This document shows, one piece after another, positions 1-35,419 of a DNA stretch of 35,419 bases (the first letter of the stretch is position 1; each line of letters starts with the position of its first letter). Position numbers and translations under genes: made by a program. The DNA comes from Chloroflexota bacterium (GTDB taxonomy: Bacteria > Chloroflexota > Limnocylindria > P2-11E). The DNA is taken from positions 1 to 35,419 of the forward strand of contig JAJYLV010000012.1 in the NCBI GenBank assembly GCA_021787445.1. Direction: 5' to 3'. The notes below the pieces were generated by a model. The model ran no database searches. It saw nothing but the letters and a program-made list of their open reading frames with translations, and was not told the DNA's origin.

Positions 1-180
1 ACTAGTGGCGTCGTCCCGCTCGTAGGTCACCTTCTCGTACGCGACGCCGAAGAGCGGGAGCTCGTACTGCTCCGCCGACACGACGCGGTAGCCCCGTTCG
101 ATCATCTTCTGTGCGTCGCGTTCGGCTTCGACGAGCGAGACTTCGGCCTGCTGCGTGCCGCGCAGCCCGCGCTGCACCAT
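1..180 (-). CDS. Partial membrane protein of unknown function (C-terminus beyond window)
   Basis: This minus-strand frame is open from just downstream of purH to the window edge. Its only ATG (180) gives about 59 residues that look soluble and charged, including a segment read as VEAERDAQKMIERGYRVV. The same frame upstream of that ATG, back to about 246, encodes a hydrophobic stretch (GSLLFAVLNPLLSLF) in GC3-rich codons, so the true start may lie further upstream. No ATG, GTG or TTG precedes that stretch in frame; the only nearby alternative is a TTG at 186. It probably follows purH in one transcript. I do not recognise the family. One membrane helix followed by a soluble domain is all that can be seen. 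Confidence 0.5.
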   Translation of the reverse strand, partial: MVQRGLRGTQQAEVSLVEAERDAQKMIERGYRVVSAEQYELPLFGVAYEKVTYERDDATS

Positions 181-268
181 GAACAAGCTGAGGAGCGGGT
201 TCAGGACGGCGAACAGGAGGCTTCCGGTGCCGTACGTCTTGGTGACGCGCCGCGGCCCGCTCGTCGCC

Positions 269-1801
269 CTAGTGCCGATAGTGCCGGCGCCCGGTGAAGA
301 GCATCGCCATGCGGTAGCGGTCGGCGGTCTCGACCATCATGTCGTCCCGCGCGGAGCCCCCGGGCTGGATGATCGCCGTCACGCCGGCGCGGGCCGCGAC
401 CTCGATCCCGTCGGGGAACGGGAAGTACGCGTCGGACGCCATGACCGCGAGGCGCGCGTTCTCCCCCGCCTTCCGCACCGCCGTCTCGACCGCCGCGACG
501 CGCGAGACCTGTCCGGGCCCGATGCCGACGGTCGTGAGCCCCCGCGCGAGGACGATCCCCGCCGAGGTGACGTGGCGGACGCAGCGCCACGCGAAGATGA
601 GGTCCGTCAGCTCCTCGAGGGTGGGATGCCGCTCCGTCGCGACCTTGAAGTTGCCCTCGTCGGCGACGCTGTCGTCGACCGTCTGCACGAGGATCCCGCC
701 GGCGACGCGGTGGACGTCGAGCGGCCCGCGGCGCGAGGGCAGGCCGCGCGGTCCGTTCCTCGGCGCGCGGAAGATCTCGAGGTCGGCTCTCTTGAGGGCC
801 GCGAGCGCATCCGGGTCGTACTCGGGCGCGATGATCGCCTCGTAGAACGTGTCCTGCAGGGCGCGCGCGAGATCCATCGTGACGGGGCGGTTCACGCCCA
901 GGATCGCGCCGTACGACGTCGCCGGGTCGGCGCGGAAGGCGTTGCGGTAGGCGCGTCCGATGTCCGGGTCGGAGGCGATCCCGACCGGGTTGTTGCGCTT
1001 GGCGATCGCGACCGTCGGCTGGCGGAAGTCGCTGACGATGCGCCAGGCGGCGTCGATGTCGATGAGGTTGTTGAAGCTCGGAGCCTTGCCGTACAGCTGC
1101 TCCATCCCCGTGAGCGCGCCGACCTCGCCGCGGAGCGAGTAGAACGCCGCCTGCTGATGGGGGTTCTCGCCGTAGCGCAGGTCGCGCACCTTCCGCAGGG
1201 CGAGGATGAGGTCGTCGGGGAAGGCCACGCCGCTCTCCTCGTAGAGACGCTTCGCGATCGCCGCGTCGTAGCTCGCGGTGTGCGCGAACGCCTCGGCCGC
1301 GAGCTCGCGCCGCGTCTCGGGATCGACGTTCCCGCGCTGGCGGATCTCCTCGAGCACGGCGGGGTAGCGCTCCGGCCGGACGATGACGACGACGTCCTCG
1401 TAGTTCTTCGCCGCGGCGCGCAGGAGAGCGACGCCGCCCACGTCGATCTTCTCGATGAGGTCGAGGCCGGTGAGGCCCTCCGCGACGGCCTCGCGGAAGG
1501 GGTAGAGGTTCACCGCGAGGAGGTCGATGGGGACGATCCCGTCGCGGTCGAGCTCCGCCCGGTGCTGGGCGTCGGCGCGCCGCGCCAGGATGGCGGCGTG
1601 GATCTTGGGGTGGAGCGTCTGAACACGGCCCCCCAGCAAGGTGCCCTGCCCGGTGACCTGCTCGATGGACAGCGAGTCGATCCCCTCGCTCGCGAGGAGC
1701 GCGCGTACTCCCGCGGTCGCGACGATGTCCCAGCCGAGCTCGCGCAGCCCGCGCGCGAGCGGAACGAATCTGTTATCCGAGCCGGAGAGCAGCGCGCGCA
1801 A
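269..1801 (-). CDS. purH: Bifunctional AICAR transformylase / IMP cyclohydrolase PurH (divergent)
   Basis: PurH performs the last two steps of de novo purine synthesis: formylation of AICAR using 10-formyl-THF, then cyclisation to IMP. The 510-residue length is normal. The N-terminal cyclohydrolase half has VQTLHPKIHA with the conserved Lys66, IDLLAVNLYPF, and IDVGGVALLRAAAKN. The C-terminal half has SFNNLIDIDAAW, SDAYFPFPDG and IIQPGGSARDD. Two sites are unusual. The transformylase motif, normally a Lys-His pair followed by xNPCG, reads AIAKRNNPVGIA (K268-R269), so the catalytic His is Arg and the Cys is Val. The STGGT phosphate loop of the cyclohydrolase reads ATAGV (residues 28-32). The start is TTG, with GGGGAG eight bases upstream. 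Family assignment is secure; full activity is not. Confidence 0.93.
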   Translation of the reverse strand: MRALLSGSDNRFVPLARGLRELGWDIVATAGVRALLASEGIDSLSIEQVTGQGTLLGGRVQTLHPKIHAAILARRADAQHRAELDRDGIVPIDLLAVNLYPFREAVAEGLTGLDLIEKIDVGGVALLRAAAKNYEDVVVIVRPERYPAVLEEIRQRGNVDPETRRELAAEAFAHTASYDAAIAKRLYEESGVAFPDDLILALRKVRDLRYGENPHQQAAFYSLRGEVGALTGMEQLYGKAPSFNNLIDIDAAWRIVSDFRQPTVAIAKRNNPVGIASDPDIGRAYRNAFRADPATSYGAILGVNRPVTMDLARALQDTFYEAIIAPEYDPDALAALKRADLEIFRAPRNGPRGLPSRRGPLDVHRVAGGILVQTVDDSVADEGNFKVATERHPTLEELTDLIFAWRCVRHVTSAGIVLARGLTTVGIGPGQVSRVAAVETAVRKAGENARLAVMASDAYFPFPDGIEVAARAGVTAIIQPGGSARDDMMVETADRYRMAMLFTGRRHYRH

Positions 1802-1869
1802 GAGCAGGTCTCCCCTGACGTGATGTGCGCGTGGTCGTGGACGAAGAGCGACGGTAGTATAGGCACCCC

Positions 1870-2265
1870 GTGCCCATCGACCTCGCCCACATCCTCCGCC
1901 GCATGACGGACCAGTTCAACTCCGAGTCGCGGTTCTACTGGCCGTTCGTGATCGCCGTCTTCGTGGCGATCGTCGTCAATACCGTCTGGTACTACTGGCG
2001 GCCCCGCTCCACCCGTCCATCGCCCGCCGAGGTGTCGGTCAGGCCGTGGGCCTATTGGATCAACGTCATCGTGCTCATCTGGGCCCTGGTACTGACGATC
2101 GCCAAGGTCCCGTTCTACTGGTACCTCATCTCGTTCGCGATCAACGTCGTCGCGCTCATCTACATCTACGTCTTCTACCTGCCGCCGCAGGATGCGGCGT
2201 GGGGCCGCGAGCTGCGCCGGCAGAAGTACATCCCCAAGGCCGAACGCCGGAAGCGCCGCCGCTAG
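1870..2265 (+). CDS. Small polytopic membrane protein, unknown function
   Basis: The 131-residue product has an amphipathic N-terminus, three predicted membrane helices (about residues 22-42, 64-82 and 85-106) and a strongly basic tail ending KAERRKRRR. The tail is likely cytoplasmic. The start used is GTG 1870; an in-frame ATG at 1903 would remove 11 residues. No Shine-Dalgarno sequence is visible, but a TAGTAT hexamer (1855-1860) ends nine bases before the GTG, so the transcript may be leaderless. It is divergent from purH and converges on the acylphosphatase gene, with the two stop codons sharing a CTAG at 2262-2265. I do not recognise the family. Confidence 0.75.
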   Translation: MPIDLAHILRRMTDQFNSESRFYWPFVIAVFVAIVVNTVWYYWRPRSTRPSPAEVSVRPWAYWINVIVLIWALVLTIAKVPFYWYLISFAINVVALIYIYVFYLPPQDAAWGRELRRQKYIPKAERRKRRR

Positions 2266-2546
2266 AAAGGCCAGCGGACGCCGCGGATGCGGAAGTCCTC
2301 GTACTCCGGATCGCCCTCTATGTTCGTCGCCTCGACCTCCTCCACTTCGGCCCAGCGCGGGCCGTGCGACAGCCACTCCCCCATCCGCTCGACCGCGGCG
2401 GCCTCGCCCTCGGCGACGCACTCGACCGCGCCGTCGTCGCGGTTCCACACGCGCCCGGTGAGGCCGAGCCCGCGCGCGGCGTCCGCGGCCGTCGCGCGGA
2501 AGTTCACGCCCTGCACGCGGCCGTGCACGACGAAGCGCTTCCTCAA
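2262..2546 (-). CDS. acyP: Acylphosphatase
   Basis: Acylphosphatases hydrolyse the carboxyl-phosphate bond of acyl phosphates in the cytosol. The 94-residue product is the normal family size. It contains the substrate loop as GRVQGVNFR, which supplies the catalytic Arg, and the second motif GRVWNRDDGAVE, which supplies the catalytic Asn. The start is TTG 2546, whose last bases overlap the TGA of polX (TTGA), with GGGGAAAGG just upstream, so translation is probably coupled to polX. The minus-strand frame is open much further upstream, but that part is antisense-frame shadow within polX. Confidence 0.9.
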   Translation of the reverse strand: MRKRFVVHGRVQGVNFRATAADAARGLGLTGRVWNRDDGAVECVAEGEAAAVERMGEWLSHGPRWAEVEEVEATNIEGDPEYEDFRIRGVRWPF

Positions 2547-4294
2547 CCTTTCCCCTCGAGGTGCCGAAGGAGCTCGGTGAGCGGCATCGTGTTCTGCACG
2601 CGAGCCTTGGTGGCCCAGCCTCGCCGCGCTGTCGCGACGGCGTACTCCATCTGGTCGAGCTCCTCGACGGCGTGCGCGTCGGAGTTGCACACGAGCATGA
2701 CCCCGGCGTCGATGGCGCGGCGGACGGCGACGTCGGAGAGGTCGAGGCGCTCCGGGCCGCCGTTCACCTCGAGCCGCGTCTTCGTGCGCACCGCGGCGGC
2801 GATGACCGCCTCGAGGTCCACCTCGTACGGGTCTCGCCGCTCGAGGAGGCGTCCCGTCGGGTGCGAGATGGCGTTGACGCGCGCGTGCCCCATCGCGCCG
2901 ACGATCCGCTTGGTCATCACCTCGCGCTCCTGCGAGAAGGCCGAGTGCACCGACGCGGTTACGACCTCGAACGACGCGAGCGTCTTGTCGTCGTAGTCGA
3001 GCTTGCCGCTCGAGCGGATCTCCACCTCCGTCCCCACGAGGATCCGGAACGGCTCCATCTTCTCGTTGACGGCCGCGATCTCCTTCGTGCGCTCGCGGAT
3101 GCGCTCGGCGTTGAGGCCGTGCGTCATGCCGAGGCCGACCGAATGGTCGGTCAGCGCGAGGTACTCGTAGCCCTTGGCGCGGGCGCGCTCGGCCATCGCC
3201 GCGACGGTGTCGCGCCCGTCGGTCCAGCTCGTGTGCGCGTGGAGGTCGCCGCGGATGTCGGAGAGCGCGACGAGCCGCGGCAGCCCGTGCGCGAGCGCGG
3301 CGTCGACCTCGCCGCGGTCCTCGCGCAGCTCGGGAGGGATCCAGTCCATCCCGAGCGCGGCGAAGACCTCCTCTTCCGTTCGGGAGGCGATCGGGTTCCC
3401 GGTCTTCTCCTCGCCGACGCGGAAGAGGCCGTACTCGTTGAGGAGGAGCTTCCGCTTGAGCGCGAGGCCGCGGAGGCGGACGTTGTGTTCCTTGGAGCCC
3501 GTGAAGTACATGAGCGCGGCGCCCCACGACGCCGGCGGGACGACGCGCAGGTCGATCTGGAGACCGCGCGCGACGAGGATCGACGACTTCGTCTCGCCGC
3601 GCGCGAGGACGCGCTCGACGCTCGGCGCCTCGCAGAACGCCTTCATGATCGGACCCGCAGCCGCCGCGGCGACGAGGACGTCGACGTCGCCGATCGTCTC
3701 GCGCCAGCGGCGCACGCTCCCCGTGACGGAGATGAGCTTCGGGTCACGCTTCTCGCGGAGATACGCAACGATCTCGTTCGCGGCGGCGCGCGCGTCGATG
3801 AGGAGCGAGCGGCCGGTGCGCTGACGGAGCGACGCGATGGAGCGCAGGATGTTCTCCTCCGTCTTGGCCTGGATCTTGGGGAGCGACCGGAGCCGCCCCG
3901 CCTTCGCGGCCTCCTCGAGGTCGTCGATCGTCGTGATCTTCAGGTTGTCGTAGATGACGCGCGCGGTCGCCGGTCCGACGCCGGGAACGCTCAGCAGCGT
4001 GAGCAGGCCCGCGGGGACCTCCTTCGTGAGCTGCTGGTGCCGCGTCGACGTCCCGGTCGTCAGGAGCTGCTCGATCGCCTCCGCGATCGCCGGCCCGACC
4101 TTGGGGATCTCGTCCAGGCGCTTCTGCTCCATGAGGACGCGGAGCGGCTCCCGCAGGTCGCGGATGGCGCGAGCGGCGGCGCGGAACGTGACCGCGCGGA
4201 AGGGGTTCTCGCCCTTGAGGTCGCTGAGGTCCGCGATCTCCTCGAGGACGGCGGCGACCTCCTCGTTGCCGTAGGCGAGAGAGGTGCGCGGCAT
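2543..4294 (-). CDS. polX: Family X DNA polymerase with PHP exonuclease domain (PolX)
   Basis: Bacterial PolX fills short gaps in base-excision repair and carries a 3'-5' exonuclease in its PHP domain. The 583 residues match the usual size. Domain order is: N-terminal helix-hairpin-helix lyase-like region (about 1-150; IPKVGPAIAEAIEQL and VPGVGPATARVIYD), nucleotidyltransferase palm with GSVRRWRETIGDVDVLV (metal-binding DxD), thumb with YFTGSKEHNVRLR, and PHP (about 335-575). All expected PHP metal ligands can be seen: GDLHAHTSWTDG, LTDHS, GTEVE, SVHS, ISHP and CNSDAH, so exonuclease activity is likely retained. A TACTCT hexamer (minus strand, 4302-4307) lies seven bases before the ATG, suggesting a leaderless promoter. 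Acylphosphatase follows with a 4-bp overlap. Confidence 0.94.
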   Translation of the reverse strand: MPRTSLAYGNEEVAAVLEEIADLSDLKGENPFRAVTFRAAARAIRDLREPLRVLMEQKRLDEIPKVGPAIAEAIEQLLTTGTSTRHQQLTKEVPAGLLTLLSVPGVGPATARVIYDNLKITTIDDLEEAAKAGRLRSLPKIQAKTEENILRSIASLRQRTGRSLLIDARAAANEIVAYLREKRDPKLISVTGSVRRWRETIGDVDVLVAAAAAGPIMKAFCEAPSVERVLARGETKSSILVARGLQIDLRVVPPASWGAALMYFTGSKEHNVRLRGLALKRKLLLNEYGLFRVGEEKTGNPIASRTEEEVFAALGMDWIPPELREDRGEVDAALAHGLPRLVALSDIRGDLHAHTSWTDGRDTVAAMAERARAKGYEYLALTDHSVGLGMTHGLNAERIRERTKEIAAVNEKMEPFRILVGTEVEIRSSGKLDYDDKTLASFEVVTASVHSAFSQEREVMTKRIVGAMGHARVNAISHPTGRLLERRDPYEVDLEAVIAAAVRTKTRLEVNGGPERLDLSDVAVRRAIDAGVMLVCNSDAHAVEELDQMEYAVATARRGWATKARVQNTMPLTELLRHLEGKG

Positions 4295-4316
4295 GCCCTA
4301 GAGAGTAGGTCGTGGG

Positions 4317-5627
4317 CTAGTGCTTGGCGGCGGTCCCCTGCGCGAGCTCCAGCATGGCGAAGGCTTCCTCGAGCTGACCTCGCGCACGGAGGACGCGCGC
4401 GTACTCGGCGGCCATGTCCGACCGGTCCGCGACGTCGTTCACGTCGGAGTAGATCTCGAGCGAGCGCCGGTAGGCGGCATCCGCCGCGGAGTGGTGGCCG
4501 AGCGCCTCGTTCGCCGCGCCCAGCGCGCCCTGCGCGTCCGCCTGCTGGATGCGGTCACCGGCCTCGTCGAGGAGCTTCTCGGCGTGCGACGCCATCCGCA
4601 GCGCCTCGTCCGCGTATCCCTCGCGCAGGGCGACGCGCGCGAGGATCACCTCCGCCACCGCGGCCCACCGGACGTTGCCGACCTCGACCGCACGCGACAT
4701 CGCGCGATGCGCGGAGGCCTTCGCCTCCGACATCTCGCCGCTCTCGAACTGCACCGTCGCGATCGACTGGAGCGCGTTGAGCTCGAAGTCGATGTCGGCG
4801 ATGCGCCGGAAGAGCTCGAGCGCGCGGCGGTAGTTCGCGATGGCGCTGTCGAGCTCGCCGGAGTCGTAGTGCGTCGCGGCCATACCCATGAAGCCACGGG
4901 CGGCGACCTCGAGCTCCGAGACGCGCGAGGCCATGGCGAGCGCCGGCTCGTACGCGGCGATCGCCTTGCTCGTGCGTCCGAGACGGCGGTAGACGGTGCC
5001 GAGCGAGATGAGGATCCGCGACCGCAGGCGGGTGTCGACGACCTCGTGCCTCTCGACGACGTCGCGCGCGCTCTCGTAGGCGTCGGTCGCGGCGACGAGC
5101 TGGCCGAGCTCGAGGTACGCGAATCCGCGGTCCATGAAGAGTGCCGCGGCGAGCTCGGGATCGGCCGCGACATCGAAGAGAGCGAGCGCTCTGTCCGCGA
5201 GCTCGAACACGTGCTCGAACTTCTTGTCGGCGATCTCCGCGCGCGCGAGGAGATGCAGGAGCCCGGCGCGGTCGACCCCCTCGGGCGACTGCTCGAGCCC
5301 GAGAGCGACCTGGTCGCGCACGGCGCGCCAGTCGCGGCGCTCCGCGGCGCTCTCGGCCGCGAGCTTGTGGAACGCGACGCGCTTGCCGCTCGCGAGGGGC
5401 TCGTCCCCGAGGAAGTAGTCGAGCGGCTTGCCGAGGCGTGCCGCGATGACCTGCAGCGAACGGATGGACGGCCGAACGGTCCCCGACTCCAGCTGGGAGA
5501 TAAAGCCCTTGGTCAGCTCCTCGCCCGCCAGACGCGCTTGGCTGAAACCGAGCGCTTTGCGTGCCGAACGGACGCGCTCTCCGAGAGTCGGGCCGTTCAC
5601 CGCCGCGTTGCCGTGTTTGCCGGGCAT
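4317..5627 (-). CDS. Xre-family HTH regulator with TPR array (RRNPP-like)
   Basis: The 436-residue protein has an Xre/Cro helix-turn-helix at about residues 15-75 (TLGERVRSARKALGFSQ, then FISQLESGTVRPSIRSLQ). The remaining roughly 350 residues are helical TPR repeats, with recognisable cores such as GFAYLELGQLVAATDAYESA, SLGTVYRRLGRTSKAIAAYE, DSGELDSAIANYRRALELF and GAANEALGHHSAADAAYRRS. An HTH plus TPR architecture is that of RRNPP regulators (PlcR, NprR, Rgg, PrgX), whose TPR domains bind secreted peptides re-imported by the cell. A gene for a small secreted protein starts 130 bp away on the opposite strand, as expected for such pairs. GGAGG lies four bases before the ATG. The peptide-receptor role is inferred: many Xre-TPR proteins have unknown ligands. 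Confidence 0.88.
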   Translation of the reverse strand: MPGKHGNAAVNGPTLGERVRSARKALGFSQARLAGEELTKGFISQLESGTVRPSIRSLQVIAARLGKPLDYFLGDEPLASGKRVAFHKLAAESAAERRDWRAVRDQVALGLEQSPEGVDRAGLLHLLARAEIADKKFEHVFELADRALALFDVAADPELAAALFMDRGFAYLELGQLVAATDAYESARDVVERHEVVDTRLRSRILISLGTVYRRLGRTSKAIAAYEPALAMASRVSELEVAARGFMGMAATHYDSGELDSAIANYRRALELFRRIADIDFELNALQSIATVQFESGEMSEAKASAHRAMSRAVEVGNVRWAAVAEVILARVALREGYADEALRMASHAEKLLDEAGDRIQQADAQGALGAANEALGHHSAADAAYRRSLEIYSDVNDVADRSDMAAEYARVLRARGQLEEAFAMLELAQGTAAKH

Positions 5628-5643
5628 TGAGCCTCCGCTGCTA

Positions 5644-5659
5644 CCGGTCCCGAGACCGG
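5644..5659. promoter_or_regulatory. Inverted repeat CCGGTC-CCGA-GACCGG
   Basis: A perfect 6-bp inverted repeat with a 4-bp spacer lies 17 bp upstream of the Xre-TPR start codon, in the divergent intergenic region. The position suits an autoregulatory operator for the HTH protein, but it could also form a hairpin in the 5' leader of that mRNA. Confidence 0.45.
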
Positions 5660-5693
5660 ATCGACAGGTCGGATGATCGACCGCCTGCCTGTC
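5659..5693. promoter_or_regulatory. Compound repeats between regulator and peptide gene
   Basis: Three overlapping symmetries are visible. GATCGAC occurs as a direct repeat at 5659-5665 and 5675-5681 (16-bp period). GGTCG (5667-5671) and CGACC (5678-5682) form an inverted repeat with a 6-bp spacer. GACAGG (5663-5668) and CCTGTC (5688-5693) form a wider inverted repeat. This density of symmetry is suggestive of a multi-site operator; no binding evidence is available. Confidence 0.4.
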
Positions 5694-5724
5694 TTTGTGG
5701 TGGACTGTCAGGACTTTAGTTTGG

Positions 5725-5736
5725 CTGAACGTTCAG
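5725..5736. promoter_or_regulatory. Perfect 12-bp palindrome CTGAACGTTCAG upstream of peptide gene
   Basis: This uninterrupted palindrome ends 21 bp before the ATG of the secreted-peptide gene, close to where a promoter or transcription start would lie (a TTTAGT sits at 5715-5720). Its length and placement fit a dimeric Xre-type binding site controlling the peptide gene. Confidence 0.5.
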
Positions 5737-5757
5737 GTACAAGCGGGGGGTCGAGAG

Positions 5758-5997
5758 ATGAGACGGATCAGAAAGCTACTTCTGGCTCTGGGATTCGCGG
5801 CGACGCTGCTGCTGGCGTTCCCGATCGCGGCGTCGGCCGATCCGGGCGACGGCGGCGGGTTCTACGACCCGACGGCGACCACGCCCGTCGGTACGGTCAC
5901 GATCTCCGCGCCCGGCCAGGTCACGATCAAGGGGACCGCCGTCACGCCATTCGCGAGCAACTCGGCATCGGACCCGGGCGACGGCGGCGGCTTCTAG
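5758..5997 (+). CDS. Small secreted protein with duplicated terminal octapeptide (putative signalling-peptide precursor)
   Basis: The 79-residue product has a classical signal peptide: basic MRRIRK, a hydrophobic core, and a predicted cleavage after ...PIAASA (residue 27). The predicted 52-residue mature protein begins with DPGDGGGF (28-35) and ends with exactly DPGDGGGF (72-79), followed directly by the stop codon. The middle is Thr/Val/Pro-rich (e.g. GTVTISAPGQVTIKGTAVTP) and probably extended or beta. The two octapeptide-coding stretches differ at two codons, GAT/GAC and GGG/GGC, both synonymous. The ATG at 5758 is preceded by GGGGGG; a longer frame to 5695 exists but would mask the signal peptide. 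The neighbour is a divergent Xre-TPR regulator, so a secreted and re-imported pheromone is the leading idea. A structural surface peptide is the alternative. Confidence 0.8.
   Translation: MRRIRKLLLALGFAATLLLAFPIAASADPGDGGGFYDPTATTPVGTVTISAPGQVTIKGTAVTPFASNSASDPGDGGGF
5839..5862 (+). repeat. Octapeptide-coding repeat, copy 1 (DPGDGGGF)
   Basis: These eight codons encode residues 28-35, immediately after the predicted signal-peptidase site ASA. The copy differs from copy 2 only by GAT for Asp and GGG for the last Gly. Confidence 0.85.
5971..5994 (+). repeat. Octapeptide-coding repeat, copy 2 (DPGDGGGF, C-terminal)
   Basis: These eight codons encode residues 72-79 and abut the TAG stop. Pheromone precursors of the PapR/NprX type also carry the active peptide at or near the C-terminus. 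Both differences from copy 1 are synonymous. Confidence 0.85.
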
Positions 5998-6041
5998 AGA
6001 CGCTGAGAGCGGCGGGCGCGCGATCGCTCGATACTGATCGC

Positions 6042-6251
6042 GTGCCCGCCGCCATCTCCTCCGACCGCAAGCAGCAGCTCGAGGTCGACGGCAAGCAGTT
6101 CCTCTTCCAGCACGGCTACCGCTTCGGAAAGGTCACGTACATCACGCGCCTTCCCCTCTCCCGCAGCCGGATCGCGTGGACGCCCGGGCACCTCACCGCG
6201 GAAGAGGTCGAACAGGTGATCCGGGGGGATGACCCCTGGATGCTGGAGTGA
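6042..6251 (+). CDS. Small soluble protein, unknown function
   Basis: A 69-residue product begins at GTG 6042 (VPAAISSDRKQQLEVDGKQF). It contains FQHGYRFGKVTYITRLPLSRSRIAWTPG in overlapping segments and ends HLTAEEVEQVIRGDDPWMLE. It is mixed basic and aromatic, with no membrane segment. A GATACT hexamer (6030-6035) ends six bases before the GTG and no Shine-Dalgarno is seen, so the mRNA may be leaderless. The same frame is open back to 5673, but that part overlaps the peptide gene in another frame and is treated as shadow. dtd starts 14 bp downstream. Family not recognised. Confidence 0.6.
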   Translation: MPAAISSDRKQQLEVDGKQFLFQHGYRFGKVTYITRLPLSRSRIAWTPGHLTAEEVEQVIRGDDPWMLE

Positions 6252-6265
6252 CTTTCCCCTGACCG

Positions 6266-6781
6266 ATGAGAGCGGTCGTGCAGCGCGTCCGCTCCGGATC
6301 CGTGTCCGTCGACGGCTCTCCCGTGTCTGCGATCCTCCACGGGCTCGTCGTCCTCCTCGGCGTCGGTGCGGCCGACACCTCCGCCGACGCGGAACGGCTC
6401 GCGGCGAAGATCGACGCGCTGCGGATCTTCGAGGACGAGCGGGGGAAGATGTCGCATTCCGTCGTGGACGTCGGCGGCGAGGTCCTCGTCGTCCCGCAAT
6501 TCACGCTGTACGGCGACGTGCGCAACGGCCGGCGGCCGGACTTCACGAAGGCGGCGCCGCCGGACAAGGCGCAGCGGCTCTTCGAGGCGTTCTGCGGCGC
6601 GCTCCGCGGGGCCGACGTGCCCGTCGCGACGGGACGGTTCGGCGCGCACATGCGCGTCGCGATCGAGGCCGACGGGCCCGTCACGATCGTCGCCTCTACC
6701 GACGGCTGGCGCGAGGGCGAGCTGACGGCGACGCGCGACACGCCTAGCGCCGGGCGATCTCCAGCGCCACCGCGAGCGTGA
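6266..6781 (+). CDS. dtd: D-aminoacyl-tRNA deacylase (Dtd)
   Basis: Dtd removes D-amino acids, and glycine from tRNA-Ala, from mischarged tRNAs. The N-terminus MRAVVQRVRSGSVSVDG and the body match the family. The active-site motif, usually SQFTL, reads PQFTL (P77, Q78, F79, T80): the catalytic Thr80 is kept but Ser77 is Pro. The Gly-cisPro motif, usually NxGPVT, reads ADGPVT (G137, P138 kept). The protein is about 20 residues longer than usual: a Ser/Pro/Arg-rich tail after residue 150 runs 38 bp into the 3' end of the opposing M28 peptidase gene. The start has no strong ribosome-binding site. Confidence 0.93.
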   Translation: MRAVVQRVRSGSVSVDGSPVSAILHGLVVLLGVGAADTSADAERLAAKIDALRIFEDERGKMSHSVVDVGGEVLVVPQFTLYGDVRNGRRPDFTKAAPPDKAQRLFEAFCGALRGADVPVATGRFGAHMRVAIEADGPVTIVASTDGWREGELTATRDTPSAGRSPAPPRA

Positions 6782-7802
6782 GCCTGGCGGCCTTCGTCCA
6801 GAGCCGCGGGTTGTCGATCTTGTCGATGGTGTCGGTGGCGTAGTCCATGAAGCCGCTGCCCGGGTAGTAGGCGTCGGGCGGGCCGTAGCGCTCGGCGAGC
6901 GTCACCGCGGGGATGCCGACCATGCCGAAGGGCGCGCTATCGAGCAGGTCGACGTGCGGGTCGTTCGCGAGGACGTTCACGAGCGGCTTCACGCCGATCG
7001 CGTAGCGGTCGTTCGCGGCGGCCACCCGGTCGCGGAGGGGCGCCGAGGGCGATCCCCACCACAGGACGTCGAGGCGGTCGGCGATCGGGTTCCACCCGAC
7101 GGTGTCGGGGTTGATGAAGGCCTGGTAGGCGTAGGGCTTCTGGAGGGCGCTGACGAAGGCGAGGCTGCCCTTGTAGTAGAGCTCCTCGCCGTCGAGGAAC
7201 ACGATGGTCACGCGCTCCTTGAGGCTGGACCGGTCGGCGGCGATGAGGCGCGCCGCCTCGAGGATCGCCGCGCAGCCGGTGCCGTTGTCGTCGGCGCCGG
7301 GAGCGGGATCGATCGCGGGACGCCAGCCGGGCGTCCACTTGCCGATCGTGTCGTAGTGCGCGCCGATGACGACGCCTCCGGTGCGCGGCGCCCCACCCGG
7401 CGGATCGATGACGGCGATGATGTTCTCCATCGGGATGCCGTCGTAGGTGAAGGGCTGCGTCGACACCCTCACGCCGAGCGGCTCGAGCTTCTCGAGGTAG
7501 GAGACGATCCAGGCGACCGCCTTCGCATGCCCGGGGTGACGCGGATCGCGCGACTGGAAGGACACGAGCGCCTTGAGGTCGCTCCACAAGCGGTCCGTCG
7601 AGACCTGAGCGATGACGTCAGCGACGGGCGTCGGGGTCGGAACGGGCGTCGGGATGGGCGTCGCGGTCGGCGACGGCGTCGGCGGGAGCGACCGAGACGG
7701 CGTCGCGAGCGGGGTCGCGCTCGCGGCCTCGCTCGCCGGCCGAGCGCCCCCACACGAGACGACGACGAGCAGCGCGGCTGCGACGGCGAGCGTCCTTCTC
7801 AT
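6744..7802 (-). CDS. Secreted lipoprotein, M28-family zinc aminopeptidase
   Basis: The 352-residue product starts with a lipoprotein signal peptide with lipobox VVSC (Cys about residue 17). A low-complexity Pro/Thr linker follows (to about 60), typical of a cell-wall spacer in an exported protein. The peptidase domain shows M28 zinc ligands and catalytic residues in order: GAHYDT (His, Asp), PGADDNGTG (bridging Asp), DGEE (catalytic Glu plus ligand), NPDTVGWN (Asp) and a C-terminal DYATDTIDKID in the position of the last His/Asp region. A single M28 catalytic domain without a PA insert is typical of small secreted aminopeptidases. Substrate unknown. It converges on dtd with a 38-bp overlap. 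Confidence 0.88.
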   Translation of the reverse strand: MRRTLAVAAALLVVVSCGGARPASEAASATPLATPSRSLPPTPSPTATPIPTPVPTPTPVADVIAQVSTDRLWSDLKALVSFQSRDPRHPGHAKAVAWIVSYLEKLEPLGVRVSTQPFTYDGIPMENIIAVIDPPGGAPRTGGVVIGAHYDTIGKWTPGWRPAIDPAPGADDNGTGCAAILEAARLIAADRSSLKERVTIVFLDGEELYYKGSLAFVSALQKPYAYQAFINPDTVGWNPIADRLDVLWWGSPSAPLRDRVAAANDRYAIGVKPLVNVLANDPHVDLLDSAPFGMVGIPAVTLAERYGPPDAYYPGSGFMDYATDTIDKIDNPRLWTKAARLTLAVALEIARR

Positions 7803-7844
7803 GCGAGGGTCAACGCGCGGGATGGCCGCGCGTGACCCGTGCGC

Positions 7845-10477
<2,633 letters not shown>

Positions 10478-10481
<4 letters not shown>

Positions 10482-11464
10482 AGCAGGTGGCTCCTCACGT
10501 TCTCGTCGGCTCTCTTCGCCGCAAGCTTCTGGATGGCGTCGCGCTCCTCGCTCGAGAGCTTCTGCGGGAGCACGACCTTGACGGACACGTACATGTCGCC
10601 GTGGCCCCCGCCCGATCGGGGCATCCCCTGCCCCGCGAGGCGGATGACGCGGCCGTTCTGCGTCTCGGGCGGGATCTTGAGGGAGACGCGGCCCTTGAGC
10701 GTCGGGACGGTGACCTCGGCGCCGAGCATCGCTTCGTGCAGCGCGACGGGGAGATCGACCTGGACGTCGTCGCCGTCGCGGCGGAAGAAGGGATGCGGAT
10801 GCACCCGCACGCGCAGGTACAGATCGCCCGCGGGGCCGCCGCGCGCACCGGGCGCGCCCTGGCCCGCGAGGCGGATGCGCTGCCCGTCGCGGACGCCGGC
10901 CGGGATCTTGACGTTCAGCTGTCTTGGGGACCCGTCCTCGCGACGGATCTCGAGGCTGCGCTCGGTCCCGCGGTACGCCTCGGGCAGGGTGAGGTCGACC
11001 TCGCTCTCGAGGTCCTCGCCCTGCTGCGCGTACGCGCGCGCGCGGCCGTTGGGGCGGCCGCGCGCCTGCCCCATGCCCGCTCCGGGCGTGCCGCCGAAGC
11101 CGCCGACGTCGCCGAAGACGGTGCGGAAGAAGTCCGAGAACTGCGAGAAGTCCTGGCCGCCCGCGCCCGGCGTCCCGGTGAATATCCACTGGGATCCGCC
11201 GCCGGAAGCGCCGCCCGGCGCGCCGGAGCGCGCGTACCGCTCCCAGTCGGGGCCGAGCTGGTCGTACCGCGCGCGCTTCTCGGGATCGAGGAGGACCTCC
11301 TGGGCTTCGTTGATCTCCTTGAAGCGCCGCTCGGCGTCGGTGCCCTTGTTCAGGTCAGGGTGGTACTGACGCGCGAGCCGGCGGTAAGCCTTCTTGATCT
11401 CCTCGGGCTTCGCGTTCTTCGCGACGCCGAGGATCTTGTAGTAGTCCTTGTACTCGACCGGCAT
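10478..11464 (-). CDS. DnaJ-family co-chaperone lacking zinc finger (CbpA type)
   Basis: The 328-residue protein has an N-terminal J-domain (about 5-70) with the HPD motif in YHPDLNKG and the ending ARYDQLGP, which stimulates DnaK ATPase. A Gly-rich linker (about 80-135) follows, then two DnaJ C-terminal substrate-binding barrels (from about 140; [36 protein letters not shown]). There is no CxxCxGxG zinc-finger block, so this is the class B, CbpA-like type. It lies 12 bp downstream of lon and overlaps clpB by 4 bp. Co-transcription with clpB fits joint disaggregase action; no dnaK is in the window. Confidence 0.94.
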
Positions 11465-11476
11465 GGGCTCACCCCG

Positions 11477-14029
<2,553 letters not shown>

Positions 14030-14044
14030 TTCTCTGAGTCTCCT

Positions 14045-14395
14045 TTAGTACTGGCCGCCGCGGTCATCCGGACCGTCTCCGCCCGCGCCGTCCTCGTCCG
14101 CGCCCACCTCGTTCTCCTCGTCCAGCGAGTCCGCGATCTCCCGAAGGAGGTCGGCGGCATCCCGCAGCTGGAGCAGGAGCTTCACACCGGCAAGGTTCAC
14201 GCCCCGCACCTGGGTCAGGTAGCGGATGACGCGCACCCGCCGGAGGTCGTCGTCGCTGTAGAGCCGGATGTTGGTCTCGGTGCGCACGGGGTCCACGAGG
14301 CCCTCGTCCTCGTAGATCCGGAGCGTCCGCGGATGGCACCCGGCGAGGTTCGCGGCGACCGAGATGACGTAGACGGGTCGGCTCGCGCGTGCCAT
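14045..14395 (-). CDS. hspR: MerR-family heat-shock repressor HspR
   Basis: HspR represses chaperone and protease genes and is released on heat stress. The 116-residue product starts at ATG 14395 (MARASRPVYVISVAANLAGC) and has the MerR winged helix: HPRTLRIYEDEGLVDPVRTETNIRLYSDDDLRRVR, given here as overlapping segments. A helix (YLTQVRGVNLAGVKLLLQLRD) follows, then an acidic Gly-rich tail. The frame extends upstream to 14443, but those codons overlap the promoter and operator, so the shorter start is preferred; its mRNA would be leaderless. It is first in an operon with lon, dnaJ and clpB, the classical HspR targets in actinobacteria, and the inverted repeat over the promoter indicates autorepression. 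Confidence 0.9.
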   Translation of the reverse strand: MARASRPVYVISVAANLAGCHPRTLRIYEDEGLVDPVRTETNIRLYSDDDLRRVRVIRYLTQVRGVNLAGVKLLLQLRDAADLLREIADSLDEENEVGADEDGAGGDGPDDRGGQY

Positions 14396-14402
14396 GCTGA
14401 CT

Positions 14403-14431
14403 TGTATATGACCTAACAATGACGTTGTCAA
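14403..14431 (-). promoter_or_regulatory. Promoter of hspR-lon-dnaJ-clpB (TTGACA-17 bp-TATACA)
   Basis: On the minus strand, TTGACA (14426-14431) and TATACA (14403-14408) are separated by exactly 17 bp, a near-consensus housekeeping-sigma promoter. The -10 box ends seven bases before the hspR ATG, so transcription would start at or next to the A of the start codon. The mRNA would thus be leaderless. Confidence 0.85.
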
Positions 14432-14446
14432 GGTCATTGACAACGT
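14422..14446. promoter_or_regulatory. Putative HspR operator (10-bp inverted repeat, 5-bp spacer)
   Basis: ACGTTGTCAA and TTGACAACGT are perfect inverted repeats around GGTCA and cover the -35 box of the hspR promoter. Actinobacterial HspR binds the HAIR element, CTTGAGT-N7-ACTCAAG. This repeat has a different core (TTGTCAA-N5-TTGACAA) but analogous symmetry and placement. The assignment as the HspR site is inferred from position. Confidence 0.7.
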
Positions 14447-14450
14447 TCAC

Positions 14451-14477
14451 GCCGGCTCGATCAGCCGTACAGCCGGC
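14451..14477 (-). terminator. Possible hairpin terminator after trkA genes
   Basis: GCCGGCT (14451-14457) and AGCCGGC (14471-14477) can form a 7-bp GC stem with a 13-base loop. It lies 23 bp downstream of the last gene of the potassium operon and just upstream of the hspR promoter. No T-tract follows, so it may act only weakly or as a punctuation hairpin. Confidence 0.3.
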
Positions 14478-14500
14478 TGCATACCTCCGGTCCGCTCCGG

Positions 14501-15160
14501 TCAGTCATACAGGCGGCTCCGGACTTCCGCTTCGATGGCCGTAGGCGCGAGCACGATGATCCGGTCGCCGGCCTGAAGCGCGGCATCCCCCACCGCCGGC
14601 AGGACCTTGCCGCCCCGCACGATCCCTCCGATGAGCGAGCCCTCCGGCAGCTGCAGCGCGCGCACCGGCTTCCCGACCGACGGCATCCCCGGCGCGATCT
14701 CGGCCTCGATGATCTCGAGGTGCGAGCCCGTGAGCGGCATGAGCGGGAGGAATCCGCCGGTCGGCAGCTCCTGCTCGATGATGTTCATGAGCACGCGCGT
14801 CGACGACAGCGTCTCGTCGATGCCGAGGGCCTTGAAGATGATCTCGTTCTTCGGGTCGGTCACGCGCGCGATGACGCGTCCGTGGGGGCCGCAGTTGTAG
14901 CGGGCGAGCTGGCAGATGACGAGGTTCTTCGCGTCCTCCCCGGTGACCGCGATGACCGCGTCCGCGCGCTGGCACCCCGCCTCGAGCTGGTAGCGGCCCT
15001 CGTCCGCCGGAGCGTTGAGGACGACGGATCCGAGCTGCTCCTCGATCCACTGCGCGCGGTGGCGGTCCTGCTCGATGACCATGACCTCGTGACCGGCCTC
15101 GATGAGCCCCTTCGCGAGGTGGAAGCCGATGTCGCCGCCTCCGGCGACGATGACGTACAC
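14501..15160 (-). CDS. TrkA/RCK-type potassium-channel regulatory protein (RCK_N + RCK_C)
   Basis: The 219-residue product begins at GTG 15160. It has a Rossmann RCK_N domain (about 1-125) with VAGGGDIGFHLAKGL (GxGxxG) and an acidic residue after strand 2 (VIEQD). Conserved VIAVTGEDAKNLV and RVTDPKNEIIFKALGID follow, then an RCK_C domain (about 135-219; LEIIEAEIAPGMPSVGKPVR, AGDRIIVLAP). Such proteins gate TrkH/KtrB or other transporters in response to NAD(H), ATP/ADP or c-di-AMP. The last gene of the operon, it sits 2 bp after the previous trkA-like gene. No TrkH/KtrB pore gene is present; the linked transporters are KimA-like. Confidence 0.9.
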   Translation of the reverse strand: MYVIVAGGGDIGFHLAKGLIEAGHEVMVIEQDRHRAQWIEEQLGSVVLNAPADEGRYQLEAGCQRADAVIAVTGEDAKNLVICQLARYNCGPHGRVIARVTDPKNEIIFKALGIDETLSSTRVLMNIIEQELPTGGFLPLMPLTGSHLEIIEAEIAPGMPSVGKPVRALQLPEGSLIGGIVRGGKVLPAVGDAALQAGDRIIVLAPTAIEAEVRSRLYD

Positions 15161-15162
15161 GG

Positions 15163-15672
15163 CTAGCGCTCCCCCGCGGCCGCCGCGGGCGGCGCGGCGT
15201 CGCGCGCCTCCTCGCCGGCGAGCTTCCGCTCGAGCGCGAGCGTCCGCCGGAGGAGCACCTCCCCGACCTCCGGGTCCTGCTCGAGCATCGCTCTGAGGAG
15301 CACGGCGAGGATCGACGTCCGCGAGAACGTCATCAGGCCCTTGGCCCGGTAGATCTCGGCGCGGATGGGGTCGTTGCACTTGGCGAAGGCTCGCTTCACG
15401 CCGAAGATCTCTTTGGCGACCTGCGCCGCCATGAGGTTGCGGTTGTCCCCGTCGGTCAGGGCGAGGAACGCGTCGACCTTGTCGACGCCGACCTGGCGCA
15501 GGACGTCGAGGTCGATGCCATTGCCGAGGAACGTCGTCCCCCCGAACCCCGCGGGAAGGTGCGCGAAGGACGCACGGTCACGGTCGACGACCGTGACCTG
15601 GTGGCCGCCCTCGTCGAGCAGTCCCGCCAGCGTCGCGCCCACCCGCCCGGATCCAACGATGAGGATGTTCAC
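15163..15672 (-). CDS. Short TrkA-N (RCK_N) protein lacking RCK_C
   Basis: The 169-residue product begins at GTG 15672, overlapping the USP gene stop (GTGA), with GGAGG upstream. A complete Rossmann nucleotide-binding domain (about 1-135) shows VGSGRVGATLAGLLDEGGH, an acidic end of strand 2 (VVDRD), ALTDGDNRNLMAAQVAKEIF and KCNDPIRAEIYRAKGL. After about 140 there is only a helical, then Ala/Pro-rich tail; no RCK_C ligand domain can be seen. It may form a mixed octameric ring with the full-length RCK protein encoded next to it, or act alone. Not a truncation by frameshift: the stop is followed at once by the next start. Confidence 0.88.
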   Translation of the reverse strand: MNILIVGSGRVGATLAGLLDEGGHQVTVVDRDRASFAHLPAGFGGTTFLGNGIDLDVLRQVGVDKVDAFLALTDGDNRNLMAAQVAKEIFGVKRAFAKCNDPIRAEIYRAKGLMTFSRTSILAVLLRAMLEQDPEVGEVLLRRTLALERKLAGEEARDAAPPAAAAGER

Positions 15673-16097
15673 TGTGAAGCCTCCTGACGATAGGCGAGCA
15701 CCGCACAGTGCGCTCCGAGGTAGACCTCTTCGACGGTGCGGCTCACGTACGTCCGGCCGAGGCGCCGGCGGTACGGCATGCCCATCAGGACGAGGTCGCA
15801 CTGGCGCTCGCGCGCGATGTCGACGATCGCCGCGGCCGCCTCCCGCGCCTGCAGGAGCTCGGTCTCGAGCTCGCCGCCCGACTGGGCCGCGATGCGCGCG
15901 GCGCTCGCGAGGAGCTCCTCGCCGTGGTCGAGCTCGGCGTCGAGGACGGCGTCGAGGGGGAGGTTCCAGCGCACCTCGATGACGTGAACGCCGTAGAGGC
16001 GCGCCTTCGCGGGCTTGCCGATGCTCACCGCGAGACGGACGACGTCCGGATCGACCGCCGACCCCGCGAGCGGAACGAGGATCTTCTTGTAGGCCAT
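15669..16097 (-). CDS. Universal stress protein (USP) domain protein
   Basis: The 142-residue product has the USP fold pattern: YKKILVPLAGS at the N-terminus, LYGVHVIEV as strand 2, and CDLVLMGMPYRRR leading to the C-terminal strand AHCAVLAYR. The ATP-binding signature of USPs (G-2x-G-9x-G-S/T) is not preserved: it reads GMPYRRRLGRTYVSRTVEEV, so it may not bind ATP. It lies between kimA-like and trkA-like genes, 24 bp after the former and overlapping the latter by 4 bp. KdpD normally carries a USP domain that senses c-di-AMP in some bacteria; the KdpD-like kinase in this locus lacks it, so this standalone protein could supply a sensory role. That is inference. Confidence 0.85.
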   Translation of the reverse strand: MAYKKILVPLAGSAVDPDVVRLAVSIGKPAKARLYGVHVIEVRWNLPLDAVLDAELDHGEELLASAARIAAQSGGELETELLQAREAAAAIVDIARERQCDLVLMGMPYRRRLGRTYVSRTVEEVYLGAHCAVLAYRQEASQ

Positions 16098-16121
16098 GCG
16101 CGTCGGCGGAGTGTAGGCCGC

Positions 16122-18185
16122 TCAGGCCCCGCGGACCGGCGCTTCCTCCTCGCGCCCGACGGCGCTGAAGTGGTAGGGGACGTCGATGACGATCGTGTTC
16201 GGGCGGAAGAGGAGCGCCCAGCGGAGACGGAACGCCGTCTGGCTGTGCAGGATCAGCTCCCACCAGTGGCGTGGGATGAACTCCGCGAGCACGACGGTGA
16301 TCGGCCGCGGATCGCGCTCGTCGACGCGGTCGACGTACTTCAGGAGGGGCTGGAGGAGCGCGCGGTACGGCGACTCGATGATGTCGAGCGCGATCTCGCG
16401 CCCGTCGGAAAGATGCCGTCCCGACCAGCGCTCCCAGCGGCTTCGGAAGATCGTCGCCGACTCCGCGCTCGTGGCGACGTGCACGGCGCGCACGTGCGGC
16501 GAGATCGAGACGGCGAAGCCGAGCGCGCGGACGGCGGACAGATCGAGACGCGCGACCGGCACGAGCACGATGGGCACCGTCGGCCGCAGGACGGCACGGT
16601 CCGGATCTTCGATCACGAGCGCGTCCGCCACGGCGCTGTAGTGCCGGTGGATGGCGAAAAGGAGGAGAACGAGCAGCGGCAGCATGACGATGACCATCCA
16701 GGCGCCGTACTCGAACTTCGTGGTCGCGACGATGAGGAGCGTCGCGCCGGTCGCGAACGCGCCGACTGCGCTGATAGCGATACGCCACTGCCAGCCACGT
16801 TCGTGGCGCACCCACCAGCGTCGCACGAGGCCCGACTGCGCGAGCGTGAACGCCATGAATACGCCGATCGTGTACAACGGGATGAGGTTCGTGACACTGC
16901 CGCCGAACGCCGCGAGGACGAGCGCGGCGGCGATGGCGAGCGCGACGATCCCGACGGAGAACGCCAATCGCTCGCCGCGGAAGGAGAACTGCCGCGGCAT
17001 GAAGCGGTCGTCGGCGAGGACCGAGGCGAGGCGCGGGAACCCGGTGAACCCCGTGTTCGCGGCGAGGATGAGGAGGACCGAGGTCGAGATCTGGACGAGG
17101 TAGTAGTAGGCGCCCTTCCCGACGAAAGTGCGCGTGACGACGCTCATGACCGTCTCCTGCTCCTTCACGTCGGGAAGCGCGTGGGTCTGCGCCGCGAGGA
17201 AGGTGAGGCCGAAGAGGACGACACCGTAGACCGATCCCATGAGGAGGACGGTGATGACGCCGTTGCGCGCCTCCGGCGGGCGCAGGCTCGGCGTGCCGTT
17301 CGCGACGGCCTCGGCTCCGGTGAGGGCCGCGCACCCGGACGCGAACGCGCGAAGGATCAGGAAGATGCCGAGGGCCTCCGTCCCGGTCGACGGGAACGGA
17401 TTCGGTGGAACGGCGGTCGGAGGCATCGCACCGGTGAAGATGTGGAACGCGCCGAAGAGGATCAGGCCGAGCATCGCGAGGAGGTAGATGTACGTCGGCC
17501 CCGCGAAGATGAGGCCGGCCTCGCGTACGCCGCGAAGGTTCCCGAGCATGATCAGGGCGATGAGCGCGACCCCCCAGAAGACACGGTGCTCGAACACGGG
17601 CTGGACGAAGCTGCCGATCGCGTCGACGCCTGCCGCGGTCGAGACGGCGACCGTGAGGGTGTAGTCGATGAGAAGCGACCCGGCGACGACGAGACCGGGG
17701 AGCGTGCCGAGCTCATGCTTCGCGACGGCGTAGCTGCCCCCTCCGCCCGGATACGTGCGGATGACCTGGGTCTGCGAGATGATGACGATACCGAGGACGA
17801 CGATGATCGCGATCCCGATCGGCATCGTAAGGAAGAGGGCGCCTGTCCCCGCGAGAGCGAGGACGCGCATGACCTCCTCGATCGAGTAGGCCGACGACGA
17901 GATGTTGTCGGTCGCGAGGACACCGAGGCCGGTGGCCACTCCCAGACGCTCGGAGAGCTCGTGCTCCGTCGAGATCGGAGGGCCGAAAAGGATGCGACGA
18001 AGCAGCTCGTAGCCGCGGCCAGCGGACGTCTGCGGCTTGAGCGCCTCGTCCGTCGCGACGAACATGCCGCCACGCCCGCGGCGGAACTCCGGAGGTCGGA
18101 CGATGCGGACGTATCGGTTCCCGGGCAGCGCTCCCGTGCGCGTGGTCCGCTCCTCGAGGGGAGAGCCGTCGGCGGCGCGATCCAT
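16122..18185 (-). CDS. KimA-like potassium importer (APC superfamily), second paralogue
   Basis: The 687-residue product has about 85 cytosolic residues, then about 12 membrane helices (90-500), and a cytosolic USP-like C-terminal domain (about 520-680). The first helix carries ATDNISSSAYSIEEVMRVL and the third LLIDYTLTVAVSTAAGVDA; the equivalent Asp/Tyr/Thr/Ser positions line potassium sites in Bacillus KimA (YdaO). FASGCAALTGAEAVANG and LILAANTGFTGFPRL are also typical. KimA is a proton-coupled, c-di-AMP-inhibited K+ importer. Annotators often call such proteins amino acid permeases; the SDxxSSxAY-type helix argues for KimA. The ATG at 18185 is chosen; a GTG at 18221 is possible. A paralogue precedes it by 56 bp. 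Confidence 0.85.
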   Translation of the reverse strand: MDRAADGSPLEERTTRTGALPGNRYVRIVRPPEFRRGRGGMFVATDEALKPQTSAGRGYELLRRILFGPPISTEHELSERLGVATGLGVLATDNISSSAYSIEEVMRVLALAGTGALFLTMPIGIAIIVVLGIVIISQTQVIRTYPGGGGSYAVAKHELGTLPGLVVAGSLLIDYTLTVAVSTAAGVDAIGSFVQPVFEHRVFWGVALIALIMLGNLRGVREAGLIFAGPTYIYLLAMLGLILFGAFHIFTGAMPPTAVPPNPFPSTGTEALGIFLILRAFASGCAALTGAEAVANGTPSLRPPEARNGVITVLLMGSVYGVVLFGLTFLAAQTHALPDVKEQETVMSVVTRTFVGKGAYYYLVQISTSVLLILAANTGFTGFPRLASVLADDRFMPRQFSFRGERLAFSVGIVALAIAAALVLAAFGGSVTNLIPLYTIGVFMAFTLAQSGLVRRWWVRHERGWQWRIAISAVGAFATGATLLIVATTKFEYGAWMVIVMLPLLVLLLFAIHRHYSAVADALVIEDPDRAVLRPTVPIVLVPVARLDLSAVRALGFAVSISPHVRAVHVATSAESATIFRSRWERWSGRHLSDGREIALDIIESPYRALLQPLLKYVDRVDERDPRPITVVLAEFIPRHWWELILHSQTAFRLRWALLFRPNTIVIDVPYHFSAVGREEEAPVRGA

Positions 18186-18241
18186 CCCCGCCCGACCGTG
18201 CCGCTCGCCCTCGTCCGCCACTGGCGGCGTAGCGTAGCGAC

Positions 18242-20296
18242 CTAGCTCGCGCTCTCGCTCGCCTCCCCGAAAGCCTCGTCCAAGTGGAACGGCACGTCGC
18301 AGACGACGGTGTTGCGCCTGAAGAAGAGGCGGAACTTCAGGCGAAGCGCCGCCTGGTTGTGGAGGAAGCTCTCCCAGAAGTGATGGGGGACGAACTCCGG
18401 CAGAACGACGACCGTCGTCCGGCCCGGCTCCTGCTCGTCGAGCGCGTCGAGATACGCCAGGAGCGGCTGAACGAGGACGCGGTACGGCGACTCGACGATC
18501 GCCAGCGGGACGGGGCCGGCCCAGCGCTCCCAGCGCTGCCGCATGCGCTGGCCCTCCTCCAGCGTCTCGCTCACGTGGACCGCGAGCACGTCGGAGGCGA
18601 TGGCGCGCGCGAAAGCGAGGGCGCGCAGCGCGGAGCGGTCGAGGCGGTTGACCGGCACGACGACGCGCGGCGAGATCTTCGGCAAGGTCGGATCGGGTCG
18701 CTCGAGGGTCATCGCGTCGCGGACCCTCCGGTAGTGGGACCCGATGCCCCACATCACCGCGATCATGATCGGGATGAGCACGAGGACCATCCACGCGCCG
18801 AGCGCGAACTTCGCGACGCCGACCACGACGGCGACGACGGCGGTCGCGACCGCGCCGAGGCCGTTGAACGTCGCCCGCCACCACCAGCCCCGCTCCAGCG
18901 TCTTGAGCTTCCACCAGTGCCGGACCATCCCGGACTGGCTCAGCGTGAACGCGACGAAGACGCCGATCGTATAAAGCGGGATGAGGGCCGTGACGCTCCC
19001 GCCGAAGCCGACGATGAGCCCCGCCGCGAGGAGCGAGAGCACGATGATCCCGGTGCTGAACGCGAGGCGGTCGCCGCGGTACGCGAACTGGTGCGGCATG
19101 AAGCCGTCGCGCGCGAGGATGCTCGAAAGCCGCGGAAAGTCGGCGAAGGCGGTATTTGCCGCGAGCACGAGGATGAGCGCGGTCGAGATCTGGACGAAGT
19201 AGTGATACGGGGTGCCGTCGCCGACGAGCGTCGCCGTGAGAATGCTGACGACGGTGTGCTCCTCGGTCGGGTCGGGGACGATCCCGAGCCGACCGGCCAG
19301 CACACCCATTCCCAAGAATACGACGCCGAAAGAGGTGCCCATGAGGATGAGCACGACGCGCGCGTTCTTCCATTCGGGCGGCTTGAAAGCGGGGATGCCG
19401 TTCGATACGGCCTCGACGCCGCTCAACGCGACGCTCCCTGATGCGAACGCCCGCAGCACGAGGAGGATCCCCAGCGCCTCGACGCCATGTGCGGCACGCC
19501 ACGCCGGGGGCGCCTGGTAGGCGGGTAGCGTCCCGGTCACCATGCGGAACAGGCCGAACGCGAGCATGCCGAGGATCGCGACGAGGTAGGCGTACGTGGG
19601 CAGCGCGAAGATCGTGGCGCTCTCCCGTATACCCCGCAGGTTCCCGATCATGAGCAGGAAGACGAACGCGACGCCGAGCGCGACGCGGTACGGGTAGAGC
19701 TCCGGGAAGATCGACGTGAGAGCTTCGTCCCCCGCCGCGATGGAGACCGATACGGTGAGGACGTAGTCGGTCATGAGAGCGCCGGCCGCGACGAGCCCTG
19801 CGAACGGTCCCAGATTGTCACTGGCGACGATGTACGAGCCCCCGCCGTTCGGGTATGCCCGCAGCGTCTGCTGGTAGCTGGCTACGACGATCGCGAGGAC
19901 GGCGACGATGACGAGCGTGATGGGCATCGTGAGGGTGAGCGCACCGACGCCCGCGAGGACGAGGACGCGCATGATCTCTTCGGTCGCGTACGCGGAGGAC
20001 GAGATGTTGTCGGACGCGAAGACGGCGAGACCCTTGATGATGCCGACGCGCTCGTGGATCTCGTGCTCCGACGGTATGCGAGCGCCGAAGAGGAAGCGCC
20101 GCATGGCATCGCCGACGCGGCCGACGCGACCCTCGGGCGCGAGGACCTCCTCGCCGGCGACGACGTAGCCGGGGCCGCGGCGGCGGAACTCTCGCGGCCG
20201 GACGATCCGGACGTAGCGGTCGCCGGGACGCTTTCCGTGCTCTACGTGGCGCTCGAGCAGGTCGAGCGCGCTCCGCCGATCGCGTTCTTCGGACAC
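18242..20296 (-). CDS. KimA-like potassium importer (APC superfamily), first paralogue
   Basis: The 684-residue product shares architecture with its downstream paralogue: a charged N-terminus with GDRYVRIVRPREFRRRG, about 12 membrane helices with ASDNISSSAYATEEIMRVL and LMTDYVLTVSVSIAAGDEA, and a C-terminal cytosolic domain (VVVPVNRLDRSALRALAFA, then VVVLPEFVPHHFWESFLHN). The N-terminal RYVRIVRP motif occurs in both copies. Start GTG 20296; a TACGCT hexamer (minus strand, 20304-20309) ends seven bases before it. It heads the minus-strand operon with kimA-2, usp and two RCK genes, and is divergent from kdpD across 66 bp containing CCTCAACGG repeats. Amino acid permease is the alternative reading. 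Confidence 0.86.
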   Translation of the reverse strand: MSEERDRRSALDLLERHVEHGKRPGDRYVRIVRPREFRRRGPGYVVAGEEVLAPEGRVGRVGDAMRRFLFGARIPSEHEIHERVGIIKGLAVFASDNISSSAYATEEIMRVLVLAGVGALTLTMPITLVIVAVLAIVVASYQQTLRAYPNGGGSYIVASDNLGPFAGLVAAGALMTDYVLTVSVSIAAGDEALTSIFPELYPYRVALGVAFVFLLMIGNLRGIRESATIFALPTYAYLVAILGMLAFGLFRMVTGTLPAYQAPPAWRAAHGVEALGILLVLRAFASGSVALSGVEAVSNGIPAFKPPEWKNARVVLILMGTSFGVVFLGMGVLAGRLGIVPDPTEEHTVVSILTATLVGDGTPYHYFVQISTALILVLAANTAFADFPRLSSILARDGFMPHQFAYRGDRLAFSTGIIVLSLLAAGLIVGFGGSVTALIPLYTIGVFVAFTLSQSGMVRHWWKLKTLERGWWWRATFNGLGAVATAVVAVVVGVAKFALGAWMVLVLIPIMIAVMWGIGSHYRRVRDAMTLERPDPTLPKISPRVVVPVNRLDRSALRALAFARAIASDVLAVHVSETLEEGQRMRQRWERWAGPVPLAIVESPYRVLVQPLLAYLDALDEQEPGRTTVVVLPEFVPHHFWESFLHNQAALRLKFRLFFRRNTVVCDVPFHLDEAFGEASESAS

Positions 20297-20318
20297 TCCG
20301 CCGAGCGTACGGGACGCA

Positions 20319-20338
20319 CCTCAACGGGCCCTCAACGG
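20319..20338. promoter_or_regulatory. Direct repeat CCTCAACGG x2 (11-bp period), candidate KdpE box
   Basis: CCTCAACGG occurs at 20319-20327 and 20330-20338, one helical turn apart, in the 66-bp region between divergent kimA and kdpD. OmpR/PhoB-family regulators such as KdpE bind tandem direct repeats of this spacing. The second copy falls where the -35 box would be relative to TAACGT (20353-20358) in front of kdpD, as for PhoB-type activation. It could serve both promoters. Confidence 0.55.
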
Positions 20339-20362
20339 AGGTGCGGCCGCGCTAACGTTCCG

Positions 20363-21964
20363 ATGACCGTGGGCTTCAGCGGCTCCGCGCCCTTCCGCTA
20401 TGCGGCGGCACTCGCCGCGGTCCTCGCGATGACCGTCGTCATCGCGTTCATGCTCATGGTCACGGGGGCCCAGCAGCTCTCGATCCTGTACCTCATCGTG
20501 GTCCTGGCGGCCGCGACGAAGCTCGGGCGTGGACCCGCCATCTTCGCGTCGATCGCGGCATTCCTCGTCTACGACTGGTCCTTCACGAAGCCCTACCACC
20601 AGCTCGCGATCCAGGACCCGAGCGAGTGGATCTCGCTCCTTCTCTTCCTCGTGACGGCCGTGATCACGAGCGAGCTCGCCTCGAACGAGCGCGCCCGCGC
20701 CGACGAGGCGCAGCGTCGAGAGCGCGAGGCCGTCGTCCTCTTCGACGCGCTGCGTCTGATGAGCGGACCCGACCTCGACGCGGCTCTCAACGCGCTCGCG
20801 GAGCGCGTCCGGACCGAGCTGAACGCGGGCGCTACGGGCATCGAGCTCTCGATCGGCACGGAGCACCACGCTGCGGCCGCCGGCGATCCGAAGCCGCTCG
20901 CGCTCCTCCCACACGGCGGGCCGGGCCGGTCGGAGCTGATGGGGCCCGGGGACGAGCCGACGGCAACGCGCCGGGGATCGACGGGACGATGGGTGCGTAT
21001 CGTCCCGCCGGAGCGCAAGCCCGCATTCGAGGCTATGGGTCCGTGGCGGCGCTCTGTCGTGCCCGTCCGGATCGGAGAGCGCGCCATCGGGCGCGTCGCG
21101 CTCGTGCGCTCCGCGGAGAGCAGCGCTTTCGGCACGCTCGAGGACCGTTTCCTCGGCGTCGTCGCGTCGCAGCTCGGCCTCCTCGCGCGGCGGATGGAGT
21201 CCGAGCGCGCCGCGAGCGAGGCGGAGCTGCTGCGGCAGGCGAGCGAGCTGAAGACGGCGGTGCTCAACGCCGTCTCTCACGACCTCCGCACGCCGCTCGC
21301 GTCGATCGTCGCGTCGGCCGGGAGCCTCGCCCAGCGCGACGTCCCGTGGACGGAGGAGGACCGGGAGGCGTTCGTGTCGGCGATAGAGCAGGAGGCGGAG
21401 CGACTCGACCGCATCGTCGGGAACCTGCTCGACCTCTCGCGGATCGAGTCGGGCGTGCTCAAGCCGGACATCGCGCTCCACGACGTCGCGACCGTCGTGA
21501 ACGACGTCGTCGGCCGGATCGAGGCGCGGACGAGCGAGCGCCGGATCGACGTCCGCATCGCGCCGGAGCTCCCTCCCGTCCCGCTCGATCCTGTGGAGAT
21601 CGACCAGGTGCTCTCGAACCTGATCGAGAACGCGCTCCGGTACGCGCCGGCGGGCACGCGCGTTGACGTCGAGGTCGAGCGCGAGGGGGACGAGGTGGTC
21701 CTCGCGGTCGCGGACCGAGGGCCGGGCGTGCCGACGTCGGAGGTGGAGAGGCTGTTCGAGCCGTTCTACCGGATCCGCGGCAGCGCGCGGACGGGGAGCG
21801 GCGTCGGGCTCGGCCTCGCCGTGGCGAAGGGCCTCGTGGAGGCGCACGGCGGTCGCATCTGGGTAGAGGCACGGCATGGCGGCGGGGCCCGGTTCGCCTT
21901 TGCGCTTCGCGCGGAAGGGACACCGGACGCAGCTCACGCCGCGCCGACCCCGGCACGCCCATGA
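20363..21964 (+). CDS. KdpD-like sensor histidine kinase, lacking KdpD/USP N-terminal sensor domains
   Basis: The 533-residue product begins at ATG 20363 (MTVGFSGSAPFRYAAAL). It has four membrane helices of the DUF4118 type (about 12-110), with FLVYDWSFTKPYHQLAIQDP typical of KdpD. A GAF-like domain (about 140-295) follows, then HisKA with AVSHDLRTPLASIVASAGSL (phospho-His), and HATPase_c with N-box IDQVLSNLIENALRYAP, DRGPGVP and GVGLGLAVAKGLVEAHGG. It equals the C-terminal half of KdpD; the roughly 400-residue N-terminal KdpD and USP domains are absent. It is translationally coupled to kdpE (ATGA). No kdpFABC is nearby, so the target is probably the divergent kimA/usp/trk operon. Confidence 0.9.
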   Translation: MTVGFSGSAPFRYAAALAAVLAMTVVIAFMLMVTGAQQLSILYLIVVLAAATKLGRGPAIFASIAAFLVYDWSFTKPYHQLAIQDPSEWISLLLFLVTAVITSELASNERARADEAQRREREAVVLFDALRLMSGPDLDAALNALAERVRTELNAGATGIELSIGTEHHAAAAGDPKPLALLPHGGPGRSELMGPGDEPTATRRGSTGRWVRIVPPERKPAFEAMGPWRRSVVPVRIGERAIGRVALVRSAESSAFGTLEDRFLGVVASQLGLLARRMESERAASEAELLRQASELKTAVLNAVSHDLRTPLASIVASAGSLAQRDVPWTEEDREAFVSAIEQEAERLDRIVGNLLDLSRIESGVLKPDIALHDVATVVNDVVGRIEARTSERRIDVRIAPELPPVPLDPVEIDQVLSNLIENALRYAPAGTRVDVEVEREGDEVVLAVADRGPGVPTSEVERLFEPFYRIRGSARTGSGVGLGLAVAKGLVEAHGGRIWVEARHGGGARFAFALRAEGTPDAAHAAPTPARP

Positions 21965-22677
21965 GCGCGCGCGGCGCGCGGATCCTCGTCGTCGACGATG
22001 AGCCGGCGATCCTCCGCTCCCTGGAGCGCAACCTCCGCGGTCATGACTTCCAGGTCGAGACGGCCACGACCGCGGCCGAGGCCGTCGGGTCGCACGAGCG
22101 GACGCATCCGGACCTCGTGATCCTCGACCTCGGCCTGCCCGGCCCCGACGGTCTGTCCGTCATACGCGCGCTGCGTGAGGCCTCGAGCACGCCGATCATC
22201 GTCCTCTCGGTCCGCGGCGCCGATCGGGACAAGGTCGCGGCCCTCGACCTGGGGGCGGACGACTACCTGACGAAGCCGTTCAGCGTCGACGAGCTCCTCG
22301 CGCGGATCCGCGCGGCTCTGCGCCACGTCGCTCGACCCGCGAGCGGCGCCGCGGCGATCTTCCGCAGCGGCGACCTCTCCGTCGACCTCGAGCGCCGTCG
22401 CGTCACGGTCGGCGATCGAGAGGTGCGTCTCACGCCGACGGAATACGAGCTGCTTCGCGTCCTCGTGCGCTATCCCGACCGCGTCGTCACCGCGGGCATG
22501 CTCTTGGACGCCGTCTGGGGTCAGGATGCGGTCGCCGACTCGCACTATCTCCACGTGTACGTGGCGCGCCTTCGGCAGAAGATCGAACCAGACCCCCAGC
22601 ATCCGCGCTACATCGCGACCGAGCCGGGAGTCGGTTACCGCCTCCTCGTCGAGGAGACGAGGCGCAGCGTGATCTAG
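21961..22677 (+). CDS. kdpE: KdpE-like OmpR-family response regulator
   Basis: The 238-residue product has a canonical receiver domain (about 5-120): ILVVDDEPAILRSL (acidic pair), LVILDLGLPGPDG (phospho-Asp), IIVLSVRG and TKPFSVDELLARI (Lys). The winged-helix DNA-binding domain (about 140-235) shows VRLTPTEYELLRVLVRYPDR and HYLHVYVARLRQKIE. The ATG overlaps the kdpD-like stop by 4 bp and lacks its own ribosome-binding site, so coupling is likely. Its stop shares CTAG with that of the opposing phosphoesterase gene. Candidate binding sites are the CCTCAACGG repeats upstream of kdpD. Regulation of the divergent K+ operon is inferred from position. Confidence 0.93.
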   Translation: MSARGARILVVDDEPAILRSLERNLRGHDFQVETATTAAEAVGSHERTHPDLVILDLGLPGPDGLSVIRALREASSTPIIVLSVRGADRDKVAALDLGADDYLTKPFSVDELLARIRAALRHVARPASGAAAIFRSGDLSVDLERRRVTVGDREVRLTPTEYELLRVLVRYPDRVVTAGMLLDAVWGQDAVADSHYLHVYVARLRQKIEPDPQHPRYIATEPGVGYRLLVEETRRSVI

Positions 22678-23393
22678 AAGCCGACGGCGAGGCGCTCCGC
22701 GAGGATCGGCGGCAGACCGCGCGCGCGGATGCGCCGCTGCGTCTCGGCCACGTCGTACGGCGCGCGGCGGAATGTCACGGTCATCGCGCCGGTGTCGAGC
22801 ATCGCGTACGAGGCGTCGGGGTCGCCGTCGCGCGGCTGGCCGACGCTGCCGGGGTTCACGAGGCAGCTCGCATCGAGCGCGAGGGGCCGGCCGGCCTCGA
22901 TCCGCACGAGCGTCGTCCTCGCGCCGGAGCTGCGGAAGACCGCGGGGACGTGGGTGTGGCCGTTGCAGCAGTGCGGCGTCGACGCGATCCGCAGGGTCGC
23001 CTGCGCCTGCAGCGGCGAGACGACGTACTCCCACACCGGATCGCGCAGGCTGCCGTGGCAGAGAGTGAACTGACCGATCTCGCGCGTCGGAGGGAGCGCG
23101 GCGAGGACGTCGCGCTCCTCGCCGCTCAGCCACGAGCGGTGACGCCGCACGGCGGCGGCGGCGTGCGGATTGAACATCTCGAGCCCCTCGCCCGTGCCGG
23201 CGGCGAGGTCGTGGTTCCCGGCGACCATGACCGCTCGGCGCGCGCGGAGGAGCGCGAGGACGTCGGAGGGGTCGGGGCCGTAGCCGACCGTGTCCCCCAT
23301 CACCCAGATCGCGTCGACGGCGCCGGCCGCGGCGAGGACGGCCTCGAGCGCGACGAGGTTCGCGTGGACGTCCGAGAGGAGCGCGACCCTCAC
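22674..23393 (-). CDS. YfcE-like metallophosphoesterase
   Basis: The 239-residue product carries the calcineurin-like motif series in order: DVHAN, GDTVGYGPDP, GNHD, TLCHGS and NGHTHVPAVF, so the dinuclear metal site is complete. The substrate is unknown; relatives hydrolyse phosphodiesters such as cyclic nucleotides or act on small phosphoesters. The start GTG 23393 overlaps the stop of the HisA-like gene (GTGA). The open frame further upstream is shadow of that gene. It is the third gene of an rsmG / hisA-like / phosphoesterase operon and meets kdpE tail to tail with a 4-bp overlap. Confidence 0.88.
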   Translation of the reverse strand: MRVALLSDVHANLVALEAVLAAAGAVDAIWVMGDTVGYGPDPSDVLALLRARRAVMVAGNHDLAAGTGEGLEMFNPHAAAAVRRHRSWLSGEERDVLAALPPTREIGQFTLCHGSLRDPVWEYVVSPLQAQATLRIASTPHCCNGHTHVPAVFRSSGARTTLVRIEAGRPLALDASCLVNPGSVGQPRDGDPDASYAMLDTGAMTVTFRRAPYDVAETQRRIRARGLPPILAERLAVGF

Positions 23394-24109
23394 GCCGCCG
23401 CGGCCGTCGCCTCGGCGATCGTCATCCGCCGCTCGAGGAGCGCGCGGCCGATGACGGCGGAGGTCGCGCCCCAGAGAGCGAGGCGCCGGACGTCCTCGAG
23501 CGACGAGATCCCGCCTCCGGTGTGGAAGCGCACGGCCGTCGCGCGCTCGACGAGCGAGGCGCGCACCTCCTCGAGGAGGTCGAGCGGCGGTCCGGCGAGC
23601 GCTCCGTCGGTCTCGAGGTCGATGACATAGAGGTCGGCGATCCCCGCGTCGGCCGCGGCCTTCGCGGCGGCGAGGACGCCGCGGCCCCGCGCGGCCTCGG
23701 CGAGCATCGCGTCGCCGCCGCGCGGAGAGAGCCACCCGTCACGCGACTCGAGCTCGACGATCGCGCCGCGCCCGAGGCGCGCGACCTCGCGCAGGAGGCC
23801 GTCGTCGGCGAACACCGCGGACGAGAAGAGAACACCCGAGAAGCCGGCGTCGAGCGCCTCGCGCCCGAAGGGCACGGAGGAGATACCGCCGGCGAGGCGG
23901 CAGGGGACGCGCGAGCGGCGCGCGATCGCGCCGAGCAGAGCGAGGTTCGCCGGGTCGCCACGCTCGGCCATGTCGCGGTCGACGAGGTGCAGCTCCGCGG
24001 CGCCCTCCGCGACGTAGTGCTCCGCGAGCTCCGACGGCGTGAAGCGGATCTGGACGCCGCGATAGGCGACGTGGCCGAAGCGGACGTCGATGGAGGGGAC
24101 GATCACCAC
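23390..24109 (-). CDS. HisA/HisF-fold protein outside a his operon (divergent HisA-like)
   Basis: The 239-residue product matches the HisA beta-alpha barrel from end to end: MVIVPSIDVRFGHV carrying Asp8, AAELHLVDRDMAERG, and HTGGGISSLEDVRRLALWGATSAVIGRALL near the C-terminus, shown in parts. HisA isomerises ProFAR in histidine synthesis. Several conserved sites differ. The second catalytic Asp region, normally IDxRDG, reads VELESRDG (Glu121). The first phosphate loop GGGIR reads AGGISS, and the TDI motif reads IDL. The neighbours are rsmG and a phosphoesterase, not his genes. It may be an active but diverged HisA or a barrel with another substrate. Starts at GTG 24109 or 24106 are both possible; the latter gives the GTGA overlap common here. 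Confidence 0.8.
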   Translation of the reverse strand: MVIVPSIDVRFGHVAYRGVQIRFTPSELAEHYVAEGAAELHLVDRDMAERGDPANLALLGAIARRSRVPCRLAGGISSVPFGREALDAGFSGVLFSSAVFADDGLLREVARLGRGAIVELESRDGWLSPRGGDAMLAEAARGRGVLAAAKAAADAGIADLYVIDLETDGALAGPPLDLLEEVRASLVERATAVRFHTGGGISSLEDVRRLALWGATSAVIGRALLERRMTIAEATAAAA

Positions 24110-24837
24110 GGCCGGCGCTTCATCTCCGCCGGCGTGCGCGGGTAGACGTCGGGTGTCGACCGGTCCTTCCGCATCACGACGAGGCTGCGTCCGGGCAGCT
24201 CTTCGGCAAGCCCGAGGGAGGCGGTCGGCACGATCGTCACCGAGCCGCCGCCGAGGGCCGCGAGCGCACGCTCAGCCGAGTGCAGCTCCGCATCCACCCG
24301 GCCCTTCCACACGATGGCATCGCCGCCGACCCGGAGGAACGGAAAGAGCAGCTCGACGCAGTGGGCGAGCGAGCCGAGCGCCCGCGCGGTCGCCACGTCG
24401 TAGCGCTCGCGATGCGCGCTCGTCCGCACCAGGTCCTCGGCGCGCGCGTTCTCCACCTCCGCGCGCTGGAGGTGGAGGAGGTCGCGAAAGCGCTCGATGG
24501 CGCGCGCCTTCTTCCCCGTCGCCTCGACGCACGTCACCGCGATGCCGGGGAGGGCGATCTGGAGCGCGAGCCCCGGGAATCCGGCGCCGCTCCCGACGTC
24601 GACGAGCTTCTCGCGGCCGGACCAGGCGCGGACGGCGTGCGCGGTGAACGAGTCGAGAAAGTGCTTGAGGGCGATGTCGTCCGGATCCGTGATGGCTGTG
24701 AGGTTGACGCTCGCGTTCGCCTCGACGAGCGCCGCGCCGTAGCGCGCACAGGCGTCCAGCTGGGCGTCGGTGAGGTGGAGGCCGAGCGTCGCGGCGGCGC
24801 GCTCGACGGCGGCGAACGGGCCGGCGGGGGCGGTCAT
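24103..24837 (-). CDS. rsmG: 16S rRNA (guanine527-N7)-methyltransferase RsmG (GidB)
   Basis: RsmG methylates G527 of 16S rRNA using SAM; its loss can give low-level streptomycin resistance. The 244-residue product has the family N-terminal helices, NLTAITDPDDIALKHFLDS, the SAM loop DVGSGAGFPGLALQIALPG, CVEATGKKARAIERFRDLL, ATARALGSLAHCVELLFPF and the C-terminal YPRTPAEMKRRPW. The start is ATG 24837; TAAGAT (minus strand, 24847-24852) ends nine bases upstream, close enough for a nearly leaderless mRNA. It heads an operon with the HisA-like and phosphoesterase genes. Upstream, GTCAC/GTGAC (24868-24883) is a short inverted repeat of unknown meaning. Confidence 0.95.
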   Translation of the reverse strand: MTAPAGPFAAVERAAATLGLHLTDAQLDACARYGAALVEANASVNLTAITDPDDIALKHFLDSFTAHAVRAWSGREKLVDVGSGAGFPGLALQIALPGIAVTCVEATGKKARAIERFRDLLHLQRAEVENARAEDLVRTSAHRERYDVATARALGSLAHCVELLFPFLRVGGDAIVWKGRVDAELHSAERALAALGGGSVTIVPTASLGLAEELPGRSLVVMRKDRSTPDVYPRTPAEMKRRPW

Positions 24838-24994
24838 CTCACCCGGATCTTAGGCGGCGACGGAGGTGTCACGATCGGGTGACGGCGGTGGCTCCGACGC
24901 GCTCAGGGCCGCGCGCCGGCGGCGCAAGGTCCGGAATATCGAGGAAAATGCCGGAGACGGGGCGGCACGGTCCGTGCATCTCAGAGCATCCGAG

Positions 24995-25312
24995 ATGAAC
25001 GGACTCGGATGGCTGGACGGGATCTTCGGGAGCGTTCGCTGCGCCAACTGCGGAGCGGCCTACGACCGCACGGACGTGAACGTCGTGGGCAACCGCGACG
25101 AGTACTGGTTCCTGCGCTGCGTCTGCCACACCTGTGGGACGCAGGGCGTCGGCGTGGTGATCGTCCGCGAGGTCGAGGTCAAGCCGGAGGACCAGCCGAG
25201 CGGCGACACTCCGCTGGGAGTGGACGACGTCTTGTCCGCGCACGAGCTTCTGCGCGAATATGCGGGTGACGTGCACGGGCTCTTCAGCGGGGGCAGCGCG
25301 GCTGGGCGCTAG
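24995..25312 (+). CDS. Small zinc-ribbon protein, unknown function
   Basis: The 105-residue product starts at ATG 24995 (MNGLGWLDGIFGSVRC). It contains CANCGAAYDRTD and, about 27 residues on, RCVCHTCGTQG, which together give four or more Cys ligands for a zinc ribbon. A beta strand (VGVVIVREVEV) and an acidic helical tail follow. The frame is open back to 24866, but those codons are Arg-rich and shadow-like. CATCTC/GAGATG (24978-24983 and 24992-24997) can pair across the start codon. The next gene overlaps the 3' end by about 50 bp, so the two are probably co-translated. Possibly nucleic-acid binding; not recognised further. Confidence 0.7.
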   Translation: MNGLGWLDGIFGSVRCANCGAAYDRTDVNVVGNRDEYWFLRCVCHTCGTQGVGVVIVREVEVKPEDQPSGDTPLGVDDVLSAHELLREYAGDVHGLFSGGSAAGR

Positions 25313-25649
25313 ACGGCCGCGCTTCGCGAACCGCAGCGAACGTCGTTTCGCCGGCCTCCTCGATTTCTATCGCCTCCGCTGGGAGTACGAGCCGCGGACC
25401 TTCGCGGTCCGGTGGGACGCGGAGGGGCGGGTCGTCGAGAGCTTCACTCCGGATTTCTGGCTGCCGGATGTCGACGTGTACATCGAGATCACGACGCTCC
25501 GGCAGCGCCTCGTCACGAAGAAGAATCGCAAGGTGCGCCTGTTCCGCGAGCTCTACCCCGACACGCCGCTGCAGCTCCTCTACCGCAGCGATCTCGAGAA
25601 GCTCGCGCTCAAGTACCTCTCACAGCGCCCGGAGACGCTCGCCGCATAG
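25260..25649 (+). CDS. PD-(D/E)XK nuclease-like protein
   Basis: The 129-residue product has RFANRSERRFAGLLDFYRL, WEYEPRTFAV, then FTPDFWLPDVDVYIEITTL followed by TKKNRKVRLFRELYP. This order (Glu-containing helix, PDF, about ten residues, E-x-T in place of E-x-K, then a basic helix) resembles small PD-(D/E)XK endonucleases; the usual Lys of ExK is Thr, with Lys residues following. Function as a nuclease is inferred from motif layout only. The start is uncertain: ATG 25260 overlaps the zinc-ribbon gene by 53 bp, and the conserved-looking part begins near residue 18. It is likely translated with the zinc-ribbon gene and may act with it on nucleic acid. Confidence 0.65.
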   Translation: MRVTCTGSSAGAARLGARRPRFANRSERRFAGLLDFYRLRWEYEPRTFAVRWDAEGRVVESFTPDFWLPDVDVYIEITTLRQRLVTKKNRKVRLFRELYPDTPLQLLYRSDLEKLALKYLSQRPETLAA

Positions 25650-25658
25650 CGCCGGCGC

Positions 25659-25787
25659 TCACCCCTGGTAGTGCATGACGACCAGGCCGACGAGGATCAG
25701 GAGGAAGCCGACGAGATGCGCGATCCAGCGTGCGCTCGTACGGCCAGCGGTGGAGCCGCAGGCGAGATGCTTCTCTAGACTCGTCAA
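25659..25787 (-). CDS. Possible 42-residue single-pass membrane protein
   Basis: A minus-strand frame from TTG 25787 reads MTSLEKHLACGSTAGRTSAR, then a hydrophobic helix (WIAHLVGFLLILVGLVVM) and ends HYQG. Codon third positions are GC-rich across the helix, as in neighbouring genes. It fills an otherwise empty gap and is divergent from the ABC ATPase gene, whose ATG is 5 bp from this TTG. The N-terminal codons overlap a TAGACT hexamer (25776-25781) that may be the ABC promoter, so the start is doubtful. Offered as a candidate small protein. Confidence 0.4.
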   Translation of the reverse strand: MTSLEKHLACGSTAGRTSARWIAHLVGFLLILVGLVVMHYQG

Positions 25788-25792
25788 GCGGC

Positions 25793-26731
25793 ATGACCCC
25801 TCTCATCGAGGTCGAAGACCTGGTGAAGCGCTATCGCGACGCGTCGACGAACGCCGTCGACGGCGTCTCGTTCGCCGTGCGCGCCGGCGAGTTCTTCGCG
25901 CTTCTCGGCCCGAACGGCGCGGGCAAGACGACGACGATCTCCATCCTCACGACGACGCTCGGGCCATCCGGCGGGAGCGCGCGCATCGCCGGTCACGACG
26001 TCCAGCGAGAGGCGTCGCTCGTCCGTCGGGACGTCGGCATCATCTTCCAGAAGCCGTCGCTCGATCAGAACCTCACGGGGGAGGAGAACATCCGCCTCCA
26101 CGCGATCCTGTACGGCGTGCACCCGTGGCGACCGACGTTCCGGCTCATGCCGACCGCATACCGCTCCCGCGTCGAAGAGCTCGCCGCGCTCCTCGGGCTG
26201 GGAGCCGAGGTGTTCCGCCCCGTGCGTACGTACTCCGGAGGCATGCGCCGCAAGCTCGAGATCGTCCGCAGCCTGCTCCACCAGCCGAAGGTGCTCTTCC
26301 TCGACGAGCCGACCTCGGGCCTCGACGTCCCCAGCCGGCGCACCCTCTGGCAGTACCTGGCCGACGTGCGTCGCGCCTCCGGCACGACGATCTTCCTCAC
26401 CACCCATTACATCGAGGAGGCCGAAGAGGCCGACGCGATCTGCATCATGGACCGCGGGAAGGTCGTCTCCTTGGGCACGCCCGAGGCCGTGAAGGTGCAC
26501 CTCGTCGAGAACTACGTCCTCGTGGACGCCGCCGATCGCGGCCGCCTCCGTGAGGAGCTCCGCGGCCTCGGCGTGCGCTTCAGCGAAGCCGCGCGCGTGC
26601 GGATCGAGCTCGACGGGATGACCACGCACGCGCTCCTGCGATCCATCGACGTCCCGCTCACCTACGTGCAGACGCACGTTCCCAGCCTGGAGGACGCCTA
26701 CCTCGAGGTCGTGGGGCAGGGCGACGCGTGA
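25793..26731 (+). CDS. ABC exporter ATP-binding protein (DrrA/NodI type)
   Basis: The 312-residue ATPase begins at ATG 25793 (MTPLIEVEDLVKRYRDAS). It shows Walker A GPNGAGKTTTI, Q-loop IFQKPSLDQNLTGEEN, signature YSGGMRRKLEIVRSL, Walker B VLFLDEPTSGLD and the H-loop TTHYIEEAEEAD, so all catalytic elements are present. The roughly 70-residue C-terminal extension (VDAADRGRLREELRGLGVRF) is typical of DrrA-like exporters. It is followed by an ABC-2 permease with a GTGA overlap. Together they form a two-gene efflux system. Substrate is unknown; DrrAB relatives export drugs, lipids or polysaccharide. Confidence 0.93.
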   Translation: MTPLIEVEDLVKRYRDASTNAVDGVSFAVRAGEFFALLGPNGAGKTTTISILTTTLGPSGGSARIAGHDVQREASLVRRDVGIIFQKPSLDQNLTGEENIRLHAILYGVHPWRPTFRLMPTAYRSRVEELAALLGLGAEVFRPVRTYSGGMRRKLEIVRSLLHQPKVLFLDEPTSGLDVPSRRTLWQYLADVRRASGTTIFLTTHYIEEAEEADAICIMDRGKVVSLGTPEAVKVHLVENYVLVDAADRGRLREELRGLGVRFSEAARVRIELDGMTTHALLRSIDVPLTYVQTHVPSLEDAYLEVVGQGDA

Positions 26732-27507
26732 TCGAAGCCGGAGGCGTCCTGGCCATCGCGCAGCGCGACCTCACCAAGCTCCTGCGCGATCGGCTGCGGG
26801 TCCTCACCGACGTCCTCATGCCCGTCGCCGTCTTCGGGCTGCTCGGCGGAATGCTCAACGTCAGCTTCGGGCACGCGATCGGATACGACTTCCTCGCCTA
26901 CGTCCTCACCGGGATCTTCGCCCAGTCGCTGTGGCAATCGGCGACGATGGGGATGATCTTCCTGCTAGAGGACCGCGAGAACGACTTCAGCCAGGAGATC
27001 TTCGTCTCGCCGATCTCGCGCTACACGATCGTCGTCGGGAAGATCCTCGGCGAGTCGCTCGTCGCCCTGCCCCAGGGGATCGCCGCGCTCCTGTTCCTCC
27101 TTCTCGTGGGCTTCCCCATCGGGCCGCCGCAGCTCGGCGAGCTCCTCGTGGCGACCGCGCTCATCTGTCTCTTCGGCGGCTCGTTCGGCCTCTTCGTCCT
27201 CGGATGGCTGCCGAACCGGCGCGTCGCGACGCAGATCTTCGGCTTCGTGATGCTGCCGCAGTACTTCCTCGCGGGCGTGTTCAACCCGCTCCAGGGACTG
27301 CCCCCCTGGCTCGACGCCGTCTCGCACGTCGCGCCGCTGCGCTACGCCGTGGATCTCGCGCGCCACGTCTTCTACGCCGGACGGCCCGAGGCGGCGCAGA
27401 CCGTCGTGGAGCCGCTGTGGCTCGACCTCGCGGTCATCGGCGTCATGCTCGCCGTCTTCCTGCCGCTGGGGACCTTCCTCTTCGTCCGAGCCGAGCGGAA
27501 CCGCTAG
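26728..27507 (+). CDS. ABC-2 type transporter permease
   Basis: The 259-residue integral membrane protein has six predicted helices, including VLMPVAVFGLLGGML, LLVATALICLFGGSFGLFVLGW (in two parts) and LDLAVIGVMLAVFLPLGTFL. The conserved ABC-2 segments LEDRENDFSQEIFVSPISRY (coupling region) and PQYFLAGVFNPLQGLPPWL are clear. The start is GTG 26728, sharing GTGA with the ATPase stop, indicating coupled translation of the exporter pair. The C-terminus ends FVRAERNR, typical of DrrB-type permeases. Confidence 0.92.
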   Translation: MIEAGGVLAIAQRDLTKLLRDRLRVLTDVLMPVAVFGLLGGMLNVSFGHAIGYDFLAYVLTGIFAQSLWQSATMGMIFLLEDRENDFSQEIFVSPISRYTIVVGKILGESLVALPQGIAALLFLLLVGFPIGPPQLGELLVATALICLFGGSFGLFVLGWLPNRRVATQIFGFVMLPQYFLAGVFNPLQGLPPWLDAVSHVAPLRYAVDLARHVFYAGRPEAAQTVVEPLWLDLAVIGVMLAVFLPLGTFLFVRAERNR

Positions 27508-27557
27508 CCTCCTCGCGCCGCGGAGACCTCGTCGACCTTGGCACAATGGGGCGACCG

Positions 27558-28127
27558 ATGCCGACCACGACGCGCGGCGCCATCCCCGCCGACGACATCG
27601 CCGAGGTCCTCCTCGACGCGCCGACCATCGCCGCGAAGGTGGCGGAGCTCGGCGCGCGGATCGCCCTCGACTACGCCGAGAAGGACCCCGTGCTCGTCAG
27701 CATCCTCAAAGGTGCGCTCCCGTTCCTCGCGGACCTCATGCGGCAGATCCCGATCGCGCTCTCGCTCGACTTCCTCGAGGTGTCGTCGTACGGGACCTCG
27801 ACGGAGTCGAGCGGCGTCGTGCGCATCCTCAAGGATCTCGCGAACCCCGTCGCAGGGCGGCACGTCCTCGTCGTCGAGGACATCCTCGATACCGGATTCA
27901 CGCTCCGCTACGTCCTCGAGCACCTCAACGATCAGAAGCCGGCGTCGATCAGGCTGTGCACGCTCGTCGACAAGCCGGCGCGCCGGATCGTCCCCATCAC
28001 CGTCGACTACCGCGGATTCGAGATCCCCGATCGCTTCGTCGTCGGGTACGGGCTCGACTACGGCGAGCGCTACCGCAACCTGCCCTTCATCGGGGTGCTG
28101 AAGCCCGAGGTGTACGGGCGCGCCTGA
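27558..28127 (+). CDS. hpt: Hypoxanthine phosphoribosyltransferase
   Basis: Hpt salvages hypoxanthine (and usually guanine) with PRPP to give IMP/GMP. The 189-residue product has LVSILKGALPFLADLMRQI, the flexible-loop region VSSYGTSTESSGVVRILKDL, the PRPP motif VLVVEDILDTGFTL and DYRGFEIPDRFVVGYGLDYG near the purine site. The start at ATG 27558 agrees with the usual N-terminal length; ATG 27546 would add four residues. CACAAT (27542-27547) may be a -10 box placing the mRNA start near 27558. It lies between the ABC exporter and a SpoIID protein; purH is also in this window, so both purine synthesis and salvage are represented. Confidence 0.94.
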   Translation: MPTTTRGAIPADDIAEVLLDAPTIAAKVAELGARIALDYAEKDPVLVSILKGALPFLADLMRQIPIALSLDFLEVSSYGTSTESSGVVRILKDLANPVAGRHVLVVEDILDTGFTLRYVLEHLNDQKPASIRLCTLVDKPARRIVPITVDYRGFEIPDRFVVGYGLDYGERYRNLPFIGVLKPEVYGRA

Positions 28128-28147
28128 GCGCGCACGTGAGGCCGCTG

Positions 28148-29641
28148 ATGCGCCACACCGTCACACGGTCGCTCACGCTCGTGCTGGTCGTCGCGGCAGT
28201 GCTGATAGCGCCCCCCGCGGCGGCCGCGACCGACCCCGCGCTGCCCGCCACGGTGCGCGTGAACGTCGCCGGCCTGGGAACGGTCTCCGCCGAGATCGGC
28301 TCGACCGGGTCCTTCACGGCCACCGACGCCGCCGGGAACGTCCTGTACCGCGGGTCGGCGCCGCTCGTGGCGCGGCGCGACGTCTACCGTCTGCGGAGCG
28401 GCCTCGCGCTCCCCGACCGGCGGACGCCGCCGCGCGACGCGGAGGAGAGGGCGAAAAGGGTCGCCCTCATGCGCGAAGCGCGCGTCGAGCAGGCCGAGCT
28501 CGGTCCCTACGCGATCGTGATCGTCCCCTTCGAGCTCGCCGCCCCGAGCACGGACGACCCCATCGGCGAGGTCGTCATGCGCGCCCAGGACGTCCCCGTG
28601 GTCCACTTCGCGCCGAGCGACGGGCTCCTCGAGTACGCCGGACGCGCGTATCGCGGCACGCTCGACCTCCAGAAGGACGACGAGGGCGACATGATCGTCG
28701 TCAACACCGTTACGACGGCCGCCTACCTCGCATCCGTCGTGGGCAGCGAGATCCCGCCGAGCTGGGAGCCGGAGGCGCTCGCGGCGCAGGCGATCGCGGC
28801 GCGGACATATCTCGCCACCCACCTCCATCGCCACGCGGGCTACGACCTGGAGGGCGACACGCGCGACCAGCAGTACGACGGCCGGGGCGGGGAGACGTCC
28901 GCGACCGTGCGCGCGGTCGAGCGGACCGCGGGCGTGATCGCGACGTACCGCGGCGCCCCGATCGAGGCGCTGTACAGCGCCAACGCGGGCGGCGCGACGG
29001 AGGACTCCGAGAACGTCTTCCCGAACGCGCTCCCCTACCTCCGCGGCGTGCCGTCGCCGTGGGACGACGTCGCGGCGGACTCCTCGTGGGGCGCCGCGAG
29101 CTGGCGGTGGACGAAGGAGTGGACCGGCCCCGAGCTGTCGCGCTACCTGCGGCAGCGCGGGATCGACGTGGGCGAGGTCGATCGCATCGACCTGGTGAAG
29201 GTGTCGAAGACCGGGCGCGTCCTCGAGGCGCGCATCGTCGGCTCGACGGGCACCCGGACGGTCGGCAAGGACACGAGCCGCTACTACTTCGGGCTCCGCA
29301 GCACGCTCTTCACCGTCTCGAAGCATCCCGGAGGCGAGACGGAGATCGTCCGCGACACCGACACGAAGCGCATCGGTGAGCTCGCGGTCCTCGGCGCGCG
29401 GCGCGTGAGCACGACCTACCGCATCGACTGGGACGCCGCGCACGAGATCCACCACCTCACGGTCGCCGGATACGTGTACGCGCTGCCCGCGCGCTTCGTC
29501 TTCGCCGGGCGCGGGGACGGCCACGGGGTCGGGATGTCGCAGTGGGGCATGGAGGGGATGGCGCTCGCCGGGTACTCGGCGGAGCAGATCCTCACGCACT
29601 ACTACACGGGGATCGCGCTCAGCGGGACGAGCGGACCCTAG
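28148..29641 (+). CDS. Secreted SpoIID/LytB-domain protein (peptidoglycan lytic transglycosylase family)
   Basis: The 497-residue product has a signal peptide (MRHTVTRSLTLVLVVAAVLI, cleavage after about PPAAAA). A long N-terminal region (to about 180) of beta character includes RVNVAGLGTVSAEI and YRGTLDLQKDDEG. The SpoIID domain follows: YLASVVGSEIPPSWEPEALA with the catalytic Glu, AQAIAARTYLATHLHRHAGY, YDGRGGETSATVRAVERTAG, ALYSANAGGATEDSENVF, and the C-terminal GDGHGVGMSQWGMEGMA plus ILTHYYTG. SpoIID cleaves denuded glycan strands in sporulation, but the family is widespread in non-sporulating bacteria, where it remodels the wall. GTG 28136 is an alternative start. Confidence 0.92.
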   Translation: MRHTVTRSLTLVLVVAAVLIAPPAAAATDPALPATVRVNVAGLGTVSAEIGSTGSFTATDAAGNVLYRGSAPLVARRDVYRLRSGLALPDRRTPPRDAEERAKRVALMREARVEQAELGPYAIVIVPFELAAPSTDDPIGEVVMRAQDVPVVHFAPSDGLLEYAGRAYRGTLDLQKDDEGDMIVVNTVTTAAYLASVVGSEIPPSWEPEALAAQAIAARTYLATHLHRHAGYDLEGDTRDQQYDGRGGETSATVRAVERTAGVIATYRGAPIEALYSANAGGATEDSENVFPNALPYLRGVPSPWDDVAADSSWGAASWRWTKEWTGPELSRYLRQRGIDVGEVDRIDLVKVSKTGRVLEARIVGSTGTRTVGKDTSRYYFGLRSTLFTVSKHPGGETEIVRDTDTKRIGELAVLGARRVSTTYRIDWDAAHEIHHLTVAGYVYALPARFVFAGRGDGHGVGMSQWGMEGMALAGYSAEQILTHYYTGIALSGTSGP

Positions 29642-29748
29642 GACGGGATGTAGCCGGGGACACATTCGCCGGCGCCTCGGGCGTCCGGGGCCTCGGCTTC
29701 CCGGGCCGATATGCACGAGCGCGGAACATTTGGCGGCTTAGGCGTGTT

Positions 29749-30003
29749 ATGTCCGTCGTGAAGACATCTGGCCTCCCCTGCCGCGCCTCTCATGACTGCG
29801 ACGAGGTGTTCAGCCTCGCGAGCCAGGACTCGATGGACGCGCTCCGCGACGCCGCCGGGCGCCGTGACCGCCACGAGCTGGAAGCCCACGGCTACCGCCA
29901 CGTCCCGACCGCTCAGACGACCGCCACGCCGTTCTCCCAGTCGCTCCCCGCTCGCCGGGGACGTCGCGGCAAGCGCCGTGACGGGGAGCTGAACGTCGTC
30001 TAG
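29749..30003 (+). CDS. Small Cys/His-containing protein, unknown function
   Basis: A candidate 84-residue product begins MSVVKTSGLPCRASHDCDEV and continues FSLASQDSMDALRDAAGRRD, RHELEAHGYRHV and an Arg-rich tail. The spacing of two Cys (residues 11 and 17) and several His (e.g. 15, 42, 47, 51) suggests a small metal-binding knuckle followed by a basic unstructured tail. The first 50 residues look like real protein; the tail is compositionally poor. The flanks (29642-29748 and 30004-30078) hold no other gene that I can support. Function unknown. Confidence 0.55.
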   Translation: MSVVKTSGLPCRASHDCDEVFSLASQDSMDALRDAAGRRDRHELEAHGYRHVPTAQTTATPFSQSLPARRGRRGKRRDGELNVV

Positions 30004-30018
30004 GGGCTATCCCCCGAC

Positions 30019-30072
30019 GCGGGTCCGTGCGCTCTGTGCGCAGCCCGCGATGACCCGGCGGGCGAGCGCCCG
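30019..30072. terminator. Hairpins between convergent genes (possible bidirectional terminator)
   Basis: GCGGG (30019-30023) pairs with CCCGC (30044-30048), and CGGGCG (30059-30064) pairs with CGCCCG (30067-30072). They lie between the ends of the plus-strand small gene and the minus-strand kinase-like gene. There is no T-run on either side, so rho-independent termination is uncertain. Confidence 0.3.
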
Positions 30073-30078
30073 CTCGGC

Positions 30079-31116
30079 TCAGGAGATGACAGCGGGCGCG
30101 GCCTCGATCGGGACGACGACCTGGAGCATGACGGAGCCGTCGGGACGCGACGCTTGTTCCGCCTGCCCCTGGAGCAGCGCCACTCGCTCGCTCAGCCGCA
30201 GACCGGAGGCGAGCTCTCCGTCGGCCGCCGGCTCGCGTCCGTCGCTCTGGAGCGAGATCTCGAGCGAGCTCTCCTTCCATTCCAGGGCGACGGCGATCTG
30301 CTTCGCCTGCGCCTTCTCGATCCGCTCGAGGAGCGCGTCCTGGACGAGCCGGAAGATCGCGATCTCGTCCTCCGCCTGGAGCCGGTGGTCGCGTCCGGTG
30401 CTCGAGAGGTCGATGCGCACCTTGTGCTTGTCGATGAGCGTCTGCACGTAGCGACGGAGGGTCGGCACGATCCCGAGGTCATCCAGGATCATCGGCCGCA
30501 GCTCGAAGATGAAGCTCCGCAGCTCCTGCAGCGTCTTGTTCACCATCTGACGCAGCGCCGCGAGCTCCGCGCGCGAGCGGTCGCGGTCGACGTCGTACAG
30601 GCGCTCGCTGATCTCCGACTGGAGGACGACGTTCGCCATCGCTTGCGCCGGGCCGTCGTGCACCGCGCGCGCGATGCGCCGACGCTCCTCCTCCTGCGTC
30701 TCGACGACGGCCTTGAGGAGGCGCGACCCGTCCGCGGGCCCCGCCGCCGTCCCCTCGGCCTGCGCCGGCGCGTTCGCCTGCTCGACGAGCTGCTGCTGCG
30801 CCCCGTGGATGAGCGCGCGCACGCGATCGAGGAGCTTCCGCTTCGCCTGGAGCTGGCCGAGCTGGCCCTCCATCGTGAGCCGCCGCGCGATCGCCGTGCT
30901 GTGCTCGTCCGACGCGGCGAAGACGTCCTCGGGGCTGACGCGCGTCGGGTCCGCGCGCGCCTCGTCGAGCCGCGAGCGAGCCTGCTCCTCGCGCGCCTTC
31001 AGCCGGTCGACCTCGGTCTTCGTCGACTCGATGAGAAGGTCGAGCTCGCGGATCTCGACGAGCAAGCGCTCCTGCTCGCCGGAGAAGCCGTGGACCAGGT
31101 CCTGCACCGCGGTCAT
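30079..31116 (-). CDS. DegS-like histidine kinase homologue with degenerate ATP-binding domain (probable pseudokinase)
   Basis: The 345-residue cytosolic protein has a long coiled coil (about 12-135), a HisKA_3 region with RRRIARAVHDGPAQAMANVV that keeps the phospho-His (H153), and an HATPase-like tail. In that tail the ATP motifs are lost: the N-box, seen as QEALQNTHKHAQA in the intact neighbour kinase, reads QDALLERIEKAQA (Asn to Glu264, second His to Lys268). The DDGIGF box reads SDGREP (291-296). The fold is otherwise continuous, without stops. It is third in a three-gene operon and overlaps the regulator gene (ATGA). It may bind or inhibit partners, or serve as a phosphorylation target of the intact kinase; both are inferences. 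Confidence 0.85.
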   Translation of the reverse strand: MTAVQDLVHGFSGEQERLLVEIRELDLLIESTKTEVDRLKAREEQARSRLDEARADPTRVSPEDVFAASDEHSTAIARRLTMEGQLGQLQAKRKLLDRVRALIHGAQQQLVEQANAPAQAEGTAAGPADGSRLLKAVVETQEEERRRIARAVHDGPAQAMANVVLQSEISERLYDVDRDRSRAELAALRQMVNKTLQELRSFIFELRPMILDDLGIVPTLRRYVQTLIDKHKVRIDLSSTGRDHRLQAEDEIAIFRLVQDALLERIEKAQAKQIAVALEWKESSLEISLQSDGREPAADGELASGLRLSERVALLQGQAEQASRPDGSVMLQVVVPIEAAPAVIS

Positions 31117-31823
31117 CGCTCTGAACGCACCTCGGGGCCCTTGATCCATCCCTGCCGCATCGCGTACACGACCGCTTGCGTACGGTCGTTCACGCTCAGC
31201 TTGCGCAGGATGCTCGACATGTGATTCTTCACCGTCTGCTCGGAGATCGCCAGCGCGTACGCGACCTCTTTGTTCGTCTTGCCCTGCGCGATGTTGTCGA
31301 GGATCTGCACCTCGCGGGGCGACAGCGGCGCGAACACGTGGCTCGACGCGGGTCCGTAGACCGCGAGCTCGCGGAACTCCGCGAGGACGCGCGTCGCCAG
31401 CGCGGGACGCGTGAAGATCTTCTCGTTGATGAGGAACTGGCCGTCCTTCACCTTCTTGATGGTGTCGACGAGCTCGGCCGGCTCGCAGTCCTTCCGGAGG
31501 TACGCCGCGGCGCCGGCGCGGATCGCGTCGAAGAGGCGCTGCTCCTCGTCCCGCGCCGTGATGATGACGACACCGACGTGCGGCATCTCCCGGCGCACCC
31601 GCTGCGCGGCCTTGTCCCCGCTGAGCTTGGGCAGGTCGATCTCCATGACGACGACGTCGGGCTCGAGCTCGCTCGTACGCGCGACGACCTCCTCGCCGTC
31701 GGAGGCGGTCGCGATCACGTCGATCCCCGGCTCGCGCGCGAGCACCTGCTTGAGGCCGAGCAGCGTGAACTCGCTCGGGTCGGCGAGCAGCACGCGGATG
31801 CGGCCGTCGGGCGGTTCGTTCAC
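31113..31823 (-). CDS. NarL-family response regulator with Glu in place of the phospho-acceptor Asp
   Basis: The 236-residue product has a receiver domain (about 8-125) and a LuxR-type HTH (about 163-227; LSPREVQILDNIAQGKTNKE, QTVKNHMSSILRKL). In the receiver, the acidic pair is reduced to LLADPSEF (Asp15, then Pro), and the segment normally read VLMDIRMP is VVVMEIDLPKLSG, so the phospho-acceptor is Glu61. The Thr (IITARDEE) and Lys (AYLRKD) are kept. A Glu here often mimics the phosphorylated state, so it may be constitutively active or otherwise regulated. The start GTG 31823 overlaps the upstream kinase stop (GTGA). It is the middle gene of a kinase/regulator/pseudokinase operon. Confidence 0.9.
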   Translation of the reverse strand: MNEPPDGRIRVLLADPSEFTLLGLKQVLAREPGIDVIATASDGEEVVARTSELEPDVVVMEIDLPKLSGDKAAQRVRREMPHVGVVIITARDEEQRLFDAIRAGAAAYLRKDCEPAELVDTIKKVKDGQFLINEKIFTRPALATRVLAEFRELAVYGPASSHVFAPLSPREVQILDNIAQGKTNKEVAYALAISEQTVKNHMSSILRKLSVNDRTQAVVYAMRQGWIKGPEVRSER

Positions 31824-32689
31824 TGCGCCTTGTCCTCGTGCGCGGTGAGCCGGACGGACACGGTCGTCCCCTGCCCCGGCGTCGAGCGGACGTCGAAGGC
31901 CGCGCCGATGAGCTCCGCGCGCTCGCGCATGGAGAGGAGGCCGACCGAGCGGGCCTGCCGGGCGGCGCGCATGAGGTCGAAGCCGATGCCGTCGTCCGTG
32001 CAGCGCAGGATCCACGTCGACGCGCCGTCGCGCTCCCACTCGATCCGCACCGCGGTGGCCTGCGCGTGCTTGTGCGTGTTCTGGAGCGCCTCCTGCATGA
32101 TCCGGTAGACGGCGAGCTCCTGCTGCGGGTCGAGCCCCGTGTCGCGCTCGTCGAGCTGGAGCAGCGTCTTGAGGCCATAGCGCGACTCGTACTCGTTCGC
32201 GTACGTCGAGATCGCGCCCGTCAGGCCCAGCTCGGAGAGGACGGGCGGCCGCAGGTCGTAGATCGTCGCGCGGACGCCGTCGAGGGACGCACGGAACCGA
32301 CCTTTGAGCGCGGCGATCTCGGTGCGCAGCGCGCTCCGCACGTCCGCCGACGTGCGCTCGGCGATCCGCTCGAGGTACTCGAGCTCGAAGATCGCGTTGG
32401 CGAGCACCTGCGCGGGCCCGTCGTGGACCTCCCGCACCAGCCGCTCGCGCTCGGCCTCGAGGCTGTCGAGGACGCGCCGCTCCAGCGCCGCGCGCTCGTC
32501 GTCGGTGCCTTTCCGCTCGGGCGCGATCCCGGAGCCGAGTAGGTACGCGGCGCTCGACTCGATGTGGTCGACGATCAGCTGCAGCTGCCGCAGGCGGCGG
32601 AACGCGCGCCGCGTCGTCTCGTCGTCGGTCGCGCTGCGCTTCTGGTAGGCGCGCCGGAAGCGCTCGACCTGCGTCCGGAGGCGCCGCAC
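31820..32689 (-). CDS. DegS/NarX-type sensor histidine kinase (cytosolic)
   Basis: From GTG 32689 the product is 289 residues: a helical N-terminus, HisKA_3 with RERLVREVHDGPAQVLANAI (phospho-His), YDLRPPVLSELGLTGAIS, N-box YRIMQEALQNTHKHAQA, DDGIGFD and a closing SVGLLSMRERAELIGA. All catalytic motifs are intact. No membrane helix or sensor domain is present. The same frame upstream of 32689 encodes a plausible helix (ELDLLFETFVDGLRRDVRRL, with LRLDRSADG before it), but no ATG, GTG or TTG precedes it, so the true start may be non-standard and further upstream, by about 25-40 codons. First in its operon; its partner regulator has Glu at the acceptor site, so its phosphotransfer target is unclear. 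Confidence 0.87.
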   Translation of the reverse strand: MRRLRTQVERFRRAYQKRSATDDETTRRAFRRLRQLQLIVDHIESSAAYLLGSGIAPERKGTDDERAALERRVLDSLEAERERLVREVHDGPAQVLANAIFELEYLERIAERTSADVRSALRTEIAALKGRFRASLDGVRATIYDLRPPVLSELGLTGAISTYANEYESRYGLKTLLQLDERDTGLDPQQELAVYRIMQEALQNTHKHAQATAVRIEWERDGASTWILRCTDDGIGFDLMRAARQARSVGLLSMRERAELIGAAFDVRSTPGQGTTVSVRLTAHEDKAQ

Positions 32690-32813
32690 GTCGCGGCGGA
32701 GGCCGTCGACGAAGGTCTCGAAGAGCAGGTCGAGCTCGCCGTCCGCGCTCCGATCGAGGCGCAGCGGAACGGGTGCGCGACGTGTCTGCGAGCGCTCCTC
32801 CGTGGCCGGGAGT

Positions 32814-34229
32814 CTAGGGCCGACCCCCCTGATAGGAGTCTGAGACCTGGATCAAGACGTACGCCGGACCGCGCGAGAGCACGCTCCACCCGAGGTCGAG
32901 CGCTCGGACGGCGACCGGATCGCGCGGCCGCACGAGGATCCAGCGGACGTGACGCCGCGCCAGGACGTCCCGCCATCCCGGCCGCGCCTCGAGGACCGTC
33001 CGGTAGTCGTCCATCACCGGGCCGAGGAAGGGCGTCAGGCGGCCGTCGACGAAAACGGGGGTCGCGGGAGCGTTCCAGATGAGCCAGCCGCCCCAGTCGT
33101 ACTGCGCGAAGAGCCCCGGGCCGGCCGGCAGGCGAGAGAGTGCGGCGACGGGGAAGCCGCCCTCGTCGATCGAGCGCGGCGCGGCGGCGATCCCCCCGAC
33201 CAGGAGCGCCACCCCGGCGATGCCGAGCGCGAGATCCGCCGCGCGCGCCGCCGTGCCGCGGGCCGGCGGAGCGATCCGGACACCCAGCGGTGCGGCGACG
33301 GCCGCGCGCAGCGCGGCCGGCGAGCGATCCGCGAGGAACGGCGTCGCGGCGATCGCGAAGAGCGGCGTGTGACGGATGGCGATGAGCGAGAGGAGCGCGA
33401 GCGGGACGAGGAGGATGACGTCGCGCGCGCGCGCCGGCCGCGTGAGCGCCGCGGTCGCGAGGACGAGGCCGAGGAGGAGCGCCCAGATCGCGCCGGCGAG
33501 CGTCGTCGGGTCGGGGATGGCCCACTCCTGTATCTCGCGCGGCGGCTGCAGCAGGTGGAACCCGGGCGCTCCGAGCGTTCCGAGGCCGGCGGGCGTCAGG
33601 ACGCACGATGCCGCGGCGCCCGCGAGGGCCACGAGGTAGCCGCGGCGGAGCGCGCGGTCCGTCGCGAGGCCGTGGAGGGCGACGAGGGCGACGATCCCCG
33701 CTCCGAGCGCGAACGAGCCGTGCACGTTCGCCCACAGGATCAGCAGCGCGGCGATCGCGACGAGGGGCCGCTCCCCCGGGAGCTGAAGGAGGAGGACGAC
33801 GAGCGCGAAGAGGACCGCGCCGAACAGCTCCGGCCGCTCCGTCCACTCGAAGCGCGAGAGGAGGATCGCGGGCAGCGCGATCGCGATGGCGACGAGGGGG
33901 CGCCGCGGCCGTCGGACGAGGGCCGCTGCGACGATGGCGAAGACGAGGACCGCCACGCCGACGACGCGCACGGCGAGGACGCCGAGCCACCCCGCCGCGA
34001 GGTAGCCGGCGTAGAGGACGATCTGTCCGAGCCACTGGTCGGTGCTCACCGGCGCGCCGCGCGCCGTCCACGAGTACGTGTCCGCGCGCACGAGCCCGTG
34101 CGCGAGCGTGTCGCGCGCGAGCGCGAGCTGCCAGTACAGGTCGCTGTCGCGCACCGGCGTCATGGCGCTCGACGCCGCGAGCGCGCCCGCGGCGAGGACG
34201 GAGACGGCGACGATCGAGCGCGCCCTCAT
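32814..34229 (-). CDS. Polytopic membrane protein, GT-C glycosyltransferase-like
   Basis: The 471-residue product has about ten membrane helices. Its N-terminus carries the family-like pattern VRDSDLYWQLALARDTLAHG followed by ADTYSWTARGAPVSTDQWLG, as in GT-C-fold proteins where an acidic residue in the first extracytoplasmic loop is catalytic. The C-terminal soluble part (about 370-471) reads FAQYDWGGWLIWNAPATPVF, then VDGRLTPFLGP and WRDVLARRHVRWILVRP. The donor would be a lipid-linked sugar; the acceptor is unknown. Its ATG overlaps the stop of a paralogous gene (ATGA) upstream, and both share the YDWGG(W/Y)LIWNAP motif. The role is inferred from topology and motif. Confidence 0.78.
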   Translation of the reverse strand: MRARSIVAVSVLAAGALAASSAMTPVRDSDLYWQLALARDTLAHGLVRADTYSWTARGAPVSTDQWLGQIVLYAGYLAAGWLGVLAVRVVGVAVLVFAIVAAALVRRPRRPLVAIAIALPAILLSRFEWTERPELFGAVLFALVVLLLQLPGERPLVAIAALLILWANVHGSFALGAGIVALVALHGLATDRALRRGYLVALAGAAASCVLTPAGLGTLGAPGFHLLQPPREIQEWAIPDPTTLAGAIWALLLGLVLATAALTRPARARDVILLVPLALLSLIAIRHTPLFAIAATPFLADRSPAALRAAVAAPLGVRIAPPARGTAARAADLALGIAGVALLVGGIAAAPRSIDEGGFPVAALSRLPAGPGLFAQYDWGGWLIWNAPATPVFVDGRLTPFLGPVMDDYRTVLEARPGWRDVLARRHVRWILVRPRDPVAVRALDLGWSVLSRGPAYVLIQVSDSYQGGRP

Positions 34230-35419
34230 CGCGGGCGCTCGAGCAGCACGTAGCCGCTGCCCTGCGCGACGGTCGTCCAGCCGTCGTCGCGCAGCGCCTG
34301 CACGAGGGGCCGGTCGGGGCGCAGGAGCGCCTGTGTGACGTTCCAGTGCCGGATGATCCCGCGCCACCCGGGGAGGACGGCGAGCGCGGTGCGGTATTGG
34401 TCGAGCACGCCGTCCGTCGCGTAAGGGAAGAGGCGCCCGTCGATGAACACGGGCCGCGTCGGGGCGTTCCAGATGAGGTAGCCGCCCCAGTCGTACTCGT
34501 TGAACAGGACGCCGCTGCTGCTGTCGAGCGCGGGGAGCGCGCCGGCGGGATACGCGCTCACGTCGGGCCGCGTCGGGATCGTGACGATGCTCGCGATCGC
34601 TGCGACCCACATCGCGAGTGCAATGAGAGCCGTTCGCTCACCTGTGGGCCGGCTTCTCCGCGTCGTCCCCTCATCGCTCAGCGCTCGGGCGGGTGACGCA
34701 CCCGCCACGACATCACCCGCCCTCGCGCTGGTCGTGCCGATCTGCGGAGGACGATCGCGAGCAAGCCAGCCGCCCCACATAGCGCTTGAGACGAACGGCA
34801 CGACGGCGAAGCCGAAGAGCGGGATGTGGCGCTGCGCGGACAGCGCGAGCCACAGCATCGGCACGAGCACGATCGCCGCGAGGAGGGAGCCGCCGCCGCG
34901 CAGGAAGCTGAAGAGGGTGACGCCGAGGACGAAGGCGAAGAGCGCGCCGAACGGCGTGAGGACGTCGACCGGAGACTCCTCGACGATGCCGCGCGTCGCG
35001 CCGGCGACGTGCGAGACGGAGCGCGCGAGCGGCAGCGCGCCTGGGTCGGCAGTGACGGCGATCGTCGCGACGAGGGCGGCGACGAGGAACACGCCGGAGT
35101 CGCGGTGCTCGAGGAGAGCGTCGAGCGCGAACAGCCACAGCAGCGCGATACCGACGGCGTAGCCGGCGTGCAGGTCGGACCACACGAAGAGGAGCGGGAT
35201 CGACGCGACGAGCGCGCGGCGCGACCCCTCCCGCGCCGCGAGGAGGAGGTCGAGGAGCAGAGGGAAGAGCGCGAGCGTGAAGAGCTCGGGGCGGTCGGTC
35301 CACACGGGCTTCGAGAGCACGAGGGCGACGGCGGCGACGGGGACCGCGACCGCGGGCGGCGCTCCGCGCAGCGCGAGGCGGGTGACGAAGAAGGCGGCGA
35401 CCGCCACGAGCGCCGCGCG
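34226..35419 (-). CDS. Partial paralogue of the adjacent GT-C-like membrane protein (N-terminus beyond window)
   Basis: At least 393 residues remain open to the window edge; the first start-like codon (GTG 35407) is probably internal. Helices such as FFVTRLALRGAPPAVAVPVA and IPLLFVWSDLHAGYAVGIAL, and the C-terminal NEYDWGGYLIWNAPTRPVFI and DGRLFPYATDG, parallel the downstream paralogue. The N-terminal catalytic-type loop lies outside the window. A polar stretch of about 40 residues (ARDRPPQIGTTSARAGDVVA onward) interrupts the membrane part and is encoded by a palindromic repeat at 34688-34721. The pair is likely co-transcribed for cell-envelope glycosylation, by inference. Confidence 0.78.
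   Translation of the reverse strand, partial: RAALVAVAAFFVTRLALRGAPPAVAVPVAAVALVLSKPVWTDRPELFTLALFPLLLDLLLAAREGSRRALVASIPLLFVWSDLHAGYAVGIALLWLFALDALLEHRDSGVFLVAALVATIAVTADPGALPLARSVSHVAGATRGIVEESPVDVLTPFGALFAFVLGVTLFSFLRGGGSLLAAIVLVPMLWLALSAQRHIPLFGFAVVPFVSSAMWGGWLARDRPPQIGTTSARAGDVVAGASPARALSDEGTTRRSRPTGERTALIALAMWVAAIASIVTIPTRPDVSAYPAGALPALDSSSGVLFNEYDWGGYLIWNAPTRPVFIDGRLFPYATDGVLDQYRTALAVLPGWRGIIRHWNVTQALLRPDRPLVQALRDDGWTTVAQGSGYVLLERPR
34688..34721. repeat. Palindromic repeat inside a coding region (GGCGGGTG/CACCCGCC)
   Basis: GGCGGGTG (34688-34695), CACCCGCC (34699-34706) and CACCCGCC again (34714-34721) give two nested inverted repeats and one direct repeat of 15-bp period. The unit lies in frame within a polar loop of the membrane protein gene and is absent from its paralogue, so it may be an inserted repeat element. 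Confidence 0.6.

Follow-up and report, generated by a model that had tools for sequence, protein, structure and literature searches.

Organization of the locus

We have analyzed a 35,419-nt stretch of Chloroflexota DNA, referred to here as the window, which is ~71% GC and is one entire contig (C48) of the 2.5-Mb genome G000. The features under consideration are collected in Table 1. An initial annotation had placed here a gene for an Xre-HTH/TPR protein, divergent across 130 bp from a gene for a 79-aa protein, and had regarded the two as a candidate signalling pair; the coordinates, the orientation and the size of the small protein were borne out.

Table 1. Features of the regulator/small-gene locus in the window, and the tiny ORFs beside homologous receptors elsewhere
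Feature	Position	Strand	Size or basis
Xre-HTH/TPR regulator, candidate cytoplasmic pheromone receptor	4317..5627	-	436 aa; Pfam, AlphaFold2, Foldseek
Divergent intergenic/promoter region	5628..5757		130 bp
Diverged copy of intergenic element GAGACCGAACTGACAGG, operator candidate	5652..5668	+	3 mismatches in core
Candidate exported pheromone precursor with two identical octapeptides	5758..5997	+	79 aa; orthologous small ORF at every intact locus of the order
Predicted Sec signal peptide, residues 1-27, MRRIRKLLLALGFAATLLLAFPIAASA	5758..5838	+	AxA site read by eye
N-terminal DPGDGGGF copy, adjoining ASA	5839..5862	+	unchanged in the sister species G004
C-terminal DPGDGGGF copy, adjoining the stop codon	5971..5994	+	identical in G004, 0 nonsynonymous changes
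Tiny exported ORFs, divergent from receptor (L198, L199, L200, L201, L202, L203, L205, L148)	123-132 bp upstream of receptor		26-28 aa

For the regulator we obtained Pfam matches to HTH_3 (residues 19-72; 1.7e-8) and TPR_12 (8.7e-24), and an AlphaFold2 model (mean pLDDT 88) in which the Xre-type HTH, at approximately residues 15-73, is followed by 18 helices that form about nine TPR-like repeats. The locus in the window gave no Rfam, sigma-70-type promoter or terminator match. Another Xre-TPR protein of this genome, 28% identical to the regulator, is encoded on contig C24 (L011:722-1951), divergent from an ORF resembling an EAL-domain (c-di-GMP) protein.

The small ORF translates as MRRIRKLLLALGFAATLLLAFPIAASA up to the cleavage site, which we read by eye from the AxA motif, and as DPGDGGGFYDPTATTPVGTVTISAPGQVTIKGTAVTPFASNSASDPGDGGGF from there to the stop codon, giving a predicted mature part of 52 aa. 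This part begins and ends with DPGDGGGF, as had been noted initially, so that the layout is a signal peptide ending in ASA, the first octapeptide, a spacer and the C-terminal octapeptide. The two copies differ only at synonymous codons (GAT/GAC and GGG/GGC). None of 2000 shuffled versions of the mature region reached the self-repeat (p = 0.0005), and the DNA pattern of the octapeptide is confined to its two sites per genome in both G000 and its sister species G004. In relatives, a conserved 69-aa ORF that ends in GDDPWMLE, orf69 (6042-6251 in the window), separates dtd from the small gene.

Conservation of the gene pair

Regulators were found at E <= 1e-30 in 24 of the 28 genomes of the family; the orthologous group comprises 24 loci, one per genome, with 52-87% identity to the regulator of the window, and another family of the order contributes one further regulator locus. 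At all 24 intact regulator loci with enough upstream sequence we observed a small secreted ORF of 43-92 aa that is divergent from the regulator and starts 82-203 bp from it; G018, whose locus lies at a contig end, was left out of this count. The same pairing test was passed at ~2.1% of random places in comparable DNA. A consistent lack of an adjacent secreted ORF among regulator homologues, which the initial annotation had named as evidence against a signalling pair, was not observed. Chloroflexota metagenome genomes with this locus include REEB34, RIFCSPLOWO2_02_FULL_71_16, UBA4730 and CF_* genomes.

The gene order in the family is polX - regulator <> small gene - orf69 - dtd. In genus g7 the regulator and the small gene are jointly absent, and polX and orf69 are 36-43 bp apart. 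In G003 the regulator is broken to TPR fragments from which the HTH is missing (L016:2655-3430, contig C21), beside a shrunken precursor, a 36-aa ORF that ends in EPGDPGTTF directly after ASA; we read this as a decaying or shortened pair. Although G001 resembled a further loss of the pair, its contig breaks off immediately upstream of orf69, so that it was set aside as uninformative. Contig VBGS01000125.1 (L062:2305-2663) carries a tandem duplication of the beginning of polX and the C-terminal end of the regulator, either real or an artefact of assembly.

Second Xre-TPR paralogues with 38-42% identity occur at L042:323-1567, L043:1501-2745 and L010:1501-2745. By filter and inspection, neither these close paralogues nor the 28% paralogue on C24 had a small secreted ORF beside them. 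It is possible that the paralogues with 38-42% identity are receptors for the same peptide ("eavesdroppers").

Conservation and variation of the peptide

The regulator of G004 is 87% identical to that of the window, and the signal peptide and the centre of the precursor have diverged between the two species; both octapeptides are unchanged, and their 16 codons differ by 3 synonymous and 0 nonsynonymous changes. The suggestion made at the outset, that the peptide sequence itself is under selection, agrees with this comparison. In the sister pair G026/G027, the C-terminal ten codons carry 0 nonsynonymous and 7 synonymous changes, and nonsynonymous changes amount to 16/25 in the signal peptide and 12/20 in the centre. 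When seven separate species pairs were pooled, nonsynonymous changes in the C-terminal ten (8/70) were fewer than in the centre (71/194; Fisher p = 6e-5) or in the signal peptide (58/196; p = 0.002). As read from these codon changes, selection preserves the short peptide more than the remainder of the mature part.

Across the order the mature part diversifies and a D-P core is kept, often in 2-3 repeats of which the last is at the C-terminus. D-P occurs within the last 16 residues of 19/24 precursors (shuffle mean, 8.8), and over half of them show significant self-repetition (p < 0.05); the combined shuffle p is about 4e-22, a figure that is not corrected for descent. Examples of the repeats are VDPGYPQ, present twice in the mature part of G019 (TPVDPGYPQLQLVIPVDPGYPQ), SFPSDPGEP...SFPSDPGEPTD in G022 and ADPGDGGF...ADPGDGGW in G021, these three ending at the stop codon, PEDPGFGG twice in both G009 and G006, and three FPEDPW units in G008 (two to three among relatives). 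In the outgroup family, G028 has a 43-aa single-copy precursor with the C-terminal sequence AVDLTYSPAEAIDPGFE, ending in IDPGFE. A clear C-terminal D-P motif is absent from the precursors of G002, G013, G015, G016 and G020. A lack of conservation of the octapeptide among orthologues had also been named as counter-evidence; what we observed is that it is kept in G004 and that elsewhere its place is taken by a coherent C-terminal peptide with a D-P core, often repeated. Most likely, the C-terminal DPGDGGGF copy is the released form of the candidate pheromone.

Homologous regulators beyond the order

A phylum-level search identified homologues of the regulator in f19, a distant family of Chloroflexota, where a divergent ORF of 26-27 aa lies 126-132 bp upstream at 7/9 loci, and in a third family, represented by G159, where a divergent 28-aa ORF lies at 123 bp. 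These independent short forms consist of a short hydrophobic leader and a heptapeptide-like tail, with 7-8 residues following the hydrophobic stretch in f19; the tails are ADTLPGGH, ADSLPGGH, ADGLPGPR, ADTLPGPR, ADSFPCGK, ADTTSGGH, ADIMPGWK and ADIWPTR. Most of the tiny ORFs have an AAGGAG- or GGAG-type Shine-Dalgarno sequence, and in three sister pairs 29/50 of the substitutions fall at third positions (p = 3e-4). In G345, the regulator at L206 has no small ORF beside it, and a possible tandem small ORF of 27 aa at L204 is isolated and was left out of the counts. No relative of the f19 receptor was found among the PLSDB plasmids.

PapR of Bacillus cereus has the sequence ADLPFEF, and the likeness of the AD-x-x-P tails to it is a lead only. 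Directly 3' of the f19 receptor there is a gene that we named, by eye, as a REC/HD-GYP-like c-di-GMP phosphodiesterase (L200:2664-3797, and also at L198 and L202); this gene is a plausible output of the proposed signalling in f19.

Predicted fold and concave surface of the regulator

The TPR structures matched in Foldseek searches include PlcR-PapR (3u3w), RapF (3ulq), RapJ-CSF (4gyo) and Rap3T (8rtc). PlcR, Rap3T, RapF and RapJ were matched at prob 1.00, yet LGN/PINS TPRs ranked higher, and by fold as well as by sequence, where NprR is also among the matches, generic TPR proteins (LGN, consensus TPRs) outscored the RRNPP receptors. Rap proteins lack an HTH. A profile of the Chloroflexota receptors, f19 included, aligned with PlcR along the HTH plus the TPR region at E 8e-10.

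Several of the features by which RRNPP/RRNPPA systems are recognized are present: an N-terminal HTH followed by a TPR superhelix; an adjacent small exported precursor gene, at 24/24 intact loci in the order and in f19 and G159; and a short conserved peptide, usually C-terminal, which is weak in the five precursors named above. A match to a curated family profile, whether RNPP_C of Pfam or an RRNPP model of NCBIfam, is missing. The regulator fell below the cut-off of PF18768 RNPP_C (E 0.06; 13.2 bits vs 26.5) and above that of no NCBIfam model, and RNPP_C was not among the families listed at E 0.01 for an alignment of 13 receptors. We therefore do not formally file the system as RRNPP, and regard it as probably a distant member.

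Among 23 orthologues, T211, R214, R215, Y254, D255 and R331 are invariant at TPR positions that usually face the concave surface, and R204 and R414, also concave-facing, are nearly invariant (one Lys each); these assignments were made from the TPR register. Because all 24 C-terminal 16-mers of the precursors contain Asp or Glu and have few basic residues, electrostatic recognition of the peptide by the concave Arg residues would be plausible. Close paralogues that have no precursor keep most of the same residues, so the link between residues and peptide is not specific, and the invariant positions may serve something other than this peptide. At several of the positions the receptors of f19 differ, consistent with a different peptide. 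We set aside as evidence any covariation between peptide type and pocket residues: peptide types track descent and only 23-24 receptors exist, which makes it uninformative.

The shared intergenic region

In genera g2 and g3 the intergenic regions have a 15-bp core, AGACCGAACTGACAG, in common, and at 0-1 mismatch it occurs almost only at the regulator/small-gene locus, in ten relatives. In the diverged copy of the window the element contains GACAGG, which recurs inverted as CCTGTC at 5688-5693. The element suggests autoregulation of the pair. When 29 genomes were searched for a regulon with AGACCGAACTGACAG, allowing up to 1 mismatch, we obtained the locus itself in ten genomes and three lone matches elsewhere; with the core almost confined to the locus, the search identified no regulon targets and no regulated gene beyond the locus.

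Discussion

We propose, with a probability of roughly 0.7, that in Chloroflexota the pair works as a chromosomally encoded peptide-pheromone system resembling RRNPP (PlcR/NprR-like). The conserved Xre-HTH/nine-TPR regulator would be served by the small exported protein encoded divergently from it; in the mature part of that protein, a short acidic peptide with D-P at its core is present once, twice or three times, usually with one copy at the C-terminus. From the gene sequences we infer the following course of events. The Sec pathway would export the precursor, and signal peptidase and one further protease would cut the peptide free, with cleavage required behind the N-terminal copy and ahead of the C-terminal one. 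Re-import of the peptide would be by a transporter of the Opp/Dpp type; the genome encodes seven SBP_bac_5 transport proteins. Inside the cell the peptide would bind to the concave TPR surface, with the invariant Arg residues pairing with its acidic residues, and would thereby alter how the regulator binds the shared promoter. The predicted outcome is autoregulation of the pair plus regulation of other targets.

Three other readings were weighed. The small protein might instead be an exported effector, such as an antimicrobial or surface peptide, with the Xre-TPR protein as a local regulator that has another ligand. Bacteriocin-like genes could also show a conserved divergent pairing and a fast-changing mature part, and an intergenic element confined to the locus is what a single-target regulator would be expected to have. 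However, the mature parts are acidic and rich in Pro, Gly and Asp, and are neither cationic nor Cys-rich nor amphipathic; the locus is accompanied by no gene for immunity or export; the f19 precursors leave just 7-8 residues after the hydrophobic stretch; and selection acts on the C-terminal peptide. We consider an effector unlikely.

TPR domains commonly bind unfolded C-termini, and the regulator might accordingly bind, within the cytoplasm, precursor that has not been exported, or the C-terminus of such precursor, and so act as a switch for secretion stress and not in cell-to-cell signalling. A strongly conserved C-terminal copy would be present on the uncut precursor, and no dedicated importer was identified. 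Yet the occurrence of several copies, one of them right after the signal peptidase site, fits released peptides better, and peptide import systems of the right class (SBP_bac_5) are present, which leaves this second reading improbable. That an ordinary Xre-TPR regulator merely lies beside an unrelated small gene, as the conservation of the block from polX to dtd as a whole might allow, is very improbable, given that g7 retains the flanking genes but has neither gene of the pair, and that in f19 and G159 the homologous receptors again have a divergent precursor gene beside them, of unrelated sequence.

We think the odds somewhat better than even that peptide quorum sensing with a cytoplasmic receptor is phylum-wide in Chloroflexota, with at least 2 precursor designs, long and often multi-copy D-P precursors and tiny 26-28-aa ones, around homologous HTH-TPR receptors. 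Should this be true, the RRNPP principle would be far older than Bacillota or would have spread far beyond it. If the pheromone reading is right, such quorum sensing would extend to a second phylum, which diverges deeply and consists mostly of uncultured bacteria from soil and groundwater. Surveys treat the RRNPP family as one of Bacillota (PMC9765709, PMC10075063, PMC12700828): RRNPPA receptors were reported from genera of Bacillota that, with a single exception, belong to Bacilli (PMC9765709), and complete Firmicutes genomes were the only ones to which RRNPP_detector was applied (PMC10075063). In the literature searched, of which coverage was partial, we found no description of such a system in Chloroflexota. 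The predicted pheromone sequences would be ready for synthesis, and the precursors with a single copy, two identical copies and three copies form a natural series for testing why multi-copy precursors evolve.

The novelty lies in the phylum, in the families of precursors and in how widely the pairing extends; precursors with several copies are a known kind. The initial annotation, whose interpretation of the locus is otherwise supported, had considered two copies an unusual precursor design, a view that calls for correction, as multi-copy propeptides have been reported for AimR, NprR, PlcR and Rap (PMC9765709; PMC11343458) and the maturation of tandem pheromone copies has been shown (PMC11343458). 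With the multi-copy Phr, AimP, NprX and PapR propeptides the repeat-bearing Chloroflexota precursors share at least 2 identical or near-identical copies per precursor and the need for extracellular processing; they differ in that one copy can lie directly after the signal peptidase site and another at the C-terminus, with a long spacer, and in that repetition is common across the whole order.

The closest parallels are PlcR-PapR and NprR-NprX (RRNPP/RRNPPA) of the Bacillus cereus group, which likewise combine an N-terminal Xre-type HTH with a C-terminal TPR array and an adjacent small Sec-exported precursor that carries its peptide at the C-terminus; PlcR, in addition, resembles the Chloroflexota regulator in predicted fold and by profile match. 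In contrast to these systems of Bacillota, the Chloroflexota regulator stays below the RNPP_C cut-off, and the pair is divergent, with acidic D-P-core peptides and clade-specific residues on the concave surface. The 26-28-aa precursors of f19 and G159, with a hydrophobic segment, a C-terminal heptapeptide and an orientation divergent from the receptor, are similar in size to those of Rgg/ComR-SHP systems, but they end in hydrophilic peptides of the ADxxP type and have an AxA-like site, and their receptors are not Rgg by sequence.

Follow-up and report, generated by a model that had tools for sequence, protein, structure and literature searches.

The window, i.e. the whole stretch of 35,419 nucleotides that was analysed, belongs to a Chloroflexota genome of 2.51 Mb (185 contigs, 95% complete). 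It carries a gene whose predicted product of 239 aa, read from a GTG start codon, matches PF00977 over residues 1-228 with 111.5 bits in a Pfam scan (Table 1). The HisA-family fold proposed in the first-pass annotation is thus confirmed, and so are the neighbours named there: the gene lies outside any his operon, with rsmG upstream and a gene for a calcineurin-type phosphoesterase downstream, to which the strand (minus), unstated in that annotation, is added here. The TGA of rsmG falls inside the start of the hisA-like gene, whose own TGA falls inside the GTGA start of the phosphoesterase gene. Concerning the wider surroundings, the potassium locus beside the gene encodes a TrkA protein, a pair of KimA-type importers and a histidine kinase that carries a DUF4118 domain and that we take to be KdpD-like.

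Table 1. Position, strand and supporting evidence of the genes discussed in the text
Sequence	Feature	Position	Strand	Evidence and remarks
Window	Potassium locus	14501-21964		
Window	KimA-type potassium importer, predicted start	18242..20296	minus	PDB match 6s3k, E 1.5e-136
Window	Calcineurin-type metallophosphoesterase	22674..23393	minus	PF12850, 70.5 vs. 27; under the YfcE cut-off; directly downstream
Window	HisA-family paralogue, proposed phosphoribosylanthranilate isomerase	23390..24109	minus	PF00977 match, residues, model
Window	rsmG, 16S rRNA methyltransferase	24103..24837	minus	114 bits vs. curated cut-off of 99.5; directly upstream
L063	Orthologue of the HisA-like gene in G028	5392-6132	minus	Most divergent orthologue, 44% identical
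L048	Extra PF00977 paralogue of family f3 (example)	4132-4827	minus	

This arrangement recurs in the 23 loci that hold the gene. The phosphoesterase gene follows directly in 23/23, rsmG precedes in 22/23 (the exception, L022, begins at the end of a contig), and further along a KimA-like gene was detected in 21/23; as for the two KimA-negative loci, L020 stops too early and the flank analysed for L006 is short. A KimA-like gene is also present in L035, the matching region of the Chloroflexota bacterium REEB34 MAG.

As a whole, the window protein is poorly covered by the curated families. It scores 94.4 bits on the HisA model TIGR00007 (cut-off 228.95) and 67.8 bits on the bifunctional HisA-TrpF model TIGR01919 (cut-off 306.45), misses every curated cut-off of the 12 other NCBIfam models that it matches, and has no match to PF00697 (TrpF) in the Pfam scan at E 0.01. 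Since it fails the models of all three, it was filed under neither HisA, PriA nor TrpF. Identities as TIGR00734 (HisA/HisF-related), WbuZ or AglZ/HisF2 were rejected, with scores of 25.4, 50.9 and 53.8, far under their cut-offs. A chance reading frame was ruled out because full-length copies exist in 23 genomes, with D8, E121 and R130 invariant and dN/dS values of 0.14-0.32.

An ordinary HisA, whose lack from the genome the first-pass annotation had named as one half of what would speak against its reading, is present at G000:C53 in the window genome and passes the curated HisA model (244.4 bits, cut-off 228.95); HisF lies at C31. As HisA and HisF are encoded on other contigs, the gene in the window adds a third paralogue to the genome.

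Tryptophan genes and the missing trpF

The relatives sample comprised 101 genomes, i.e. that of the window and 100 relatives, among which the order is represented by 29 genomes (28 of the family of the window genome, plus G028). PF00697 was found in 0/29 genomes of the order and in 44 of the 101 genomes, all from other families, with 14/14 controls positive. As the TrpF proteins of the class score low on PF00697, a separate profile was built from six TrpF sequences of class relatives, and two trpF-bearing genomes served as positives: its best matches in the 29 genomes of the order were fragments at E 0.018, vs. about 1e-95 in the two positive genomes.

At the family level, trpC was found in 24/28 genomes, trpA in 25/28 and either of them in 26/28; G028 has both, which gives trpC or trpA in 27/29 genomes of the order. 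The trp genes of the window genome lie side by side: trpEG, which scores 1081 as anthranilate synthase (cut-off 739), is found in one run with trpD, trpC, trpB (608, cut-off 392), trpA and a gene for DAHP synthase, and trpC abuts trpB with no space for trpF; in G057, a class relative, trpF is placed between trpC and trpA. The HisA-like gene sits outside this operon, which counts against a role in the TrpF step. This uncultured order has apparently lost trpF.

A sample of 301 genomes from the phylum was also analysed, with trpC in 259, trpF in 251 and trpC without trpF in 12. The latter combination concerns 8/8 trpC-bearing genomes of the order vs. 4/251 others (Fisher's p 1e-12, on counts that are not independent), a value that is too strong, since the loss of trpF in the order may be a single event. 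Two of the four genomes outside the order have HisA and HisF but no full third copy and the other two have no PF00977 match; none has an orthologue, so their lack of trpF is not explained by the HisA-like gene, a further point against its role in the TrpF step. Three genomes, G228, G263 and G187 (90-97% complete, trpC present, trpF not detected), are candidates for separate cases of trpF loss: in G263 an ordinary HisA carries His at position R143 (PriA numbering), G187 has a HisA with Arg at this position, together with HisF and fragments of about 21 bits, and G228 has no PF00977 match.

Distribution, phylogeny and selection

Full-length orthologues were found in 22/28 genomes of the family and in G028, the sole other sampled genome of the order. 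The remaining 22 orthologues share 44-90% identity with the window protein, and D8, E121 and R130 are invariant across the set. G002 has only a 43-residue fragment of the gene, and five of the 29 genomes of the order (G003, G005, G010, G018 and G021) show no trace of it, which counts against a role in the TrpF step, the reading developed below. In three of these (G005, G018 and G021), rsmG is also absent from the assemblies, and in G010 rsmG runs off the contig end. In G003, of the same genus, rsmG is intact and is followed after 25 bases by another frame, taken as that of a sensor kinase, the HisA-like gene and the phosphoesterase gene being gone; trpC, trpA and trpF were likewise not found in this genome. 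The joint absence counts for the TrpF-step reading, but it is weakened by the completeness of G003, which is only 70%. Conversely, G020 has the HisA-like gene, yet trpC and trpA were not found there, which counts against that reading.

No orthologue was detected outside the order by a profile search of the 301 phylum genomes, where the best other matches reached 134 bits vs. 288-377 bits for the eight members of the order. A related-locus search in genome contigs returned one near relative, titled 'Chloroflexota bacterium' REEB34, with 90% identity, and a single HisA-like locus with 30%. The G028 orthologue has GGS, not AGG, at the N-terminal phosphate loop and shares E121 and PRGG; judged from its sequence, it may represent an earlier stage of the change.

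In a first tree, which came with a warning, long branches joined the orphan orthologues to HisF. The tree was rebuilt with 13 of the 23 orphans, leaving out HisF and the f3 paralogue; 14 HisA rows were added from 18 loci (three others being HisF and one an f3-type paralogue), and three HisA-labelled rows were dropped, two divergent and one a mislabelled HisF. In the comparison with HisA and PriA that the first-pass annotation had called for, the orphans form a single clade (support 100/100) whose placement is ambiguous: neither a grouping with PriA (p-AU 0.461) nor one with the resident HisA (p-AU 0.258) was rejected, and in the best tree they are nearest to the HisA of class relatives with a weak support of 67/41. 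Given this ambiguity, we claim neither that the resident HisA was recently duplicated nor that an older, displaced HisA survived. All four close orthologue pairs analysed gave dN/dS values of 0.14-0.32, i.e. purifying selection.

The extra PF00977 paralogue of family f3, in the same class (20 loci, L037-L056), was considered as a possible orthologue and rejected: it forms its own clade, lacks the D175 stretch and has Glu or Asp at R85 in 20/20. Genes for a beta-eliminating lyase (PF01212), a cyclophilin and a DUF885 protein lie near it in 18-19 of the 20 loci. As regards trpF, 18 of the 20 source genomes are among the 44 PF00697-positive ones, G033 and G088 being the exceptions. Locus L150, from an f5 genome about 1.0 Mb in size, encodes a protein similar to the f3 paralogue; the f5 genomes gave one match each in the relatives search.

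Residues, models and proposed function

The residues of interest in the window protein are D8, H41, A73, S77, S97, E121, R130, G132, I163 and D168. The departures from HisA listed in the first-pass annotation hold: Asp8 is kept, Glu121 aligns with the second catalytic Asp (PriA D130), AGGIS (A73-G74-G75-I76-S77) replaces GGGIR and IDL (I163-D164-L165) replaces the TDI motif.

Residues were tallied for the 23 orthologues and five resident HisA of the order in an alignment to M. tuberculosis PriA, with the numbering of the literature. D11, H50 and R143 are kept in 23/23 orthologues, and the D175 position is acidic in all of them (Asp in 9, Glu in 14). R19 and R85 are absent in 23/23, with a gap in one orthologue at R19, whose column lies beside an indel and is the least secure; W145 is replaced by Gly, T170 by Ile or Val and D130 by Glu in 23/23, T105 by Ser in 22/23, and S81 by Ala in 22 and Gly in one. 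The E109 position is Gly or Ala. The register at R143 was confirmed by an hhalign profile alignment, which places R130 of the window protein on this residue. The resident HisA of the order keep R19, R85, T105, D130, W145 and T170 in 5/5 and have, at R143, Ser in three, Ala in one and Lys in one (G028). The other HisA groups are mixed at R143; in the group 'HisA other', which includes one partial sequence, Arg stands there in 4/25 rows, G187 being one of them.

Modelled with AlphaFold (pLDDT 95.6), the window protein has as its best match 2y85, i.e. PriA with reduced CdRP, an analogue of the TrpF product (Z 32.1, 1.7 Å, 226 aligned positions, 28% identical), followed by the PRFAR-bound PriA structures 3zs4 (Z 30.4) and 2y88 (Z 30.0). 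The model of the resident HisA, used as a control (pLDDT 90.5), gave the opposite order, with 34.8 for 2y88 and 34.3 for 3zs4 vs. 31.9 for 2y85. These differences in Z exceed the tie margin of 1, but the comparison covers a single PriA protein, in two ligand-bound forms whose chains are unequal in ordered length. The predicted structures agree with a tryptophan-pathway ligand for the paralogue and a histidine-pathway ligand for the resident HisA.

The published enzymes are quoted here from excerpts of the cited papers. The loss of HisA activity in SubTrpF2 is put down there to changes at R19, R85, T105 (to Ser), W145 and T170, and R143, S81 and H50 are given as essential for activity on phosphoribosylanthranilate (PRA) (PMC13055916). 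In SubTrpF, Trp139 is changed to Gly and Arg83 is missing, with loss of HisA activity (excerpt of PMC5404923); we equate these with the W145 and R85 positions. Ala at 81 is carried by CAM1, a dual-substrate enzyme, according to the excerpt of PMC4462073. The tables excerpted from PMC4462073 and PMC5404923 give PriA enzymes kcat/KM values for PRA of 0.01-0.3 per uM per s. Part of the published evidence points the other way. The PriA mutation D130A lowers PRA activity, and R19 may also help PRA turnover, which R19 changes weaken (excerpt of PMC9088769); the invariant Glu and the loss of R19 therefore count against PRA as the substrate, although the active SubTrpF2 is also without R19. The excerpt of PMC4732765 further ties E109, with R143, to bifunctionality and associates Lys or another basic residue at 143 with bifunctional ancestors, so that the Gly or Ala at E109 in the orthologues and the Lys at 143 in the resident HisA of G028 were also counted against it.

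With trpF missing and D11, H50 and R143 kept, the likely aminoaldose is phosphoribosylanthranilate. We give a probability of about 0.8 to the reading that the gene encodes a HisA-family isomerase specialised on PRA, which performs the TrpF step in a Chloroflexota order without trpF; the suggestion of the first-pass annotation that the protein had left histidine synthesis for another aminoaldose is thereby supported at the sequence level. From the gene content, fixed neighbourhood, residue pattern and purifying selection, all observed directly, we infer the activity, the specificity and each catalytic role that follows. The (beta/alpha)8-barrel would convert N-(5'-phosphoribosyl)anthranilate to CdRP, with Asp8 (PriA D11) and Asp168 (PriA D175) as the putative acid/base pair of the Amadori rearrangement, by homology to PriA. 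Arg130 (R143), in loop 5, would shield the anthranilate carboxylate and position Asp168, and His41 (H50) and Ala73 (S81) would line the anthranilate pocket. A single phosphate would be bound at the C-terminal GGG/GRAL site. Of the features that serve ProFAR, the second phosphate site and the stacking Trp appear to be gone, and for this reason we propose that the paralogue leaves histidine synthesis to the resident HisA.

It is unlikely that the resident HisA is itself a dual-substrate, PriA-like enzyme covering the TrpF step, with the paralogue isomerising another phosphorylated aminoaldose, perhaps tied to its phosphoesterase or potassium-transport neighbours. Lys at R143 in one of the five resident HisA rows (G028) would fit such an enzyme, but the other four have Ser or Ala there and all five have HisA-type residues elsewhere; some HisA enzymes do have low TrpF activity, as stated in the excerpt of PMC4732765, but the HisA of the window genome scores 179.6 on the bifunctional HisA-TrpF model vs. 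a cut-off of 306.45. The conserved rsmG - paralogue - phosphoesterase - KimA neighbourhood, away from any trp operon, and the trpF-lacking G187 and G263, which carry, outside the order, only HisA and HisF (plus the fragments of G187), also speak for a dual-substrate HisA, which nevertheless leaves unexplained that the paralogue combines kept R143 and H50 with lost ProFAR residues.

We consider it very unlikely that the paralogue is a non-catalytic regulatory or structural barrel. The replaced second catalytic Asp (E121) and the missing N-terminal phosphate Arg could be taken this way, but Glu is still an acid, 23/23 orthologues have D11, H50, R143 and an acidic residue at D175, and purifying selection was seen in 4/4 pairs. 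Even less credit is given to PRA isomerisation by an unrelated protein, e.g. a PurF-type side activity, with the paralogue incidental: the excerpt of PMC4732765 mentions that E. coli enzymes such as PurF have a residual TrpF activity but invokes it solely for extremely slow growth, and the residue and model evidence favours the paralogue.

Relation to known enzymes and significance

The PRA-specialised reading has close parallels in two enzymes of Actinomycetota. SubTrpF2 of Ornithinimicrobiaceae is, like the window gene product, a HisA-family enzyme found beside a separate HisA and outside the his and trp loci, with R19, R85, W145 and T170 changed and T105 turned to Ser (excerpt of PMC13055916). 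It rescues a trpF but not a hisA mutant. The two differ in origin, SubTrpF2 being PriA-derived and the window gene, in Chloroflexota, having an ambiguous nearest group in the tree; in neighbourhood; and in detail, W145 being Gly in the orthologues vs. Ser in SubTrpF2 and T170 Ile or Val vs. Ala, with Glu at D130 in the orthologues. SubTrpF of Actinomycetaceae, a PRA isomerase only, has in common with the orthologues the Gly at the W145 position and the loss of Arg at the R85 position (excerpt of PMC5404923). It evolved in gene-losing Actinomycetaceae under relaxed purifying selection, in contrast to the dN/dS of 0.14-0.32 (four close pairs) and the kept resident HisA seen here.

As for the larger families, the window protein shares with PriA, the bifunctional HisA/TrpF enzyme of Actinomycetota, the fold, D11, H50, R143 and an acid at D175, but it lacks the ProFAR-specific residues, is only 28% identical and falls below the HisA-TrpF cut-off. 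With HisA (TIGR00007) it has the family, the fold and Asp8 in common and differs at R19, R85, D130, W145 and T170. With TrpF (PF00697) it would share the reaction but has no match. Two features of a SubTrpF-type enzyme are found together, i.e. ProFAR-specific residues lost, R143, H50 and D11 kept, and trp genes without trpF in the window genome, and by analogy the gene is best read as a putative Chloroflexota counterpart of SubTrpF and SubTrpF2. PriA is called exclusive to Actinomycetota in the excerpt of PMC13055916. Among the matches listed from the open-licence PMC literature, preprints excluded, there was no report of a HisA-type TrpF in Chloroflexota.

Work on gene loss and enzyme promiscuity uses the HisA/TrpF pair as a standard model. 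In a wider scenario, to which we give slightly better than even odds, a dedicated PRA isomerase arose in Chloroflexota from the HisA family, independently of actinobacterial PriA and with Glu for the second catalytic Asp, and was kept across the order in an overlapping rsmG - isomerase - phosphoesterase run by KimA, so that the tryptophan step would be co-expressed with potassium uptake and ribosome modification and not with the trp genes. If the PRA-specialised reading is true, trpF was lost in a second phylum and its step was taken over by a specialist relative of HisA beside an intact HisA, which would provide a separate natural replicate with the same positions changed (R19, R85, T105 to Ser, W145 and T170). 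The gap in the tryptophan pathway of the order would then be closed, and a family-level label like 'histidine biosynthesis protein' would mislead.
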